Part shown: piece after piece, positions 1-64,000 of the stretch
Numbering within the stretch: position 1 is the first letter of the stretch
Layout of the letters: each line of letters begins with the position of its first letter
Origin: Alkalidesulfovibrio alkalitolerans DSM 16529
Lineage (GTDB): Bacteria > Desulfobacterota > Desulfovibrionia > Desulfovibrionales > Desulfovibrionaceae
Length of the DNA: 64,000 bases
Assembly: GCF_000422245.1 (NCBI RefSeq)
Contig: NZ_ATHI01000003.1
Span: forward strand, 1-64,000
Reading direction: 5' to 3'
Notes under the pieces: generated by a model
Told to the model about the DNA's origin: nothing
Seen by the model: only the letters and a program-made list of their open reading frames with translations
Databases searched by the model: none
Translations under genes and position numbers: made by a program

Positions 1-213
1 GAGGCCTACTTCCTGCCGATCTTTTCGCTCGGCCGCGAGGCCGGAGCGCCCCAGGCCGCGAACATGGTCCTGCTCGGCGCGCTGTGCGCGGCCGACCGCC
101 TGCCCTTCGGCCTGTCGCGCCTGGCCGAGACCATCCGCACCAGCATGTCCCCGAAACTACACGATATAAACCTCAAGGCCATCGAATTGGGCGCGCGCGC
201 TTTGCGTCTGTAA
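1..213 (+). CDS. iorB: Indolepyruvate:ferredoxin oxidoreductase beta subunit, C-terminal end
   Basis: Reading frame 1 is open from the window edge to TAA at 211-213 and gives 70 residues. The stretch NMVLLGALCAADRLPFG, followed by a short helix and LKAIELGARAL, looks like the end of the gamma/beta (POR-gamma) domain of 2-oxoacid:acceptor oxidoreductases, best matching IorB. In that family the beta subunit works with the thiamine-diphosphate alpha subunit to oxidise arylpyruvates with ferredoxin. Only the 3' end is present, so the start and any upstream iorA cannot be seen. Assignment to IorB rather than another POR-gamma protein is inference. Confidence 0.6.
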   Translation, partial: EAYFLPIFSLGREAGAPQAANMVLLGALCAADRLPFGLSRLAETIRTSMSPKLHDINLKAIELGARALRL

Positions 214-870
214 TGGTTTCTACTTGGCACAGGATTCTGGAGGGACAGTGAGCGACCTGCTGTGTCATAGCGGGAGGCTCTTGCGGTTGGAGCGCTTGGT
301 TCGAGCATTGAGGAAGTGGAGTATAGACGCAGGCGGGACCTGGATTTGTCAGCGCGGGGAGAAAATCCTGGCAGGGCGCTTGTTTCCGGGCATTTGTGCT
401 GCTAGTGTGGGTGGGGCAACGGTGAGGACACGAAGGGGTACAAATCGGCCTGCGGGCGCGCGCTTCGACGAAAAATAGGCATTTATATCAATGCATTGGC
501 TGTCATCCGCCATGTGATGGCGCCGACTCTCATCTTCGGCACCATCTTTTTGCAAGGGCTCCGCGTAACATCGCGGAGCCCTACGCTTTTCTCGTACGGT
601 GATTTCCGCAAGAATACTGAAAATCGCTTTTTCTGCCAGGCAAACGACATTTCAGGGCAAAGCGGTAGGGCAAAAGTGAAATTGGCAAACAAACACGATC
701 TCAAATACGCGTCAAGCGACTTCATTTGTCGAGAATCACAACAAATAGAATGCCAGCTGTCGAATTTTCTGACAAATAATTATGCATAACCTATCAAAAA
801 AACGAGCAAACAACTTTGGAGCGCTAATTGCATATACAAACATAAATTTGTAAAACATAGAGGAGCTAAA
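214..870. other. Long intergenic region
   Basis: This 657-base stretch has no convincing gene. Short open frames on both strands have no good ribosome site and no recognisable protein. Base composition shifts from GC-rich to AT-rich toward the next gene. The only clear structure is the stem-loop at 555-582. A GGTTCGAGC word near 297 resembles a tRNA T-loop but has no matching arms. Confidence 0.5.
555..582 (+). terminator. Stem-loop, probable terminator
   Basis: An 11-bp perfect inverted repeat (AGGGCTCCGCG with its complement at 572-582) encloses a six-base loop, TAACAT. It is followed by ACGCTTTTCTC. It lies on the + strand between the iorB end and the next + strand gene, so it could end the upstream transcript. 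The T-run is short. Confidence 0.5.
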
Positions 871-2529
871 ATGTATAAATTTCTTGTAGCAATCGCATCA
901 CTTCTTATTTTTCCCATCAATGTTCATGCAATAGAAGTAAAAAACTATTATTCACTACACAATTTAGAATCTTTGTTTGTTGAAAATGGCACTGTTCAAA
1001 ATCTTTCTGTGTATGGACATCAAAACGCAATAAAAATATACGACAATAAGCTTGGAACGTGGGGTATTAATCCAGGAATTGTAATATCGACAGGCAATGC
1101 TTTCCATTACTATTCTGGACCAAATCAGAGTCCTGGAAATACAACAGTTTTTGGAACAGCTGGAAGCACATTAATTAGCACTGCTGTCAACGCACCCAGC
1201 TACGATGCTGCCGGATTTTCTTTTGATTTTGTTGCGAGCTCAGATTCTGTTAGTTTTAACTTTGTTTTTGGATCAGAAGAGTATCCAGAATTTAAAAACA
1301 GCATTTTCAATGACATGTTTGGTGTTTGGCTAACTGGTGCAGATGGACGCAAAAGACAAATTGCCCATGACAAGCTTGGCAATTTAATAAACGTTAATTC
1401 AGCGTTTATGGAATACTCAACAGGGACAGAACTTGATGGATGGACTGGAATTTTAAAGACCACTGCAAAAGTTACACCAGGAGGCAAATATAACATTGAA
1501 TTTGTTATCGCAGATGTTTCTGATTATGAATATGATAGCACTGCCTTTATAAGTAATTTCACTGGATCTGGAAAATACAAGGAGCCAGAAAAAACATACG
1601 CCTTCTTGTTTGGTCCCGACTATGGATACAATGGTAGCAAAAGAGACGCTGATGGCTTTTACCATGTAAATACTATATCGAAATTAATAGACGATGCATT
1701 TCCGCATGTTGAAACAATCAAAATTTCTACCCAAGGAGAAGGCCTCAGCATATATGACTTTGAAAATGCTTTCAAAAAATATGCTATTGAACCAGATGAC
1801 AAAATCTTGATTTACTATGTTGGACACGGATACACCGACACCCTGCAAAATGAGAATACATTGACTAAGGAGAATGAGAGACTACGACTTGATACGTACT
1901 ATGATCACCATAAGATTATCAGCGATGACCAGATGAATCGCTTAATATATGACTATTTTAGACACAATAGCGTAACCATGATTATCGATGCATGCTACTC
2001 TGGAGGATTTTGGGGAACCACAACACCACCACCAGGCGAAAGTGGTGACCTCGCTATACTTGGAAATGTTACCTTGCTAGCATCAGCACGAGAAGACGCT
2101 ACTGCTTTTTTTTCAAGTAAAAATGGGATGACATTGTTTTCATTCGCACTAGAAAATGCACTTACAAAAACTGGAGAATTTATAAATGCAGACACAAGGC
2201 AAACTGGAGTAGTGACAATTGACATGATTGCGGATTACATCAACAATTTCATAATAAACAAAAAATACCTTCAGCACATTGATCTTATCGGAGAAGAGGT
2301 TTCGTTTTTAGATTTCAATTCAGACATAAATTATTTTAGTATATATGATTTAGACACATATTCAATGGAAGCCGCACTTTTTCTTAGCGAAAAGGATGCT
2401 CATAAATTGATTTACTACCCTCATTTTGATTCATTTACGCAAAAAATTTCAGAAACACCTGAGCCATCTTCAATTATATTGATTCTTTTTGGCTCTGCAT
2501 ACATTCTGAAATTACGGCTTAAGATTTAG
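871..2529 (+). CDS. Secreted choice-of-anchor-L / caspase-like protein with PEP-CTERM tail
   Basis: A 552-residue protein with an N-terminal signal peptide (about residues 1-20, cleaved near VHA). Residues about 35-220 resemble the choice-of-anchor L domain (GIVISTG, then FVFGSEEYPEF and FNDMFGVWL). Residues about 240-470 look like a clan CD caspase-fold peptidase: YYVGHG holds the likely catalytic His319 and IIDACYSGG the likely Cys375. The C-terminus has TPEPSS, a hydrophobic segment and a basic end, which is a PEP-CTERM sorting signal. AGGAG precedes the ATG. The gene is strikingly AT-rich against its GC-rich neighbours, which suggests recent transfer. Substrate and role are unknown. Confidence 0.75.
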   Translation: MYKFLVAIASLLIFPINVHAIEVKNYYSLHNLESLFVENGTVQNLSVYGHQNAIKIYDNKLGTWGINPGIVISTGNAFHYYSGPNQSPGNTTVFGTAGSTLISTAVNAPSYDAAGFSFDFVASSDSVSFNFVFGSEEYPEFKNSIFNDMFGVWLTGADGRKRQIAHDKLGNLINVNSAFMEYSTGTELDGWTGILKTTAKVTPGGKYNIEFVIADVSDYEYDSTAFISNFTGSGKYKEPEKTYAFLFGPDYGYNGSKRDADGFYHVNTISKLIDDAFPHVETIKISTQGEGLSIYDFENAFKKYAIEPDDKILIYYVGHGYTDTLQNENTLTKENERLRLDTYYDHHKIISDDQMNRLIYDYFRHNSVTMIIDACYSGGFWGTTTPPPGESGDLAILGNVTLLASAREDATAFFSSKNGMTLFSFALENALTKTGEFINADTRQTGVVTIDMIADYINNFIINKKYLQHIDLIGEEVSFLDFNSDINYFSIYDLDTYSMEAALFLSEKDAHKLIYYPHFDSFTQKISETPEPSSIILILFGSAYILKLRLKI

Positions 2530-2760
2530 CGCTCCAGCATAGATTTTGTGTCGACGTTATCAATGCAAAGGATTGCACTTCCAAACTCGGAGTTTTTCAA
2601 CATGGATTGAAAGAACATTTTTTGGTGCTGCGTTTCGTTCTTTTCTTCCCCTTTCATTCTTTGTCTTGGCCGGACAAGGAGTTGAGCGCCTTCCTGAAAC
2701 ATTGAGCGGAGGACGGACGTTCAATGGACATCCGTGAAAAAAAACGTATATGGTTTCATA

Positions 2761-3204
2761 ATGGACAGAACAATTTGCGTGGTCGATGACGACCAAGTCG
2801 TGACTACTTATCTTTCACACTTGTTGCGGAAGGAGTACGAAGTACTTGCGTTCAACGACCCCGAGGAGTTTCTTCGCCATTGCGATGAAGCCCAGTGCTG
2901 CGCCGTAGTCATCACGGACTACGATATGCCGACCATGAGTGGCGTGGAGATGCTCCGACGCGCCTCGGCCAAGGCGGATGTCAGGCACAAGATCCTCATG
3001 ACCGGCTACCGCGATCTCAATATCGCCGTGCAGGCAATCAACGAGGCGCAGGTTGACTATATCCTGCTCAAGCCCTTCGACGAGGCGGGTCTGCTGGACA
3101 CCCTCACCAATCTCATGAAGCCTCCGAAGACTCCGAATGTCAAGTCGGGCCTTTTGAGCCGCGATGAGATAGAGGCTTTGACCGGCGGTCTTCGCAAGCA
3201 ATAA
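2761..3204 (+). CDS. Single-domain response regulator
   Basis: A 147-residue receiver-domain protein. It starts DRTICVVDDDQ with the acidic pair, has the phospho-acceptor Asp in ITDYDMP, the switch Thr in LMTGYRD and the conserved Lys in LLKPFD. No output domain follows; the last about 30 residues (KSGLLSRDEIEAL) are a short tail. The ATG at 2761 is chosen because the receiver fold begins there; an in-frame GTG at 2734 would add nine residues, and neither has an ideally spaced ribosome site. It probably relays a signal to another protein. The partner kinase is not in the window. Confidence 0.8.
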   Translation: MDRTICVVDDDQVVTTYLSHLLRKEYEVLAFNDPEEFLRHCDEAQCCAVVITDYDMPTMSGVEMLRRASAKADVRHKILMTGYRDLNIAVQAINEAQVDYILLKPFDEAGLLDTLTNLMKPPKTPNVKSGLLSRDEIEALTGGLRKQ

Positions 3205-3254
3205 GTCAGCGGGATGCCTGAGCCGCCGCGTGTCGCCGTCTTTTGGCCTCGGGT

Positions 3255-3290
3255 ATTGGCCGTCCGCGGCAGGCGGGTCTTACGGCCAAT
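3255..3290. terminator. Inverted repeat between convergent genes
   Basis: ATTGGCCGT at 3255-3263 pairs with ACGGCCAAT at 3282-3290, and the loop can form further GC pairs. It sits where the response-regulator transcript meets the end of the minus-strand operon and overlaps the dehydratase stop codon. There is no clear T-run on either side, so a terminator role is tentative. Confidence 0.3.
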
Positions 3291-4362
3291 AGCGCTGATC
3301 CGGATGACCCGGGAAAGTGCCCTTTCTGAGCAACCCATTACTCCTGAGAAACGTGACGAGAGCATCGACGGAAAGAGGCTCCTCGTTAGCGGAATGATAC
3401 GTCTTGTCCACCTTGTCGGAGATGAGATTTTCATAGGAATAGTTGATCTGCCGATACATTGAGCGGAAAGCCGGCAGTACAGCGAAGTACTTGTCTAATT
3501 CCACTGTCCGCCCCACTTCCTCGTCGCTCATGAGTTCTTCGTACAGTTTCTCGCCGGGCTTCGCTCCGATCATGGCGATCTGGATGTCTGCCGGATCGTA
3601 GCCGAACGTCGGAGCAAGAACCGAGATCATGGCCTGAGCCAGATCCTTGATGCGGATGACGGGCATCTTGGTGACGAAGACTTCTCCCCCGCAGGCGATG
3701 ATCGCGGAGTCGATGACGAGGCGCACGGCCTCCTCGATGCTCATGATGAAGCGCGTCATTCTATCGTCGGTGAGCGTCACCGGCCCGCCTTTTTCGATCT
3801 GCTTCTGGAAGATTGGGATGACGGAACCCCTGGATCCAAGGACGTTGCCGAAACGTGTGGATGTGAAAATGGTGTTGTGGCCGGCCCTCATGGTGGAGTT
3901 CGCGGCTGTCATGAGCCGTTCGCCCATGAGCTTGGACGTTCCCATGACGTTGGTGGGGTTCACAGCCTTGTCCGAGCTGGTGAAAATGACTCGCCCGACG
4001 TTGCATCTTTGTGCAGCGTCTATGACGTTGCGTACGCCGTTGATGTTTGTCTGAACAGCCTCAAGGGGAGAACGCTCGCAAAGAACAACATGCTTGTAGG
4101 CAGCAAGATTGAAAACTATGTCGATATCGCGAAATACCTTGGCCATCTTATCCGCATCGCGGACGTCCGCCAGAAAGAAGGATGCTTGCTGGTGCATCGA
4201 AAATTGCTGTTCCATGAAGAACAGTTCGCTTTCGTTGTTGTCAAGGCAGACAAGTTCCGCAGGCCGGTAAACCTCAAGCATCTGGCGCACGAGTTCGCTG
4301 CCGACCGTTCCGCAGGCCCCGGTGACGGCGATTCTCTTGTCTTGAAAAAAGGATGCGTTCAT
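3280..4362 (-). CDS. UDP-sugar 4,6-dehydratase, CapD/PglF type, soluble form
   Basis: A 360-residue nucleotide-sugar dehydratase. The N-terminus has the NAD-binding GACGTVGSE motif, followed by SSDKAVNPTNVMGTSK. In this motif Met takes the place of the usual Tyr, which is typical of the retaining PglF/WbpM subgroup rather than PseB. The membrane N-terminal region of those long enzymes is absent. The expected reaction is UDP-GlcNAc to a 4-keto-6-deoxy sugar, a first step toward bacillosamine- or legionaminate-like sugars. It is the last gene of the minus-strand locus. No aminotransferase partner is visible. The ATG at 4362 gives the usual start of the fold. Confidence 0.8.
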   Translation of the reverse strand: MNASFFQDKRIAVTGACGTVGSELVRQMLEVYRPAELVCLDNNESELFFMEQQFSMHQQASFFLADVRDADKMAKVFRDIDIVFNLAAYKHVVLCERSPLEAVQTNINGVRNVIDAAQRCNVGRVIFTSSDKAVNPTNVMGTSKLMGERLMTAANSTMRAGHNTIFTSTRFGNVLGSRGSVIPIFQKQIEKGGPVTLTDDRMTRFIMSIEEAVRLVIDSAIIACGGEVFVTKMPVIRIKDLAQAMISVLAPTFGYDPADIQIAMIGAKPGEKLYEELMSDEEVGRTVELDKYFAVLPAFRSMYRQINYSYENLISDKVDKTYHSANEEPLSVDALVTFLRSNGLLRKGTFPGHPDQRYWP

Positions 4363-4390
4363 CGCATGACCCCCATGATGGCTTTGCGCT

Positions 4391-5791
4391 TCATACCGAC
4401 GCGGCGCGAACCCCGCCTTCTGAATCCTGGGCGCGGATCCGCACAGCGCGCGGCACGTTTGGCATCCCGGATACGCCGAGGCTGCCGAACCGCCCGGAAG
4501 CATTCGCGTACAGCGCGATCAAGGCTCGCACCTCTGCTTCCTCCAGGCCGGGAAACTTTTGTTTTTTGTACGCCTCAAGCCGATCTTGACGTCCCATCAG
4601 TCGTGAGACGGCGTGCAGTATGCGTTGGTAACTGCTTCGCGAATGCCACCGAAGCCGCTGACCGACGCGCCAGGAGGAGGGCCCGGCGTCGCGCGCCGCG
4701 CGCCAGAGGGCGGAAACGAGAATTTCACAGGAATACTTCCCCTGGTAGCCGCTGACGTAATGCTCAAGCAGCGGTTCTCCCCCCGCAAAAGTGTCTGCAC
4801 CCTGTACCGCCACGGCAACCGCAGTTTTGAGTTGGTCGAGCGTGAACGCGCTTTCGCTGACCAGGGCGGGTAAAGCGGGCTCGAAATCCTCGGAAACCCT
4901 GGGTCTGTAGGCCACGGCCCGTCTTCCGAGAGCGGCCATCTCGACTGCGGTGGTGCAGCTGTTGTGGACGAGGGCGGAGCAGGCCATCAGCCACGGGACG
5001 ACGTTTCCCTCATGCACCACGGTTACATTCCTGACGCCTTCGACGATCTCGCGCCAGCGATCATGGTTTTCCGAAGGGTGCGGCCTGAGGACGATCGTCC
5101 TGTCTGGAAAAAGGGCCGCCAAGGCGGGCACCGCCTCGGCGAATGCCTCGAAACAGCCCTTGATGTGATCGAGCATTCCAGTGAGAAACCGTTCGTGTTC
5201 CGGTCCGGTAATACGCCCGTGACCCCGCATCATTTTTTCCAGAAAGAAGCTCTCCCCAAGAAAGTTATTATAGAATCCGAAGTTCGTGTTCACCAAGATG
5301 AAATCGCCGAAACGGGAACGGAGCTCACGCACACGGTCCGCAAATACCGCATTGAAGGGTTCTCGCAGAATGTCGAAGCGAGGGTTGCCTGCACGCACGA
5401 TCTTCGTGGCGAACCGTGGATGGGCTTCGGTAATGATGTTCGAATGCTCGTCGCCCCAAGCGCAGAAGAACGTCAGCCGGTCGAGCAGTTCGGCAGAGAC
5501 CCGGTCGCGCACGTAGACTGAGGGGTCCAGGGTCACTAATCCCTCTTCGCACCAGGAGACGACCTTGTGGCCAGCCGCACAAAGCTGCTCGACCGCCTCC
5601 AGACGCGTCGGTGCAATCCCTTTTTCCAGGTAGAATCCAGGCCGCGCCAAGGGCATATGGGCCATGAGTTCCATCTGTCCGCCAAGCACGACCTCAAAGC
5701 CGGCCTCGGCCGCGAAACACGCGAGCAGCGTCTTGGCGTCGAATTCCCGGACTTTGGTTTCCACTGGAATATAGAGGCACGGGCTTGCCAT
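4391..5791 (-). CDS. Surface carbohydrate biosynthesis protein
   Basis: A 466-residue protein resembling the surface-carbohydrate biosynthesis family that begins with a PVETKVREFDAK-type motif. It has a GT-B-like layout: a conserved N-terminal half, then RPHPSE near the centre and HNSCTTAVEMAALGRRAVAYRP in the C-terminal half, as in capsule and CDP-glycerol-type transferases. Exact donor and acceptor cannot be read from sequence. Its ATG shares one base with the stop of the upstream neuC-like gene, so the two are translationally coupled. Confidence 0.65.
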   Translation of the reverse strand: MASPCLYIPVETKVREFDAKTLLACFAAEAGFEVVLGGQMELMAHMPLARPGFYLEKGIAPTRLEAVEQLCAAGHKVVSWCEEGLVTLDPSVYVRDRVSAELLDRLTFFCAWGDEHSNIITEAHPRFATKIVRAGNPRFDILREPFNAVFADRVRELRSRFGDFILVNTNFGFYNNFLGESFFLEKMMRGHGRITGPEHERFLTGMLDHIKGCFEAFAEAVPALAALFPDRTIVLRPHPSENHDRWREIVEGVRNVTVVHEGNVVPWLMACSALVHNSCTTAVEMAALGRRAVAYRPRVSEDFEPALPALVSESAFTLDQLKTAVAVAVQGADTFAGGEPLLEHYVSGYQGKYSCEILVSALWRAARDAGPSSWRVGQRLRWHSRSSYQRILHAVSRLMGRQDRLEAYKKQKFPGLEEAEVRALIALYANASGRFGSLGVSGMPNVPRAVRIRAQDSEGGVRAASV

Positions 5792-6945
5792 CAGTATGTG
5801 ATCCGTTTTTGAATGGTGAACGAAAAATCCTTGACGATCTCGACGACCCTGCTGCCTGCCTTGCCGTCGCCATAAATCAGATCCGGCTCGTAGCGGCCGT
5901 GCACCACTTGTCGTCTGACCGCATCGACGATGGCCGCGCGGTCGTAACCGACGTCTATCACGTTGTGGCCGCGCTCGCGCCCGCCCTGCCGGATGCCGAT
6001 ATTGACTGCGGGTACACCGAGAAAGGCGGATTCGCGTATGCCCGACGACGAGTTACCGACGATGCAGGCCGCGTTGTTCAAAAGCGGACCGTAGTGCTCG
6101 ATGGCCAGCCCCTTGAAGAAATGGATGTAGTCTGGCCGCTTGTTTTCCCGGAATTCGCGGATTCCTTTGGAGATGCCGTCCGATCCGGCGTCCATGTTCG
6201 GCCAGATCCAGATGGTGGGCATTCTCAATTCCTCGATGGCGGCGACGGTCTGCCTGATATTGTTCAGGTTCTGGGCGTACTCCGTGGTCACCGGATGCTG
6301 GATGGCCAAGAGATAGTCACCGCTGAGATCGACCACCTCGCCCACGCCCGTGGTCAACTGCAACTCTTTCATCGGACTGATGTCGGTCAGGTCCAACTGG
6401 CAGAGCGCATCGAGGCTTGTCGCGCCGACGGGGAAGATCGTTTCCGGTTCCTCTCCCATCCGCGCTATGCGCTTGGCTGCGTCGCTCGTCGCAGGGAAAT
6501 GCACATGCGCCAGCTTGGTGATCGCGTGCCGGATGGATTCGTCGATGGAGCCCGAGACCTCGCCACCCTCGATGTGCGCCACAGGGATGTTCATGTAGGC
6601 GGCAGTCATGGCGGCAGGGAGGCACTCGAAACGGTCCGCGAGCACCACCACGACGTCCGGCTTGAGATTGTCGAAGGCGGTTGAGAATTCGGAGACCGCC
6701 ACTCCGGCCGACTTGGCCATGGTCACGGGCGTCTCTCCTTCCACGAGAAAATGAACCATGCGATCTATCCGTATCCCCTGTTGGCGCATGGCGTCGGCAA
6801 TGGCTCCATATTTCGAAAGCAGCGCGCCGCCGCCTACGACGATCTGGGGTTCGAGTTCGGGATGGTTCGCCATCGCCTTGATGATCGAACTCATCTTGGC
6901 GTAATTTCCGCGTGATGTAATTATAAGGCAGATTTTGCGCCTCAT
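5791..6945 (-). CDS. neuC: UDP-GlcNAc 2-epimerase (hydrolysing), NeuC/LegG family
   Basis: A 384-residue GT-B-fold hydrolysing epimerase. Family features are ITSRGNYAKM at the N-terminus, LADRFECL, HIEGGEVSGSIDESIRHAITKLAHVHFP and VGNSSSGIRES. The family makes ManNAc (or a 6-deoxy diamino analogue) and UDP from a UDP-sugar, feeding NeuB. The start at 6945 has a good GGAGAAG ribosome site and overlaps the stop of the upstream neuB by four bases (ATGA). Whether the substrate is UDP-GlcNAc or a modified sugar cannot be told from sequence. Confidence 0.82.
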   Translation of the reverse strand: MRRKICLIITSRGNYAKMSSIIKAMANHPELEPQIVVGGGALLSKYGAIADAMRQQGIRIDRMVHFLVEGETPVTMAKSAGVAVSEFSTAFDNLKPDVVVVLADRFECLPAAMTAAYMNIPVAHIEGGEVSGSIDESIRHAITKLAHVHFPATSDAAKRIARMGEEPETIFPVGATSLDALCQLDLTDISPMKELQLTTGVGEVVDLSGDYLLAIQHPVTTEYAQNLNNIRQTVAAIEELRMPTIWIWPNMDAGSDGISKGIREFRENKRPDYIHFFKGLAIEHYGPLLNNAACIVGNSSSGIRESAFLGVPAVNIGIRQGGRERGHNVIDVGYDRAAIVDAVRRQVVHGRYEPDLIYGDGKAGSRVVEIVKDFSFTIQKRITY

Positions 6946-7988
6946 GAAAGCTTCTCCATGCAAATGATCGAATCCTTGGGTATATCCTCGCGGGCGCTCC
7001 GCCCGAGCACCTCACCGATCTTGCACGGTTCGATCCCGGTTCCGGGCCTCTTTGCGGCCAGCATCGTCTCGTCGATGACCTCGCCGATGCAAATGTCTCT
7101 CGCCGCCACCAAGCTCTTGCGAGCCCACACCGCCCCTTCCCGTTCCGAGGCGGTCATGGTTTTCTCTCCAGATCCGAGACCGGCTTCGATCTCCCTTATC
7201 TGTGCGACCATGAGGTGCAGGTCGTCCACGCCGCAGGAGACTTTCCAGTCCTGGGCATCGGGTACGTCGTAGTCGAGTGTGATGTGTTTCTCGATCACCC
7301 GCGCTCCGAGAGCCGCGGCAGCCAGCGGAAAATGAAAGCCCCTCGTGTGATCCGAGTATCCGCTGACCACATCGAAGTTGTCGCGGATGCTCTGGATTGC
7401 GCGTAGGTTGACCTCTCCGGGCGCAACGGGGTAGCGCGTGACGCAATGGAGCACCGCGATTTCCCTGTTGCCGGTTGCGGCCATGGCTCGAAGAGCCTCC
7501 CCCACCTGGTCCATGGAGTACATGCCGGTGGAAAGGATGACCGGCTTGCCCTTGGAGGCCACTTCGGCGAGAAAGCCCCAGTTTCCGACCTCGCCCGAAC
7601 CTATCTTGTAGGCAGGCACGTCCAACTTGGCGAGATAGCCCAGGCTCGGCCTGTCATGGGCTGTGGCGAAAAAGGTGATGCCTCGCGCGTCACAATAAGC
7701 CTTGATCTCAGCGAACGCTTCGTAGGGAAGCTCGCGCTTGGAAAGGCGGTTTCTCCACTCTTCGCTTGCTCCAGAAACCAACTCCTCGGTTTTGAATATC
7801 TGGAACTTGACTGCATCGGCCTTGGCGTCAACGGCAAGATCGACCAGCCGCTTGGCCTTCTCCAGGCTGCCAAAATGGGCCACACCCGCTTCGGCGATAA
7901 TGTACGTCGGCTCATCCTGCCCAACAGCTCTTCCGGCAATTGAGAAACGCTGGGCGAACGAAAATTTATGCATCGCGCAGGCCTTCAT
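6942..7988 (-). CDS. neuB: NeuB-family nonulosonate synthase 1
   Basis: A 348-residue TIM-barrel NeuB domain followed by a SAF (antifreeze-like) domain from about residue 285. Seen motifs: IIAEAGVAHFG, DAVKFQIFKTEEL, FFATAHD, YKIGSGE, ILSTGM, GYSDHTRG, EKHITLD. The family condenses phosphoenolpyruvate with ManNAc-like sugars to give sialic-acid-like nonulosonates. The usual GPDH..S stretch after the EKH motif is replaced by VPDAQDWKVS, so the acceptor may differ from plain ManNAc. ATGA overlaps link it to both neighbours. Confidence 0.82.
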   Translation of the reverse strand: MKACAMHKFSFAQRFSIAGRAVGQDEPTYIIAEAGVAHFGSLEKAKRLVDLAVDAKADAVKFQIFKTEELVSGASEEWRNRLSKRELPYEAFAEIKAYCDARGITFFATAHDRPSLGYLAKLDVPAYKIGSGEVGNWGFLAEVASKGKPVILSTGMYSMDQVGEALRAMAATGNREIAVLHCVTRYPVAPGEVNLRAIQSIRDNFDVVSGYSDHTRGFHFPLAAAALGARVIEKHITLDYDVPDAQDWKVSCGVDDLHLMVAQIREIEAGLGSGEKTMTASEREGAVWARKSLVAARDICIGEVIDETMLAAKRPGTGIEPCKIGEVLGRSAREDIPKDSIICMEKLS

Positions 7989-9058
7989 GGTTTCGGCTTC
8001 CTGTTCAAGGTCATCATTTTGTAGCCCAATCCGACGTTCTCCAAAAAGTCCTCGGCCTGTGCCCGCAAAGGGCCAGAGAACAGCTGTTTCAAGGGACCCG
8101 CGCCTTCTTCCCCCTTGAGATATGGATCCCGGCCCTCGATATGGTTGATGACTGCATCTATGTCAGGCTGATGGAAGGAGATGGCCAGCGGTTCGAAGCC
8201 AGCCATGCGCATCGCGAGCCGTATGGAAGTCGGCGTGAAGTTGTGCGGATGGTTGCGCCCGTCGAAGGTGGCGGCCTTTTCCCGCAGCACCCGACAGGCG
8301 AGGCTTGAACCGTTGGGGCAAAACGTCACGAACACACCGCCGGGTTTAAGAATGCGATATATCTCCCGCAGCACGGGCAGCGGCTGTTTGAGATGCTCGA
8401 TCACCCCCCACAGGGTCACTGCATCGAAGCTGGCTTCCGCAAAGCCGCATTCTTCAAGCAACGCTTTCCGCACGTCAAGCTTCAACGTGTTCACGGCATA
8501 ATCCACGGCGCGCTCGTTCAACTCCACGCCCATGGTCCTCCACCCGCGTTCCCGGGCTGTATCCAAGAAAATCCCCACGGAACAGCCCACGTCGAGCACT
8601 GCGAAAGGAGCTCCGCTTCCGGTCTCCAAGGCCGCCTCGATGGCGTCCATGCCCCGCTGATACTTGGCGCGATCATACTGCTGGTTGGCGTTGGACAGGA
8701 GTACATCCATCCAGATGTCGCTGGCGGTTCGTCCTCCCTTGCCGGTTCCCGCTCCCCTGTAAGCCGCCATGAGCGCTTCATGGTTTATTTGCGGATCGGC
8801 ATAGATATGGCGGCATTCAGGATTTCTGCAATCCTTGAAAACGAAGCCTTGTTTACGGAAGAGCACTTCATGCTCTGAAGCGTCGCAGATGGGGCAGGCG
8901 GCCACGGGCTCGGCAAATTCGGGCCGAATGGCTCCGTCATCGCCGACGAGCCGCTTAATTTCGGCGTTATGGGCGGCGAAAAACTCGTCCCGCCTGGTAG
9001 CCCGCACGAACTCGTACGTATCCTCAACGTTGTTAATTGTGATGGCGGCCTTTCTCAT
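7985..9058 (-). CDS. Zinc-binding class I SAM methyltransferase
   Basis: A 357-residue protein. After an N-terminal segment, CPICD ... CRNPECRH forms a zinc-knuckle pair (about residues 55-85). A class I methyltransferase domain follows: VLDVGCSVGIFLD binds SAM, and WGVIEHLKQP ... LKPGG are typical of the Methyltransf_23/11 group. It lies between neuB and neuA with ATGA overlaps on both sides, so it probably methylates the nonulosonate or its carrier glycan. The substrate is inferred from context only. Confidence 0.72.
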   Translation of the reverse strand: MRKAAITINNVEDTYEFVRATRRDEFFAAHNAEIKRLVGDDGAIRPEFAEPVAACPICDASEHEVLFRKQGFVFKDCRNPECRHIYADPQINHEALMAAYRGAGTGKGGRTASDIWMDVLLSNANQQYDRAKYQRGMDAIEAALETGSGAPFAVLDVGCSVGIFLDTARERGWRTMGVELNERAVDYAVNTLKLDVRKALLEECGFAEASFDAVTLWGVIEHLKQPLPVLREIYRILKPGGVFVTFCPNGSSLACRVLREKAATFDGRNHPHNFTPTSIRLAMRMAGFEPLAISFHQPDIDAVINHIEGRDPYLKGEEGAGPLKQLFSGPLRAQAEDFLENVGLGYKMMTLNRKPKP

Positions 9059-9777
9059 CTTCCTTTCCCGAACGCAGCTATGCTCACTTTTCCGGTTTGC
9101 AGATACCATTCAGCCACATCCAGATCCTCGGGAGTGTCCACGTCCAGGGCGTAGGCACGAGGGATTTCGAAGGGGAGAGAGGGTGCGGCGAAACAGGTGT
9201 CCCCGTCCTTGAGCGCTTCCGTGCGCGTGACCACGATATTGCCGAAGGTGTAGAATTTAGGCTTGGTCTGTTTATTGTAACATTCGCGCCGCTCGTCTTC
9301 GAACCGGAAACGAACCTCACCGTCCACGATATGTCTCTGATTGTAAGCATGAAAATTGTGCGGCATGGCGGCAACGGTCTGTGCGGATCGCGCTTCGGGA
9401 TTCTTTTTCAGCAGTTCTACGCATCCGTCGATGTGCTCGGGCAGGAGAAACGGCGATGTGACTTGCAGCAAGGCCACGGCATCGGGCCGGTATCCCTGAT
9501 CATCGAGGCGCGCGATCAATTCCTTGAGCACCGCGATGATATGCGTATCGTCGTCGGCCAGCTCCAAGGGGCGCTCGACCACCTCCAATCCGAGACCGGC
9601 GCAGACGCAGGCAATGCGCTGGTCCTCGGTGGAACACAGGATGCGGCCGATGGACGACGCCCGTCTGGCCGCCTCATGAACGTAGGCGAGCATCGGGTGT
9701 CCGCCGAGTTCGACCACGTTCTTGTAGGGAATGGACTTGGAGCCCCCTCTCGCCGGAATCAGGCCGAGTACTTCCAT
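9055..9777 (-). CDS. neuA: CMP-nonulosonate cytidylyltransferase 1 (NeuA family)
   Basis: A 240-residue nucleotidyltransferase with LIPARGGSKSIPYKN, the CTP-binding loop of CMP-sialate synthetases. LLQVTSPFL and the C-terminal DVDTPEDLDVAE follow. It activates the product of the linked neuB as a CMP-sugar. The ATG at 9777 has AAGGA at good distance; another in-frame ATG at 9795 overlaps the upstream stop by one base. With neuC and neuB it forms a complete CMP-sialate-type pathway. Confidence 0.82.
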   Translation of the reverse strand: MEVLGLIPARGGSKSIPYKNVVELGGHPMLAYVHEAARRASSIGRILCSTEDQRIACVCAGLGLEVVERPLELADDDTHIIAVLKELIARLDDQGYRPDAVALLQVTSPFLLPEHIDGCVELLKKNPEARSAQTVAAMPHNFHAYNQRHIVDGEVRFRFEDERRECYNKQTKPKFYTFGNIVVTRTEALKDGDTCFAAPSLPFEIPRAYALDVDTPEDLDVAEWYLQTGKVSIAAFGKGR

Positions 9778-9794
9778 GCTGGCTTCCTTGGGCA

Positions 9795-10763
9795 TCAACG
9801 GACCGGCAGCCCCAGTGCCTCGATCATCTTCAGCACAGTGTATTCCTGCGTCAGATGCCAGGCGTCGCGGGTCGAGCCGCCGATATGCGGGGTGATGATC
9901 AGGTTGTCGTGGGATTTGGCATAGCGCACAAGCGGGTGTTCACCCGCCCGCGCCGAGAAATCGGGGACGAACTCGCCGTCAAGAACGTCCGTGGCCGCTC
10001 CGCCCAAATATCCGGACTCAAGCGCGGCAAGCAGGGCCGCTTCGTCCACGAGTTCGCCTCGCGAGGTGTTCACAAACCACGAACCGCGCGGCAAGGCCGC
10101 AAACACGTCCTGGCCGATCATGCGCTCGGTTTCGGGTTCGTGCGGCACGTGGAGAGTGAGGACGTCGGATACGGCGGCCAGATCGACGAGCGATTCGACA
10201 CGTTCGTAATCGTCATTCTCGACGAACGGGTCGTTATAGCGGACTGTCATGCCGAATGCCTTGCCGTAGTGGGCCACTTTTCGTCCCAGCCTGCCAAGTC
10301 CGATCACGCCCAGGCGCATGCGAGAAAGCATTGCTTGGCCGCCAAAGGGCCAACGCTCCCATCTTCCGGCGAGGACGGATTGCGCGGCCGGGAGCATCTT
10401 GCGGGTCAAGGCGATGATCAATCCGAACGTCAGTTCTGAGGTGGGCGTGATTGTGTCAAGGAAGTCCTGGTGATCCTTGAGCGTGACGACGGCGATACCT
10501 CGTGAGCGCGCATACTCCACATCGATGTGTGGATGCCCGGTCGTGTTCGAGCCGATAACTTTTAGCCCCGGAGCGGCGTTGATCTTATCCCGGCCGCACC
10601 GGTGCCCGAGAGGGGCGAGAATTGCCTCGGCCCGCGCCAGTAACTCGGGCGTGTCCTCCCGAGGATCAGCGATTTCCACGACCTCAAAATTGCGCGCCAG
10701 CAATTCCCGGTTTTCCTGCGTGTAATTCAGGCTGGCGTAGTATATGAGAAGGGGTTTCTTCAT
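9795..10763 (-). CDS. D-isomer-specific 2-hydroxyacid dehydrogenase
   Basis: A 322-residue NAD-dependent dehydrogenase of the SerA/GyaR family. It has the Rossmann motif GVIGLGRLGRKVA, LHVPHEPETERMI, the catalytic Arg in NTSRGELVDE and the catalytic His in ITPHIGGST. There is no ACT domain. Its place among nonulosonate genes suggests it reduces or oxidises a sugar-acid precursor, but this is inference. The ATG at 10763 is preferred; a GTG at 10793 would add ten residues. Confidence 0.78.
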   Translation of the reverse strand: MKKPLLIYYASLNYTQENRELLARNFEVVEIADPREDTPELLARAEAILAPLGHRCGRDKINAAPGLKVIGSNTTGHPHIDVEYARSRGIAVVTLKDHQDFLDTITPTSELTFGLIIALTRKMLPAAQSVLAGRWERWPFGGQAMLSRMRLGVIGLGRLGRKVAHYGKAFGMTVRYNDPFVENDDYERVESLVDLAAVSDVLTLHVPHEPETERMIGQDVFAALPRGSWFVNTSRGELVDEAALLAALESGYLGGAATDVLDGEFVPDFSARAGEHPLVRYAKSHDNLIITPHIGGSTRDAWHLTQEYTVLKMIEALGLPVR

Positions 10764-10799
10764 TCCGTTCTGCCTGGGTTTCGGTGCGTTCACGGCGAT

Positions 10800-11744
10800 C
10801 TATATGGGGTAGCCCAGGTCCATCAGCGGCAGCGAGAACTCGTCGGCCAACCACCGATTTGGCTCGCGGTAGAGGTCTGATATTTTCGCCGAAAGGGTAG
10901 AAGGCCAGTCCAGCGAGATGTTCCTCGATAGCTTAGCCTTGAGCCTCTTCTTGGCGGTTTGAGGGAGCAGGGCGGATGCGACCCCGCGCAGACGCAACAG
11001 AAGCGGGGATCCCTTGAGGGCGATATCGATCCCACTCGGGCGCGTTTGTCTCGGCGCCTGCTGGGTCATGAGCCTAACGGAAGTCTCTTCGTCGATACCG
11101 ATGAAACGCGACAACTTGGTCAGGAAAAACGTAGGGTCAGCCTTGAGTTGCTCGAAGGGGAGAACCAGCAGTTCATCCTTTGCATAATGCTTCAGGTACG
11201 ACTTGAGAAGGGCTTTGTAATGGACACGCCCCAAGGGGTTGTGCACCCTGACGTGCATGTATTTTTGATACGCTTCCTTGCCGAAATCGCGATCGACGTG
11301 AAAGCGCATCCATGCGGCCTGGAGATATTCTTCGAATGTACAATACGGATATTTTACTGGCGCACCTTTCAAATATTGAACATACATCGATTCCAGACAA
11401 TTGATCTGCTCGCGGACGATGAGGATGATGCGGGAGTCCGGGAACATGGCCTTCAGCCTCCGAGCCTTGACCGCCCGGTCTGCGTCGTGGTCCGACGACA
11501 GGCGTTCGTGTGAGATCACCGTGGGTTTGTCGGAATCGAGAAGGTGCCCACAAGGCTTTATCCGAGCCAAAACATCCTCGAACATTACCTCATCGCAGGC
11601 GATAATTGTTTTTAACAAGGCCCTGAAATCTTCATTCTGGTATGGCTTGCCGAGATGGTTTACCCCGGGGTGTTGCGCAAACAGATTCCTCTGTAGGGAT
11701 GTCGTGGCCGTTTTGGGGAGACCGATATGTACGAACGTGGACAT
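10800..11744 (-). CDS. Sulfotransferase family protein
   Basis: A 314-residue protein. HIGLPKTATTSLQ at the N-terminus is the 5'-phosphosulfate-binding loop of PAPS-dependent sulfotransferases, and RIILIVREQINCLESMY is the 3'-phosphate-binding segment. The remainder is helical and basic at the C-terminus. It probably sulfates a surface glycan made by this locus. GAGGTG lies upstream of the ATG at 11744. Confidence 0.7.
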   Translation of the reverse strand: MSTFVHIGLPKTATTSLQRNLFAQHPGVNHLGKPYQNEDFRALLKTIIACDEVMFEDVLARIKPCGHLLDSDKPTVISHERLSSDHDADRAVKARRLKAMFPDSRIILIVREQINCLESMYVQYLKGAPVKYPYCTFEEYLQAAWMRFHVDRDFGKEAYQKYMHVRVHNPLGRVHYKALLKSYLKHYAKDELLVLPFEQLKADPTFFLTKLSRFIGIDEETSVRLMTQQAPRQTRPSGIDIALKGSPLLLRLRGVASALLPQTAKKRLKAKLSRNISLDWPSTLSAKISDLYREPNRWLADEFSLPLMDLGYPI

Positions 11745-11770
11745 AGACGACGTCACCTCGATTTTTTCTT

Positions 11771-13153
11771 CTATCCGCGTAGCAATGCGTCCAGGCTCTC
11801 ACGGACGCGCGCTCCTGCCAAGCCGTCGGTGTTGCCCACGTAATAGTCGAGCACTTCCAATTCGCGTTCGCTGAACCCCTGGTGCAAACGGGTTTCAGGG
11901 GCGGAGCGGACATGGCGAAGCAGCATCTCGCCCAACTCATCCACCGAAGCAGCTACTTCGGCGACCCCATCGAGGTCGAGGCAGTAGTCCTTGATGCGCT
12001 GGTCCGCCGCTTCGTCGAAGGCGAACGTGACCACGGGTTTTTTCAGGGCGATGGCCTCGATCAAGGCCGTGGAGTTGATGCCACAGGCGACTGAGCAGCG
12101 GACCAGCAGATCCATGGGATCACCGCTGGATACGACGGTCAGGTTCGGGGGGAACTGCTGCCCGGCGAGACATTCGCGCAGTACGTTGTCCGAGTCCGCG
12201 TTCCCTTTTGCCTTGATGACGAAATCTACATCACCGTGCTCACGAGCCAGATCGACAAATCTCCGGTGCACATTGCGCACGAGGTTGGGCATATTCAGTT
12301 GTTCAAGGTCGCTGCTCAGCTTTTCGAACCCGATGCATTTTCTACCTGTGGATGGCAATCCAGATTTAGAGTTGAAACTGAAAAGCAATGCCAAAGGCCT
12401 TGCCCTGGAAATCCTGTCTTTTTTTTCCAGCACGCGCCGGGCCAGGTGCAGCGCATCGAGGCGAGGCATGCCGACCACTTCAATCTGATCAGGCCTCACG
12501 CATCCGGAACCGACCTGAATGTCGCGCTCCGCGTTGTTGTACACCAGTGATTTAGCCCCCTGAAAAGCGTTTTTCCTAGTTCTATAGACGTCCTCATAGA
12601 ATTTCTTCAGCAAATCTGTTTTGAGGCACTCTTTGTGGATTGCGATAAAAGGAATGCCAAGTTCGCTGCAAGCGCCAGCTAGCTCTTGTTCAGCGGCATA
12701 ACTGAAATTCCCAGAGAACACTGCGTCGATCCGCGTTTCACCGACAAGCGAAGGAAGGATTCTCTTCCACAGTTTCCTCAACGCATCCTTTCTCGTGTTA
12801 ATTGCTTCATCTTCGACCTTGTAGTTGTTGTCGTCGATGGTGATGGGCAACAGCTTCTCGAATACAGCCTTTACCAGGCGCCTGTCCAAGGCGTAGAGGC
12901 CGTAGGCCGAACTTTGCCCGAAGCAGGCCATGATGTCCTCTGTATGGCCCGCTTTGGGCAGAAAGAGGACGTTCGCCTTTTTCCGCGTGCCCGAGGGTTG
13001 CACCACCCTAATCTGTCGCTTCAGTTCTCGAGCAATGGCGGCGTGATCGTAATCGGCGTCGAGCTTGGAAATCCTTTTCGACGAGATTTCGGTGCGGAAG
13101 CTCTGGAGTCGATACGCAATGTAGGCCTGTGCCCGTCGCAAAAAAATGTTCAT
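11771..13153 (-). CDS. Putative GT-B-like capsule/surface polysaccharide protein
   Basis: A 460-residue soluble protein without clear membrane segments. The C-terminal half has SVACGINSTALIEAIALKKPVVTFAFDE, the acceptor-site-like signature of capsule and CDP-glycerol-type glycosyltransferases. VVGMPRLDALHLARR precedes it. The start at 13153 overlaps the stop of the next upstream gene by four bases (ATGA), which rules out the longer open frame. The exact reaction is unknown. Confidence 0.55.
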   Translation of the reverse strand: MNIFLRRAQAYIAYRLQSFRTEISSKRISKLDADYDHAAIARELKRQIRVVQPSGTRKKANVLFLPKAGHTEDIMACFGQSSAYGLYALDRRLVKAVFEKLLPITIDDNNYKVEDEAINTRKDALRKLWKRILPSLVGETRIDAVFSGNFSYAAEQELAGACSELGIPFIAIHKECLKTDLLKKFYEDVYRTRKNAFQGAKSLVYNNAERDIQVGSGCVRPDQIEVVGMPRLDALHLARRVLEKKDRISRARPLALLFSFNSKSGLPSTGRKCIGFEKLSSDLEQLNMPNLVRNVHRRFVDLAREHGDVDFVIKAKGNADSDNVLRECLAGQQFPPNLTVVSSGDPMDLLVRCSVACGINSTALIEAIALKKPVVTFAFDEAADQRIKDYCLDLDGVAEVAASVDELGEMLLRHVRSAPETRLHQGFSERELEVLDYYVGNTDGLAGARVRESLDALLRG

Positions 13154-14646
13154 GACATGCTTTTCGTGTTTTGTTTCATGTAGACGCGGTGGATTTCCCT
13201 GCCGAGATTGCGAACGTTTTCCTCCCGAGGTACGGAACTCATCTGCGAGTATATCTTGTCCACGTACCCGTCCACGGTGCGGTTCTGCACCGCCTTGGCG
13301 AAAAGGCGTACCCGCCGCCGATCGACCGTCGCGCCCTGAGCGATGCGCCCCAGTGCCTCGATCACTTCTGCACGGGAACGGACGGCGAAAACACCCTCGC
13401 ATCCCCGATACCACGAATGGCCAAAAAGCAGGGCTGGCGTCTCGCGGACAACGCTTTCCCAGCCCACGGTTCCCGACACGGTCGCAGTTGCTTTGGCCGC
13501 GTCGATGAGATCAAAGGACGTGTAGGTCAGCGGAACTAGGCGAACATTGGGGAACTCGGCCAGTCGTTCGTAGAACGAGGGGTCGCGAGCCCTCTCCGGC
13601 TTTTGGTGCATGCGGAACATGGAGTTGTGCTCCTTGATCACGATTTCCCAGCCTTCAGGAACGCATTCCGCAAGAAGCCGGACCATGAGCTCCTGGTGCC
13701 CATAAAAGCCTCCGCACGGGCAACACTGACGTTCCGGATCGCATTGCAGGGCCACGAACACGAACGGCTTTTGGAAATCCGGTTCGCTCGTCAACCGGTC
13801 GTATGCCTGCTGCAATCCATGCCGAAGCACGCGGTCCATGCCGTCCCGAAAATCCTTCTTCAGGTTTTCACGGGCTCGGCCGCGCAGCAGGTTTGCCGCG
13901 GCATCCCGTAGAACCTTTCCGTAAAGTCGTGTTCTCGAACTCAACACGCCACCTTTCTTCATCCGTCCGAACTTGAGTCTCTGGTGAAAAGGCATGGCCC
14001 CCGAGTAATCTTGCTTCAGGCGCTGAAGCTGTGCATCGAAGGATTCGCAAAGTTCCACGTCGCTATCTTTGTCCTCAGCTTGAAGCCGCCGGTACTCCTC
14101 GATGATCTCGGTGCACGGCTTGTCGAAGCGCGGGGCGGCCAGAACCCGGCATGGAAAACCCGTGCGGATGAAATTGACAGTGGGGATGCGGAGGTACGTG
14201 CAGATCGCGAAGATCGCCCAATCGTAGCCCATGTGCGGCTCCGTCGGAAATACAACGACATCGGGCTTTAATTCTTCAAAAACGCCCAGCCAGTGGGCAA
14301 GTTGGGCATGCCAGGAGTGAATGCGCCTGTGGTAATTCAGGGAACCTCTGGAATTGAATCGATCGAGCATCTTCAGATAGATTGATTCGAAAACAGCCAA
14401 GGCTTCAAGCGTCGGCTGGTCCGGCGTGCGGACCGGATAGCGCCTGCATTCCGTCGACCCACCACCTCTGACAGCTTCTTTGTTGTCCAGAAAAACTGCA
14501 TTCGGAAACAACGACCTCACGCGATCCCGGGTGGCAGGATTGCCGACGAAATAGGCGGGTTCCCAATCGTGGTGATCGTGCATGAATGCGGCCACATCAA
14601 TCCAGTAATCCTGTCCCGCCTGCGTAAAAATGGCTTTTACGCCCAT
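13150..14646 (-). CDS. Capsule-synthesis (Kps-like) domain protein
   Basis: A 498-residue protein. The C-terminal region has GFYGHQELMVRLL, EIVIKEHNSMF, TVSGTVGWESVVRETPALLFGHSWYR, a pattern of the capsule polysaccharide synthesis family that includes KpsS/KpsC-like glycosyltransferases. The N-terminal half is less conserved. The ATG at 14646 follows AAGGAAGAG. It is coupled to the downstream GT-like gene. It likely adds or extends sugars on a surface polymer; donor unknown. Confidence 0.65.
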   Translation of the reverse strand: MGVKAIFTQAGQDYWIDVAAFMHDHHDWEPAYFVGNPATRDRVRSLFPNAVFLDNKEAVRGGGSTECRRYPVRTPDQPTLEALAVFESIYLKMLDRFNSRGSLNYHRRIHSWHAQLAHWLGVFEELKPDVVVFPTEPHMGYDWAIFAICTYLRIPTVNFIRTGFPCRVLAAPRFDKPCTEIIEEYRRLQAEDKDSDVELCESFDAQLQRLKQDYSGAMPFHQRLKFGRMKKGGVLSSRTRLYGKVLRDAAANLLRGRARENLKKDFRDGMDRVLRHGLQQAYDRLTSEPDFQKPFVFVALQCDPERQCCPCGGFYGHQELMVRLLAECVPEGWEIVIKEHNSMFRMHQKPERARDPSFYERLAEFPNVRLVPLTYTSFDLIDAAKATATVSGTVGWESVVRETPALLFGHSWYRGCEGVFAVRSRAEVIEALGRIAQGATVDRRRVRLFAKAVQNRTVDGYVDKIYSQMSSVPREENVRNLGREIHRVYMKQNTKSMS

Positions 14647-14660
14647 TGACTCTTCCTTTG

Positions 14661-16550
14661 TCAGTCTGCCAGGCCAAGCGCTCGCCGCACGGCCTGCGCC
14701 AGGGAACCAGCATCCAGTCCCACCGCCGAGAGAACCTCGTCGTTCCTGCCGCAGGGCGGCGTCCCGGTCAGCCCCAGGCGCAGCAGCGGCGTGGACAGGC
14801 CTGCATCGGCCATGGCCGCCGCGATCGTCTCGCCCTGCCCGCCCTCGATGTAGTGGTTGTCCACGGTGATCAGCGCGCGCACATCGGCAAGCATATCGGC
14901 AAGCCAGCGCGGATCGACCCGGTTCAGCCAAGGCAGGTTTGCCACCCGCAGCGACACTCCTTCACGCGCCAGCAGTTCAGCAGCGCGGCAGGCCTGCTCC
15001 AGCATTACGGGGCCGTAGGAAATGAGCACTGCGTCGTTGCCCTCGCGCAGCACGCAGCCGCGGCCAGTTTCCGGCACATAACCCGCAGGCAGTTCAAATC
15101 CGATTTCGCAAGGCAAAATGCACATGCGCAGATACGCGGGGCCGTCGTGGCGTGCCAGGAAATGCTCAAGCAGTCCAGGTACTTCGGCTTCGCAGCACGG
15201 CTCCGCCTGGAGCATGCCGGGAACTCCCTTGAGTATGGCGATGTCACGCACGGACTGGTGCGAATGTCCAGGGCCTCCCGGCACAACCCCAGCGAGGTTG
15301 CCCATGTAGACGATCTTGGTTTTTTCCGTGGCGTTGTTGTATATCTGCTCGTTCGGACGGGGACCGAGGAAGCATGCAAAGGAATGGCAGACAGGCAGGT
15401 AACCCCGCAAAGCCAAGCCGCCCGCCTGAGAAACCATGTCCTGCTCGGCGATGCCGCATTCGATGAACCGCTCCGGCAACTCGCGCTCGAAATCCACCAG
15501 TCCGCAGTCCAGGCGCAGGTCGGCGTCTAGGGCCACGATGCGTCTGTCGCGGCGGGCTGCATCGAGAAGTGCCCTGCCATAAGCCGGTACGAGTCGTTCG
15601 ATTCGCCCGGCCGGAGTCGCAACCATCTCGCGAGCGACCCAAGCCACTTCCAGGGGGGCAACTCCCGCAACGCGCAAGACGTCGTCAATGCGCTCCCGAA
15701 GCTCGGCCAGCCCCTCGTCCACCAATTCAGCGGTGGGGCAGCCGCTGTGGAACCGGTAGTAGCGCTCGTCGTCCGGCATGGTCGTGTGCTCGAAACGGCG
15801 CACTCCCTTGCCCTTGATAGTGTCGGCGATCACCGCTCCGGGCCTCTCGGCTGCGGTCACCTCGCGTAACGCCTTTGCCAGGGCCGGAATGTCGTGACCG
15901 TCCACACGTCTCACTTCCCATCCGAAAGCCTGGAACTTGGCTTCGAGATCACCTAGGTCGGAGGTCTCGGCCACGGTGACGTCGGATTGAAACTTGTTGT
16001 GGTCAACGATCACCGTGATCTCGGGAAATCCTTGGTTGACGGCCCCTGGAAGGGATTCCCAAAATTGGCCTTCCTGCAACTCACCGTCGCCTGTGAGTAC
16101 GAAAATGCGGCATGGCTTGCCGTCCATGCGGGCAGCTCGTGCCAGCCCCTTGGCTTTGGAGACTCCCATGCCAAGCGAGCCCGTATTGGTGACGATACCG
16201 GGCGTATCCACGTCTGGATGACCGGGCAGGCCGCCGAGTCTGCGCAAGGAATGAATGTTCTCGAATTCCAGGACGCCCTGCGCGAGGAGCAGTGAGTAGA
16301 GGGCCGGGGCGTCGTGTCCTTTCGAGGAGAAGGCGATGTCGTTCGCGTTCATCTCGAAGAGGTGCAGCCAGGTGAGTATGTCCAGACAGGAGAAGCTCGT
16401 GCCTATATGTCCCGAACCAGCCTTGGCTATCATGTACAGGCAGTTGAGACGGCACATGTCCGCGAAAAGCAAGGCCTTGTCGGCAGCGTTCAAGTCAAGT
16501 GAACGCACGCGGTCGAATTCGGCCTTGGGAATATAAAACAAATCCGCCAT
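14661..16550 (-). CDS. Transketolase-family enzyme
   Basis: A full-length 629-residue thiamine-diphosphate enzyme. GSGHIGTSFS and TGDGELQEGQFWES with Asn belong to the cofactor-binding N-terminal domain. ALDADLRLDCGL and ECGIAEQDMVSQAGGLAL mark the pyrimidine domain, and the C-terminal domain is complete. One chain holds all domains. Housekeeping transketolases are usually elsewhere, so this copy may provide an unusual sugar or acyl precursor for the locus. Substrate is inferred from neighbourhood. Confidence 0.82.
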   Translation of the reverse strand: MADLFYIPKAEFDRVRSLDLNAADKALLFADMCRLNCLYMIAKAGSGHIGTSFSCLDILTWLHLFEMNANDIAFSSKGHDAPALYSLLLAQGVLEFENIHSLRRLGGLPGHPDVDTPGIVTNTGSLGMGVSKAKGLARAARMDGKPCRIFVLTGDGELQEGQFWESLPGAVNQGFPEITVIVDHNKFQSDVTVAETSDLGDLEAKFQAFGWEVRRVDGHDIPALAKALREVTAAERPGAVIADTIKGKGVRRFEHTTMPDDERYYRFHSGCPTAELVDEGLAELRERIDDVLRVAGVAPLEVAWVAREMVATPAGRIERLVPAYGRALLDAARRDRRIVALDADLRLDCGLVDFERELPERFIECGIAEQDMVSQAGGLALRGYLPVCHSFACFLGPRPNEQIYNNATEKTKIVYMGNLAGVVPGGPGHSHQSVRDIAILKGVPGMLQAEPCCEAEVPGLLEHFLARHDGPAYLRMCILPCEIGFELPAGYVPETGRGCVLREGNDAVLISYGPVMLEQACRAAELLAREGVSLRVANLPWLNRVDPRWLADMLADVRALITVDNHYIEGGQGETIAAAMADAGLSTPLLRLGLTGTPPCGRNDEVLSAVGLDAGSLAQAVRRALGLAD

Positions 16551-16559
16551 GTCGTGTTC

Positions 16560-18029
16560 CTATGCGTAATCGTCGTCGAGTTGGATGTAGATATCTTTGA
16601 GTTCGCTGTAGATATCCAAGGCCTCGGTACCCGGCTCACGTGTGCCGTTTCCACTGGCCTTGCGACCGCCGAAGGGCATGTGCGGCTCGGAGCCATAGGT
16701 TCCGGCGTTGATCACCGCGACGCCCGTCGCCACCTCGTGTGCAAAATGCAGCGCCCGGTCCACGTTTCGGGTATGGATGCAGGCGGTGAGGCCGTAGGGG
16801 GAATCGTTCGCCATGGCGAGAGCCTCCCGGTATCCTGCCGCCCGGTACAGGCAGCAGATGGGCCCGAAAAGCTCCTGACGCGAGATGGGATGGCCGGTTC
16901 CGATCTCCTCGATGATCGTGGGCTGTAGGTAATAGCCCCCTGCGCGGGCCTCGTCGCCTAGTCGGTTGCCCCCCGCGAGCACCACTCCCCCGTCCCGCCT
17001 TGCCTCGTCCAGGGCCGAAAGCATGTTGCGCAACTGCCGTTCGTTGATCACGGGGCCAAGATCGTCATCGTCGGTGTTGCCGACCCTGAGTTTGCCGGCT
17101 GCGGCAACGAACCTGTCGCGGAAGGAACCGTAGACCGAATCGAAAACGATGACGCGGCTACCCGAGGCGCACCGTTGTCCGGCGTTGGAGAAAGCCGAAA
17201 GGCAGGCCCACCTGACGGCTTTGTCCAGATCGGCGTCGTCGCAGACCACCAGCGCGTTCTTGCCGCCCAGTTCAAGTGAGACCCTAGCCAGTCGTTCGCC
17301 CGCGATCCTGGAAAGCTTTCTGCCCACTGCGGTGGAGCCGGTAAAACTCACCACGCCGACATCTGGATGCTCGACCAACGGTTGTCCTGCTTCCGGCCCG
17401 AGCCCCTGGATGATGTTGAGCACGCCGTCCGGCAGCCCCGCTTCCTTGGCGATACGCCCCATGAGCCAAGCTGTGGCCGGGGTGTCTTCCGGGGCCTTGA
17501 GCACCGCGGCGTTGCCGCAGATCATGGCCGGGAATATCTTCCAGGCCACGTTGGCGATGGGCGTGTTGGCGGCGACGATCAATCCGGCCACGCCTACAGG
17601 CTGGCGCACCGTCATGGCCTTCTTGCCAGGCGCGCCGCTGGTACATGTTTTGCCGTAAAGGCGTTGCCCCTCTCCGGCAAAGAAGAGACCGCACTGGATG
17701 GCTCCGTCCGTCTCCCCCAGGGCTTCCTTCGGAGCCTTGCCCGTTTCGGCGGCTACGACCGCCGCGATCTCCTTGCGCCGCTCCTTCATGCGTGCGACCA
17801 TTTCGTGCAGGATCATTCCGCGCCGCACGGCCGGAATGGCCGCCCAGGCCGGTTGCGCCTGTCTGGAAACATCAACGGCTTTGGCAACATCCTCGCTGCC
17901 CGATCTGGCCAGGCGGCACAGCACGGAGCCGTCGTGGGGATTTCGTTTCTCGACGCTCTCGCCGCGCTCGGGACCGGTTTCCCGGCCACCGATCCAATTG
18001 GGTATGATTTCAGGAAGTTCGTTCAGCAT
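16560..18029 (-). CDS. Aldehyde dehydrogenase family protein
   Basis: A 489-residue NAD(P)-dependent aldehyde dehydrogenase. VSFTGSTAVG is the cofactor-binding segment, VSLELGGKNA holds the catalytic Glu and NAGQRCASGSR the catalytic Cys. Length is normal for the family. It lies nine bases from the transketolase gene and 17 from the SDR gene, so these three likely make or oxidise one sugar-derived intermediate. Substrate not readable. Confidence 0.82.
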   Translation of the reverse strand: MLNELPEIIPNWIGGRETGPERGESVEKRNPHDGSVLCRLARSGSEDVAKAVDVSRQAQPAWAAIPAVRRGMILHEMVARMKERRKEIAAVVAAETGKAPKEALGETDGAIQCGLFFAGEGQRLYGKTCTSGAPGKKAMTVRQPVGVAGLIVAANTPIANVAWKIFPAMICGNAAVLKAPEDTPATAWLMGRIAKEAGLPDGVLNIIQGLGPEAGQPLVEHPDVGVVSFTGSTAVGRKLSRIAGERLARVSLELGGKNALVVCDDADLDKAVRWACLSAFSNAGQRCASGSRVIVFDSVYGSFRDRFVAAAGKLRVGNTDDDDLGPVINERQLRNMLSALDEARRDGGVVLAGGNRLGDEARAGGYYLQPTIIEEIGTGHPISRQELFGPICCLYRAAGYREALAMANDSPYGLTACIHTRNVDRALHFAHEVATGVAVINAGTYGSEPHMPFGGRKASGNGTREPGTEALDIYSELKDIYIQLDDDYA

Positions 18030-18046
18030 CCGTTTCCTCCTGCAGG

Positions 18047-18856
18047 CTACCAGGCGGTGAAGCCGCCATCCATAACGAGCTCGGCCCCGGTCATGTAGGC
18101 GGACGCCTCGCTCATGAGAAAGACGATGGCGCCATTGTATTCCGTCTCTTCCGCCATCCTGCCCAAAGGAACTTTGGCGTTGTAACCTTCCAAGAACGCT
18201 TCGTCCTGGTTGTTGAAGACGCCGCCGAACACGCAGGTGTTGACCCTGACGCCCCGCGCGCCCCAGTAGGTGGCCAGATAGCGCGTCAGGTTCAGCAGCG
18301 AGGACTTGGAGGCAGAGTAGGCCACGGGCTTGAAAAACATCTCACCGCGTTTTCTGCGGTATTCGTAAATGCGTTGGTCCGGGGAAACGACCCCATAGAT
18401 GGACGAGACGTTGGCGATGGAGCCGCGCCCGGCCTTGGCCATGGCGCCGCCAAAGACTTGGCAGGCCAGGAACGCTCCGGTCGCGTTGACTTCCATGACC
18501 TTATTCCAAGACGCCAGGGGGTAGTCCTCGAAGGGACCGTTCTCTGCCGCGCTTGCCCCCGGAGGAGCGTCCAGGGCCGCGTTGTTGACCAGTCCGAAGG
18601 GCACGCCGAAGCGTTCAGTGATCGTTTCGAGCGCCTGTTCAAGACTTTTTCTGTCCGCGATGTCCGCACGCACATAGAGAAGCCGGTGCTTCGCGTCCGC
18701 ATGGGCATCGAAAGCCTCGCCAGGCCCAGACGCCAGATCGAGCGCGGCCACGTTTGCCCCGTGGGCAAGCAGAGCGCCCGTGAACTGGCGACCGAGTTGT
18801 CCGAGTCCGCCGGTGATGACGATGGTCTTTCCGTTGAGATCGAATGATTGGAGCAT
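18047..18856 (-). CDS. Short-chain dehydrogenase/reductase
   Basis: A 269-residue classical SDR. TGGLGQLGRQ is the nucleotide loop, VNNAA the structural motif, NVSSIYG holds the catalytic Ser and YSASKSS the Tyr-x-x-x-Lys pair. The C-terminal MTGAELVMDGGFTAW is typical. The ATG at 18856 is used because it lies just after the stop of the upstream neuB-like gene. It probably reduces or oxidises a keto sugar for the second nonulosonate branch. Confidence 0.82.
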   Translation of the reverse strand: MLQSFDLNGKTIVITGGLGQLGRQFTGALLAHGANVAALDLASGPGEAFDAHADAKHRLLYVRADIADRKSLEQALETITERFGVPFGLVNNAALDAPPGASAAENGPFEDYPLASWNKVMEVNATGAFLACQVFGGAMAKAGRGSIANVSSIYGVVSPDQRIYEYRRKRGEMFFKPVAYSASKSSLLNLTRYLATYWGARGVRVNTCVFGGVFNNQDEAFLEGYNAKVPLGRMAEETEYNGAIVFLMSEASAYMTGAELVMDGGFTAW

Positions 18857-18870
18857 GGCGTTCTTGTTGA

Positions 18871-19929
18871 CTATTTGACGTCGGAAGGAGAGAAACACTC
18901 CTCCTCGGCCATGTCCCGCGTCAACGTCTTGCCGACGATTTCATCAAGCTGGTACGGCAACATGCCGTCGGCGCGACCCGTGACCCGGAATATCACGTCC
19001 GTCTCGCGGATCCGCGTGCCCGCCGAGAGGTCCCGGGCAGCCACGAGCTTCTTGACCATCTTGGTCAGCGGAGCCCTTTCCACGTCGTAGGGACGCTTTA
19101 CTCCGTCGCCCAGCGCCAGATGGACCCGGCGCAGATCCCGTACCAGACGACGCAAGCCTCCCGGGGCTAGGGAAAACGATTGATCCGTTCCCTTCCATGA
19201 ACGATTGAGAGTGAAGTGCTTCTCCACGACTCTCGCGCCAAGAACATACGCCGCAGTGGCCATGGATATGCCGCTCTCATGGTCTGACAGTCCGATGACG
19301 ACGTCGGGGAATTCCCGTCGATAGGTGTCGATGACTCGAAGATTGAAATCCTTGTAGTCCTGGACCGGGTAGGCCGCCGTGCATTGCAGGAAACAGAAGT
19401 TTTCATTGATCGGGCGGATCGTTTCGTAGGCACGTCTGACGTCCTCGATGGAGACGCCGCCCGTGGAGACAATCATGGGTTTTCCGTAGGAAGCGACCTT
19501 TTTCAGCAGTGGCGTATTGACAATGTCCGAAGAAGCTATCTTGTAGAGCGGCATGTGCAGGCTTTCAAGAAAGTCCGCGCTTTCGAGATCGAACGCCGTT
19601 GCGAACAAGACTATCCCGAGTTCCTTCGCGTACTCGATCAGCTTCGAATACTGATCCACGTCGAACTCCAATGCCTCGCGGTGCTCCCCGTACGTCGAGC
19701 CGTAGCTGTTCTCACTACAGTAGGGAGAATCGTACATCGCTCGCGTGAAGAAAGTCTTGTTGTTGCGTTTTTGCAGTTTCACCGCATCCGCGCCGCACTC
19801 CTTGGCGACTTTCATCATCTCCATGCACGTTTCCAGGTTTCCCTGGTGGTTGTGCCCTACCTCCGCGATGACGAAACAGCCTGTGTCGTCGGCTATGCTT
19901 TGTCCGTCGATGGTCAAAACGCGCGGCAT
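18871..19929 (-). CDS. NeuB-family nonulosonate synthase 2
   Basis: A 352-residue NeuB-family aldolase with C-terminal SAF domain. Motifs: FVIAEVGHNHQGN, DAVKLQKRNNKTF, LFATAFD, YKIASSD, IVSTGG, GLSDHESG, EKHFTLNRSWKGTDQSFSL. Unlike the first NeuB it keeps a canonical G.D..FSL segment. AAGGAG precedes the ATG at 19929. Two distinct NeuB proteins in one locus imply two different nonulosonic acids, or two acceptors. Confidence 0.8.
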   Translation of the reverse strand: MPRVLTIDGQSIADDTGCFVIAEVGHNHQGNLETCMEMMKVAKECGADAVKLQKRNNKTFFTRAMYDSPYCSENSYGSTYGEHREALEFDVDQYSKLIEYAKELGIVLFATAFDLESADFLESLHMPLYKIASSDIVNTPLLKKVASYGKPMIVSTGGVSIEDVRRAYETIRPINENFCFLQCTAAYPVQDYKDFNLRVIDTYRREFPDVVIGLSDHESGISMATAAYVLGARVVEKHFTLNRSWKGTDQSFSLAPGGLRRLVRDLRRVHLALGDGVKRPYDVERAPLTKMVKKLVAARDLSAGTRIRETDVIFRVTGRADGMLPYQLDEIVGKTLTRDMAEEECFSPSDVK

Positions 19930-19947
19930 CTTTTGCACTCCTTGGCG

Positions 19948-21732
19948 CTATGGTTGGCGCTTGGCGTCCGAGTCGGCCAAGTCTTCGCTTCTTGAGCCGA
20001 CTTTCATGATTTTTTCCATGTCGTAGACGACGTCGGCCTTCTCGATTGTTGAGAGGCGATGGGCTATAACCAAGAGCGTCTTTTTCCCGACCAGACCTTC
20101 GATAGCCGCCTTAATCTGAGCTTCCGTCTCGCTGTCCAGGGCACTGGTGGCTTCGTCGAAAATGAATATTTCCGGATCGCGCAAAATAGCGCGGGCGATG
20201 ACGACGCGTTGCCGCTGACCGCCCGAGAGGCTTGCCCCGCGCTCCCCGACCAGGGTGTCGTATCCTTGCGGAAGACTCGCGATGAATTCGTGGATGTTCG
20301 CGGCCTTGGCCGCGTTCTCGATTTCTTCCAGAGTCGCGCCAGGCTTTCCGAGCATGATGTTTTCACGAATGCTCAGATGGAAAAGAAAGGGTTCCTGGCC
20401 GACGTAACCGATATTGCGCCGCCATTGCTCCAGGTTCATTTCGCTCAACGAGCGGCCGTTGACCACAATCCGGCCGGTGTCTGGCGTGAGAAGGCTGCCG
20501 AGCAGATCGGCGATTGTGGATTTCCCGACCCCCGAGGGGCCGACGAGGGCTGTCATTTTCCGCAAGGGAATCGTGAGGTTAAGACTTCGAAGTATTGGAT
20601 TCCTCTTGTCGTATGCAAAGCTGACGTTCTCGAACACGATGTCTGAGTCCAGTCTCTCGAAATCATCCCCTTGCCCCAGAACTTCGTGTCCGGGCCCATG
20701 GAACATGAGCCGATGCAGCATGGAGAAGGAGGGTAGATTGGAGAGAAGCTTGAACCGGTAGGCGATTATCTGCACGAGAGACCGCAAAAGCCGATTCCCC
20801 GCAATGATGAATAATCCGAGCGTCGGAATCAGGCTTTGCAGATCTTTGCCCAGATAGGCGGTCTGGAAAAGGACGATGCACAGGAAGACCAAAAGGATGA
20901 AAAATTCCGCGAAATTCTCTGGCAGGCCCGACCAGACCGAGAACCGGACATGCTTGCTGGTGTACTGCCGCAACAGGGATTTGAAACGATCGCCGAAACC
21001 TCGCTCCATGCCAAGCAGCTTGGCGTCTCGCAGCGCGCTGAGCGACTCCGCCGTGAGGTTGCATATCTCGTGGTGCAACGCCAGACGCTGGGCCCCGAAG
21101 CGTACGGAAAAATTGCGGGTCACGGTGCGGGTCGCAAGTAGCACACCTCCTCCCAGGACGGCCATGAACAGGGTCAATGACCAGTCCACCGCCAGAAATA
21201 GGGCAAAGACGAAAACGCAGGTGAAGGCATGAACACAAAGATGGCAGAATTGCAGGACCGCCTTGCTGGCGGAGAGCGGCTCGAAGGTGGCATTGTGGAC
21301 CATGACGCCGTGCTTTTCGTGCATCAAGGCCACGAACGGGGCACGCATGTAGTTCTCGAGAATCGAGGCGGACCAGTTTTCGCGAAGCTTGAGGCTGAAG
21401 TCCATCTGCATGGCCTGCAACATGACCATGACCAGCGCCTTGAGAAGAAAGACGCAGGCAGCAAACCCCATGAGCGAAAGCAGCCGATAGTCTTCGGGGA
21501 AAAAGGCGGCGGTCGCCGAAAAGACCTCGCCAAGCCAACCCTGCTCCGAGGTCTGCCCTGTGATGTGTCCGAGAATGGGAAGAATGAGGGAGAGCCCGAA
21601 GGTTTCGAGGACGGCGGCAAGAAACATGACACCGGTCAGTAAGGCCGCGTAGGACACATAGCCGCCGGAAAGATCGCGCAAGGCGCGCAAAAGCCCCGGG
21701 TCCCGGGGGGGCGTGTCCCGTTTCCGCTCCAT
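19948..21732 (-). CDS. ABC exporter (MsbA/PglK-like), fused membrane and ATPase domains
   Basis: A 594-residue half-transporter. Residues about 25-330 hold six predicted membrane helices. The ATPase domain follows with GPSGVGKST (Walker A), LSGGQRQRV (signature), EIFIFDEATSALD (Walker B) and IAHRLS (H-loop). It likely flips a lipid-linked sugar or exports glycan precursors as a homodimer. It is placed between the neuB2 gene and the regulator. Confidence 0.85.
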   Translation of the reverse strand: MERKRDTPPRDPGLLRALRDLSGGYVSYAALLTGVMFLAAVLETFGLSLILPILGHITGQTSEQGWLGEVFSATAAFFPEDYRLLSLMGFAACVFLLKALVMVMLQAMQMDFSLKLRENWSASILENYMRAPFVALMHEKHGVMVHNATFEPLSASKAVLQFCHLCVHAFTCVFVFALFLAVDWSLTLFMAVLGGGVLLATRTVTRNFSVRFGAQRLALHHEICNLTAESLSALRDAKLLGMERGFGDRFKSLLRQYTSKHVRFSVWSGLPENFAEFFILLVFLCIVLFQTAYLGKDLQSLIPTLGLFIIAGNRLLRSLVQIIAYRFKLLSNLPSFSMLHRLMFHGPGHEVLGQGDDFERLDSDIVFENVSFAYDKRNPILRSLNLTIPLRKMTALVGPSGVGKSTIADLLGSLLTPDTGRIVVNGRSLSEMNLEQWRRNIGYVGQEPFLFHLSIRENIMLGKPGATLEEIENAAKAANIHEFIASLPQGYDTLVGERGASLSGGQRQRVVIARAILRDPEIFIFDEATSALDSETEAQIKAAIEGLVGKKTLLVIAHRLSTIEKADVVYDMEKIMKVGSRSEDLADSDAKRQP

Positions 21733-21803
21733 TCAGTTCCCGCCTTTTCCGCCGTTCGGCAGCGAAGCCGACCCCGGGGCAATCATGTGCGGCGCGTCAC
21801 GCA

Positions 21804-22328
21804 TCATAGTACCCTGCAGTTCGGTCTTTGCAGGAATACGGAACTGTCTGACTCAAACTCCTCGGGGGACACAATCATGTAGCGAATTTTGCGATTGATC
21901 TTCTGCTCCACTCCACGTCGGCTCCCTTCAAGCAGGTTCCGGCTCGGTGTCCCCACGATCAGGAGGTCTATGAGCCCCGAGTCGATGCCTTGCGCGTAGT
22001 CGTCGAGCAGATAGACGGCATCAATCTGCCCCAACGCGGAAATGACCTGCTCAATGATTTTGTCTATGCCCAGATGCTTGCGAACGATGGAGTGGATTTC
22101 GGGAAAAAACGGGTGTTTGGTATTGGCCCGAAAATAGACGGAACGGCCGTTTTGCTCGCGTTCGAGGTACCCGGCTCCCGCCAGACTGTCCAACTCCTCT
22201 TTCAAGGCGTTTGGGGACAGCCCGAATTCTCCAGACAATTGCCTTAAATAACAGGAAATACCTGGATTCAAAAAAAGTTTGAGTAGTACCCGGATGCGGG
22301 CTTTGGATGTGAAAAGCTCGGAAAGCAT
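21804..22328 (-). CDS. Winged-helix regulator fused to a degenerate nucleotidyltransferase domain
   Basis: A 174-residue protein. Residues 1-85 form an ArsR-like winged helix (LLKLFLNPGISCYLRQLSGEFGLSPNALKEELDSL). Residues about 95-174 resemble a small MNT-type nucleotidyltransferase, where the usual GS.ARG..SDIDLL reads DDYAQGIDSGLIDLLIVG; the catalytic Gly-Ser is missing. Such fusions occur inside surface-polysaccharide loci and probably control them. It lies mid-operon with gaps of 71 and 191 bases on its two sides, the largest inside the locus. Confidence 0.65.
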   Translation of the reverse strand: MLSELFTSKARIRVLLKLFLNPGISCYLRQLSGEFGLSPNALKEELDSLAGAGYLEREQNGRSVYFRANTKHPFFPEIHSIVRKHLGIDKIIEQVISALGQIDAVYLLDDYAQGIDSGLIDLLIVGTPSRNLLEGSRRGVEQKINRKIRYMIVSPEEFESDSSVFLQRPNCRVL

Positions 22329-22519
22329 GGCGTTTTTCGTTAGGAAAATCTGAACAAAAAGTCAACCAAAAGCCGCCCGTTCCCGTATCCTCCCGTTCGC
22401 TCGCCTCCGGGGGCCAGTGCCGCGTCCACCAGCGGATCGATACGGCTCGCAAAGGTTATCAGCAACCCCTGACCGCTCCTCGGCAAAATGCGGCTTTGCG
22501 GATTTCCACGGACGTCACC

Positions 22520-23431
22520 CTAGACGGGCACGATGCCGGGATAAAGGGAAAGCGCTTTGCGCACCACGGCCTGTTCCCTCTCGGTGAGTTCGCGATAATA
22601 CGAGCTCATGCGCGGACCGCAGATACCCCTCAGGCTGAGGATGTATTTCTCCTCGGCGCCAGTCAGAAAGTTATCGGTTTTCGCGCATGTAGCAGTGAGG
22701 GAAAGGAACTCCACCAAGGTGCGTTGGGCTGCACGCGCGCCCTGGATGTCACCCTGCAGGAAAAGCTCGTAAACGGCGATCATGGCTTCGGGCAATGCGC
22801 TGCCCAGGCTCGACGTATGTGCCCGCGCCCCCATTGCCAGGGAGGCGAGCAGTTGTGCCGCCACGGCGGTGATGACCTGAAAGCCCGGCTCGGCCAGATT
22901 GATCACCTTGCCCGCCAACACGGCGTTCGAGTTGGAGTACTTGATGCCCGCGATATTCGGGTGTCCTTTCAGCCGCGCCACGAATTCCGGCGGTATTGGC
23001 CGTGCCCAGTTGCCGCTGGTGTACATCCACAATGGGCGCGGACAGCGGTCGGCAAGCTCGGTGTAGAACCACTCCAGCCTTTCCAGGCTCAGGAGCGGAT
23101 GATAGGGCATGACATGATAGCCGTCGCAAGCGAGGTCCTTGGTGTCCTCGAAGAACGCGAGGGTGTCTTCCATGGCGAAAAAGCCTGCACCGAGGATCAG
23201 GGGCGTCTTTCCGGCGTTGGCCGCGCAAGCCATCCGGGCGATCCGCAGGCGTTTTTCATAGCTCAGGTTCATGTCCTCGCTGCCTGTGCCCAGCACCCAG
23301 AGTCCACCAATGGACTTGCTGTTGAGAAAACCGACGAGCCGCTCCACGGCAGTCAGATCGACCTCTCCATGGTCATCGAAGGGGGTCACGACGACGGGGA
23401 CGATGCCCTCGACCGGTCTCGTTTCAATCAC
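22520..23431 (-). CDS. DapA/NanA-type aldolase
   Basis: A 303-residue class I aldolase of the dihydrodipicolinate synthase/N-acetylneuraminate lyase superfamily. VPVVVTPFDDHGEVD begins the barrel, LGTGSEDMNLS is the phosphate/carboxylate loop, MYTSGN supplies the Tyr and GIKYSNSN the Schiff-base Lys. GTG is the start codon. Placed with neuA2, it may make or break a pyruvyl sugar acid rather than serve lysine synthesis. Function in this context is inference. Confidence 0.75.
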   Translation of the reverse strand: MIETRPVEGIVPVVVTPFDDHGEVDLTAVERLVGFLNSKSIGGLWVLGTGSEDMNLSYEKRLRIARMACAANAGKTPLILGAGFFAMEDTLAFFEDTKDLACDGYHVMPYHPLLSLERLEWFYTELADRCPRPLWMYTSGNWARPIPPEFVARLKGHPNIAGIKYSNSNAVLAGKVINLAEPGFQVITAVAAQLLASLAMGARAHTSSLGSALPEAMIAVYELFLQGDIQGARAAQRTLVEFLSLTATCAKTDNFLTGAEEKYILSLRGICGPRMSSYYRELTEREQAVVRKALSLYPGIVPV

Positions 23432-24143
23432 AGGGCGTTACCTCGCTGTGCAAACCAAGATATTTGACGAAGGCCTCGGCTACCAGAAAGTCCGCCTCGG
23501 TGTCCACATCCACGGAATGGAACTGGTCCATGATCAGCGGCACTTGGCGTCGCGAGACGTGACGCCCGGTTTCAAGGAAGAAGTCGCGCTTCATGGCGTA
23601 GATCGAGGCGTTGTACATGTACAAGGGCTCGGGGTCGGAGTAGTCGGCCACGGGGCAGAGATCTTCCAGCACTCCGGCCCTGATGGTCTTGGCCACAGGA
23701 TCCCGCTTTTTGAAGGGTCCTTTGACCGAGGCCACCGTGTCGAGGCCGCTTGCATGCAAAAGCCGGATGGCTTCGTCGATATGTTCGCAAGAGCGGACCG
23801 GAGACGTGGGTTGCAGCAGGACCAGAATGTCATAGCGGATGCCCCTGCTCTCTTCCATCTTGAACAGCGCGTGTCTGATGACGTCGATGTTGCGAACCTG
23901 ATCCCCGGCCAGTTCGGCGGGACGGACGAAAGGGGTGGGAGCGCCGTAGCGTTTGGCTTGGGCGAGGATTTCCTCGTCTTCGCTGCTGACCAGGAAATCT
24001 GTGAGGAGCTTGGCCTTTCGCGCCGCATGGATGGTGTAGGCTATGAGCGGGTGTCCGGCCAGCAAGCGGATGTTCTTGCGCGGCAGGCGCTTGGAACCTC
24101 CTCGGGCAGGTATGATGCCGAGGGCGTTGCATGGTGGCGTCAT
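23424..24143 (-). CDS. CMP-sugar cytidylyltransferase 2 (NeuA family)
   Basis: A 239-residue protein with IIPARGGSKRLPRKNIRLLAGHPLIAYTI, the cytidylyltransferase signature, then LLQPTSPVR and a C-terminal DVDTEADFLVAEAF. It is clearly different from the first NeuA. The ATG at 24143 has GAGGA upstream. It overlaps the GTG of the aldolase gene. It likely activates the product of NeuB2 or of the aldolase. Confidence 0.8.
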   Translation of the reverse strand: MTPPCNALGIIPARGGSKRLPRKNIRLLAGHPLIAYTIHAARKAKLLTDFLVSSEDEEILAQAKRYGAPTPFVRPAELAGDQVRNIDVIRHALFKMEESRGIRYDILVLLQPTSPVRSCEHIDEAIRLLHASGLDTVASVKGPFKKRDPVAKTIRAGVLEDLCPVADYSDPEPLYMYNASIYAMKRDFFLETGRHVSRRQVPLIMDQFHSVDVDTEADFLVAEAFVKYLGLHSEVTPCD

Positions 24144-24197
24144 CGAGTCCTCATCTTCCTTGTTCCAGGTTGGAAGCCCCATTTGGCCGGGCGGGTT

Positions 24198-25091
24198 TCA
24201 AGACTCCCTCCGCATGGCTACGGCCATGAGCGAGTCGAGCAGGTTGAGGGGAACGGTTATCCTCCTGGCGAAACCTGGGACTGGAATAAAACGGGGAGGA
24301 ATATAAGCCCCCAAGCGCTGCAATAAGTAATCGAGTGGGAAGCGCCAGCCGGGGCGTGTGTACTGGATAGGGGTCAGGCCCGCACCGCGCAGGGCCATGT
24401 CCAGTGTGACGCGGTTGAAGTAGTTTACGTGCGCGATGCGGTAGTGCCACCACCGCCAACCCATGAGACGCGCCACCACGGATCCGCGATCCGGCGTGAC
24501 GACAGCGAGCAGGCCTCCGGGCCTCAGCCGCGAGACGCAGGCCCGGAGCAGCCCCATGGGATCATCCACGTGCTCAACTACGTCCACCGCCATGATGGCG
24601 TCAAAAAGCGCATCCCCTGGCAGGTCGTCGATCGTGCCGCAGATCACGGGAATTTCCGCTGAGGCAGCGATTCCCTGAAGCCAGCGGCTCGGCTCCACGC
24701 CCAAGGCGTCAAACCCCATTTCCCTGGCTGCCTGCACCAAAATGCCGCTTCCCGCCCCCACATCCAGCAAGGTTTTGCCTTGGCCCGAATCGCCTGCAAT
24801 GGAGAGCATGCGGCCAAGCAGCATCCGTGCCTGCAGTGTGCGTTGGGGGCGGCCTTTCTCGTAGTCCGGGTCTTGCAGTCCTTCGTAGTAACGCAGCAGT
24901 CCTTCGACGTCGGGACACTGGAGGAAGCCACACGCATCGCACGCGTAGATCGGCAGCGTTTGGCCATAGCGAGCGTCGGTAATGGCGAAATCGTCGCTAC
25001 GCAGCTCTCCCTGACCTGCTCCTTGCTTCACCAGCCTGAGGCGGGGGCTGCCGCATATTCTGCAACGCATGTCGTCGTTCCCGCTTGGCAT
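24198..25091 (-). CDS. Zinc-knuckle SAM methyltransferase
   Basis: A 297-residue protein. CRICG at the N-terminus and CDACGFLQC further on form the zinc-binding pair. LLDVGAGSGILVQA binds SAM and VDVVEHVDDP ... RLRPGG follow, as in Methyltransf_23 proteins of polysaccharide loci. Three bases separate it from the next upstream methyltransferase. The substrate is likely a sugar or lipid-linked glycan. Confidence 0.75.
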   Translation of the reverse strand: MPSGNDDMRCRICGSPRLRLVKQGAGQGELRSDDFAITDARYGQTLPIYACDACGFLQCPDVEGLLRYYEGLQDPDYEKGRPQRTLQARMLLGRMLSIAGDSGQGKTLLDVGAGSGILVQAAREMGFDALGVEPSRWLQGIAASAEIPVICGTIDDLPGDALFDAIMAVDVVEHVDDPMGLLRACVSRLRPGGLLAVVTPDRGSVVARLMGWRWWHYRIAHVNYFNRVTLDMALRGAGLTPIQYTRPGWRFPLDYLLQRLGAYIPPRFIPVPGFARRITVPLNLLDSLMAVAMRRES

Positions 25092-25094
25092 GAC

Positions 25095-25832
25095 TCAAAT
25101 TTTCTCGGCGGTGAAGAATATCTTAGGCAAAAGAAAACGCAGCTTTCCGCCCAAGCCGCCGTCCAGGAAATCGGCAACGCTGGTGGCCAGACGAGATGAC
25201 GGCCCGAGCAGTAAGCCGCTCCATTCCTCGTCCCGCATGCGGAAAAGACCCTCCATCGCCTTCCGGTAAGCTGGAAAGGTTCCAAGTGAAAGGAGACCGC
25301 GCTCGTTCCTGTCTAGGACGCACATCACCCACAGCAGCCAGTTGAGTTTGTTGGGTTCGAATACTAGTAGTCTTCCGCCGGGTTTGAGCACGCGATGCAC
25401 TTCTTCCAGCGTGGACCGCACATCCTCCAGATGGTGGATGGTATCCACCATGAGGACCCTGTCGAAGCAGCCTTCGTCAAAAGGAAGGATCGCATCCGAC
25501 TGTCGCACCGTAACGTTCGCAAGGTCGAGCCGGTCCACGAGCCCGCGCGCCGCAGCCACGAAGTCGGGCACGATATCCGCGCCCACGAGTTCGCGACACA
25601 AGGGCGAGACCAAGGGCAGGAAGTTGCCCGGACCGCAGCCGAGATCCAAAACCGTATGTTCCGACCGGATATGACGCTTGACAGGAGGCAGAAAGTACTT
25701 CTGCACCGACGGTCTTGCACAGATGGCCTCAGGAGAGAAGCGGGAATCGGTACCCCACAGACGACGCTTTTCCTTGCCTTGCATCAGGTCGCTGTAGAAC
25801 TTCCTGGTCTGATTCGATTTCAGGGCTGTCAC
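25095..25832 (-). CDS. Class I SAM methyltransferase (Methyltransf_11 type)
   Basis: A 245-residue protein with VLDLGCGPGNFLPL (SAM loop), VDTIHHLEDV and VLKPGGRLLVFEPN. The start chosen is GTG at 25832, whose GTGA overlaps the stop of the HAD gene; the longer open frame would overlap that gene by 85 bases. Probably modifies a lipid or sugar in the pathway. Confidence 0.75.
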   Translation of the reverse strand: MTALKSNQTRKFYSDLMQGKEKRRLWGTDSRFSPEAICARPSVQKYFLPPVKRHIRSEHTVLDLGCGPGNFLPLVSPLCRELVGADIVPDFVAAARGLVDRLDLANVTVRQSDAILPFDEGCFDRVLMVDTIHHLEDVRSTLEEVHRVLKPGGRLLVFEPNKLNWLLWVMCVLDRNERGLLSLGTFPAYRKAMEGLFRMRDEEWSGLLLGPSSRLATSVADFLDGGLGGKLRFLLPKIFFTAEKI

Positions 25833-26521
25833 GCGTGCGCTCCATGGTGCTGGTCGAGCGAAGCGAGAAGCTTTCGGAAACATCGGGCCGAGCGTGCCCG
25901 GTGGTAGGCGCATCCCGCTCGATGGGCCATCTCTCCGTCTCTTCGGTCGCGGTCTCCGACCACCAGGGTGTTTTCAGGAAGAACCTCCAATCGCCGTAAC
26001 ATATCCAGAAGAGCTCCCGGATGGGGTTTGAGCATGGAACTTTCCGCATCCAGGGTACAGCCCTGCGCGTCGACCTCTATGCCCAAGCGCGCCAGCTTTG
26101 CATGCGTGGGGTAGTCAGAAAGGACGGCGGTCTTGAAACCGCGTTTTTTCAGCGCGAGTACGAAATCCTTCGCCGGTCGAATGGCCGACATGGACAGATA
26201 TTTCAAAGGGCGGCGCTGTATCCATTCCGCAACTATATCCCGCACTTCGGCCGGAGAAAGGTCAAAGGCCTTTGCGGTGTCCACATATTGCCGCCAGGCG
26301 GCGTCCTGCGTTTCATGCTCGGCAAGCCGTTCCCTGAGCTGCCGAAAAAACAGGATGGCCCGCAAGGTCTTGAGCGAGACCCTGCCAATGAGCAGCCCTG
26401 CGGCGAGTTCGGTCGCCATGCCTAACCTGAGCGGTCTTTGGCGGTACAGGGTGCCGTCGAGATCGAGCACGACGGCCCTTATGTCGCTCCAGGCTACCTG
26501 GGCGTCACCAGAGACGGTCAA
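25829..26521 (-). CDS. HAD-superfamily hydrolase
   Basis: A 230-residue phosphatase-like protein. VVLDLDGTLY holds the nucleophile and acid/base Asp pair, VLSDYP the Ser/Thr position, LKPHPG the Lys, and VVGDRDRRDGEMA the final acidic pair. The start TTG at 26521 is preferred because GGAGG lies six bases upstream; it overlaps the UbiA gene by 17 bases. Next to a UbiA prenyltransferase, it may be a phosphatase for a prenyl-phosphate product, as in decaprenyl-phosphoribose pathways. Confidence 0.7.
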   Translation of the reverse strand: MTVSGDAQVAWSDIRAVVLDLDGTLYRQRPLRLGMATELAAGLLIGRVSLKTLRAILFFRQLRERLAEHETQDAAWRQYVDTAKAFDLSPAEVRDIVAEWIQRRPLKYLSMSAIRPAKDFVLALKKRGFKTAVLSDYPTHAKLARLGIEVDAQGCTLDAESSMLKPHPGALLDMLRRLEVLPENTLVVGDRDRRDGEMAHRAGCAYHRARSARCFRKLLASLDQHHGAHA

Positions 26522-27470
26522 GCGGAACCTCCGAGAAACGGGTGAGCAGCAGTCTCTCCAGCCAGGGAATGTCATAGGCGGTGAGCACCGTGAAGGCCGC
26601 CACGAGCAGAAGAGTGATGAGTCGCAGGTGCTTGTCCGTAAGTAGTTTCTCCGGCTTTTGGGCCACGGAGCCGGGCTGAAGACCGCGTCGCAGGTAGTAG
26701 GCGAACAGCCATGTGAAGAGCGGCAGGGTGAGAATGTATTCCACTCTGTATTTCATGAGCAGCACGCCAAGCAGAAAGCTGGTCAGCACGGCATAGGCGA
26801 AACACGAGAGTAACAGTGAGTCCTCCGAATAGAAGGCGAAGGAACGCCTGTAGAGTTTCGCAGCCTCCCGTCCTTTCTTCTCCACGATATGTCGAAATTC
26901 TGAAAGCCGCTTGGCGGCCATGAGAAAAGCGCCTCCGAACAGGAAGCAGAGCATCATCGACAAAGGAGGAAGCCAGTTGGGAGATATCATCGACCAGCCG
27001 AAAAGGAGGCGGATGGGATTGTTCAGGGATTCGGTGATGACATCCACGAACACGATGTCCTTGGTTCGGAAAGGCGGCACGTTATAAAGGATGCCGCTAA
27101 GGAAGAACAGAATCGCCGAAAGGAAGAAAAGGGTGTTGACGAATGAGGCGATGCCCAGACCCGCAACCACGAGAAGGATATATTCGACATACACTCCGCG
27201 TGCTGTGACGAGTCCTTGGCAAGAAGCCCGTTTGCACTTGTCGGGATGCTGCTTGTCGGTTTCGGAGTCAAGCCATTCGTTGATGACATAGTTGGCTGAA
27301 GCGAGCAGGCAGGCCGACGCGAACCCCAGCACGACGTTCATGGCCACTTGGTTCCAGGCGAGACTTTCGGCCATGAACGCGGCCAGAAATATGCCCGGCA
27401 CGATGAAGATATGCTTGGCCCAGTGGTCAGGGCGGGCTATGCGCAAATAGGGGACTAGAAAACTGGGCAT
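26505..27470 (-). CDS. UbiA-family prenyltransferase
   Basis: A 321-residue membrane protein with about eight or nine helices. NEWLDSETDKQHPDK is the Asp-rich prenyl-diphosphate-binding motif. The pattern resembles decaprenylphosphoryl-phosphoribose synthases more than quinone UbiA. With the HAD protein it could make a polyprenyl-phosphate sugar donor for surface glycans. This pairing is a known theme; the product here is inferred. Confidence 0.78.
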   Translation of the reverse strand: MPSFLVPYLRIARPDHWAKHIFIVPGIFLAAFMAESLAWNQVAMNVVLGFASACLLASANYVINEWLDSETDKQHPDKCKRASCQGLVTARGVYVEYILLVVAGLGIASFVNTLFFLSAILFFLSGILYNVPPFRTKDIVFVDVITESLNNPIRLLFGWSMISPNWLPPLSMMLCFLFGGAFLMAAKRLSEFRHIVEKKGREAAKLYRRSFAFYSEDSLLLSCFAYAVLTSFLLGVLLMKYRVEYILTLPLFTWLFAYYLRRGLQPGSVAQKPEKLLTDKHLRLITLLLVAAFTVLTAYDIPWLERLLLTRFSEVPLDRLW

Positions 27471-27492
27471 GAAATGTACCTTTGCTTATGGT

Positions 27493-29067
27493 TCACTTGG
27501 AAACAGGCTTCCGGGCATAGAAGGCCGGAAAATACCGAAGGATGTATAGCTTGATCTGTTTGTACAAAGACATTTCCATCTTCGTTTCAAAGTTTTTTGT
27601 GAAAAGCCCGTGCATCTCGCGCAGAAATTTGCCGGGCCAAAAGAGTATCTTGCGCGTGAACAGATTCAGATACATACGACGGCGGTAGGCGGTCAAATCC
27701 TTGTAATCCGCGCGCCAATCGGGGGACGGGGTGCATTGTGAGTAATGTTCGTAACCGGACAGGGCATCGGAAAGGCGCGCCCCAGGCAACGGAGTGAAGA
27801 TCACCGTGGATATCTCGTCCACCCCAGCCTTGATGAGCCGTGTGGCATAGGCCAGGCTTTGATCCCGGTCCGCTTGCGTTTCACCGGGCACGCCGCCGAG
27901 GAATACGGCCTGCATGCGAATGCCCAACGCGTTCATATGTCGGGCCATCGCAAGCGCGTGTTCGTGGTCGAAAGGCTTGTGCATGATCTTAAGGAGTCGT
28001 TTCGAACCGGTTTCCGGCGAGAAGGAAACATAGACGCATCCGGCCTTGGCCATGAGTTCCAGAGTTTCGCGATCTTTTATGGTCTCTATTTTGGTGCCTT
28101 GGGCGAACTTCCAAGTAATCGCGAGCCCTCGACGCAGGATGTCGCGGCACATTTCGCGGATGCGCTCGTTGTTGACCGTAGGATTGAGGTCGGAGATGTG
28201 GAAGTCGTTGATGCCGAGCGTTTTGTTGAAATGCTCCATTTCATCGACGACGTGTTTGGCGCTTCGAGGTCGCCATCTGGGATTGAGCCCTGGCGAAATG
28301 CAGAACGCGCACCGGAAGGGGCAGCCACGCGAAGTGAGCAACGGCAGGAAACGGTCCTTCTTTTTGACTGGAGCGTGGGCGAAGCCCATTGTCCAGTACC
28401 CCTTCAGGTTCCACAACTCCCAAGCAGGCATGGGCAGAGCGTCCAGGTTCTCTGGCAGCCCGGCAGACTCTTCACTGACCGGCGCGGCCACGCTTCCGTC
28501 TCCCGCATGCACCGTGCCGGGGATGCCGGAAAGAGGTCGGCTGGCAGCCAGACGCCTAGCGACTTCGGCGCACCGGTCTTCCGGTTCCCCACCGATGACA
28601 CAATGAACTCCTCGCCGGATGAACTGGTCCGCGACTTCCATGAGGCTGTATGAGGTGACTGCCTGGATGTTCTCGAAAAGTACGATCTTCGTTTCAGGCC
28701 TGTTAATCCTCAGGCGGTCCACCAGATCTTCCACGGCCACAAATTCCGCGATTGTCCGGCAATAGATGAAGCAGACGTCGCAGTTCCTTGCGACCCGTCC
28801 CACGAGGTCGTCCACGCGAAGGCCCATGAGCAAGAATTCCGAACGTACTACCTGGGTCGCGTGGCAGTCGATGCCGAAGCTGTCCAGCACGGTCACATCC
28901 ATGCCCGCGTCGCGTAGGGCGCCCGCCAGATAGGCGGCCATGTGCGGCATGAAGGGGATACCCGTGTGGGGGTCCAGATGGTGGCAGACGACGGGCGGTA
29001 CGACGACGCAAGTCTTGAGCGGACGGGCATCGCCTCCACCTGTCGTAGCGGCCCTGGCCGAAATCAT
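27493..29067 (-). CDS. B12-binding-type radical SAM protein
   Basis: A 524-residue enzyme. The N-terminal about 200 residues have the cobalamin-binding-like fold (PHMAAYLAGALRDAGMDVTVLDS), followed by LLTSRGCPFRCAFC, the CxxxCxxC radical-SAM cluster. VSFSPETGSKRLLK and FLGGVPGET are typical downstream motifs. The start at 29067 overlaps the preceding methyltransferase stop (ATGA). It may carry out a radical methylation or rearrangement of a lipid or sugar. Confidence 0.8.
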   Translation of the reverse strand: MISARAATTGGGDARPLKTCVVVPPVVCHHLDPHTGIPFMPHMAAYLAGALRDAGMDVTVLDSFGIDCHATQVVRSEFLLMGLRVDDLVGRVARNCDVCFIYCRTIAEFVAVEDLVDRLRINRPETKIVLFENIQAVTSYSLMEVADQFIRRGVHCVIGGEPEDRCAEVARRLAASRPLSGIPGTVHAGDGSVAAPVSEESAGLPENLDALPMPAWELWNLKGYWTMGFAHAPVKKKDRFLPLLTSRGCPFRCAFCISPGLNPRWRPRSAKHVVDEMEHFNKTLGINDFHISDLNPTVNNERIREMCRDILRRGLAITWKFAQGTKIETIKDRETLELMAKAGCVYVSFSPETGSKRLLKIMHKPFDHEHALAMARHMNALGIRMQAVFLGGVPGETQADRDQSLAYATRLIKAGVDEISTVIFTPLPGARLSDALSGYEHYSQCTPSPDWRADYKDLTAYRRRMYLNLFTRKILFWPGKFLREMHGLFTKNFETKMEMSLYKQIKLYILRYFPAFYARKPVSK

Positions 29068-30047
29068 TGCGCGTCTTTCCGGTAATAGGCCGTAAACACG
29101 TCCCCCGACCCGATCGCCAGAAGCCCCCAATATGCCAGAAAAGACAACGGCCCGAGGACAGTAGAAAGGGCAATGCTCGCGGCCACGCCTCCCGCCTCCG
29201 TCCAGGAAACCCGGCCACGGGACAGCCTCGGATTTTTCAGGAAGCGAAACAGGTGATTGCGGTTCCCCAGAAGTATGTTGAGCGTGCTCTGTAGAATGGT
29301 GAACGGGCCCATTTCAACACACGCCCGACTCATGGCCGTCCGTCGCAGGCCATGTCTTTTGGCGAGCATATCGAGGTTAGCCGGGGAGAAATGCCAAAGA
29401 TGGCGAGGCGGGTCGAGAATGAGCCAGCGTGGACCGAAGAATCGGGCTTGAATACTCGAGAAATCCTGTACAGCAATTAGCAGGTAGCCTCCAGGCCTGA
29501 GGACACGGCTCAACTCGCGGAGCACCTGCTGAGGATTTGCCAGATGCTCAAGCACGTACCACAGCGAGATCGCATCAAAATAGGCGTCAGGGTAGTCCAA
29601 TAGGACCGTCCCGTCCTTGTTCGTCGTTACTCGGGCCGTATGCGACGCGACGGAACTGTAGGGGTCCACGGAGTGGACCTCCCACCCCTTGAGTTGCTGC
29701 GCGCGCACGAAATGTCCCGCTCCTGAACCGAAATCCATGAGGCGACCTTGATCCGGACAAATCCTGTCGAGAGTACGGCCACGCAGTTCGGCCAGCTTTG
29801 CGCGAAGCTGTTCGACTGGTCCTGCAAATCGTTCGCCACCCTCTGTATAAAATTGGCCTTCATAAAAGAAGGATATTTCATCCGGGGACGGCAAGGGCCA
29901 AAGCACGCCTAGGCCGCAGCCGTCGCATTGGACGATGTCCCACTGCCCATGCGCTCCCTGGTTGGTATCGCGCACGGGATACAGGCGTTGTGCGCTTGAA
30001 GAACCGCAAATGATGCACTGAAATTCTCGGTTCATGGGGTGTGACAT
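29064..30047 (-). CDS. Zinc-knuckle SAM methyltransferase with membrane tail
   Basis: A 327-residue protein. CIICG and CDGCGLGVL form the zinc pair, LMDFGSGAGHFV the SAM loop, and LWYVLEHLANPQQVL ... LRPGGYLL the core. The C-terminal about 60 residues include hydrophobic stretches (VAASIALSTVLGPLSFLAYWGLLAI) that likely anchor it in the membrane. The ATG at 30047 lies just after the stop of the YfhO-like remnant. Confidence 0.75.
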   Translation of the reverse strand: MSHPMNREFQCIICGSSSAQRLYPVRDTNQGAHGQWDIVQCDGCGLGVLWPLPSPDEISFFYEGQFYTEGGERFAGPVEQLRAKLAELRGRTLDRICPDQGRLMDFGSGAGHFVRAQQLKGWEVHSVDPYSSVASHTARVTTNKDGTVLLDYPDAYFDAISLWYVLEHLANPQQVLRELSRVLRPGGYLLIAVQDFSSIQARFFGPRWLILDPPRHLWHFSPANLDMLAKRHGLRRTAMSRACVEMGPFTILQSTLNILLGNRNHLFRFLKNPRLSRGRVSWTEAGGVAASIALSTVLGPLSFLAYWGLLAIGSGDVFTAYYRKDAQ

Positions 30048-30049
30048 TA

Positions 30050-30722
30050 TCAGGACCGACTCGTAAAATCGTTTTTCGGGCGCGTCCGCCCCAACGCCAG
30101 GCATGAAGCGGCCACAAGCGAGAACAGGCCGAGCATCCCCCAAGACACGCGTGTCAGCAATCTGGGCGTTACAGGCAGATACCGCAAAGACACTGCGAAA
30201 ACGCCGGCTGGGATTTCCACCGCCGTGAGAGTGCCCAGCGTCTCGCTTGTCGTCAAGAGAACACGCTCGCCTCCTTCTCTCAGTCCTTCGGCCCGCCAAC
30301 CCGGGCGGTACATCTGTGTAACCACGAGCAGGCGGGGCTCGGAAGCGGGGGCGAAGCGCACGTCCATGCCGCCTGCAGCGAAATCGGCCCGAGTGTCGCC
30401 GGTCTTGATGGCGGGTAGTCCGGAGGCGTCCGCGCACAGCAGACGGTCATGTCCACATCCGGCTACCGATGGAAGCGGTCCGGCCGATACTTCGGGCACG
30501 GCGAACCATGCGGGCGACCATGCATCCTCGTTTTCATACACGACGATATTCTCCATGCCCTCGACCGGCCACTGCACGACCTCGCGCGCATTCGCAGGTG
30601 GACTCTCGGATTCCATAGCCAATATCCAACGCACCCCAAGGGCGTCGAGCAGAGGCGCGTTGTCCACGAGGTCGCGCGAAGGAGGCACATGGCTGTGCAT
30701 GAGCTTCACTTCAGGGTAGGGG
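30050..30722 (-). pseudogene. YfhO-like membrane protein, C-terminal remnant cut by the prophage
   Basis: About 220 residues remain. LLDALGVRWILAME, then the VVYENEDAWSPAWFAV segment and a final membrane helix (RVSWGMLGLFSLVAASCLALG) match the end of YfhO-type membrane proteins, which are usually several hundred residues longer. Reading upstream, the frame meets TAA at 30731-30733, inside what looks like prophage end sequence. So the gene was probably split by Mu-like integration. The rest should lie past the right prophage end, outside the window. Confidence 0.65.
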
Positions 30723-30735
30723 TGAAAACATTATA

Positions 30736-30759
30736 TGAGACGGAACACGTGAGACGGAA
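30736..30759. repeat. Tandem TGAGACGGAA sites at the prophage left end
   Basis: TGAGACGGAA occurs at 30736-30745 and again at 30750-30759, a 14-base period, within 40 bases of the presumed left terminus. Repeated short sites next to the end are what the MuA-type N-terminal domain binds. Matching inverted copies are expected at the right end, outside the window. Confidence 0.5.
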
Positions 30760-30926
30760 GTGATCTGGGATTTGGTGGGACGAGGGGGAATATTTCGGAA
30801 TGCGCCCGGCTGGTGCGGGTTTGCGGGGATGGGGTTGGTCTTTTTCGAGGGGTGTAGTTTTGTCCTGATTATTTGAGATTTCCCTTGCCTTCTACGGGTG
30901 ATTATGGCGGCTGATCGTGCGCCAGG

Positions 30927-31385
30927 TCAACCCGTTTTTTGCTGGGCGGCGCGGAGGTCCGCGACCGTGCGCTTCAGCTCGTCTATCTGTTTCGCGTTTT
31001 GAGCGCGCGCAAAGAAGTCTGCGAGCAGAACCTCCCGCTCCCCTTCGTCTTCAATGTCTTCCAGCAGCTTCATGATCGCCTCCAGCCGCGCGGCGTACTT
31101 CTGCATCCCTGGCGCTACATCCGGCGTAGCAACAGCTACATCCGGCGTAGCGGCCCTCTCTTCATCGCTCCGCATACTGCCTTCGCCGGTGAGCAGCCAA
31201 TGCAAATTCACGCCGGTTCCGCCAATCCGCTGGAGTGCGTCTCCGCCGGGTAAAGAAGTCTCTCCCTCCCATTTGCGAATCATTCCAACATGAACACTTA
31301 AAAGTGATGCAAGGTCTGCTTGTGTCCAGCCGTTGGCATTTCGCCATGTGCGGAGTCTTTTTCCTATGGTTGAGGCTTCTTCCAT
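30927..31385 (-). CDS. Phage repressor (XRE-type HTH)
   Basis: A 152-residue protein. Residues 8-62 form a lambda-Cro/XRE helix-turn-helix (RLRTWRNANGWTQADLASLLSVHVGMIRKWEGE). A linker carries a duplicated ATPDVA unit, and the C-terminal part is a charged coiled coil (about residues 95-150). It is divergent from the early genes, as Mu c repressor is, and should bind the GTTTAAAC sites in the intervening region to keep the prophage silent. Confidence 0.8.
   Translation of the reverse strand: MEEASTIGKRLRTWRNANGWTQADLASLLSVHVGMIRKWEGETSLPGGDALQRIGGTGVNLHWLLTGEGSMRSDEERAATPDVAVATPDVAPGMQKYAARLEAIMKLLEDIEDEGEREVLLADFFARAQNAKQIDELKRTVADLRAAQQKTG
31114..31151. repeat. Direct repeat inside the repressor gene
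   Basis: The 17-base unit GCTACATCCGGCGTAGC occurs at 31114-31130 and 31135-31151, 21 bases apart, so it adds in-frame seven-codon units to the repressor linker. Each copy is itself an inverted repeat (GCTAC ... GTAGC). Slippage would lengthen or shorten the linker without breaking the frame. Confidence 0.6.
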
Positions 31386-31576
31386 AAGTTTAAACCAAAA
31401 GCGACAACTTTGCCCCTCGTTGACGCTTTACGTTAAAGGTTTGAAATTAAAAAGATAAAAAGCAAAATCGCTTTTTCGGGCGACACTTTCTAAGTTTAAA
31501 CCGGAGAATCACCATTTAGTGATTGACATCACTTTTTAGTTCGGTATGATTGGGCCGTCTTCCACCGAATTAAACC
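31386..31576. promoter_or_regulatory. Operator region between repressor and early genes
   Basis: The 11-base word AAGTTTAAACC, with palindromic GTTTAAAC inside, occurs at 31386-31396 and 31492-31502; a partial copy, AATTAAACC, lies at 31568-31576. GCGACA(A)CTTT words accompany the first two. The region is AT-rich and lies between divergent repressor and Ner-like genes, so these are likely repressor or Ner operators. Confidence 0.55.
31523..31550 (+). promoter_or_regulatory. Early promoter (sigma-70 type)
   Basis: TTGACA at 31523-31528 and TATGAT at 31545-31550 are separated by 16 bases. It points toward the Ner-like and transposase genes, and lies between two candidate operator words, as a repressed early promoter would. 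Confidence 0.65.
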
Positions 31577-31594
31577 AAGAAGGTGATCTTAGCA

Positions 31595-31783
31595 ATGGTT
31601 AAAACACGCGAGCAGGTCCGCAAGGAACTCGACAGGAAAGGAAAGTCCATCCGCGAATGGGCTCGTGAACACGGAATTTCGGACCGGACCGTATATGAGG
31701 TTTTGGCAGGTAGAAAAAAAGGCCGCAGGGGCGATGCTCACCGCGCTGCCGTTCTCTTGGGCATCAAGGACGGCGTGATCTAA
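31595..31783 (+). CDS. Ner/BcepMu gp16-like early DNA-binding protein
   Basis: A 62-residue basic protein: KTREQVRKELDRKGKSIREWAREHGISDRTVYEVLAGRKKGRRGDAH holds a helix-turn-helix (about residues 20-45). The pattern matches the small phage-associated family typified by BcepMu gp16. It sits first in the early operon, like Mu Ner. The ATG at 31595 is preferred (AAGAAGGTG upstream). Its TAA shares a base with the transposase ATG. Confidence 0.75.
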   Translation: MVKTREQVRKELDRKGKSIREWAREHGISDRTVYEVLAGRKKGRRGDAHRAAVLLGIKDGVI

Positions 31784-33888
31784 TGAGTGTAGACGTCAGG
31801 CTTATCGCGGACGCGCTGGATATCAGCGTACAGGCAGTGCATAAACGCGCTCTTCGCGAGTCCTGGCCGTTTACCGAAGCGACGTGTCGCGGCGGGCGCA
31901 AGCGTCTGTTCGACGCCGCGTCGCTTCCGGCCGAGGTGCAGCGCGCTCTTGCCATCCATGAAGCCCGTCAATCAGTTGAAATAGCCACCTCCACCCCCTC
32001 CAATCTTCCCGCGCCCGCCGCGCAGGTTCCCGCCGAGACGCGGGCGCTTGTGGCGGCGGTGCGGGAAGATGCCACGGACGTGCATGTGGGCATGCTGGTG
32101 AGCATGGACGAGGGCGACGCCAGACGGCGCAGCGAGGAGGCCATGCGGCGGTATCGGATGATCGAGCCGCTTCTATCCTTCCCACCGCGCGCGAAGGGTC
32201 GCCGCGAGAAGGCGGAAGTGCTGGCCGAGGCCCACGGCGTTTCCACGCCGACCTTGTACCGCTGGGAGAAGCAGTATCGCCAGGGCGGGATCACCGCTCT
32301 TATGGACAAGGTCCGCACCGACAGGGGGCAGGCCCGGACGCTGATCTCCCAGAAATGGGAGACCATGGCGGCAGGGTCCGGCATACGCCGGGAGAAGCTG
32401 GCGGAGATCGCCGAGGAAATGTCCCTGGCCGTGCGCGGCCTCTGGGCGCAGGCGAACACATCCGTGCGGCAGGTGCAAAACCTCGCCAAGCCGGTGCTCT
32501 ACAGGCTTTCTGTCGCGGCGGGGATGCCCGAAGCGGTGGCGAAGCGCTGCTGCAACGTCCCCCGGAAGTTTGTGGAGGCTGAGCGCCGGTATTCCATGAT
32601 CGCCACCTATAAGCGCGACGCCAAGAAATTTTACGACACCCACCAGACACCCATCTACAGGACGCGCGAGAACTACGCCCCCGGAGACGTCGTTTTCGGC
32701 GACGTATCGCCTTGCGACATTCCTGTTCTGCGGCCCGACGGCAAGTTGGCCTGGGCGCGCCTGATCGTTTGGCAGGATGCGGCCACCAACATGATCCACG
32801 TCACCGGTTACCTGCCCAACAAGGGTACCGGCGTACGGCGCGAGCATGTGGCGCTCTCCTTCGCCTCCATGTGCGCCCATTCACCCTGGGGCATGCCGAA
32901 GCGGCTCTACCTGGACAACGGGTCGGAATACTCATGGACCGAAATGCTCGACGCTTGGCGCGAGCTGGCGGTCTTCTCCGGCGGTGTTTTCGGCGGAGTG
33001 CAGCTGAACAGCGACGAGGGCCGGATCATCCGCTCCCAGCCGTTCAAGCCGAGGGCCAAGAACCTCGAAGGTATTTTCTCCGCACTGGCATGGCATCTGG
33101 GCTGGCATCCGCTCTACGCGGGCGGAAACCGCATCGTGAAGCGCACCCGGCGGCTGGGCAAGGCTCCGGAAGCCACGCCGCTTGAGGATTTGAAGCAATT
33201 TTTCGCGGACGCGATCCCTTACTACCACGCGACACCGCAGGGCGGCGACCACATGAAGGGCCGCTCTCCTGTTCAGGTGCTCAGCGAGTGGACCGAGCGC
33301 GGTTGGAGAAAGATGGTGGCAGATGAGGGAGCCCTGATGCTGGCGTTCTCGGACCGTAGCGAGAGGGTTGTGACCGCCGGAACGGTGTCCGCCGGAGGCT
33401 GGCGCTACTATCACGAGAAACTCCACCAGTACGACGGCGAGAAGCTGCTCGTGCGCCACCCGAGGCATGACCCGGTATGCAGCTATGTTTTCAAGGAATC
33501 GCGGCTGCTCTGCGTAGCCCGGCCCATGCCTGTTTATGACATGGCCGACCCGCAGGGTGCAAAGTACGCGGGCAAGCTGGCCCAGGAGGCCCGCAAGGCC
33601 GTGCAGATCATGAAGGGCGAAGTGGCCTGGCTGGAGCCGAGAGAACTTATGCGCGAATTTGCTGAACTGGCTGGCGTCAGAGAAGCCATAGAGGCCACCG
33701 ACATAGGGGCAGGACGCATCAGCGTTGTTGATCCCGAGGTGCAGGCTCTTTGCGACAACCGGCACAAGGCTGCCGAGCAGACGCTGGCCATTGCTGCCAA
33801 GTCACAGGATGCCGAGAAGCTCTCACTGAATCGCTGGGGGGTAAAGGAAGACCCGGCGGTCGAGGCTCTAAGGGCTCAAGGCTGGTAA
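31783..33888 (+). CDS. Mu-type DDE transposase A
   Basis: A 701-residue transposase. Residues 1-60 hold a Mu-type winged HTH; further DNA-binding helices lie at about 95-250. The catalytic core has Asp307 (FGDVSPCD), Asp378 (YLDNGSEYS) and Glu429 (AKNLEGIFSAL), at spacings close to the MuA triad, and a Mu-type beta-barrel and C-terminal region follow. It should bind the prophage ends and drive replicative transposition with MuB. Confidence 0.9.
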   Translation: MSVDVRLIADALDISVQAVHKRALRESWPFTEATCRGGRKRLFDAASLPAEVQRALAIHEARQSVEIATSTPSNLPAPAAQVPAETRALVAAVREDATDVHVGMLVSMDEGDARRRSEEAMRRYRMIEPLLSFPPRAKGRREKAEVLAEAHGVSTPTLYRWEKQYRQGGITALMDKVRTDRGQARTLISQKWETMAAGSGIRREKLAEIAEEMSLAVRGLWAQANTSVRQVQNLAKPVLYRLSVAAGMPEAVAKRCCNVPRKFVEAERRYSMIATYKRDAKKFYDTHQTPIYRTRENYAPGDVVFGDVSPCDIPVLRPDGKLAWARLIVWQDAATNMIHVTGYLPNKGTGVRREHVALSFASMCAHSPWGMPKRLYLDNGSEYSWTEMLDAWRELAVFSGGVFGGVQLNSDEGRIIRSQPFKPRAKNLEGIFSALAWHLGWHPLYAGGNRIVKRTRRLGKAPEATPLEDLKQFFADAIPYYHATPQGGDHMKGRSPVQVLSEWTERGWRKMVADEGALMLAFSDRSERVVTAGTVSAGGWRYYHEKLHQYDGEKLLVRHPRHDPVCSYVFKESRLLCVARPMPVYDMADPQGAKYAGKLAQEARKAVQIMKGEVAWLEPRELMREFAELAGVREAIEATDIGAGRISVVDPEVQALCDNRHKAAEQTLAIAAKSQDAEKLSLNRWGVKEDPAVEALRAQGW

Positions 33889-33909
33889 TTCATAACCAAG
33901 GAGGAAGAT

Positions 33910-34635
33910 GTGGAAATCGCTGAAACCAAGTTTGTGCGCGAGGCGCTGGCCCTGGCCGCGCTGCTCAAGGAAACCCCCGGAGCGTCCGTCGGTGAGATCA
34001 TCGGCGAGACCGGCACCGGAAAGACGGTGGCGGCTCGCGCGATCATGACCAACCACGGCGCGATGAGGGTTTGCGCCTACGAGGGGATGAGCCGTTACGC
34101 CCTTCTCGGCGAAGTGACTGCCGCCGCCGGGATCGAAGGGCCTTCCACCAGATGGATGCGGATGCTTTCCGAGTGGGGTCCGAGCCAGACCGAGCGCCCG
34201 ATCCTGATCCTGGACGAGGCGAACAAGCTGCGCTGGCAGGCGCTGGAAGCCTTGCGCTACCTCGCCGACGAATGCGGCTTCGCGGTGCTCCTGGTCGGAA
34301 CCGAAATTTACGAGCGCCAGTTCGTGAGCGCCAAGACCCGGCCCCTACTGCTGCAGCTCGGGCGCAGGATCGGAGCCAAGCGCGCGCGGATGGGACACCT
34401 CGACCGCGCCGAAACCTTCACCCATGTGCTCAATGCCCGCTTCGGCGATGTGGACCGCGAGACGGCCACCAAGTTCTGGCAGGGCTGCCGCAAGGGGAAC
34501 TGGGGTGAGGCGGTGGAGCTGGCCGAAGAATGCCTGCGCATCTGCCGGGCGAACAACGTATCCGCCCTGACCATGCCGGTCCTTGAAGCGGCGCTGACCT
34601 GGACCGCCAACCGCAGAGAGGTAGGGGCGGCCTGA
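33910..34635 (+). CDS. MuB-like AAA+ ATPase
   Basis: A 241-residue ATPase with Walker A GETGTGKT (residues 32-39) and Walker B ILILDEANK (about 98-106). The family delivers target DNA to the transposase and gives target immunity. Start is GTG with AAGGAGG just upstream. The N-terminal HTH of classical MuB is reduced. It overlaps the next gene at TGATG. Confidence 0.85.
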   Translation: MEIAETKFVREALALAALLKETPGASVGEIIGETGTGKTVAARAIMTNHGAMRVCAYEGMSRYALLGEVTAAAGIEGPSTRWMRMLSEWGPSQTERPILILDEANKLRWQALEALRYLADECGFAVLLVGTEIYERQFVSAKTRPLLLQLGRRIGAKRARMGHLDRAETFTHVLNARFGDVDRETATKFWQGCRKGNWGEAVELAEECLRICRANNVSALTMPVLEAALTWTANRREVGAA

Positions 34636-34856
34636 TGCTCACATTAAATGAGATTTGCGCGGTGCTTGGCTGCTCGAAGCCTGCCGCCTCGCTGCTCAAG
34701 AATGGGAAATACGACAGGAACGGAGATTTGGTGAAGCGATACCAGGCCCTCATGGAGGCCATGGACAAGGGGCGCGAAACCCCGCTGGATCAAATCTGCA
34801 TCGAATGCCCCCGACAGAACTGCGAAGGCTGCAGGGTGGCGGAACTCAGGGGATAA
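34635..34856 (+). CDS. Small early phage protein with HTH and Cys cluster
   Basis: A 73-residue protein. The first about 25 residues look like a helix-turn-helix (LNEICAVLGCSKPAASLLKNGKY). The C-terminus has CIECPRQNCEGC, four cysteines that could bind zinc. No family name is recognised. It is translationally coupled to MuB. Confidence 0.6.
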   Translation: MLTLNEICAVLGCSKPAASLLKNGKYDRNGDLVKRYQALMEAMDKGRETPLDQICIECPRQNCEGCRVAELRG

Positions 34857-34880
34857 CCCGCAACAGTCAAGGAGAATCAC

Positions 34881-35120
34881 ATGCTGCAGAGAACCGATAC
34901 CGGACGCAGAACAGGGAACCAGGCTTTCACCGCCATGCCGAACGGACCGATCTCCGGCGAGGCGCACCGGCTTGGCGTGGAACTCAAGATTCTGGCGCAG
35001 AAGGCCGGAAGCGCCCACGAGGAGCTGGTGATCATGGGAAACAACATGCTGGCGCTTGCCGAGCGGATTGAAGGCTTGGAGGGTGCAACGCTGAAACACT
35101 TTAAAGGGAGCGAAAGATGA
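34881..35120 (+). CDS. Small early phage protein, unknown
   Basis: A 79-residue predicted helical protein with a good AAGGAGAATCAC ribosome site. The second half (LAQKAGSAHEELVIMGNNMLALAERIEGLEG) looks like an amphipathic or coiled-coil helix pair. No family is recognised. It overlaps the Gam gene by four bases (ATGA). Confidence 0.6.
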   Translation: MLQRTDTGRRTGNQAFTAMPNGPISGEAHRLGVELKILAQKAGSAHEELVIMGNNMLALAERIEGLEGATLKHFKGSER

Positions 35121-35629
35121 GCAAGCGGATCAAGCCGCAGAGCGAGATCATCACCACGGTCGAGCAGGCAAAGGTTGCAATGGCTGAAATGGCGGAGATC
35201 GAGCGCAGCCTCGCCGCCATCGAGGCGGACATGAACGAGAACATCGACATCGTGAAGCGCAACGCGGACGCCGAAGCGGCTCCGCACCAGGAGCGCAAAA
35301 AGGCCCTGGCGACGGCGCTGAACGGATTCGCCGAGGTGAACAGGGGCGAACTGTTCACCAAGCGCAAGAGCCTGGAACTGCCGCATGGGGTGATCGGGTT
35401 CAGGCAATCCACGAGCATCGTGGCCAAGGCCAAGGTCAAGATGGCCCAGGTTCTTGAGAAGCTCAAGGACTTGGGATGGGGCGAGGCCATCAAGACCTCG
35501 GAGACCGTGAACAAGGAAGCCATGCGCGAGTGGACGGACGGCAAGCTGGAAGCCGTCGGCATGGAGCGCAAGACCAAGGACCAGTTCTACATCGAAGTAT
35601 CCGCCGAAGCCCTCAAGGGTGAAGCGTAA
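35117..35629 (+). CDS. Gam-like host-nuclease inhibitor
   Basis: A 170-residue protein with a long charged N-terminal helix (VAMAEMAEIERSLAAIEADMNENI) followed by RGELFTKRKSLELPHGVIGFRQS, the hallmark of Mu Gam family proteins. Mu Gam binds DNA ends and protects them from RecBCD; it is a relative of Ku. Position after B fits Mu order. Confidence 0.85.
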   Translation: MSKRIKPQSEIITTVEQAKVAMAEMAEIERSLAAIEADMNENIDIVKRNADAEAAPHQERKKALATALNGFAEVNRGELFTKRKSLELPHGVIGFRQSTSIVAKAKVKMAQVLEKLKDLGWGEAIKTSETVNKEAMREWTDGKLEAVGMERKTKDQFYIEVSAEALKGEA

Positions 35630-35649
35630 CAACCACAAGGAGAAAAGGA

Positions 35650-35928
35650 ATGTCTCTCACCAAAAGCGAAATCGTTCAGGCCGTAGCCGACAAGTCGGGA
35701 CTGACCAAGACCCAGGCCGCAGGCATCGTCGACACCGTGCTGCGGACCATGGTCGACGGGCTGCGCTCCGGCGAGTCCGTCAACCTCCGCCACTTCGGCA
35801 CCTTCAAGCCGGTGACGCGCAAGGCCCGCGAGGGTCGCAATCCCCAGACCGGCGAGCCGGTCATGATCCCGGAGCGCCAGGCCGTGACCTTCAAGGCGTC
35901 CAAGTCGCTGCTCATGGATGAACTGTAA
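35650..35928 (+). CDS. HU-family DNA-binding protein
   Basis: A 92-residue HU/IHF-type protein: LTKSEIVQAVADKSGLTKTQA at the dimer core, LRHFGTFKPVTRKAREGRNPQTGEPVMIP in the beta arm. AAGGAG precedes the ATG. Mu needs host HU for transpososome assembly, so a phage-encoded copy beside A, B and Gam fits. Its stop lies one base before the first hammerhead motif. Confidence 0.9.
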   Translation: MSLTKSEIVQAVADKSGLTKTQAAGIVDTVLRTMVDGLRSGESVNLRHFGTFKPVTRKAREGRNPQTGEPVMIPERQAVTFKASKSLLMDEL

Positions 35929-35994
35929 GGCGAAACCGCCCTTTTGGGCGGTCGTCCCGGCCAATCGGCGACCGGGGCCTGATGAGCCAGCCGA
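35929..35994 (+). ncRNA. Hammerhead ribozyme, type II, copy A
   Basis: The RNA folds as a complete hammerhead with stem II open. Stem II: GGC 35929-35931 with GCC 35986-35988. Core GAA 35932-35934. Stem III: ACCGCCC 35935-35941 with GGGCGGT 35946-35952, loop TTTT. Cleavage triplet GUC, with cleavage expected after C35953. Stem I: 35954-35960 with 35972-35978 (one G-U pair). Core CUGAUGA 35979-35985. Loop I TCGGC (35965-35969) can pair with GCCGA (35990-35994), a pseudoknot that ends at the ribosome site of the next gene. All conserved core bases are present. Confidence 0.85.
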
Positions 35995-36007
35995 AAGGAG
36001 AAAACCG

Positions 36008-37036
36008 ATGGAAGAGAAGATTATGGATGCAATTGGCGTGGTGTTTACCGGGTCGGACAGCGACGGCGGCCTGTGGGCGCGTATCGACGCTGACGGGAAT
36101 GTGGTTCCCGATCCCGGACAGGCGTTTTTCGACACCCATCCCGTCTGGGGCGGCATCAAGGATGTCGTGATCGACGGGCAGTACATGGTGCTTATTCCCG
36201 CGTTCTACATCAAGCGGACCTGGCTGACGGCCGGAGAGTATGCTGGCAAGCATGCCTGGCTGATCAGTGACAAGCCTCTGGACGGGTTTTCCATTCATCC
36301 GGCCTTCCGCCGTGATGGTGGCGACCTGCAGCAGGTGTTCGTCGGCAAGTACCAGGCCAGCATGGACGGCTCCAAGCTCTCTTCCGTTCCTGGAGTCAAG
36401 CCCGCTGTCAGCCGGAGCCTGACGCAGTTTCAGGCCGACGCCGCCGCGCGCAACGAGGGCGATGTCGACGGCTTCATGCTCTGGAGCGCCTACCAGTGGT
36501 CCGCGATTCAGTGGCTCTACCTGGTGGAGAATGCCACCATGGACAGTCAGAGCAAGACCGGTCGCGGCCGCGTGGACGCCTGGGGCAAGGGTGCGGCGGA
36601 GGTTGACGCCGAGGACGTGGCGCAGGCCACTTATCGCGGAATCGTTGGCCTTTGGGGCAACGTCTGGCAGTGGATTGACGGGCTCAAGACCGATGATGGC
36701 GAAATCTGCCTCTGGGACCGCCACGGCCGCAAGACATGGGTCGAGACCGGCCAGATTCCCGACTCCATTGACGACGCTGTTTATCCGGTGACCTTCATGG
36801 ACGAGAGGACGAACGAATACGACCTCGGCGACCTCTTTATCGTGGACTTCGGCGCTGATGAGCAGAGCGAGTCCACAGCTCCTGATTGGCAGTATTGGGA
36901 CAGCTATCGCGAGGCCTTCCCGATCGTGGGCGGCCACTGGAGCTACGGCGCGCATGCGGGGCTTTGGAACGTCAACTGCGTCCCCGCGGCGTCGATCTCG
37001 CACTCGATCCTCGGTGCGCGCCTGGCGAAGGAGTAA
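36008..37036 (+). CDS. Remote DGR target protein (C-type-lectin-like variable protein)
   Basis: A 342-residue protein, almost wholly one FGE-sulfatase/C-type-lectin-like domain. It is homologous over its length to the last about 335 residues of the tail fibre (shared THPVWGG, DGQYMV, GKYQASMDGSKL, YRGIVGLWGNVWQW, FPIVGG). It lacks the fibre's virion-binding part and any signal peptide. The C-terminus is variable region VR1. AAAGGAG (35994-36000) precedes the ATG and directly follows the hammerhead. It lies in the early region, between HU and a holin-like gene, and is bracketed by ribozymes. How the protein is displayed is unknown. Confidence 0.85.
   Translation: MEEKIMDAIGVVFTGSDSDGGLWARIDADGNVVPDPGQAFFDTHPVWGGIKDVVIDGQYMVLIPAFYIKRTWLTAGEYAGKHAWLISDKPLDGFSIHPAFRRDGGDLQQVFVGKYQASMDGSKLSSVPGVKPAVSRSLTQFQADAAARNEGDVDGFMLWSAYQWSAIQWLYLVENATMDSQSKTGRGRVDAWGKGAAEVDAEDVAQATYRGIVGLWGNVWQWIDGLKTDDGEICLWDRHGRKTWVETGQIPDSIDDAVYPVTFMDERTNEYDLGDLFIVDFGADEQSESTAPDWQYWDSYREAFPIVGGHWSYGAHAGLWNVNCVPAASISHSILGARLAKE
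36910..37036 (+). repeat. DGR variable region VR1
   Basis: From the shared TTCCCGATCGTGGGCGG (36917 on) to the stop codon this segment aligns without gaps to VR2. The two differ at 19 bases, 18 of them at codon positions 1-2, giving 12 amino-acid changes. Most changed codons end in C, as expected if the template has AAC there. The 3' part 37010-37031 is invariant and GC-rich, the likely initiation-of-mutagenic-homing site. Confidence 0.88.
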
Positions 37037-37063
37037 TGTGCCTTGCCCCTTGGATCATGCTGT

Positions 37064-37081
37064 GGCGGGCGAAAGCCCGCC
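37064..37081 (+). other. DGR-type hairpin/cruciform after VR1
   Basis: GGCGGGC (37064-37070) and GCCCGCC (37075-37081) form a 7-bp stem with a GAAA tetraloop, 27 bases past the stop. In BPP-1-type DGRs a GC hairpin with a 4-base GRNA loop downstream of VR is needed for efficient homing. The same element follows VR2 at the same distance. Confidence 0.8.
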
Positions 37082-37089
37082 TGTTGAAA

Positions 37090-37154
37090 GCGAAACCGCC
37101 CTGAGTGGGCGGTCGTTCCGGAGAGACGGCGACCGGGGCCTGATGAGCCAGCCG
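37090..37154 (+). ncRNA. Hammerhead ribozyme, type II, copy B
   Basis: Same fold and orientation as copy A. Stem II is only two base pairs (GC 37090-37091 with GC 37147-37148). GAA 37092-37094. Stem III 37095-37101 with 37107-37113, loop TGAGT. GUC, cleavage expected after C37114. Stem I 37115-37121 with 37133-37139 (two G-U pairs). CUGAUGA 37140-37146. Loop I CGGC (37127-37130) can pair with GCCG (37151-37154). Loops have diverged from copy A while stems and core are kept, which supports selection on the RNA. The weak stem II may lower activity. Confidence 0.78.
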
Positions 37155-37168
37155 AATGAAAACGAAAT

Positions 37169-37181
37169 GCCGCAAAGCGGC
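37169..37181 (+). other. Small hairpin after hammerhead B
   Basis: GCCGC at 37169-37173 pairs with GCGGC at 37177-37181 around an AAA loop. It sits just before the ribosome site of the holin-like gene and could affect its translation or stabilise the processed 5' end. Confidence 0.4.
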
Positions 37182-37192
37182 TTGGGAGAAAC

Positions 37193-37477
37193 ATGCAAAT
37201 AACGCACCCGCAGACTTTGGTGACCGCGCTTTTCCTCGGAGCCTATGCCCTGGGATTCCGCTACGGCGTTCCGGCCGCGATGCTTCCGTGGCAGGTGAGG
37301 ACGTGGGTATGTCTGGTCACGCTCCTGTTCGGGGCTGTGAAGAGTTCCGGGATGCCCTTGGCCCTCGCCCTTTGCGCGGACTGCATAGCTCTGCTGGTCA
37401 TGATCCAGGCTGACGACAAGGTGACCCTCGCCGTGTTCGCGTTGACGATGATCGGCGCTTACTCCTTGAGGCCGTAG
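37193..37477 (+). CDS. Small membrane protein, possible holin-like
   Basis: A 94-residue protein with about three hydrophobic segments (TLVTALFLGAYALGF, TWVCLVTLLFGAVK, ALCADCIALLVMI, VTLAVFALTMIGAYSL). GGGAG precedes the ATG. It directly follows hammerhead B. Small size and helices suggest a holin or other inner-membrane phage protein; no family is recognised. Confidence 0.6.
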   Translation: MQITHPQTLVTALFLGAYALGFRYGVPAAMLPWQVRTWVCLVTLLFGAVKSSGMPLALALCADCIALLVMIQADDKVTLAVFALTMIGAYSLRP

Positions 37478-37496
37478 CCTGGGCGCGGAGGAGTCA

Positions 37497-37670
37497 ATGA
37501 CCCAGGACGAGAAGAAGCACGAACTGCGCAAGGCTCTTGCCGACTTTTTTACGAACCCGGCGGTGCTTGCGATGTGGCGTGGCCACATCAAGCGCAAAGG
37601 TCTGAGCTCGGAAGACGCCGAAGAGGTTGTCGGATGGCTGAAACTCTGGGCGAATGGAGGCAGTAAATGA
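37497..37670 (+). CDS. Small phage protein, 57 residues
   Basis: A short gene missed by length filters. ATG at 37497 follows GGAGGAG, and the stop overlaps the GemA-like start (ATGA at 37667). The product is charged and helical (DEKKHELRKALADFF ... SSEDAEEVVGWLKLW). No family is recognised, but signal and spacing are good. Confidence 0.7.
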   Translation: MTQDEKKHELRKALADFFTNPAVLAMWRGHIKRKGLSSEDAEEVVGWLKLWANGGSK

Positions 37671-38098
37671 ATAAAACAGGCCGTGGGCGACTGCTCTTTA
37701 TAGCTCACAAGGGTGCAAAGCAGCTGTGGGGAGACGATGAGGAAATGCGCCGCTCCATTCAGGAGATTCATACCGGCCATCGTTCATGCACCGCCATGGA
37801 TGACAAGGTGCTGACCAGATGGTGCTGGAAGCTCAAAGAGATGGGCGCGGACATCTACGTTCCTGATCCGGCTCCGCGCGGTGGACAAGACCTGACGAAG
37901 CCGACCACTCGGCAGCTCGCACAGATTGAACAGCTCGCTTTTGAGCGCGGATGGGAGGACGGGCTGAATGATGGACGTCTGCGTGGGTTCATCAAGCGCA
38001 CGGCTGGCGTCGACGATGTCACCTTTGCCAGCAGGAAGCAGGCAACCGACATCATCTCCGGCCTACGGCGCTGGAAAAAGCAAGAGGAGTCCAAGTGA
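37667..38098 (+). CDS. GemA/gp16-like regulatory protein (DUF1018)
   Basis: A 143-residue protein matching the Mu gp16/GemA family: LLFIAHKGAKQLWGDDEEMRRSIQEIHTGHRSCTAMDD at the N-terminus and LRRWKKQ at the end. In Mu, GemA affects host gene expression and DNA topology. ATGA overlaps join it to both neighbours. Confidence 0.8.
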   Translation: MNKTGRGRLLFIAHKGAKQLWGDDEEMRRSIQEIHTGHRSCTAMDDKVLTRWCWKLKEMGADIYVPDPAPRGGQDLTKPTTRQLAQIEQLAFERGWEDGLNDGRLRGFIKRTAGVDDVTFASRKQATDIISGLRRWKKQEESK

Positions 38099-38583
38099 TC
38101 GAACAGAAGCTGAACACGGAACACGCGCAGAAGCTGGAAGAGCTACTTCCCGCGAGCGTGAGGGAGCTGGCCGAGCATATCGGCCTGGACTTCGCCTTGC
38201 GCGTCGTGGAGAAGCTCGGCGGAACCACCCTGGACGTGCCGAAGGGAGACATTCCCGCAGGCATTGCCCGCATAGAGTGGCTTGGCGAGGTTCTCGGCGA
38301 AGATGTCGCCGCAGCTTTCGTGCGCCACTATGGCGGCAGTCGCGGGTTCTATATCCCGCGCTGCCAGGCTGCCGTCGCGGCCATGCAGGATTTGTCGATC
38401 CAGAAGCGCTTCGACGGCCTCTCCGAGCAGGGGCTATCGGCCCGTACGATCGTGGCCATGCTGGCTGTAGAGTTCAGTCTGACCGACAAGACTATCTGGC
38501 GCGCCCTGACGAGGATTCCCGGCGGTGAAAAGAAGGACGGCGGCAGGTCGCAGCAGATTGGCCAGCTGCCCTTGCCTCTGTGA
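38095..38583 (+). CDS. Mor-family middle transcription activator
   Basis: A 162-residue protein. The N-terminal half is the dimerisation part. IQKRFDGLSEQGLSARTIVAMLAVEFSLTDKTIWRALTRI holds the C-terminal helix-turn-helix of Mor/C activators. GGSRGFYIPRC precedes it. It likely switches on middle or late genes from promoters downstream. Confidence 0.8.
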   Translation: MIEQKLNTEHAQKLEELLPASVRELAEHIGLDFALRVVEKLGGTTLDVPKGDIPAGIARIEWLGEVLGEDVAAAFVRHYGGSRGFYIPRCQAAVAAMQDLSIQKRFDGLSEQGLSARTIVAMLAVEFSLTDKTIWRALTRIPGGEKKDGGRSQQIGQLPLPL

Positions 38584-38598
38584 TGAAAGGAGTGTGAA

Positions 38599-38919
38599 GT
38601 GGGTAAGGTTGTTGATTTTAACGACTACAAGAAAGGCGTCGCCACGCCCTACACCGTGAAGCCAAGGAATCGCCGGTGCGATCATCCACGGCTGCTCGTA
38701 AACGACCAGGCCCACACTGTGAAGTGTGAAAAGTGCGGGGAGGAGATTGACCCGTTCTGGGTGCTCCTCCAGTATGCCGACAGGCAGCGCAGAACGGAAC
38801 TGCAGGCCAAGCGCTATGAGGCAGCCTTGTCCGAGTTCCAGAAGATCAAAAGCGAGTGGAGCCTGACGCAGCGCGAGCGCAGGCGTATCGAAAAGGTCAT
38901 GAGCGAAACGACCTTGTGA
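38599..38919 (+). CDS. Small zinc-ribbon phage protein
   Basis: A 106-residue protein with GTG start and AAGGAG upstream. CDHPRLLVNDQAHTVKCEKCGEEIDP is a zinc-ribbon-like cluster (Cys, His, Cys, Cys). The rest is a charged helix. Similar small proteins occur near mor in Mu-like phages. Function unknown. Confidence 0.65.
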   Translation: MGKVVDFNDYKKGVATPYTVKPRNRRCDHPRLLVNDQAHTVKCEKCGEEIDPFWVLLQYADRQRRTELQAKRYEAALSEFQKIKSEWSLTQRERRRIEKVMSETTL

Positions 38920-38980
38920 TCTGGGGATAGCTTTTCCGAGAAAAGTTCTGTATCAAAAAGCCAAGGCCAAAGCCTTATAT

Positions 38981-39018
38981 CAGCGGGAGTCGCAAGCATA
39001 GTCTTGTGGCTCCCGCTG
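38981..39018 (+). terminator. Stem-loop after the early/middle genes
   Basis: CAGCGGGAG (38981-38989) pairs with CTCCCGCTG (39010-39018), and CAAG (38993-38996) with CTTG (39003-39006) inside. It lies in the 146-base gap before the lysis module, so it may end the early transcript. No strong T-run follows. Confidence 0.5.
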
Positions 39019-39065
39019 AATGCTTTCTACGCTCGCCCCGCCGCATATTGCCGTATCGTGCGGGC

Positions 39066-39563
39066 ATGAAAAAGAATTACAATCCCCCCCCTCAAATTTT
39101 CGATGCCGCGTTCCTCTTGATTGTGGCTGCCGAGGGTGGCGAGAAGGTCTCGGACGACCCTCGCGACCCCGGCGGCCTGACCAAGTGGGGCATTTGCCAG
39201 CGCTCGTATCCCGATCTCGACATCCGCGCCCTGACCGAATCTGACGCGCGCGAGATTTACAGGCGGGATTATTGGGATGCCTGCAAGTGCGACGAGCTTC
39301 CCTGGCCCCTTTCCCTCTACGTCTTTGACGCCGCCATAAACCAGGGCGTATCCGCTGCCGCGCGGATGCTCCAGGAGGCTGCCGACGTGACCGTGGACGG
39401 CAAGATCGGGCCGAAGACTCTCGCTGCCGCAAAGTCCCACCCGGAATGGCGCGCGGTCAGGTTCATGGCGCTGCGCGCGATGCGCTACAGCCAGACGAAA
39501 AACTTCGACCGCTTCGGCATGGGCTGGCTGACGCGGATTTTCGCCCTCGCCCAGGAGGTATGA
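39066..39563 (+). CDS. Endolysin, glycosyl hydrolase family 108-like
   Basis: A 165-residue muramidase-type lysin. AAEGGEKVSDDPRDPGGLTKWGICQ contains the likely catalytic Glu23 of the GH108 fold. RRDYWDACKCDELPWPLSLYVFDAAINQG and VDGKIGPKTLAA follow (peptidoglycan-binding domain 3-like). No signal peptide is seen, so holin-assisted release is expected. The stop overlaps the start region of the next gene. Confidence 0.85.
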   Translation: MKKNYNPPPQIFDAAFLLIVAAEGGEKVSDDPRDPGGLTKWGICQRSYPDLDIRALTESDAREIYRRDYWDACKCDELPWPLSLYVFDAAINQGVSAAARMLQEAADVTVDGKIGPKTLAAAKSHPEWRAVRFMALRAMRYSQTKNFDRFGMGWLTRIFALAQEV

Positions 39564-39985
39564 TGCTCCCCTTTGTTGGAGACCTGATCTCTGCCGGGGT
39601 CGACCTTATCAAGGGGTACTTCCCCCCGGATATGACTCCCGAGCAGAAGGCCGAGGCCGAGGCCAAGCTCGCACTACTGCAGCAGCAGGCCGTGGCGCAG
39701 GCCATGTCTTTCCAAGCCGACATGGAAAACCAGCTCACCGAGCGGCTGAAAGCCGACATGAGCAGTGACAGCTGGCTGTCCAAAAACGTGCGGCCTCTCG
39801 TCCTGATCTATCTGCTGGCTGCATGGACCATCTTTGCAGGCTTCTCTTTGTATCAGCACGATGTTTCCCCGGCCTACGTGGACATGCTCAAGCAGATGCT
39901 CATGGCGGCCTTCGGGTTCTACTTCGTCTCTCGCGGGGCGGAAAAGATCACGACCATTCTCAAGGGCGGCGGGAGCAGGAAATGA
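39563..39985 (+). CDS. Holin of the three-transmembrane (GTA-type) family
   Basis: A 140-residue protein. An N-terminal amphipathic segment, a Gln/Ala-rich coiled coil (about residues 30-60), then membrane helices in VRPLVLIYLLAAWTIFAGFSLY and MLKQMLMAAFGFYFVSRG. This is the layout of GTA_holin_3TM. ATG at 39563 has AGGAGG at good distance; the ATG at 39560 is too close. Works with the adjacent endolysin. Confidence 0.75.
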   Translation: MLPFVGDLISAGVDLIKGYFPPDMTPEQKAEAEAKLALLQQQAVAQAMSFQADMENQLTERLKADMSSDSWLSKNVRPLVLIYLLAAWTIFAGFSLYQHDVSPAYVDMLKQMLMAAFGFYFVSRGAEKITTILKGGGSRK

Positions 39986-40266
39986 CCGAAAGGCAGTTGC
40001 TGTTCGCAGCAGGACTTATGGTCGCCTGGAGCGGCTTTCTCGTGGGCATACTGCGGGCGCTCGTCTCCAAGATGGTAAGCGACATGGAAAAGCGCCAGGC
40101 CGAACAGGCGAAGGAGCTGGCACAGATCAGACGCGAGCAGCAGTGTTGCCGATCCGAGCTGGCCATCAACTTTCAGCGCAGGGAAGACTCCATCCGCGAA
40201 TACACGGCCCTGAACGTGAAACTAGACCGGCTCTACGAGCTGATGGCCCGGAGAAACAATGAATGA
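39982..40266 (+). CDS. Membrane-anchored small lysis-cassette protein
   Basis: A 94-residue protein with one N-terminal helix (LLFAAGLMVAWSGFLVGILRALV) and a charged coiled coil after it. Such a topology resembles i-spanins or DUF2730-like phage proteins. ATGA overlap with the holin gene supports membership of the lysis cassette. Exact role uncertain. Confidence 0.6.
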   Translation: MTERQLLFAAGLMVAWSGFLVGILRALVSKMVSDMEKRQAEQAKELAQIRREQQCCRSELAINFQRREDSIREYTALNVKLDRLYELMARRNNE

Positions 40267-40564
40267 GTTTGTAGATATCGCCAGGGCGGAGCGGGAGACC
40301 CTTCGCTGGGTGCTTCTCTATGCGCTGTGGCATGCGCGCCCCTATGGCACCACGGAAATGGTGCTTATGAGGACCGCCCAGGACGTCCCGCTGGCGGTGA
40401 CTCCCGACCTGGTCCGGCAGGAGCTTGCAAGTCTGGAAAAGCGCGGGTTGCTGACGATCAGCAAGGGGCCTGTCTGGAAAGCCGAGCTGACCGCCGACGG
40501 TGAGGACGTGGTGGACCACCGCGCGCCGTGTCCCGCAGGCGTCGCAAGACCTCCCAAGTGGTAA
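40259..40564 (+). CDS. Phage winged-helix-like protein
   Basis: A 101-residue protein. WVLLYALWHARPYGTTEMVLMRTAQDVPLAVTPDLVRQELASLEKRGLLTISKGPVW resembles a small winged helix, with the beta-wing near GLLTI. It fits the small protein found before the small terminase in Mu-like phages. Overlaps its upstream neighbour by eight bases. Confidence 0.6.
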   Translation: MNEFVDIARAERETLRWVLLYALWHARPYGTTEMVLMRTAQDVPLAVTPDLVRQELASLEKRGLLTISKGPVWKAELTADGEDVVDHRAPCPAGVARPPKW

Positions 40565-40569
40565 GCGGC

Positions 40570-41103
40570 ATGGCAAGGAAATCCACAGTCCAGCAGCTTT
40601 CACCGGAGATACGGTCCTATCTGGAGCGGCGGATCGTCGAGGGCAGATTGACGCTCGACGAGCTGATCGCAGACCTGCAGGACAAGTTTCCCGACGAGGC
40701 CGCTCCCTCCCGCTCCGCCGTGCATCGCTACGGAAAGAAGCTGGAACGAAAGCTCTCGGCCATCAAGGCGAGTACGGAAGCCGCGAAGCTCATTGCGGAG
40801 AGCGCGCCGGATCAGGCGGACCTCAGGTCCGCAGCTGTTATCAGTCTGGTCCAGTCGGAACTGTTCGATGCGATGGTGTCGCTGCAGGAGGCCGAGGAAG
40901 AGTCCGACGCCGGAGCGCGTGTCAAGCTGCTCTCCCAGGCCGCCAAGGCTATCGCGGAGGTTTCCAGAGCGTCTGTGGTTCAAAAGCGCTGGCAGGACGA
41001 GGTGGCCGACAAGCTGGCCAAGATCGAAGAGGCCATGCAGGACGATGCTCGTTACGACGCATACACATTCAATCGCATCAAGGAAGAGCTGTATGGCAGC
41101 TAA
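40570..41103 (+). CDS. Small terminase-like protein (DUF3486, Mu gp27)
   Basis: A 177-residue helical protein: LSPEIRSYLERRIVEGRLTLDELIADLQDKFPDEAAPSRSAVHRYGKKLER is the DNA-binding N-terminal part of DUF3486. It should recognise phage DNA for packaging with the large terminase. An upstream GTG at 40528 would add 14 residues; the ATG is preferred for context. Confidence 0.8.
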   Translation: MARKSTVQQLSPEIRSYLERRIVEGRLTLDELIADLQDKFPDEAAPSRSAVHRYGKKLERKLSAIKASTEAAKLIAESAPDQADLRSAAVISLVQSELFDAMVSLQEAEEESDAGARVKLLSQAAKAIAEVSRASVVQKRWQDEVADKLAKIEEAMQDDARYDAYTFNRIKEELYGS

Positions 41104-41867
41104 TGTAAAGCCCATTATGAAATATCCCGGCGGAAAGAGGTGGCTGGCAAAAGACATTGCCGCCATGCTTCCGCCGCATCGTTGTTATGTGGAGGTCTTT
41201 GGTGGCATGGGGGCCGTGCTCCTGGCGAAAGAGCCCTCTCCTGTCGAGGTGTACAACGACGTCGACGAGGGGCTGGTGACGGTCTTCCGCGTCGCACGGC
41301 ATCATCCCGACGAGCTTTCCAAGGAGCTTCGGTACTGCCTCTTTTCCCGTTCCGAGCGCCTGCACTGGCTGGAGTCTCCGGGCGAGACGGACATTCAGCG
41401 CGCCGCGCGGTGGATCGCTGCACGGTGGACCGGCTTTGCCGGGCTGGCCGGTCGTGGCTTCCATGTGTCCAGGTCGTGCGCTGCCGCATCGCGGGACACG
41501 CTGATCAAGAACATCATGGCCGTATCCGATCGCCTGGCTCGGGTGTCGATAGAATGCCTCGACTGGCGGCGGCTGATCGACCTTTATGACCACGCCCCTT
41601 CGGGGGGGGGGGGGGGTAGTCTTTTTCCTGGACCCTCCCTACGCGGACGGCGACCAGAAGCTGTACGCGAGCGGCGGCATAGACCATGCCGAGCTTCGGG
41701 AGCGCCTGCGTACTGTTAAGGGTAGCTGGATTTTGACCTACGGGGACCATCCGCTGATCAGGGAGCTGTATGCGGATTGCGAGATCGTGGAGCGAGAGCG
41801 CTGGAGGGGTATAAACAATGCAGCCCGCAAGCGCTACGTTGAACTTTTAATCAGGCCGAAAGAATGA
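41093..41867 (+). pseudogene. Dam-type DNA adenine methyltransferase, frame broken at a 15-G tract
   Basis: The 5' frame starts ATG 41093 and gives the D12-class N-terminus: KYPGGKRWLAKDIAAMLP and VEVFGGMGAVLLAKE (SAM site). At 41602-41616 there is a run of 15 G. With 15 G the frame runs into unrelated sequence to 41719. The next frame gives VVFFLDPPYADGDQKLY, holding the catalytic DPPY (41631-41642), and runs to 41867. One G fewer (or two more) would join both parts into about 257 residues. So it is either phase-variable and OFF, or a sequencing length error. It ends with an overlap onto the terminase ATG. Confidence 0.85.
41602..41616 (+). repeat. Poly-G tract (15 G) inside the methyltransferase gene
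   Basis: A homopolymer of 15 G within coding sequence, between the target-recognition part and the catalytic DPPY. Such tracts slip during replication and act as ON/OFF switches. 14 G would restore the full frame. Confidence 0.85.
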
Positions 41868-43174
41868 GCGAATCAGTCCTTTATCCGTACCAGCGCAGAT
41901 ACCTGAACGACACCTCCAGGTTTAAGTCGGGCATGTGGAGCCGTCAGACCGGCAAGACATTCACGACCACCCTGGAGGCCGTTCTGGACTGCCTTGACGC
42001 GGAGACGCAGGGCAAGTCTCGCCGATGGACCATTCTGTCCGTCAGCCAGGCCCGCGCCCTGGACGCCATGGACAACGGCGTGAAGCTCCACCTGCGCGCG
42101 TTCAAGGCCGGTTTCGAAGCGTTGGCCGTCCCCTTCGCCGCGAACGAGCTGGCCTTCGAGGTTAGGCTTCCCAAGGGGAGCCGCATACGGTGCGTGGCCG
42201 CGAACCCCGACACCGCGCGAGGTATGACGGAAAACCTCATTCTTGACGAGTTTGCCCACCATAAGGACAACCGGGCGATATGGAAGGCCCTCTTCCCCGT
42301 CATATCCCGCCCCGACCTCAAGCTGCGCGTCATATCCACGCCCGGCGGAGTCGGAGACAAATTTCACGAGATCATGACCGATCCCGAGTCGGTCTTCTCC
42401 CGGCACATTGTGACCATCTACGACGCCGTCGCCGACGGGCTCCCGCGAGACGTCGAAGAGCTGCGACGGGGCATGTCCGACCCGGAAGCCTGGGCGCAGG
42501 AGTTCGAGTGCCAGTTCGTCGACGCGGCCTCGGCCTGGCTCCCTTATGAGCTGGTCGGCAGCTGCGAGGACGAGGCCGCGGGGATTCCCGCAAAGTACTC
42601 CGGCGGCCATTGCTTTGTGGGGATGGACTTTGCGGCTCGCGGCGACCTGACCGTCATCGCCGTGCTGGAGATGGTCGGAGATGTCCTTTGGCTGCGGGAG
42701 CTGGTCGAAATGCGCCGGACGTCCTTTGCCGAGCAGCTGTCCGCCCTGGACAGGATCATGAAGGAATACCGGGTCTCCCGCGCCGCGCTCGACCAGACGG
42801 GTCTCGGCGAGATGCCCGTCGAAGAGGCAAAGCGTCGCCATGGCCAGTACCGTGTCGAAGGCGTCCTGTTCTCCGCAGTGCGCAAGCTCGACATGGCCAC
42901 CGCGCTCAAGGAGCGCATGGAGGATCGCTCGCTGCGGATTCCGCCCCGGCCCGAGTTGCGGTCGGACCTGCATTCCGTCAAGCGCGAAGCCAGCCCGACC
43001 GGAGCGCCGAGACTGATCGCCGAGCGGACCACGGAAAGCGGCAGAAGCCACGCGGACAGATTCTGGGCCTTGGCTCTGGCCGTCTCGGCGGCCGTGGAGC
43101 CGTCACCTGTATATGCCTATGAAACGGTCAGCCGGAGAACCTGGCGCGGAAGCGAGGATAATGAACGATGGTAG
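41864..43174 (+). CDS. Large terminase subunit (Mu gp28-like)
   Basis: A 436-residue packaging motor. MWSRQTGKTFTT is Walker A, NLILDEFAHHKD is Walker B with the catalytic Glu, and VISTPGG the coupling motif. The nuclease domain has GMDFAARGD, DQTGLGE and the final HADRFWALALA acidic site. Length fits Mu gp28. Together with DUF3486 it loads the head by headful packaging. Confidence 0.88.
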   Translation: MSESVLYPYQRRYLNDTSRFKSGMWSRQTGKTFTTTLEAVLDCLDAETQGKSRRWTILSVSQARALDAMDNGVKLHLRAFKAGFEALAVPFAANELAFEVRLPKGSRIRCVAANPDTARGMTENLILDEFAHHKDNRAIWKALFPVISRPDLKLRVISTPGGVGDKFHEIMTDPESVFSRHIVTIYDAVADGLPRDVEELRRGMSDPEAWAQEFECQFVDAASAWLPYELVGSCEDEAAGIPAKYSGGHCFVGMDFAARGDLTVIAVLEMVGDVLWLRELVEMRRTSFAEQLSALDRIMKEYRVSRAALDQTGLGEMPVEEAKRRHGQYRVEGVLFSAVRKLDMATALKERMEDRSLRIPPRPELRSDLHSVKREASPTGAPRLIAERTTESGRSHADRFWALALAVSAAVEPSPVYAYETVSRRTWRGSEDNERW

Positions 43175-44718
43175 TAGATAAGAAGACACTGAAGTCCGAG
43201 GTGGCCTCGGCCGGGTTGACCGGCATACGGCAGGCGTGGACCTTGCGGCCCATGGCCTCGCTCACCCCGGCGCACGTGGTTGACATTTTGCGCAGGGCGA
43301 GCCTTGGCGACGCCAAGGAGTATCTGCTGGCCGCCGCAGACATTGAAGAGAAAGACCTGCACTACCGTTCGGTGTTGCAGACCCGCAAGCTGGCCGCCGC
43401 AGGGTTGCCGCTGTCCGTTTCTCCAGCCGACGAGACGCCCGCCGCCGAGAAGGCTGCGGAGCTTGTCCAAGACGCGCTGGAGAGGCTGGACATCCCCGCC
43501 CTGCTGGTGGGACTGCTTGACGCGCTGTCCAAGGGGTATGCCGTTGCGGAGATTCTCTGGTCCACCCAGGGCGGCCGGTGGTTGCCCCAGGACGCGCTGA
43601 TCCGCGAGCCGCACTGGTTCCAGTTCGACCGGGAGACCGGCCGCCATCTGCGTCTGTACGACGGGTCGCCGGATGGCCAGGAGCTGCCGGAGTACAAGTT
43701 TATCTGCCATGCTCCGAGGATTCTGGCGGGCATTCCGATCATGGGCGGCCTCGCCCGTTCGGCGCTGTGGGCGTGGGTGTTCAAGAGTTATGCCCTGCGC
43801 GATTGGGCGGCATTCGCCGAGCTGTACGGCCAGCCGCTGCGCCTGGGCAAATACGACGCCTCGGCCACCCAGCAGGATATTGACGTGCTTCGCCGGGCGG
43901 TGATGGATGTCGGCTCCGATGCCGCCGCCGTTATTCCCGACAGCCTCAAGATCGAATTTCAGGAGTCGACGGCCAAGACGGCCAGCGCGGACCTGTACCA
44001 GCGCCTGATCGAATATCTGGACCGCCAGGTGAGCAAGGCCGTTTTGGGACAGACGCTGACGACAGACCAGGGTTCCAGCGGCAGCCTTGCCCAGGCCACG
44101 GTCCACAACGAGGTTCGCAGTGACCTCTTGCGCGCCGACGCACGTTCTTTGTCTGCGACGCTCCGCCGGGGTCTTATCGGCCCCATCGTGCGCTTGAACC
44201 TTGGAGATGCGCCCCTTCCTCACGTGGAACTGTTCGTTGAAGAGCCCGAGGACATGGTGGCGCTTGCGGGCCAGCTGTCCAAGATTGTCCCCCTCGGTGC
44301 CAAGGTGCCGGAGCGCTGGGTGCGTGAGAAGTGGGGCATCCCCGAAGCGGAAGGCGACGAGCCTCTTTTGGGTGCTGTATCCGCGCCGGAAAATCTCAAA
44401 CAAACAGAGCAAGACAAAGACAAGCACTCCCGCAAGGCTACCGCCGCACACGCCCAGGAGGCTTCCGGAGAGGATGTGACCCCCATATCCCCCCAGGCCG
44501 AAAGGATGGCTGCGGATGCCGAGCCAGGGTGGGCGACCATTCTGGAGCACATCGGCAAGCTGGTCGAGGACGCTCCGGACCTTCCGACGCTTCGGGAGTC
44601 GCTGCTCGCAAGCTACGCCGATCTGCCCGATGGAGATCTGGCCGAAGTGATGGCCATGGGATTCGCCGCCGCCGAGCTGGCGGGGCGCTACGACGTGGAG
44701 AGGGAGTCTGATGTCTGA
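43168..44718 (+). CDS. Portal protein (DUF935, Mu gp29-like)
   Basis: A 516-residue portal. Pattern: ASLTPAHVVDILRRASLGDAKEYLLAAADIEEKD, EILWSTQGGRWLPQD, LARSALWAWVFKSYALRDWAAFAELYGQPLRLGKYD and VLGQTLTTDQGSSGSLAQATVHNEV, all typical of DUF935 proteins. The C-terminal tail is charged. Forms the dodecameric ring at the head vertex. Overlaps both neighbours. Confidence 0.88.
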   Translation: MVVDKKTLKSEVASAGLTGIRQAWTLRPMASLTPAHVVDILRRASLGDAKEYLLAAADIEEKDLHYRSVLQTRKLAAAGLPLSVSPADETPAAEKAAELVQDALERLDIPALLVGLLDALSKGYAVAEILWSTQGGRWLPQDALIREPHWFQFDRETGRHLRLYDGSPDGQELPEYKFICHAPRILAGIPIMGGLARSALWAWVFKSYALRDWAAFAELYGQPLRLGKYDASATQQDIDVLRRAVMDVGSDAAAVIPDSLKIEFQESTAKTASADLYQRLIEYLDRQVSKAVLGQTLTTDQGSSGSLAQATVHNEVRSDLLRADARSLSATLRRGLIGPIVRLNLGDAPLPHVELFVEEPEDMVALAGQLSKIVPLGAKVPERWVREKWGIPEAEGDEPLLGAVSAPENLKQTEQDKDKHSRKATAAHAQEASGEDVTPISPQAERMAADAEPGWATILEHIGKLVEDAPDLPTLRESLLASYADLPDGDLAEVMAMGFAAAELAGRYDVERESDV

Positions 44719-45949
44719 TCCGGCCGCAGCTGACCCGAAGGTGGCGGGCGTACTCAAGCGCCCGTTTCCGGAGCAGGTCGCCTTTTTCCGGGCCAAGCTC
44801 GGCAAAATGATGCCGTCCGCCAAGTGGGACGACGTCTGGAAGGGGCGGCACGATCAGGGGTTCATGGTGGCCGGGGCCGCAAAGGCGGACCTGCTGTCCG
44901 ACCTGGCCGCAGCGGTCGACAGGGTTATTGCCGAGGGCGGAAGTATTCAGTCCTTCCGCAAGGACTTTGCCCGAATCGTCGAGCGCAACGGCTGGGACTA
45001 CCGGGGCGAGTTCAACTGGCGCACCAGGGTTATCTACACGACCAATCTTTCCACGAGCTACGCCGCCGGTCGCCTTGCGCAGCTGCGCGAGGGCGGCTTT
45101 GAGTGGTGGGTGTACAAGCACTCCGACAGCTCCCTTCATCCCCGTCCGCTGCATGTGTCCTGGAACGGTCTCACGCTGCGGGCTGACGATCCTTGGTGGA
45201 AGGCGCACTACCCTCCAAACGGGTGGGGCTGCCGATGCCGGGTTGTCGGCGTCAGGCGTCCCGAGGATGCCGACAGGTACGGCGGCAAGGTGCGCACGGC
45301 TCCGGATAATGGAATCGACCCCAAGACGGGAGAGCCGAGCGGCATCGACCGTGGATGGGGCTACATGCCCGGCGACACGGTTTCAGACGCCGTCCGGACG
45401 ATGGCGGCCAAAACGCAGCAGTGGGATTATTCCCTGGCCAAGTCGTACATGCAGGGAGTTCCGGAGTCTGTCCGCGACAGGCTGGCCACGGCATATCGCA
45501 GCCTGCCTTCCGTGGCGGATGATGTTCGGCGTTATGCTCAGGCCGCGTTGGACGGCAGGGACGTCCCCCCGTATCGGACCATGGGCCTGCTCACAAGTGC
45601 AGACGCGAAGACGGTGGGAGGACTGACCGGCGCAAGGGTCGATCTGTTCGACTATGCGATCGACCAGTATGCACCCAGGCACATACTCACCGGGCATGGC
45701 GACGCCAAGTCAGAACTCGCCAGAGGCCAGCGGGAAGTAAGGGTCGAAGACTATGCCTTGCTGCCTGAAATGCTGAACAAGCCGGACCTGGTCGAGGACG
45801 GGGGCATGACCAAGGCTGGCCGCCCGGTCGTGCGGATATCGAAAGAGATTGGCGGCGAGATGCGCACGGCAGCTTTTGAGATTCGGGAAAAGAGAAGGTC
45901 GCTGGCTCTGCAGAGCATGTGGATAAAAGCAGGTGCGCCCCCGCGCTAA
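44711..45949 (+). CDS. MuF-type head morphogenesis protein with extended C-terminus
   Basis: A 412-residue protein. Residues about 15-240 are the SPP1 gp7/Mu gp30-type minor head domain (VIYTTNLSTSYAAGRLAQL, HPRPLHVSWNGLTL, YPPNGWGCRCRV). The last about 100 residues (EDYALLPEMLNKPDLVEDGG ... GRPVVRISKEIGGEMRTAAFEI) look like a separate small domain similar to the barnase/EndoU/RelE-like nuclease tails seen on MuF proteins. That last assignment is tentative. Confidence 0.8.
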   Translation: MSDPAAADPKVAGVLKRPFPEQVAFFRAKLGKMMPSAKWDDVWKGRHDQGFMVAGAAKADLLSDLAAAVDRVIAEGGSIQSFRKDFARIVERNGWDYRGEFNWRTRVIYTTNLSTSYAAGRLAQLREGGFEWWVYKHSDSSLHPRPLHVSWNGLTLRADDPWWKAHYPPNGWGCRCRVVGVRRPEDADRYGGKVRTAPDNGIDPKTGEPSGIDRGWGYMPGDTVSDAVRTMAAKTQQWDYSLAKSYMQGVPESVRDRLATAYRSLPSVADDVRRYAQAALDGRDVPPYRTMGLLTSADAKTVGGLTGARVDLFDYAIDQYAPRHILTGHGDAKSELARGQREVRVEDYALLPEMLNKPDLVEDGGMTKAGRPVVRISKEIGGEMRTAAFEIREKRRSLALQSMWIKAGAPPR

Positions 45950-46015
45950 CGTCCAGGACGTTTCCGGGTATGAGCCGGACGCCGCGATGCGCGCACCTTT
46001 CAATAGAGTATAGCC

Positions 46016-46525
46016 ATGATCAATATCGAAATCAACGACAGAGAGGTTCTGGACGCCCTGGAGGGGCTTGTCCGTCGCCTCGGCAATATGTCTCCCGCCA
46101 TGCAGGATATCGGGGAGCTGCTCGCCGAGAGCGCGATCCAGCGGTTCTCCGACGGCGTCGGCCCTGACGGCGAAGCGTGGAAGGAGAACTCCCCGGCGAC
46201 CATCCTTGCCTATGTCGACAAGTACAAGGGTTCCCGCAGCAAGCGCGGCGGGCTGACCAAGAAAGGCCAGACCCGCGCTGGATCAAAGAAGCCGCTCATC
46301 GGCGAAACCAAATCCCTGTCCACGATGATACATTACAGCGCGGGTCGCGACAGGGTTGAAATTGGCAGCCCACAGGTTTATGCTGCCGTGCAGCAGTTCG
46401 GCGCGAAGCGCGGGCAATTCGGTGCGGCCCCCTGGGGCGATATCCCGGCCCGTCCTTTCCTTGGTGTTTCGGACAGCGACAGGGGCTCCATCCTGGCCAT
46501 CGTATCGGGGTATATGCTGCCATGA
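46016..46525 (+). CDS. Phage virion morphogenesis protein (Mu gpG-like tail completion)
   Basis: A 169-residue protein. LADSAIQRF-like start (LLAESAIQRFSDGVGPDGEAWKENSPAT), then GKT-like KKPLIGETKSLSTMIHYSAGRDRVEIGSPQVYAAVQQFGA and IPARPFLGVSDSD, are the marks of the gpG/Phage_tail_S family. It acts in joining heads and tails. A 66-base gap separates it from the MuF gene. Confidence 0.82.
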   Translation: MINIEINDREVLDALEGLVRRLGNMSPAMQDIGELLAESAIQRFSDGVGPDGEAWKENSPATILAYVDKYKGSRSKRGGLTKKGQTRAGSKKPLIGETKSLSTMIHYSAGRDRVEIGSPQVYAAVQQFGAKRGQFGAAPWGDIPARPFLGVSDSDRGSILAIVSGYMLP

Positions 46526-46632
46526 TGACGAGAGGGGTTGCGCAAAATCCGAAAACTCGCCAGAATGCCCCCAGAACGATTTTTAACCATCGTCCCTAGC
46601 GTGGACACCTGTCCACCCCCTTCACCCCCCTA

Positions 46633-46659
46633 GTAAACGCCGGTAAACGGGTTAAACGG
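46633..46659. promoter_or_regulatory. Three phased (G/T)TAAACG words in a late intergenic region
   Basis: GTAAACG at 46633, GTAAACG at 46643 and TTAAACG at 46652 recur at 9-10 base spacing in the 233-base gap before the protease gene. Spacing near one helical turn suggests an activator site for late transcription, but no clear promoter is seen. Confidence 0.3.
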
Positions 46660-46683
46660 GGCGACCAGACAAAGACACCAATC

Positions 46684-46727
46684 AGGCGCGGAAGAGAGCG
46701 GCTATATGCTGACCCTCTTCCGCGCCT
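46684..46727 (+). terminator. Strong stem-loop before the protease gene
   Basis: A 13-bp perfect stem, AGGCGCGGAAGAG (46684-46696) with its complement (46715-46727), followed by TCTTATC. It lies between the gpG gene and the protease/scaffold gene. Likely terminates or punctuates the first late transcript. Confidence 0.65.
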
Positions 46728-46758
46728 TCTTATCATCTGATGTGGCCATGATGGCTAC

Positions 46759-47703
46759 ATGAAGACCCTCACCGATCGTTTCAGCATCCGCCTTCCTTCC
46801 TCGGACACCCCGCCGGAATGGGTTCATCTCGTTCCGGCGGGGAACTTCTCGGGGCGCGACGGGCGCGGGCCGTATGAGCTTGACGCCGACGCCGTGCTGT
46901 CTGCCTTTGCCGGGTGGGGAATCGACCTGGTGGTCGACTACGATCACCAGACCCTTACCGCCGAGAAGAAGGCCGGACCAGTCCCCGCAGCCGGATGGAT
47001 CAAGAAGCTGGAGCTTCGAGAGGACGGCGTGTGGGGGCAGGCAACGTGGACCGAGACGGCAGCAAAAGCGCTCGCCGCCAAGGAGTACAGGTACCTGTCG
47101 CCGGTATTCGCATACGACCCGGACACCGGAAGGGTCGTGTCTCTCTCCGGGGCTGGCCTGACGAACACCCCCAACCTTTACCTGCATGCCGCAGCCTCTC
47201 AAGGAGACCCCATGAGCAAGGAACTGCAGGAGCGAGTCGCCCACAAGCTGGGACTCGCCCCCACCGCCTCGGCCGAGGAAATCCTGGCCGAGCTTGACAA
47301 GAAGAAAGACCTGCTGACCGCAGCCCAGGCCGCACAGGGCGCGGCCCCCGACCCGACCAAGTACGTGCCTCTCGACCAGCATGAAGCGGTGTCCCGAAAG
47401 CTGGCCGAACTGGAGGGCGAGGTCAAAACCAAGGCCGCGACGGACGCCGTGTCCGCAGCGATGTCCGCTGGCAAGATCGCCCCTGCCATGGAGGGCTGGG
47501 CCAAGGATTACGCGATGGCCGACCTCGAAGGCTTCGCCAAGTACGTGGAGGCGGCTCCTGTCATCGCTTCCTCCCATTCCATGAAGCGCCCGGACGGCGA
47601 CGGCCATTCCGAGCTGTCCGAGGACGATCGCACGGCGGCCCGCCTGCTGGGCATGTCGGAAGAAGCGTTTTCCCAGGCCAAGAAGGATGTCCAGCATGGC
47701 TAA
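46759..47703 (+). CDS. Prohead protease (Mu I-like) with embedded scaffold
   Basis: A 314-residue protein. Residues 1-150 are the Mu gpI protease domain: EWVHLVPAGNFSGRDGRGPY, VVDYDHQTL, PAAGWIKKLELREDGVWGQATWT, YRYLSPVFAYDPDTGRV. Residues 152-314 are a helical scaffold. The internal ATG at 47212 has an excellent AAGGAG five bases upstream, so the scaffold can be made separately, as Mu gpZ is from gene I. It cleaves and shapes the prohead. Confidence 0.85.
   Translation: MKTLTDRFSIRLPSSDTPPEWVHLVPAGNFSGRDGRGPYELDADAVLSAFAGWGIDLVVDYDHQTLTAEKKAGPVPAAGWIKKLELREDGVWGQATWTETAAKALAAKEYRYLSPVFAYDPDTGRVVSLSGAGLTNTPNLYLHAAASQGDPMSKELQERVAHKLGLAPTASAEEILAELDKKKDLLTAAQAAQGAAPDPTKYVPLDQHEAVSRKLAELEGEVKTKAATDAVSAAMSAGKIAPAMEGWAKDYAMADLEGFAKYVEAAPVIASSHSMKRPDGDGHSELSEDDRTAARLLGMSEEAFSQAKKDVQHG
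47212..47703 (+). CDS. Scaffold protein from internal start (Mu Z-like)
   Basis: In-frame with the protease gene; starts MSKELQERVAHKLGL at residue 152 of the long form. AAGGAG at 47201-47206 gives near-ideal spacing. The product of 163 residues is Ala/Lys/Glu-rich and helical, as scaffolds are. Expression of the short form is inferred from the ribosome site and the Mu precedent. Confidence 0.65.
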   Translation: MSKELQERVAHKLGLAPTASAEEILAELDKKKDLLTAAQAAQGAAPDPTKYVPLDQHEAVSRKLAELEGEVKTKAATDAVSAAMSAGKIAPAMEGWAKDYAMADLEGFAKYVEAAPVIASSHSMKRPDGDGHSELSEDDRTAARLLGMSEEAFSQAKKDVQHG

Positions 47704-47977
47704 CCGCCTCGCGGAAGTGAAGGCGCACGCGCTGCGGCAGAAGGATGTGCGCGCGGCCGTGTTGGCTGCGCTGTATGTGTCTCGCACCGTCAAGACACCG
47801 CCTCTCGACGGCCTTTCCGTCAAGCACGTCGCAGACGACAGCGGCTACTCCGAAGTGGAAGTGCGCTTTGCTTGCGAGGTGCTTGTCGAGACGGGAATGG
47901 CGTTGCCGACCGGCAGCTACTACCGCATTACCCCGCGCGGCTGCGTTGAAATCGAATCCATCACCGAAAAGGAGTAA
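47696..47977 (+). CDS. Small winged-helix-like phage protein
   Basis: A 93-residue protein. LRQKDVRAAVLAALYVSR and the later LSVKHVADDSGYSEVEVRFACEVLVETGMALPTGSYYRITPRG look like a winged-helix fold with a wing at GSYYRIT. It lies between scaffold and capsid genes. Role unknown; it could be a regulator or a structural accessory. Confidence 0.6.
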   Translation: MANRLAEVKAHALRQKDVRAAVLAALYVSRTVKTPPLDGLSVKHVADDSGYSEVEVRFACEVLVETGMALPTGSYYRITPRGCVEIESITEKE

Positions 47978-47983
47978 GTGAAC

Positions 47984-48898
47984 ATGGCTATCGTTACCCC
48001 CGCCCTTATCACCTCGCTGCGCACCGGGTTCTCCGACGCGTTCCGCAAGGCGCTGGGCGACACCCCCACCGACTATCAGAAGGTCGCGACCGTCGTTCCC
48101 TCCGGGTCCGCCGGAAACACGTACGGCTGGCTCGGGCAGTTCCCCAAGCTGCGCGAGTGGATCGGCGACCGCGTCATCAAGGATATGGCCGCCCAGGCGT
48201 ACCAGGTCCAGAACAAGCTGTACGAATCCACGGTCGGCGTGAAGCGTACCGACATCGAGGACGACAACGTCGGTATCTACACCCCGCTGTTCTCCGAGAT
48301 GGGCCGGGCCGCCATGTCCCACGCGGACGAGCTGGTCTTTGCCCTGCTCAAGGCCGGAGCTTCGACCCTGTGCTACGACGGGCAGAACTTCTTCGACACC
48401 GACCATCCCATCTACCCCGAGGTCGACGGGACCGGAGACGTGGAAACCGTTTCCAACATGGACGTTCCCGGAGCTGATCCCGGCGCGCCCTGGTATCTGC
48501 TCGACACCGGCCGCGCCCTCAAGCCGCTGATCTTCCAGGAGCGCACCAAGCCGGAACTCGACAGCATGACCGCGACCAACGACGAGGGCGTGTTCGTCCG
48601 CGACGAGTACCGCTACGGCATTCGCTACCGCTGCAACGCGGGCTTCGGTTTCTGGCAGATGGCCTACATGAGCCGCCAGACTCTGAACGCCACCAACTTC
48701 AACTCCGCCATGACCGCCATGATGAGCACCAAGGCCGACGGCGGCCGCCCGCTGGGCATCAAGCCCTCCGTGCTGGTTGTTCCCCCGTCCCTGCGCGCTG
48801 CGGCCATCGAGATCGTCAAGAACGAGCGCCTGGCCAACGGCGCGTCCAACCCCAACTTCGGCGTGGTCGACATGATCGTCTCGCCGTGGGTGGCCTAA
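47984..48898 (+). CDS. Major capsid protein (Mu gpT-like)
   Basis: A 304-residue protein. ALITSLRTGFSDAFRKAL, WLGQFPKLREWIGDRVIKDM, YESTVGVKRTDIEDDNVGIYTPLFSEMGRAA, FFDTDHP and GIRYRCNAGFGFWQMAY are classic for Mu-like major head subunits. ATG at 47984 chosen with AAGGAG nine bases before; a GTG at 47978 is too close to it. Confidence 0.9.
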   Translation: MAIVTPALITSLRTGFSDAFRKALGDTPTDYQKVATVVPSGSAGNTYGWLGQFPKLREWIGDRVIKDMAAQAYQVQNKLYESTVGVKRTDIEDDNVGIYTPLFSEMGRAAMSHADELVFALLKAGASTLCYDGQNFFDTDHPIYPEVDGTGDVETVSNMDVPGADPGAPWYLLDTGRALKPLIFQERTKPELDSMTATNDEGVFVRDEYRYGIRYRCNAGFGFWQMAYMSRQTLNATNFNSAMTAMMSTKADGGRPLGIKPSVLVVPPSLRAAAIEIVKNERLANGASNPNFGVVDMIVSPWVA

Positions 48899-48910
48899 GG
48901 AGGTTCTCTG

Positions 48911-49114
48911 ATGGCTGAGAAAGAAAAGACTCAGAAGAGGGACGAAAAGCAGGAGTCCGGCCTGGTCAAGCTCGTGGTGCGAACCAAGAGTCTCTCGCGC
49001 CGGTTCCGTGCTGGCCTCGGGCCGTTCCATCCGGAGCCCGAAGAGGTCGAAGCTACCCCCGACCAGGAAGCGGCCCTTCGCGCTGATCCCGAACTCGTGG
49101 TGAACGTGGCATGA
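48911..49114 (+). CDS. Small head-associated phage protein (Mu gp35-like)
   Basis: A 67-residue protein with AAGGAGG upstream. The N-terminus is very charged; then LVKLVVRTKSLSRRFRAGLGPFHPEPEEVEATPDQEAALRADPELVV, a pattern found in small proteins next to Mu-like capsids (FRAG.G.F). Likely structural. ATGA overlap with the next gene. Confidence 0.65.
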   Translation: MAEKEKTQKRDEKQESGLVKLVVRTKSLSRRFRAGLGPFHPEPEEVEATPDQEAALRADPELVVNVA

Positions 49115-49530
49115 GCTACGCCACGCTGCAGGAGTTAGTCGATCGCTACGGCGAGGAGCGACTGGTGCAGTTGACCGACAGGAGCATGGCCGAGGTCATA
49201 GACCAGGCCGTGCTCCTGCGCGCCATTGCCGACGCCGACGCCGAGATCGACGGGTATCTGGCCGCGCGCTACCGCCTCCCTCTGGCGAGTGTTCCTCCTG
49301 TGCTGACGCGGATCGCCCCGGACATCGTCTTCTATCGCCTCCATAGCGATGAAGCTCCGGAAGAGGTTCGCACCCGCTACGAGGACGCCCGCCGCCTGCT
49401 GGAGGGCATCAGCCGTGGCTCTGTCGGCCTCGGCGTTCCGGAGACCGAGGATCAGCCTCGCCCGTCGCTGGCCTCTGCCAGTTCCGGGAATCCGCGCATC
49501 ATGGATCGCTCGGGTACGGAGGGGCTCTAA
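49111..49530 (+). CDS. DUF1320 head-tail connector protein (Mu gp36-like)
   Basis: A 139-residue protein: YATLQELVDRYGEERLVQLTDR, ADAEIDGYLAARYRLPLASVPPVLTRIAPDIVFYRL, typical DUF1320. C-terminal tail is Pro/Ser-rich. It forms part of the head-tail joint. Confidence 0.85.
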   Translation: MSYATLQELVDRYGEERLVQLTDRSMAEVIDQAVLLRAIADADAEIDGYLAARYRLPLASVPPVLTRIAPDIVFYRLHSDEAPEEVRTRYEDARRLLEGISRGSVGLGVPETEDQPRPSLASASSGNPRIMDRSGTEGL

Positions 49531-50009
49531 TGGTTTCTCTTGAGCCCGTGATTGTCGCCCGTATCGCCGAGAACATGCCCAAGGGCGTGAAAGTCTTTTC
49601 CGCCGCAGACCTTGCCGGAGTGCGCGAGGCCGCACAGCACACCCCGGCGGTGCATGTGATCTATGACGGCTATCGCGTGGTTCAGGCCGATGGGGCTGTA
49701 GCTGAGATCGAAACGTCCTGGCTGACCGTTCTGGCGGTGAGAAACGCGAGAGCACAGAAGACGGGGAGCGCGGCAAGAGAAGACGCTGCGAAGCTCATTT
49801 CCAGCCTGTACGGCTCTTTGGCCGGGTGGCTGCCCTCTGGGTGCGTACGCGAGCTTGAGCTGGCCAATGCCCCGCGTCCCGGCTTCGACGCCGGGTTCCT
49901 GTATCTGCCGTTGGCGTGGAATGCGCGCCAGGTGTTGGTGGGCAGCGTGGCCGGAGAAGAGGTCGAAGTTCCCTTGCAAACAGTAACATTCAAAGGAGAC
50001 GTCGAATGA
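49530..50009 (+). CDS. Mu gp37-like tail terminator protein (DUF1834)
   Basis: A 159-residue protein. VHVIYDGYRV, ETSWLTVLAVRNAR, ARPGFDAGFLYLPLAW-like end and VTFKG are typical of the gp37/DUF1834 family near Mu sheath genes. It probably caps the tail. Stop overlaps the next ATG (ATGA). Confidence 0.72.
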   Translation: MVSLEPVIVARIAENMPKGVKVFSAADLAGVREAAQHTPAVHVIYDGYRVVQADGAVAEIETSWLTVLAVRNARAQKTGSAAREDAAKLISSLYGSLAGWLPSGCVRELELANAPRPGFDAGFLYLPLAWNARQVLVGSVAGEEVEVPLQTVTFKGDVE

Positions 50010-50194
50010 AAACCTATATCTATTCCGGGCCTCCCTCCGGCGTGACCATCGAAGGCCGCGAGGTGATGCTCTGGCCCGGCCGTCCTGTGGAGCTGCCGGA
50101 AAAGTCCGGCTACGTGTCGGCGCTCGTGGCCCAGGGACGGCTGACGCCCGCACCGGCCGCTGCGCCTCAGAAAAAGCGGAGCAAAGGAGAGTAA
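50006..50194 (+). CDS. DUF2635-type small protein
   Basis: A 62-residue protein with short beta-like start (TYIYSGPPSGVTIEGREVMLWPGRPVELPEKSGYVSALVAQGRL) and a Lys/Ala/Pro-rich tail. Small DUF2635 proteins lie just before the sheath gene in Mu-like phages. AAAGGAG is upstream. Confidence 0.72.
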   Translation: MKTYIYSGPPSGVTIEGREVMLWPGRPVELPEKSGYVSALVAQGRLTPAPAAAPQKKRSKGE

Positions 50195-50197
50195 ATC

Positions 50198-51619
50198 ATG
50201 GCAGCCAACTACTTGCATGGTGTTGAAACCATCGAAATCGACAAGGGGCCTCGCCCGGTCCGCACGGTCAAGTCGGCCGTTGTCGGGCTGATCGGAACGG
50301 CTCCGGCCGGGCCTGTGAACGCGCCCACCATTGTCCTGTCCGACCGCGACGCCGCGCAGTTCGGGGCGGCGCATCCCGACTACACCATCCCGCAGGCCCT
50401 TGACGCGATCTTTGACCAGGGCGCGGGTACGGTCATCGTCATCAACGTGCTGGACCCCTCGGTTCACAAGGCCGAAGTGACCGACGAGGCGCTTGTGCTG
50501 TCCGGGGATGTGGGGACCGCCGCGCATCCGGCATGGAACGGCGCGCCGACGGTCAAGTCGTCGGACGGCGCAACCACCCACGTGGCCGGGACGGACTACA
50601 CCTACGACGCCGACGCGGGAACCATCACCCGTATCGACGGGGCCGGTATCTCCTCCGGGGCGAGCCTGCTCGTGAGCTACGAGCACAAAGACCCCACCGC
50701 CGTTCTGCCTTCCGACCTGATCGGGACCGTGACCGTGGGCGGTGCTCGCACCGGCATGAAGGCCCTGGACGACACCTACAACCTGTTCGGCTTCTTCGCC
50801 AAGATTCTGATCGCCCCGGTGTACTGCACCCAGAACAGCGTGGCCGTGGAAATGATCAGCATGGCGCACAAGCTGCGCGCGGTTACGCTGATCGACGCGC
50901 CTATCGGGCTGACTCCGCAGCAGGCGATCACCGGACGCGGCCCCATGGGCGAGATCAACTTCAACACCTCCAGCGAGCGGGCCGTGCTCTGCTACCCCCA
51001 TCTGAAGGTATATGATACCGCCACCGACTCGGAGCGCCTGGAGCCCATGAGTCAGCGTCTTGCTGGCGTGATCTGCCGCAAGGACGTTGAGAACGGATAC
51101 TGGTGGAGCCCTTCCAATACGGAGTTCATGGGTATCACCGGGGCCGAGCGCAGCATTTCCGCGCGCATCAACGATCCGCAGACGGAAGCCAACCTGCTGA
51201 ACGAAAACGGCATCGTGACCGTGTTCAACAGCTTCGGTACCGGCCTTCGAGCCTGGGGCAACCGTTCCGCCGCGTGGCCGTCCGTCTCGCACCCGAAGAA
51301 CTTCATCAACGTGCGCCGCACTGCGGACATTCTCCACGAGTCCGTCGAGTACGCCATGCTGCAGTTCATCGACTTCCCCATCAACAACGCCCTGATCGAC
51401 GACATTCGCGGAACCGTGAACTCGTTCATCCGGACGCTGATCGGTCGCGGCGCGCTGGTCGACGGCTCCTGCACCTATGATCCGGCCAAGAACCCGCCGA
51501 CCGAAACGGGCAACGGGCATCTGACCTTCGACATCACGTTCATGCCGCCGACTCCGGCCGAGCGGATCACCTTCGAGAGCGTGATCGACATCAACCTGCT
51601 CAAGACCCTTGGGCAGTAA
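50198..51619 (+). CDS. Contractile tail sheath protein (Mu gpL-like)
   Basis: A 473-residue sheath. N-terminus HGVETIEIDKGPRPVRTVKSAVVGLIGTAPAG, then ISARINDPQTEANLLNENGIVTVFNSFGTGLRAWGNRSAAWP and the C-terminal FDITFMPPTPAERITFESVID are typical. Contracts on DNA injection. Confidence 0.92.
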   Translation: MAANYLHGVETIEIDKGPRPVRTVKSAVVGLIGTAPAGPVNAPTIVLSDRDAAQFGAAHPDYTIPQALDAIFDQGAGTVIVINVLDPSVHKAEVTDEALVLSGDVGTAAHPAWNGAPTVKSSDGATTHVAGTDYTYDADAGTITRIDGAGISSGASLLVSYEHKDPTAVLPSDLIGTVTVGGARTGMKALDDTYNLFGFFAKILIAPVYCTQNSVAVEMISMAHKLRAVTLIDAPIGLTPQQAITGRGPMGEINFNTSSERAVLCYPHLKVYDTATDSERLEPMSQRLAGVICRKDVENGYWWSPSNTEFMGITGAERSISARINDPQTEANLLNENGIVTVFNSFGTGLRAWGNRSAAWPSVSHPKNFINVRRTADILHESVEYAMLQFIDFPINNALIDDIRGTVNSFIRTLIGRGALVDGSCTYDPAKNPPTETGNGHLTFDITFMPPTPAERITFESVIDINLLKTLGQ

Positions 51620-51631
51620 CAGGAGGCGTAT

Positions 51632-52153
51632 ATGGGCAAGATTGCCATCAACCGCATCACCAACGCGAACGTCTACATTGACGGCGCGAGCCTGCTTGGC
51701 CGGGCCGAAGAGGTGGAGCTGCCGCAGATCAAGGCCAAGATGTCCGAGCACAAGGCTCTGGGCATGGTGGGCAGCATTGAAGCGTTCGCCGGTTTCGAGA
51801 AGCTGGAGGGCAAGGTCAAGTGGGCCTCCCTGTATCCGGAAGTGCTCAAGAAGGCCGCCAACCCCTTCAAGACCGTGCAGCTGCAGCTCAGAGGCAGCCT
51901 GTACACCCAGACGGCGCAGGGCCGTACTGACGAGGTTCCGGTCGTCGCACTGCTGACCGTGGCCTTCAAAACCTTCCCCGGCGGCAACTGGAAGCAGCAC
52001 GAGAACGTCGAAATGGAAACGGAGTTCGTCGCCTATTACATGAAGATCACCGCCGGAGGCGAGGATATCGTCGAGGTCGACGTGCTGGAAAACATCTACA
52101 AGGCCGGGGGTGAAGATCTTCTGGCTGAATACAACGAGAACATCGGAGGCTAG
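51632..52153 (+). CDS. Tail tube protein (Mu gpM-like)
   Basis: A 173-residue protein: NVYIDGASLLGRAEEVELPQIKAK, LGMVGSIEAFAGFEKLEGKVKWASLYPE and GENVEMETEFVAYYMKI-like segments fit the tube family. AGGAGG precedes the ATG. Lies directly after the sheath gene as usual. Confidence 0.9.
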   Translation: MGKIAINRITNANVYIDGASLLGRAEEVELPQIKAKMSEHKALGMVGSIEAFAGFEKLEGKVKWASLYPEVLKKAANPFKTVQLQLRGSLYTQTAQGRTDEVPVVALLTVAFKTFPGGNWKQHENVEMETEFVAYYMKITAGGEDIVEVDVLENIYKAGGEDLLAEYNENIGG

Positions 52154-52155
52154 TC

Positions 52156-52422
52156 TTGTCCAAATTAAATGAGATTCCCCTGGCGGAACATCTGACCTTG
52201 CCCGACGGCACCGTCGTGAAGAAAATCGTCCTGCGCTCCCCCAAGGTGCGCGATCTCAAGCTGGCCCAGCGCGGCGGCGGAACCGAAGCGGATCAGGAGA
52301 TCAGGCTGATGGCCTCCCTGTGCGAGCCTCCCATGACGCCGGAGGATATGGAGGAAATGGGGCTTGCGGACTTCCGCAAGCTCCAGGCCGCGTTTCAGAG
52401 ATATCTGGATTCCCCTTCCTGA
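52156..52422 (+). CDS. Tail assembly chaperone, first frame
   Basis: An 88-residue protein: LAEHLTLPDGTVVKKIVLRSPKVRDLKLAQRGGGTEADQEIRLMASLCEPPMTPEDMEEMGLADFRKLQAAFQRYL fits the Phage_TAC_7 / Mu gp41 family. TTG start with GGAGG upstream. A longer product by frameshift into the next frame is expected. Confidence 0.78.
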   Translation: MSKLNEIPLAEHLTLPDGTVVKKIVLRSPKVRDLKLAQRGGGTEADQEIRLMASLCEPPMTPEDMEEMGLADFRKLQAAFQRYLDSPS

Positions 52423-52558
52423 TCTGTGGCAGGCCGCCGCCGCACTGGCGCGGTGGTATCGTTTCCAACCCTCCGAAATAGACGCGCTAACCCTTGAAGA
52501 GCTGCGGCTCTGGCTGGCCGAGGCGGCCCGCCAGGCTAAAGCTGAAGCCGAGAAATAA
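52364..52558 (+). CDS. Tail assembly chaperone, frameshift extension
   Basis: This frame is +1 (equal to -2) relative to the chaperone gene and continues past its stop at 52420-52422: FRDIWIPLPDLWQAAAALARWYRFQPSEIDALTLEELRLWLAEAARQAKAEAEK resembles the GpE'-type extension. It overlaps the first frame by 59 bases and has no ribosome site, so it is probably made by programmed frameshift near 52400-52420, as tail chaperones of P2 and Mu are. Confidence 0.65.
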   Translation: MRTSASSRPRFRDIWIPLPDLWQAAAALARWYRFQPSEIDALTLEELRLWLAEAARQAKAEAEK

Positions 52559-52569
52559 CCGGACACCAC

Positions 52570-55317
52570 ATGGCATCTTCCCTTACTCTTGGTCTCTTGG
52601 TCTCAGCGACCACCAGCGCCGCCCAGGGCGCGTTGCAATCCTTGGGGCAGTCCGTCCATCGGCTTTCCGGCCAGGTGGAAGACGCCTCCAGGGAACATGC
52701 GCGCCTGGGCGGCGAGGTGGCTCGGCTCCGTGCGTCTGGCCGGGTGCCTGAAGACCTGGCCAAGAGATATGACAAGCTGGGCAAAAGCATTGAATCTGCG
52801 AAGCTCAATCTGGAAGGGCTGACCCGCGCCCAGGAAAAGGCCGCGTCGCACCGTGCGGCCATGGGCGAGATGTGGGGGCAGGCCGTGGGCGTTGCCGCCC
52901 TGGGCGCTACCCTCGCGGCTCCGGCTCGTTCTGCCATGGCCTTTGAATCCGCCATGGCCGACGTGCGAAAGGTCGTAGACGGGTCGGAGGCGGAGCTGAA
53001 CGGGCTTGGCGACAGCATCAAGATGCTGTCCCGCCGAATGCCCCTTTCCGCTGTGGAGCTGGCCCAGCTCGCGGCGTCCGGCGGACAGCTCGGCGTTGCC
53101 CTCAAGGACTTGCCGAGCTTCATAGAGACCACGGCCAAGATGGCTGTCGCCTTTGATATGTCCGCAGAAGCGGCTGGCGATTCCATGGCCAAGGTCGCGA
53201 ACGTCTATCAGATTCCGATCGGCAGTATCGGCCACCTGGGCGACGTGATCAATCAGCTTTCCAACGAGTCCCCGGCAAAGGCGCGGGATATCGTAAACAG
53301 CTTGACTCGCGTCGGCGGTGTCGCACGGCAGTTCGGCTTGAGCGCCGACGGCGCGGCCGCCTTGTCGAGCGCACTGATCTCCCTTGGCAAGCCGCCGGAA
53401 GTGGCCGGGATGGCGATCAACGGCATGCTGACCAAGCTGGCCACCGCCGACAAACAGGGCGCGAAGTTCCAGGAGGCCCTCGCCGCCATGGGCATGTCTG
53501 CGGAGGGGCTCAAAAAGGCCATCGCCACTGACGCACAGGGCGCGCTTTTAGGATTCTTGAAGGCTCTGGAGAAGGTGCCGAACTCGGAGCGCACCGGGCT
53601 CCTGGTTGACATGATGGGCCTTGAGTATGCCGACGATGTTGCGCTGCTGGCCGGGTCCGTTAAGACCTACACGGACGCTCTCGCCGTCCTGCCGCGCGTC
53701 GAAGGCTCCATGGAGAACGAGTTCGCAGCCAGGGCGGGAACCACCGAGAACAAGCTGCAGCTTTTGAAGAATGCAGTATCCGAACTAAGCATAAACCTTG
53801 GGTCGGCGCTGCTCCCCGCGCTGCGGGAAATGTTTTCCACTCTTCGCCCTCTCGTTGTCGCAATGGCCGATTGGGCCGCAGAGAACCCGGCGCTGGTCTC
53901 CGCCATCGGCAAGGCCGCCGCTGTGCTCTTGACGTTCAAGGCGGCAAGCCTTGCGGCCAGGGCTGGCTACCACCTTCTCGGCGGCAGCCTCTGGTCCAGC
54001 ATAGCCCGCTGGCGCTCCATCAAGGCGTCCGTCCAGGGCGCGATGATGGCCATGCAAGCCGGGAACGTCGGCAAGTTCGCAGCAGTGACCGGCAGGCTGT
54101 CCGCAGCTTCCGGCTGGCTGGCTTCTCACATGGGAAGCATCGCGAGTCTCGGCGGCCCTCTCAAGGTTCCCCAGATTCGCCTGGCCGCCATCGCCGCCTC
54201 GGCAAAAGCCTCCGGCGCTGCCCTGTCTGGCTCTTTCTCCGCTGGCCTACTGTCGGCCCGGCAGGGTGCGCTGCGTTTCGGATCGTCTCTCCGACCGCTT
54301 CCCGCGATCGCCGGGAGGGGACTCGTTTCCGGGCTCAAGTCTTCCGCCCAGGCCGCGCTGTGGTGGGGGCGCGCCACGTTGCGCAGCCCCGTTGTTGCCG
54401 GGAAGGCTCTCTTTTCTTCTTTCCGCATGATCGGGCAGGCCGTTCTCTGGCTTGGCCGCGCCATGCTGCTCAGCCCCATAGGCTGGATCGGCATCGCCAT
54501 TGCCGGGGCCGCGCTCCTGATCTGGAAGTTCTGGAAACCCATCAAGGGGTTCTTTGTTGGCATGTTCCAGGGCTTGTCCTCGGCGCTCAAGCCGGTCGGC
54601 GACGCCATGCGCACGGCCTTTGCTCCGGTCGCGTGGATTGTGAAGCCGGTCGCGGATGCGCTCGGCCAGGTCTGGTCTTGGGTGAAGGCTCTGCTGCAGC
54701 CGGTCGAAGATACCGGCGGAGCGGCGCAGTCGCTGGGGCAAAAGTTCGGAACGGCCATCGGCACCATTATACGGCTCGTTATCGGCCTCCCTCTTCGTCT
54801 GGCCATGCTGCCCCTGGAGTTTGTCAAGCTCGGCGCGCAGATCATCGGCGGCCTGCTCGGCGGCCTCAAGCAAGGGTGGGAGAGTCTGAAATCAGGTCTT
54901 TCCGAGCTTGCTGGAAACATTGTTAGCTCGTTCAAGAGCCTGCTTGGCATCCGGTCTCCCTCGCGCGTGTTCGCCGGTCTGGGTGGAATGCTTGGGGCCG
55001 GTCTTGCCGTGGGCATGAAGGGGAGCGCCGGAGAAGTGGCCCGCGCGGCTGGCGAGATGTCGAAGGCTGCTACGCCGAACCTTCCCACGGTTCCGCTCCA
55101 GGCTCTTGCCGGTCGGAACGCCGGGGGCGGAGCTGGCGCTGCCGCCGGAGCTGGCCGAGGAGGCATGAACGTCACCTTCGCGCCTGTCATTCATGTTGGA
55201 CAGGGCGGTGGAGGTGTGCGCGAGCAGGTGAAGGAGGCCATGAGCCTCAGCTTCGCCGAGTTTGAGCGCCTGATGTCCCGATACGAGCGGGATCACGCAA
55301 GGAGGTCTCCCGCATGA
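52570..55317 (+). CDS. Tail tape measure protein
   Basis: A 915-residue protein of the TP901-type tape-measure family. N-terminal coiled coil, then AMADVRKVVDGSEAELNGLGDSIKMLSRRMPLSAVELAQLAASGGQLG and PSFIETTAKMAVAFDMSAEAAGDSMAKV. Several hydrophobic stretches near 620-720 and a Gly-rich C-terminus follow. Sets tail length and enters the cell at injection. Confidence 0.92.
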   Translation: MASSLTLGLLVSATTSAAQGALQSLGQSVHRLSGQVEDASREHARLGGEVARLRASGRVPEDLAKRYDKLGKSIESAKLNLEGLTRAQEKAASHRAAMGEMWGQAVGVAALGATLAAPARSAMAFESAMADVRKVVDGSEAELNGLGDSIKMLSRRMPLSAVELAQLAASGGQLGVALKDLPSFIETTAKMAVAFDMSAEAAGDSMAKVANVYQIPIGSIGHLGDVINQLSNESPAKARDIVNSLTRVGGVARQFGLSADGAAALSSALISLGKPPEVAGMAINGMLTKLATADKQGAKFQEALAAMGMSAEGLKKAIATDAQGALLGFLKALEKVPNSERTGLLVDMMGLEYADDVALLAGSVKTYTDALAVLPRVEGSMENEFAARAGTTENKLQLLKNAVSELSINLGSALLPALREMFSTLRPLVVAMADWAAENPALVSAIGKAAAVLLTFKAASLAARAGYHLLGGSLWSSIARWRSIKASVQGAMMAMQAGNVGKFAAVTGRLSAASGWLASHMGSIASLGGPLKVPQIRLAAIAASAKASGAALSGSFSAGLLSARQGALRFGSSLRPLPAIAGRGLVSGLKSSAQAALWWGRATLRSPVVAGKALFSSFRMIGQAVLWLGRAMLLSPIGWIGIAIAGAALLIWKFWKPIKGFFVGMFQGLSSALKPVGDAMRTAFAPVAWIVKPVADALGQVWSWVKALLQPVEDTGGAAQSLGQKFGTAIGTIIRLVIGLPLRLAMLPLEFVKLGAQIIGGLLGGLKQGWESLKSGLSELAGNIVSSFKSLLGIRSPSRVFAGLGGMLGAGLAVGMKGSAGEVARAAGEMSKAATPNLPTVPLQALAGRNAGGGAGAAAGAGRGGMNVTFAPVIHVGQGGGGVREQVKEAMSLSFAEFERLMSRYERDHARRSPA

Positions 55318-56204
55318 GTCTGTACGCCACCCTCGGGGAAACGGAACTGGAAGTCGTATCGTGGATGGACGGGCTTGATATCCGCTATGGGTCCAGCTTT
55401 TCCGAGCATGCGCTTATCGGCAGAAAGCCAGCCATGCAGCATACCGGGTGGAGCCCGGACGAGTTGTCTTTCAGCGTCACGCTGCACTCGTCATGGTGCA
55501 ACCCCGCAGACGAGGTTCGGGGCCTGAAGGACCACATGGACGCCGCCACGCCCTTGGACTTCGTTCTTGGCAACGGCGAATATCGTGGTGTCTTTGTCAT
55601 CGTCGACCTGTCCGTGACCTATCGCCAGACGAACGGGGCCGGGACGGTGATCTCGCTGGAGGCGTCGCTGCGCCTCCGGGAGTACGTCGGCGATCCGGCC
55701 AAGCCGAATCCCCCCGGAGTCTTTTCTCGTGGCATGTACGTTCCGCCGGTCGCCGCGAGCACGGACGTTCTGTCCACGGTGTCGGGACAGGATGCGGCCC
55801 CCGCTCCGGAAGCGGCAAAGTCTGTCAGTCAGGCGGTTTCCTCGGCTTCCGAGGTCACCCAGGCCGCAGAACTCACCGCGAGCATGTCCGCCAGGCTTCT
55901 TTCCGAGGGAGAGTCGGCGCTGCAAGCCGCCAGAGAGCTTTCCGACGATCTCCGAGCCATTGCGTCCAGGCTGCCCATCGCGGCCTTTTCCGCGATATCC
56001 TCTCTTCCTGGAGCCTCTGACGTGATGGCGGCCTACAACTCCGCCAAAAGTGAGCTGGGCTTTGCTTCGGACGCCATACGCACCGTTGAGGGAGCCGTGA
56101 GTGCAGCGCGATCCGCGCGCAGGGCCGCCGAGGCGCTTGCGGATGTGCGACCGGCCCTGTCCGGCATCGCTGCAAAGGTTGCCATAAGGGGCGTACAGTT
56201 ATGA
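55314..56204 (+). CDS. P2 GpU-like tail protein with helical C-terminus
   Basis: A 296-residue protein. Residues 1-130 match the P2 GpU family (GWSPDELSFSVTLHSSWCNPADEVRGLKDHMDAATPLDFVLGNGEYRGVFVI). Residues about 165-296 are Ala/Ser-rich helices, longer than plain GpU. Here the gene set turns from Mu-like to P2-like. Confidence 0.8.
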   Translation: MSLYATLGETELEVVSWMDGLDIRYGSSFSEHALIGRKPAMQHTGWSPDELSFSVTLHSSWCNPADEVRGLKDHMDAATPLDFVLGNGEYRGVFVIVDLSVTYRQTNGAGTVISLEASLRLREYVGDPAKPNPPGVFSRGMYVPPVAASTDVLSTVSGQDAAPAPEAAKSVSQAVSSASEVTQAAELTASMSARLLSEGESALQAARELSDDLRAIASRLPIAAFSAISSLPGASDVMAAYNSAKSELGFASDAIRTVEGAVSAARSARRAAEALADVRPALSGIAAKVAIRGVQL

Positions 56205-56410
56205 TTTTTCTGCAACACATCACGACAGACGGAGAGCGCTGGGACATGATCTCCTGGCGATATTACCGCGACGTGGCGCACATCGGCATGCTGATCGAAC
56301 AGAATCCGCATGCGCCGGTATCGGACGCCTTGCCGTCCGGCATCAAGCTGCGCATCCCCGTTATTGAGTCCTCGGCTGACACGGAAGGGTTGCCCCCATG
56401 GAAAAGATGA
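56201..56410 (+). CDS. P2 GpX-like tail protein (LysM)
   Basis: A 69-residue protein: TDGERWDMISWRYYRDVAHIGMLIEQNP and LPSGIKLRIP form a LysM-like fold as in GpX. Starts with an ATGA overlap and ends inside the start of the GpD-like gene. Confidence 0.85.
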   Translation: MIFLQHITTDGERWDMISWRYYRDVAHIGMLIEQNPHAPVSDALPSGIKLRIPVIESSADTEGLPPWKR

Positions 56411-57426
56411 CCGTCCTCCAACCGTCTTTCCGCATCGTCTATTCCGGCCGCGACGTGACTGCGGACCTTTCCGCCTATGTGACCGAAGTGCGCTACACCG
56501 ACCGGCTGACCGGACAGTCCGACGAGCTGGACGTCACCCTCGGCGACGATGATGGGCGCTGGCTGGGCGCGTGGTATCCCGACAAGGGTGCCGAGATGAG
56601 CCTTGAATACGGCTATGCGCACCAGCGCCTGGTTTCCGCCGGTGGCTTCGACGTCGACGAGGTCGAGATATCCGGGCCGCCATCCGTGGTCCGGATCAGG
56701 GCCTTGTCCACCGGCATCACTAGGCAGGTGCGGACCCGCAGGGGCAAGGCGTATGAGAATACGACCTTGAAGGCCATTGTCGCACAGGCGGCCAAGCGCA
56801 TCGGAGCCAAGGTCAGCGGAGAGATTGACGAGATCGCCATTGACCGGGTTACGCAATACCAGGAAACGGATTGGGCCTTTGTGGTGCGGCTTTGCCGGGA
56901 GTATGGCTATACGGCCAAGCTCTGCGACAACAACCGCACCCTTGTGGCAGCTCGCGCTGGCAGCCTGGCCGAGCAGTCGCCGGTCAGAACTCTATATCCT
57001 TCCGATCTCACCTCCTGGCGTTATGCCGACAAGGTGACTGATGTGCCGTCGAAGACATCCGTCCGCTACCACAACCCGGACACGAAGGAAGTTGTCGAGC
57101 AGCAGGCGCAGGCCGGAGACGTTGCGTCCCAGGATACGGTAACGGCCCAGGATGAGAACAAGCAGCACGTCCGGGCGCGCAGCGCGGCACAGGCAAAGGC
57201 CATTGCCGAGGCCGAGCAGCAGCGCAGGGAGCAGGACAAGGTGGCCCTCAATGGGACGCTGCCGGGCGATCCTAAGATTGTGGCCGGTGCTATCATTGAT
57301 ATCCACGGCCTTCGGCGGCTGAACGGACTGTATCTCGTCACCCAGGCCACCCACTCCATAGGGCGCTCCGGCGGCTATGTGACCGAGTTCGAGGCCAAGC
57401 GCGTGAAGGAGGGAGGCGATGAATAG
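56398..57426 (+). CDS. P2 GpD-like late control/baseplate hub protein
   Basis: A 342-residue protein: FRIVYSGRDVTADLSAYVTEVRYTDRLTGQSDELDVTLGDDDGRW, TDWAFVVRLCREYGYTAKLCDN, and AQAKAIAEAEQQRREQ are the marks of the gpD family (a T4 gp27-like hub). The ATG at 56398 is used; ATG at 56407 is an alternative with ATGA overlap. Confidence 0.85.
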   Translation: MEKMTVLQPSFRIVYSGRDVTADLSAYVTEVRYTDRLTGQSDELDVTLGDDDGRWLGAWYPDKGAEMSLEYGYAHQRLVSAGGFDVDEVEISGPPSVVRIRALSTGITRQVRTRRGKAYENTTLKAIVAQAAKRIGAKVSGEIDEIAIDRVTQYQETDWAFVVRLCREYGYTAKLCDNNRTLVAARAGSLAEQSPVRTLYPSDLTSWRYADKVTDVPSKTSVRYHNPDTKEVVEQQAQAGDVASQDTVTAQDENKQHVRARSAAQAKAIAEAEQQRREQDKVALNGTLPGDPKIVAGAIIDIHGLRRLNGLYLVTQATHSIGRSGGYVTEFEAKRVKEGGDE

Positions 57427-58030
57427 CACCTTCGGAGAAGCGGCGGCCACCCTCCAGTTCGGCATCGTTGTCGAGATCGCCGAGGCGACATGTAGGGCCA
57501 AGGTTCGCCTGCCCGCGCTGGACAACCTGATCACGCACTGGCTCCCGGTGTTGGTCCCCAAGACCTGCCGGGACAAGCATTATTTCATGCCCGACGTGGG
57601 CGAGCACGTGGCGCTGATGCTGGATTCTCGGGGTGAAGACGGCTGCATTCTTGGCGCGTTGTATTCCAGCGCGGACGTGACGCCGTGCTCCGGAGTGGAA
57701 AAGCATCACATCGCATTTGACGATGGAACCACCGTCGAGTATGACAGGGATAGTCATGTGCTTTCCGTCAATGCTGTCGGCCCGATAACGATAGAGGCTG
57801 CCGGGCCTGTCCTGGTCCGCACCCCGAAGGCCACCATAGATGCCCCAGAGACACGGGTCACCGGCCACTTGACTGTTGAAAAGGGTATGACCGTAACCGG
57901 GGGTGGAGGTGCCGCCGCTTCCATTACCGGCGATATTGAAGTACAAGGCGATATCCATGTCGACGGCTCTGTCGACGCATCCGGCACCATCCTCGACGCC
58001 TCCGGCAACTCGAATCATCATAGCCACTGA
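57419..58030 (+). CDS. Baseplate spike protein (P2 GpV-like)
   Basis: A 203-residue protein. N-terminal OB-fold (QFGIVVEIAEATCRAKVRLPALDNLITHWLPVLVPKT), then a beta-helix (SITGDIEVQGDIHVDGSVDASGT) and a C-terminal NSNHHSH that likely binds an iron ion at the spike tip, as in GpV. Confidence 0.88.
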   Translation: MNSTFGEAAATLQFGIVVEIAEATCRAKVRLPALDNLITHWLPVLVPKTCRDKHYFMPDVGEHVALMLDSRGEDGCILGALYSSADVTPCSGVEKHHIAFDDGTTVEYDRDSHVLSVNAVGPITIEAAGPVLVRTPKATIDAPETRVTGHLTVEKGMTVTGGGGAAASITGDIEVQGDIHVDGSVDASGTILDASGNSNHHSH

Positions 58031-58050
58031 CCTTAGTCAGCACACCTTTT

Positions 58051-58077
58051 GCCCCTGACTCGCATAGAGTCGGGGGC
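58051..58077 (+). promoter_or_regulatory. Hairpin covering the ribosome site of the gpW-like gene
   Basis: GCCCCTGACTC (58051-58061) pairs with GAGTCGGGGGC (58067-58077), one T-G pair, loop GCATA. The 3' arm ends one base before the ATG at 58078 and contains the only G-rich stretch upstream of it. It could control expression of the baseplate wedge gene. Confidence 0.45.
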
Positions 58078-58425
58078 ATGTTACCTAACTCTGCACACTG
58101 GCAGCCCGCATTGGGCCGGAACGGCTTTGTCGAAGGCATAGAAGACATTCGCCAATCCATCCGCATCATCCTGGAGACCCCCCAGGGGAGCGATCCGCTG
58201 CGTCCGGAGTTCGGCTCCAATATCTATCAATACATTGACCGGCCCATCGACCGCGCCCGCCCCCACCTGGTGCGCGAGGCTGTCCGCGCTATCCGGCGCT
58301 GGGAGCCTCGCGTCACCGTGGTGCGAGTCCAGGTGGAACAAGGGGACGGCCCCGCGCATGTTCTGATCCGGATCGAGTTCCGGCTCGCCGATGGCGCTCT
58401 GGCTTCTGCGGAGGTGCGCGCATGA
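58078..58425 (+). CDS. Baseplate wedge protein (GPW/gp25 family)
   Basis: A 115-residue protein: ARNGFVEGIEDIRQSIRIIL-like start, ETPQGSDPLRPEFGSNIYQYIDRP and VREAVRAIRRWEPRVTV match gpW/gp25. Lies after GpV as in P2. The 47-base upstream gap carries a hairpin. Confidence 0.88.
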   Translation: MLPNSAHWQPALGRNGFVEGIEDIRQSIRIILETPQGSDPLRPEFGSNIYQYIDRPIDRARPHLVREAVRAIRRWEPRVTVVRVQVEQGDGPAHVLIRIEFRLADGALASAEVRA

Positions 58426-59519
58426 CCCTTCCTAAGGTTGTCCACGAGGATTCCCAGCTTGTTACATCCGAGCTGATAGCAGCCTATGAGGCCATGACGG
58501 GGAAGACGCTGTATCCCGCCCAGGTCGAGCGGCTGCTGATAGACCTGATCGCCTACAGGGAAACCCTGATGCGGGCGTCCATCAACGACGCGGCGAGGCA
58601 GAACCTGGTGCGCTTTTCCAGGGCTCCCATGCTGGACTACCTCGGAGACCTGGTTGGCGTGACCAGGCTGCAGCCTCAGGCCGCCCGGACGACCTTGCGC
58701 TTCTATTCGGAAGCGCCGGTGGCTTCCGGCGTGGTTATTCCCAGGGGGTTCCGCGTGAAGTCCGGGACCGGGGCCGTGTTCGCCACGCAAAGCGACGCCT
58801 TGATTCCTTCCGGGCAGAGTTCCGTGGAAGTGCTCGCGCTGTGCGACGAGCCCGGAGCGGGCGCAAACGGCTTATTGCCGGGGGACATCAAGCAGTCGTT
58901 TGATCTGCTGCCGGACGGCATACAGGTCGTGAACGTGACCTTCTCAAGCGGCGGTGCCGACATGGAAGGCGACGACCGGCTTCGCGAGAGGATCATTCTC
59001 GCGCCTGAACATTTTTCTGTTGCTGGTCCCACGCTGTCGTATCGCTATCACGCCATGAGCGCGAACCAGAGCGTGGTGGACGTCGCGGTGCTATCTCCCG
59101 AGCCCGGCCAGGTGGTTCTGTATCCGCTGGTTCAGGGGGGCCTGCCGTCAGAGGACGTACTGGCACAGGTTGCCGAGGCCGCAAGCGCGGACGATGTGCG
59201 TCCGCTGTGCGACACGGTTACCGCAGCCTCGCCCGTCCTGTACGAGTACGCTATCTCTGCGGAGATAACTCTCTACCATTCCGCCGATGCCGCAGACACG
59301 CTTGCGCGCGCCACAGCCGCAGCGCGGGCATGGGCGGATAAGGCAGCCGCGACCCTTGGAAGCGACATCGTCCGCAGCCAGATCATGGCGGCTCTTTCCG
59401 TTTCCGGCGTGTACCGCGTCCACCTTGCCTTGCCCCTTGAAGACGTTGACGTGCCTGAAAACGGCTGGGCCAGCTGCACCGGCGTGTCCGTCTCTGTGGC
59501 TGGAGGCGTGAATGGCTGA
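58422..59519 (+). CDS. Baseplate protein J-like
   Basis: A 365-residue protein with LVTSELIAAYEAMTGKTLYPAQVERLLIDLIAYRETLMRASINDAARQNLVRFSRAPMLDYLGDLVGVTRL, the N-terminal mark of GpJ. ATGA overlaps both neighbours. Forms the baseplate wedge with gpW. Confidence 0.9.
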   Translation: MTLPKVVHEDSQLVTSELIAAYEAMTGKTLYPAQVERLLIDLIAYRETLMRASINDAARQNLVRFSRAPMLDYLGDLVGVTRLQPQAARTTLRFYSEAPVASGVVIPRGFRVKSGTGAVFATQSDALIPSGQSSVEVLALCDEPGAGANGLLPGDIKQSFDLLPDGIQVVNVTFSSGGADMEGDDRLRERIILAPEHFSVAGPTLSYRYHAMSANQSVVDVAVLSPEPGQVVLYPLVQGGLPSEDVLAQVAEAASADDVRPLCDTVTAASPVLYEYAISAEITLYHSADAADTLARATAAARAWADKAAATLGSDIVRSQIMAALSVSGVYRVHLALPLEDVDVPENGWASCTGVSVSVAGGVNG

Positions 59520-60630
59520 TTCCGTCGTCCCTGGAGTGCTGGCCACGGATGAGCGCCTTGCGCCTATGGCCGAGCTGACGCAGCGTCTTTCGCTGTTGCC
59601 GGTCGACGGACTGCTTGTGGACCTGGTCGACCTGGTGTCCGCGCCGTTTCTTCCGCATCTGGCTGAGCAGTTTCACGTTCTGGGTCTGGAGGGCTGGTCC
59701 ACCGGCCTCGCCGAAGCGGATCAGCGCGAGCTGGTGCGCAACGCGATTCGGCTGCACCGGAAGAAGGGAACGCCCTGGGCGGTCCGCACCGCCTTGGCGA
59801 GCATTGGCTATCCCGGCTCGGAACTCATTGAATACAAGACTTATCGCGAGGAGTGGGAATCCGCTGGGGGCCGCACTCTCGACGGCACGTGGACCGCTGA
59901 CGGCTCCGTTGTGCTCTCTCCTCCTGCTGGCACGGTCCGCAGGTTGGCCATGCGCAGCTGGGCCGAGTACGCGATCCGCCTGAACCTCGCGGAAGGGACG
60001 TGGACCAGAGCGCAACAGCGTCTCGTCAAGGACATGGCCGCACAGTATGCGCCTGTTCGTTGTCATCTGCGGGCCTTGGTCACCGCCGTCGGATCGACCT
60101 TTGATTCTTCCATCACAATGCTTGCTCCGTCGCAGCGGCTGGCCATTCGCATGGTCCAGTGCCGCCGCTTCACCGTTCATAACTGGCAAACCCTCGACGG
60201 CTGCTGGGATGTGGGCGGCAACTATTCCGAACGCCTTCTGGACGGCAGCTGGGGGCTTCTCGGCACCGTTCGACTGACGGGGCTCCGGCCTGCTGGCGCT
60301 CCCTTGCGCAGTGGGTTCGGCGAATTTCGGATGCGCGGCCGTACGAGCCTGCCTGTGTCAGCGGCGGGCGGTGACCGCGCGCTTCCTGCCCGGCAGCTTT
60401 GGCAGCCGATGCCTCTGGACGGTCGACACAAGCTCGGCGGGCATAAGCTGGACGGGCTGTGGAAGGTGGATGGCTCGTGGAGCCTCGCCTATCCGACCCT
60501 GCTGACGATTGGGCAGCCGCGACTTGACGGGACGTGGCGTTTGGGCGTGGAGCCCGGTCTTCCGGGTGTGTGGTTTACTGCCGTCGCGACCGTCAGGCGT
60601 GGTGGCGCAACATATAGAGAGGTGCTCTGA
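59512..60630 (+). CDS. Phage tail protein I with LDGxW repeats
   Basis: A 372-residue protein. Residues about 30-200 are P2 GpI-like (EQFHVLGLEGWSTGLAEADQRELVRNAIRLHRKKGTPWAVRTAL). The C-terminal half has recurring L-D-G-x-W units (TLDGTW, LLDGSW, KLDGLW, RLDGTW), not part of classical GpI. They may form a small beta-repeat linking baseplate and fibre. Confidence 0.82.
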   Translation: MADSVVPGVLATDERLAPMAELTQRLSLLPVDGLLVDLVDLVSAPFLPHLAEQFHVLGLEGWSTGLAEADQRELVRNAIRLHRKKGTPWAVRTALASIGYPGSELIEYKTYREEWESAGGRTLDGTWTADGSVVLSPPAGTVRRLAMRSWAEYAIRLNLAEGTWTRAQQRLVKDMAAQYAPVRCHLRALVTAVGSTFDSSITMLAPSQRLAIRMVQCRRFTVHNWQTLDGCWDVGGNYSERLLDGSWGLLGTVRLTGLRPAGAPLRSGFGEFRMRGRTSLPVSAAGGDRALPARQLWQPMPLDGRHKLGGHKLDGLWKVDGSWSLAYPTLLTIGQPRLDGTWRLGVEPGLPGVWFTAVATVRRGGATYREVL

Positions 60631-60989
60631 TGCCGACCGCAATTGCCGCAACGGCGGCGTATCGCAACAAGGTGGCCACCGCCGCCGCAACCGGGGACGC
60701 CTTGCCAAAGGCCGCATGGTTGGCCTTCGGTTCCGGCGACGCCCCGTATAGCCCGGACGTCGACACGGCCCTGCAGGCCGAGTTTCTCCGGGTGGCCACC
60801 TCCAACGAGGTGAGCGGCCCCAGCTTGACTGTCAGGGGTGTCCTGTCCGGCCAGGCGGCCGGGGAGAACATCGTGCGCGAGGTGGCTGTGATCGCGGCGG
60901 ACGGAACTCTGATGGGACGACGCGTTGTCGCCCCCAAGGAGCTTGAGCCGGAAACCGAGATCGAGTTTGAAATTGTCTTTGAATACTAA
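60630..60989 (+). CDS. Tail-fibre attachment (collar-like) protein
   Basis: A 119-residue protein. It resembles the N-terminal part of phage tail-collar fibre proteins: VATAAATGDALPKAAWLAFGSGDAPYSPDVDTAL and IAADGTLMGRRVV. Here it is a stand-alone gene between GpI and the fibre. Likely joins fibre to baseplate. Confidence 0.65.
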   Translation: MPTAIAATAAYRNKVATAAATGDALPKAAWLAFGSGDAPYSPDVDTALQAEFLRVATSNEVSGPSLTVRGVLSGQAAGENIVREVAVIAADGTLMGRRVVAPKELEPETEIEFEIVFEY

Positions 60990-61000
60990 AGGAGGACATG

Positions 61001-63550
61001 ATGGCTACTGAAAATCCCACGTTGACTCCGGGGTCGCCCCCCGAGTTCAGCGAATCCCTGCCTGCCCTCACCGTGGAGAGCGTGGCGCACCCGGACACCT
61101 GGAATCCGATCCACCAGCGGCTGCTCGACAACACCGTTGCTCTGCGCGACGCGGTTGAGCTGACCGACGAGAACTTGGACGCCCTGGGTTCGCGCGTGGA
61201 CGGTCTGGAGGAGACCAGCTCCGTCAGTGTGCAGCGCGCCGTTACCCTGGACTGGCTCTACCGCGACAACCGTATTGCCTTTGAGCTGTGGGCTCCCGGC
61301 TTCACCCTGATTGACGCCGTGGATACCGCCATCGTGCAGGGCATTTCCGGCGACGACAGCGTGGACGTTGCCAGCACGGCCCAGCTTCGGGCCGGAGAGT
61401 ATTATGTCCTCGCCGACGAGGAAGGCTCGCTGCTGATCAAATGCACGGCCGTGCTCTCCGAGAACCGCATCCGCATTGAAACCAACCTTCCGCGCACTCT
61501 GGGAGCCGGTGTTCTGACCCGCTGCTCCATGGAAGAGGTCGGGGCCGCGTACGCCACGTGCGAGGTCGGTGACATCTGGCTGTCCAAGCCGATCAACATC
61601 GGAAACGACGCCGAGGGCGGGGCCGTCGTGATCCGGCGCTCCCTGAACTCCGGAGAGGCCAGACTCTACTTCCGCGACACATCCAATCCGGCGTGGACCG
61701 AGCGCGTCTGGTCTGTCCGCAGGCAGGGCGGGGATATTCCCGCAGGCTTTGCGGATTATGAATACATCCTGCCCATGCGTGGCGACGGCAGCCTGATGAT
61801 CGTCACCGAGGGTGAAGCGATGCAGATTCGCCATATCGTGGCCCTGTCTGCGGCTACCGGTCTCGGCGGCTACGTCAATCCGGCCATGCGCCCCAACGCG
61901 CCCGCTATCAGCTCCCCGGCTGATGGCGCTGTCGGCATCTTCGAGCGGCCCACGTTGGCCATTGCCGGGTATTCGAGTCCTGGCGGAACGCCCCAGGCCG
62001 GTATCCAGTTTCAGGTCGCCGTTGCCGGGGCGCAGTTCGCCACCGTGCTGCACGACTCTGGAGAACAGCCTGCGGGCCTGTCGTATCAGATGCCCGCCGA
62101 CGTGCTTGAAGTGTCCTCCAGCTACGAGCTGCGGGCGCGGGTGAAAGACTTGTCCGGCCTGTGGTCCGACTGGTCCGCCGTTTCGGGCTTCGCCACTGCC
62201 GCCAGTTTCGCCTATGTGGCCACGCCGACATTGGTGTCTCCCGCGAACAACGCCACGGACGTCGGTGAGACTCCCCTGCTGCAGACCGGCGCTTTCGCGG
62301 TCATCGACGGAAGTGACACCCATGCGGCCAGCCGCTGGAGGGTCCGCGCTTCGGGCGGAACATGGGCGGAGCCGTTGTGGGATTCCGGCGAGGACGCCGT
62401 GAACCTGCTCTCTCTGGCGTTGCCTGCGGGCATTCTGGAAGCCGGGTTGCGGGTCTACTACCTGCAGGTTCAGCACAAGGGCGAAACGCGCGGGTGGTCC
62501 GAGTGGTCGAGCGAGGTCAAGGTCACGACCAAGCAGGCGTTTGCATACGTCTCCGGCGTTGCGCTGATTACCCCTGGCGGCGATGGCGGCACGTGGGCCT
62601 ATGTGGACGAGGACGGCAACACCGTCCCCGACCCCGGCGCGGCTCATTTCAGCACTCATCCCGTCTGGGGCGGCATGCAGGACGTGGTTGTCGACGGCCA
62701 GTACATGGTCAAGATTCCCAAGTTCTACATCCGCCGTGCGACGATCGGCTCTGGCGCGAACACCGGCAAGGAAGCCTGGTGGATCAGCGACCAGCCTGTT
62801 GACGGGTATGTCGTGCATCCGGCGTTCAAGGTCGGCGGCAGCGAAGTCGATCAGATTTGCGTCGGCAAGTACCAGGCCAGCATGGACGGCTCCAAGCTCG
62901 GCTCCAAGCCCGGCGTGTTGCCCGCTGTCAGCCGGACGCTGACGCAGTTTCTGGCTGATGCCGCTGCCCGCAACGTCTCCGGCGTGTCCGGGTTCGGCCT
63001 CTGGAGCGTCTATCACTGGTCCGCGATTCAGTGGCTCTACCTGGTGGAAAACGCCACCATGGACAGCCAGTCCGAGACCGGGCAAGGGCGCGTCAGCGCG
63101 TCGAGCGCGGCCAATGTCGACGCCTCGGATGTGGCGCAGGCCACCTATCGCGGGATCGTCGGCCTCTGGGGCAACGTCTGGCAGTGGATGGACGGCCTGA
63201 AAACGATCTCCGGCGTGATCAACCTCTGGGATCGCGAAGGCAATCAGACATGGGTGAATACCGGCCAGACCCCGCCGAACATAAACAACAGCACGTATCC
63301 TGTGACGTTCATGGACGCCAGCGGAAGCGGCTACGACATGGACGACGTGTTTATCGGCAAGACCGGCCCCACCAGCAACTCCGGCGCGACTGCCCCGGAC
63401 TATCAGCACTGGAACAATTCCGCCGAGTCCTTCCCGATCGTGGGCGGCAGCTGGAGCAACGGCGCGGATGCGGGGCTGTGGTGCGTCCACTGCCCCTACG
63501 CGGCGTCGACCTCGGCCCCGCACCTCGGTGCGCGCCTGGCGAAGGTGTAA
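61001..63550 (+). CDS. Tail fibre ending in a DGR-variable C-type-lectin-like domain
   Basis: An 849-residue receptor-binding fibre. Residues about 1-110 are an attachment/coiled-coil part (TPGSPPEFSESLPALTVESVAHPDTWNPIHQRLLD ... TDENLDALGSRVDGLEE). Fn3/Ig-like modules lie at about 290-510 (APAISSPADGAVG, PTLVSPANNATDVGE). Residues about 519-849 are the FGE/C-type-lectin-like domain with VR2 at the end. GGAGG is five bases before the ATG at 61001. As in BPP-1 Mtd, diversification should change receptor specificity. Confidence 0.88.
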   Translation: MATENPTLTPGSPPEFSESLPALTVESVAHPDTWNPIHQRLLDNTVALRDAVELTDENLDALGSRVDGLEETSSVSVQRAVTLDWLYRDNRIAFELWAPGFTLIDAVDTAIVQGISGDDSVDVASTAQLRAGEYYVLADEEGSLLIKCTAVLSENRIRIETNLPRTLGAGVLTRCSMEEVGAAYATCEVGDIWLSKPINIGNDAEGGAVVIRRSLNSGEARLYFRDTSNPAWTERVWSVRRQGGDIPAGFADYEYILPMRGDGSLMIVTEGEAMQIRHIVALSAATGLGGYVNPAMRPNAPAISSPADGAVGIFERPTLAIAGYSSPGGTPQAGIQFQVAVAGAQFATVLHDSGEQPAGLSYQMPADVLEVSSSYELRARVKDLSGLWSDWSAVSGFATAASFAYVATPTLVSPANNATDVGETPLLQTGAFAVIDGSDTHAASRWRVRASGGTWAEPLWDSGEDAVNLLSLALPAGILEAGLRVYYLQVQHKGETRGWSEWSSEVKVTTKQAFAYVSGVALITPGGDGGTWAYVDEDGNTVPDPGAAHFSTHPVWGGMQDVVVDGQYMVKIPKFYIRRATIGSGANTGKEAWWISDQPVDGYVVHPAFKVGGSEVDQICVGKYQASMDGSKLGSKPGVLPAVSRTLTQFLADAAARNVSGVSGFGLWSVYHWSAIQWLYLVENATMDSQSETGQGRVSASSAANVDASDVAQATYRGIVGLWGNVWQWMDGLKTISGVINLWDREGNQTWVNTGQTPPNINNSTYPVTFMDASGSGYDMDDVFIGKTGPTSNSGATAPDYQHWNNSAESFPIVGGSWSNGADAGLWCVHCPYAASTSAPHLGARLAKV
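63424..63550 (+). repeat. DGR variable region VR2
   Basis: The fibre C-terminus. It aligns base-for-base to VR1 from TTCCC (63431) to the stop, and its first bases match the visible template with A63982 of the template replaced by C. Differences from VR1 fall almost only at codon positions 1-2. The invariant 3' part is 63524-63545. Confidence 0.9.
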
Positions 63551-63563
63551 TGTGTCTTGCAAC

Positions 63564-63950
63564 GTGAGTCATGCAAGGGCGGGCGATAGCCCGCCCTCTT
63601 CCGGGTACGCCCAGCCGAGCCCGTACGCGACCCTCCTCGCGAAAATCGAAGAGGTGGAAGCCTACACACACACCGTGCTGCAGCAGTATCCGAAAATCGA
63701 GCGGTACGCCCTGTGCGCCGACATACGGGCGGCGCTGGCGAACATTCAGCGCCTCTCCATCGTCGCATGGAAGCGGTACCACAAGAAAACAACGCTGCAA
63801 GACCTCGACGTGGAGATCGAGGTTTTGAGGATGTGGATACGCAAATCGTTGCGCCTGAAATACATCACGCCGCGCCGCTATGAAATATGGGTGCGGCACG
63901 TAAACGAGATCGGCCGCATGGTCGGCGGATGGCTCAAGGCGGCAAGATGA
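63564..63950 (+). CDS. avd: Avd-like DGR accessory protein
   Basis: A 128-residue protein, the size of BPP-1 Avd. It is a basic four-helix bundle: LLAKIEEVEAYTHTVLQQYPKIERYALCADIRAALANIQRLSIVAWKRYHKK, then LDVEIEVLRMWIRKSLRLKYITPRRYEIWVRHVNEIGRMVGGWLK. The end, IGRMVGGWLK, is typical of Avd. Avd forms a pentamer that works with the reverse transcriptase. The GTG at 63564 is the only in-frame start before the fold; it has no clear ribosome site and the hairpin lies in its first codons. Confidence 0.85.
   Translation: MSHARAGDSPPSSGYAQPSPYATLLAKIEEVEAYTHTVLQQYPKIERYALCADIRAALANIQRLSIVAWKRYHKKTTLQDLDVEIEVLRMWIRKSLRLKYITPRRYEIWVRHVNEIGRMVGGWLKAAR
63577..63596 (+). other. DGR-type hairpin/cruciform after VR2
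   Basis: GGGCGGGC (63577-63584) and GCCCGCCC (63589-63596) form an 8-bp stem with a GATA loop, 26 bases past the stop. Size, loop type and place match the homing hairpin known in BPP-1-like DGRs. The same element follows VR1. Confidence 0.85.
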
Positions 63951-63976
63951 ATATTCAGGGCGGATGCCTGTCAACG

Positions 63977-64000
63977 CGAGTACTTCCCGATCGTGGGCGG
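63977..64000 (+). repeat. DGR template repeat (TR), first bases
   Basis: CGAGTACTTCCCGATCGTGG and the next four bases match VR2 at 63424-63447 with one difference, A63982 in place of C. Order fibre-VR, Avd, TR is that of BPP-1. The window ends here; the rest of TR and the reverse transcriptase are outside. Confidence 0.85.

Follow-up and report, generated by a model that had tools for sequence, protein, structure and literature searches.

Type II hammerhead ribozymes as probable RNA-processing elements around a remote DGR target gene in a Mu-like prophage

A target gene of a DGR is situated between two direct-repeat hammerhead ribozyme motifs in Alkalidesulfovibrio alkalitolerans DSM 16529. 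The question raised by this locus is what self-cleaving motifs may do on either side of a gene that is subject to targeted mutation. The DNA analyzed is a stretch of 64,000 nt (positions 1–64,000 of contig NZ_ATHI01000003.1, forward strand), termed the window. A sequence-only reading of it had offered several roles for the motifs, i.e. insulation of the target mRNA, formation of circular RNA as in retrozymes, or movement of the cassette.

Both motifs match the Rfam Hammerhead_II family (RF02276) on the + strand, at positions 35928–35996 (54.3 bits, E-value = 2e-8) and 37088–37157 (52.6 bits, E-value = 5.7e-8). The covariance-model search, which had been proposed as a check, places both above the Rfam gathering score of 37 and upholds the earlier claim of two same-orientation type II hammerheads around the target. 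No further Hammerhead_II was found by the Rfam search in the 3.2 Mb genome. The elements are:

35929–35993, + strand, hammerhead 1 (HHR1), type II, predicted cleavage 35953^35954, after C35953
35929–35931/35986–35988, + strand, HHR1 stem II
35935–35941/35946–35952, + strand, HHR1 stem III
35954–35960/35972–35978, + strand, HHR1 stem I
35966–35969/35990–35993, + strand, HHR1 pseudoknot
35979–35985, + strand, HHR1 CUGAUGA
37089–37154, + strand, hammerhead 2 (HHR2), type II, predicted cleavage 37114^37115, after C37114
37140–37146, + strand, HHR2 CUGAUGA
35954–37114, + strand, predicted unit RNA after both cuts, 1161 nt

Stems I and III are closed, the ends lie in stem II, and the invariant core CUGANGA/GAAA/NUH is present and intact in both hammerheads as CUGAUGA, GAAA and GUC. 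Stem II is short, 3 bp in HHR1 and 2 bp in HHR2, and loop I forms a pseudoknot with the 3′ tail that is CGGC/GCCG in both. Comparison of the two hammerheads agrees with the sequence-only reading that the loops differ while the stems hold. Cleavage is predicted after C35953 and C37114, therefore the unit would have the length listed above. It encloses the whole target gene as had been stated, and its release is a natural prediction from these coordinates.

Judged by its gene content (transposase, Gam, GemA, Mu-type portal and protease I), the window holds a Mu-like prophage. The hammerheads are located in its predicted early operon, which displays the following features:

31441, + strand, weaker promoter-like site, 9/12 (consensus match only)
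31523–31550, + strand, promoter-like site TTGACA-16-TATGAT, 11/12 of consensus (consensus match only), ahead of the early operon
31783–33888, + strand, Mu-like transposase A (Mu-transpos_C 9.7e-6, PHROG transposase 1.3e-54)
33910–34635, + strand, AAA ATPase, B-like by position (AAA_22 2e-15)
35117–35629, + strand, Gam-like protein (Phage_Mu_Gam 3e-42)
35650–35928, + strand, HU/IHF-like protein (Bac_DNA_binding 7.2e-32), stop codon abuts HHR1
37193–37477, + strand, next early open reading frame, 94 aa, no Pfam or NCBIfam match, leader is HHR2
37667–38098, + strand, GemA-like protein (GemA 9.3e-15)

There are three promoter-like sites in all compared with 1.2 in shuffled sequences, which is near chance level, and the consensus scan gave no + strand site between 31551 and 38700.

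The target gene and the DGR to which it belongs are arranged as follows:

36008–37036, + strand, remote DGR target gene encoding a stand-alone variable domain of 342 aa, 65% identical to the C-terminal region of the main target
about 36917–37029, + strand, VR1, matched to the TR starting at 63975
37064–37081, + strand, hairpin behind VR1, perfect 7 bp with a GAAA loop, from the sequence
60998–63550, + strand, main DGR target with VR2, 850 aa, tail-protein-like (PHROG tail protein 3e-38)
63594–63950, + strand, Avd (NCBIfam DivGenRetAVD, E-value = 5.5e-34)
63975–64000, + strand, start of TR, which continues beyond the window (match to the VRs)
contig positions 64241–65266, RT (Pfam RVT_1), behind TR and beyond the window

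TR, Avd and RT are present in the same element, the variable protein is C-type-lectin-like and a hairpin follows the VR. This is one DGR with two targets, one next to the RT and a second from which TR, Avd and RT lie 27 kb away; the term remote target is therefore correct for the latter. The target has an SD sequence (AAAGGAG, 35994–36000) immediately after the pseudoknot strand of HHR1.

VRs were compared over 100 positions, 24 of them adenines, and always against the TR of the window. Over the first 100 positions VR1 displays 12 mismatches at TR adenines and one elsewhere; VR2 displays 14 and none. VR1 copies in other contigs give (adenine/other) 10/0 in L035, 16/1 in L036, 11/0 and 14/0 in the two copies of L037, 10/0 in L038, 11/0 in L039, and 12/0 in each of L041, L044 and L137. 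The L040 copy (1/2) is nearly the TR itself. The L138 VR (7/13) was excluded from the count, as it belongs to a different phage with its own TR. The mismatch pattern indicates that the remote target is diversified by adenine-directed change, and the description of the gene as a remote DGR target with VR1 and hairpin is thus substantiated.

The predicted structure of the target (pLDDT 93.7) is matched best in the PDB by the DGR variable protein TaqVP (E-value = 2.4e-16), with a TM-score of only 0.55. Eleven PDB entries match at E ≤ 0.001, including TaqVP, TvpA and Mtd and also PvdO, ToxD and EgtB, and the sequence profile matches the same TaqVP entry (E-value = 2.4e-30). The predicted fold thus matches the known DGR variable proteins TaqVP, TvpA and Mtd. 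The gene is best explained as a putative copy of that part of the main target which encodes its variable C-terminal domain.

The cassette, i.e. the target gene with its ribozymes, was found in ten sequences, all from one phage lineage and all in the same place, between HU and the next early gene, as far as the contigs reach. Both ribozymes are present in all eight sequences that span the cassette: the window, L035, L036, L037, L039, L040, L044 and L137. The L041 contig has HHR2 and a cut-off piece of HHR1, and L038, which starts inside the gene, has HHR2. Searches with GemA and Gam (8 and 6 loci) gave same-lineage contigs only and no cassette-less allele.

Variability was counted over seven of the eight spanning sequences, L037 being left out. 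The core, stems and pseudoknots of the two ribozymes have no variable site among 108, whereas 55 of 297 third codon positions of the target (18.5%) are variable (Fisher p = 1e-8, sites counted as independent). First and second codon positions vary at 32 of 596. The loops vary at 4 of 11 positions in HHR1 and 0 of 12 in HHR2, the spacer behind the gene at 8 of 24, and the homing hairpin (37062–37081) at 0 of 20. When the second copy of L037 is added, the HHR1 core and stems have one variable site in 54 and the whole of HHR2 four in 64. This conservation indicates that the ribozymes are real and under selection.

Hammerheads of this type are frequent in the bacterial family, where 102 of 288 genomes have RF02276 matches. 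An alignment (A1) of 32 hammerheads was made from 28 of the 30 loci of the RF02276 family search, two from the window and two from viruses; L012 and L028 were omitted (offset; long loop). Stems I and III and the pseudoknot between loop I and the 3′ tail are paired in 98.2% of cells, and the covariation was reached by none of 500 shuffles. The pseudoknot by itself is paired in 96.9% of cells. A double change in it, C-G for the common U-A, is found in two rows only, which are the two copies of the window.

Eighty genome loci, selected from about 129 clusters among the matches listed, were searched with a model derived from A1. Clusters with several hammerheads and close relatives were taken first, then loci by score, therefore the tandem share is inflated in this set. 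Gene context was judged at the first hammerhead of each locus. In 61 of the 80 chosen loci Mu-like transposase genes precede the hammerhead on the same strand; they follow it in two and are on the opposite strand in two. A transposase or Gam/HU gene is upstream in 65 and a terminase or portal gene in none; downstream, relatives of the window's 38095–38583 open reading frame, its terminase or its portal are found in 48. Thirteen loci have none of the marker genes.

Gene borders were examined for 95 of 100 hammerheads, with same-context repeats, altered cores and a hammerhead truncated at the end of L041 omitted. The stop codon of an open reading frame of at least 50 aa lies within 10 nt of GAAA in 80 of the 95, compared with 5.8% of positions drawn at random from these stretches. 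An SD with a start codon is present 15–60 nt behind CUGANGA in 59 (13.3% of random positions) and absent from that range in 36. The placement pattern marks the ribozymes as putative gene separators.

The scan of viral sequences for the hammerhead pattern comprised at least 80 loci. In the viral contig IMGVR_UViG_3300017605_000570 (G370), a single operon of small genes, 7.6 kb long, contains 24 type II hammerheads. An SD-like stretch and start codon lie 23–30 nt behind CUGANGA in 23 of the 24, and in 22 of 23 gaps the open reading frame so begun stops 1–7 nt short of the following GAAA. This count used a looser SD pattern and open reading frames of at least 25 aa, unlike the count for the family. 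None of the seven proteins scanned in this contig is Mu-like, and terminase, portal and tail genes were found; the hammerhead placement is therefore not confined to Mu-like phages.

The hammerheads are quite likely intercistronic RNA-processing elements of the early operon, with the DGR target recruited as their cargo, and the cutting itself is probably ordinary RNA processing. An RNA from the promoter-like site ahead of the operon (31523) would run through tnpA, tnpB, Gam, HU and the target to GemA and would cut itself in the cell at both predicted sites, such that the target would become a one-gene mRNA of 1161 nt. Hammerhead cleavage leaves 5′-OH and 2′,3′-cyclic phosphate ends. The unit would begin with a 5′-OH and stem I, with the ribosome-binding site close behind, and would end in the DGR hairpin and a stem III carrying the 2′,3′-cyclic phosphate. 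Hairpins at both ends would shield the RNA from exonucleases and RNase E, and the upstream mRNA would likewise end in a stem III hairpin. The same processing would apply to every gene unit in such operons. The target may have been recruited behind a ribozyme into a slot that is filled with other genes in other Mu-like phages. The distant TR, Avd and RT would diversify the DNA, and the ribozymes are probably dispensable for this. Among the roles suggested by the sequence-only reading, insulation of the target mRNA fits best.

Part of this proposal has precedents. Perreault et al. (2011; PMC3088659) describe type II hammerheads that flank single genes or short blocks in prophages, and propose that long RNAs are cut into gene-length mRNAs. 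Cleavage was reported there for three native arrangements in vitro, one of them also in E. coli; the flanked genes include ardA and their identities are not constant. Type II hammerheads, their occurrence around prophage genes, their self-cleavage both in vitro and in E. coli, and the idea that they process operons are thus already known (PMC3088659). The present locus is alike in hammerhead type and in flanking, but the flanked gene is a DGR target, and excerpts of that paper mention no DGR. Hammerheads and twisters are also enriched near Mu-like phage genes, for a reason described as unknown in 2023 (PMC10085705, on its refs 25, 26). Compared with that enrichment, the slot is here resolved as stop codon, ribozyme and SD behind transposase, Gam and HU genes, with a DGR target as one cargo.

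That the ribozymes are inert relics carried along with the cassette is extremely improbable. The plain minimum-energy folds do differ from the hammerhead (HHR1, −34.2 vs. −29.5 kcal/mol for the hammerhead; HHR2, −27.3 vs. −22.8), with energies that exclude the pseudoknot and tertiary contacts, but the cores are intact, the family shows covariation, and the ribozyme sites are invariant where third codon positions are not. A role in the DGR, whereby the target RNA is set apart or retrohoming or target expression is tuned, is an unlikely function. Both ribozymes are conserved within the lineage and HHR2 begins 7 nt behind the homing hairpin; yet the main target of the same phage has no hammerhead (none in the stretch around it, L003, with model R1 at E ≤ 1). 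DGR records were taken as the 80 best among 315 stretches encoding a related RT, and Hammerhead_II is found in only four, two of these in the window's lineage. Many of the records are fragments, and two of that lineage (G292 and G293) end before the cassette. Two others (G297 and G340) have one Hammerhead_II each, between transposase-like and terminase genes, and only a main target and TR. Model R1 gave no match in the best 80 RT stretches and six further loci, up to 10 kb either side. A search of 45 of the 80 records with the target found predicted stand-alone remote targets in seven others (G299, G301, G303, G326, G329, G337 and G339). The proposed survey of other remote targets for hammerheads thus argues against a DGR-specific role, even though both ribozymes are kept in all eight complete cassettes of the lineage: these seven records, which may be fragments, have no Hammerhead_II, and no Rfam ribozyme over threshold was found around the targets. 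A weak R1 match (19.9 bits) near a remote target in L257 was not counted as a hammerhead. Among 171 loci listed for hammerheads or the hammerhead pattern, the target domain is found only in eight of the window's lineage. A general DGR–ribozyme link is rejected on the four of 80 whole records and the lack of R1 matches near the RTs. As read from translated starts, the remote target is directly before a GemA-like gene in G337 and G339, i.e. near the slot of the window, and before a Gam-like gene in G299. Early-operon DGR targets thus seem to recur across phages without being accompanied by ribozymes.

A retrozyme-like unit, in which the RNA circularises, is copied into DNA by the RT and spreads or multiplies the cassette by way of the circle, is very unlikely. 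In retrozymes of plants and animals, two direct-repeat hammerheads are separated by several hundred bp to 1 kb, and trimers occur occasionally (PMC6155905, PMC7761336). The twin direct repeats are shared with the cassette, the phage encodes an RT, and two tandem cassettes exist in L037. Unlike the retrozymes described, however, the hammerheads here are type II rather than III or I, the unit is protein-coding (342-aa open reading frame), it is found at a single locus across the ten sequences, and neither a circle nor new integrations are evident. For comparable arrangements in prophages, excerpts of PMC3088659 report that neither circles nor spliced products were detected. The genome of the window has only the remote target, the main target and TR, with no copies dispersed to different sites. 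DGR RTs, as far as known, copy the TR RNA. Six others of the 288 family genomes contain only distant relatives of the target (32%–40% identity).

The L037 contig is informative with respect to the origin of tandem cassettes. Its order is hammerhead, target, hammerhead, target, hammerhead, and its two units do not differ between offsets 5 and 711, a stretch that includes the ribozyme. In the segment ahead of the VR (712 to about 985), 50-nt blocks of the first copy have 81%–98% identity to the main target found in that same record; about 270 nt of this copy ahead of its VR are thus of the main-target type. From offset 750 on, the first and second copies are only 46%–68% identical, and the part from the VR onward is not assignable. 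The middle ribozyme has the flank of HHR2 and the loop III of HHR1, which places the joint within the motif's first dozen bases and thus upstream of where cleavage would occur. Had a circle been closed at that site, an HHR2-type loop III would be expected instead. This single event favors recombination between DNA repeats over an RNA circle. The retrozyme or circle reading is rejected, as the searches found no dispersed copies and none outside the lineage, and the joint is not as the circle predicts; the earlier proposal of a retrozyme-like mobile unit is not supported by the one locus, the coding unit and the position of this joint.

A possible, though doubtful, role compatible with the cutting of the operon RNA is that the ribozymes, as DNA repeats of ~70 bp, let homologous recombination add, duplicate or swap one-gene cassettes. 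The identity of the L037 units with the joint inside the 5′ part of the hammerhead, and the main-target-type segment of the first copy, are consistent with it. HHR1 and HHR2 also have a likeness of 0.83, compared with best values outside the lineage of 0.78 and 0.81, and the two ribozymes of L052 are nearest to each other. Against this, only one duplication is clear, the two ribozymes of the tandem pairs in L046, L049, L050, L061 and L113 are no more alike than unrelated ones, and gene-length homology outside the ribozymes would equally serve recombination. More tentative still is a ribozyme-punctuated array, in which early genes would be units of hammerhead plus gene, the RNA would cut itself into one-gene RNAs, the DNA repeats would act as joints, and the DGR target would have entered and been duplicated (L037). 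If such an array is real, the phage would accumulate an increasing repertoire of diversified early proteins.

With regard to DGRs, phage systems with two targets are known in which one TR/RT serves both (PMC10743442). Here, by comparison, the second target is remote, belongs to the early operon and has a ribozyme on either side. Stand-alone targets far from the RT are undetectable by the approach of a large DGR survey, by its own statement (PMC8144416). Searches of the open-licence PMC literature gave no DGR target with hammerheads and no paper on tandem hammerhead ribozymes linked to operons; the one paper naming both DGRs and self-cleaving ribozymes was a review on RNase H, and excerpts of its work on remote-target or Mu-like-phage DGRs gave no early-operon DGR target. 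The pairing of hammerheads with a mutation-generating system looks new. As far as that literature goes, the DGR target as putative ribozyme cargo and its tandem duplication are new, and within the same scope so are the 24-ribozyme operon and the predicted DGR targets that stand alone in the early regions of other phages.

The recurring slot of stop codon, ribozyme and ribosome-binding site makes the idea of an operon cutter directly testable, and the DGR target is a cargo with a readable phenotype, i.e. the diversity of VR1. The findings also suggest that several phages carry stand-alone DGR targets at a distance from their RT.

A long series of type II hammerheads is found in a single viral contig, catalogued under two locus numbers:

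IMGVR_UViG_3300017605_000570 (L280/L397), contig positions 9932–17520, minus strand: one operon with 24 type II hammerheads.

The start codon lies 23–30 nt behind the CUGANGA core stretch in 23 of these 24 hammerheads, and in 22 of the 23 gaps the gene ends 1–7 nt ahead of the GAAA of the next ribozyme. Judged from its sequence, this is an operon of small genes punctuated by ribozymes, in a tailed phage. Seven proteins of the phage were scanned and none was Mu-like.

Four Mu-like prophages (L045, L046, L050 and L113) carry a gene of approximately 260 aa between tandem type II hammerheads, and its translation reads like that of a putative adenine DNA methyltransferase. In three further loci (L047, L121 and L123), stem II of the hammerheads is followed by the same additional C that the window's hammerheads have (GAGCCAGCC); none of the Mu-like marker genes searched for was found around them.

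The window's cassette itself is present in L137 (JARFTV010000035.1), with a protein identity of 94%. This record is titled as an Alphaproteobacteria MAG, a placement that is possibly a binning error. In L040, the VR1 is nearly identical to the TR, the differences being one adenine and two other positions, as if it had been newly rewritten with few mutations. Another contig has DGR targets in tandem:

L037, 1254–2399: first target, a recombinant between the remote target and a main target
L037, 2141–3559: second target

Seven other phage records (L254–L260) have stand-alone DGR variable-domain genes far from the TR and RT. Their positions, where given relative to neighboring ORFs, are as these ORFs were read:

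L254: remote target ahead of a Gam-like ORF
L255–L258: stand-alone variable-domain genes, remote from TR/RT
L259 and L260: remote target ahead of a GemA-like ORF

The remote targets of three of the seven (L254, L259 and L260) are thus apparently in Mu-like early regions. In these three, the target would be an early, non-tail protein that may be diversified.
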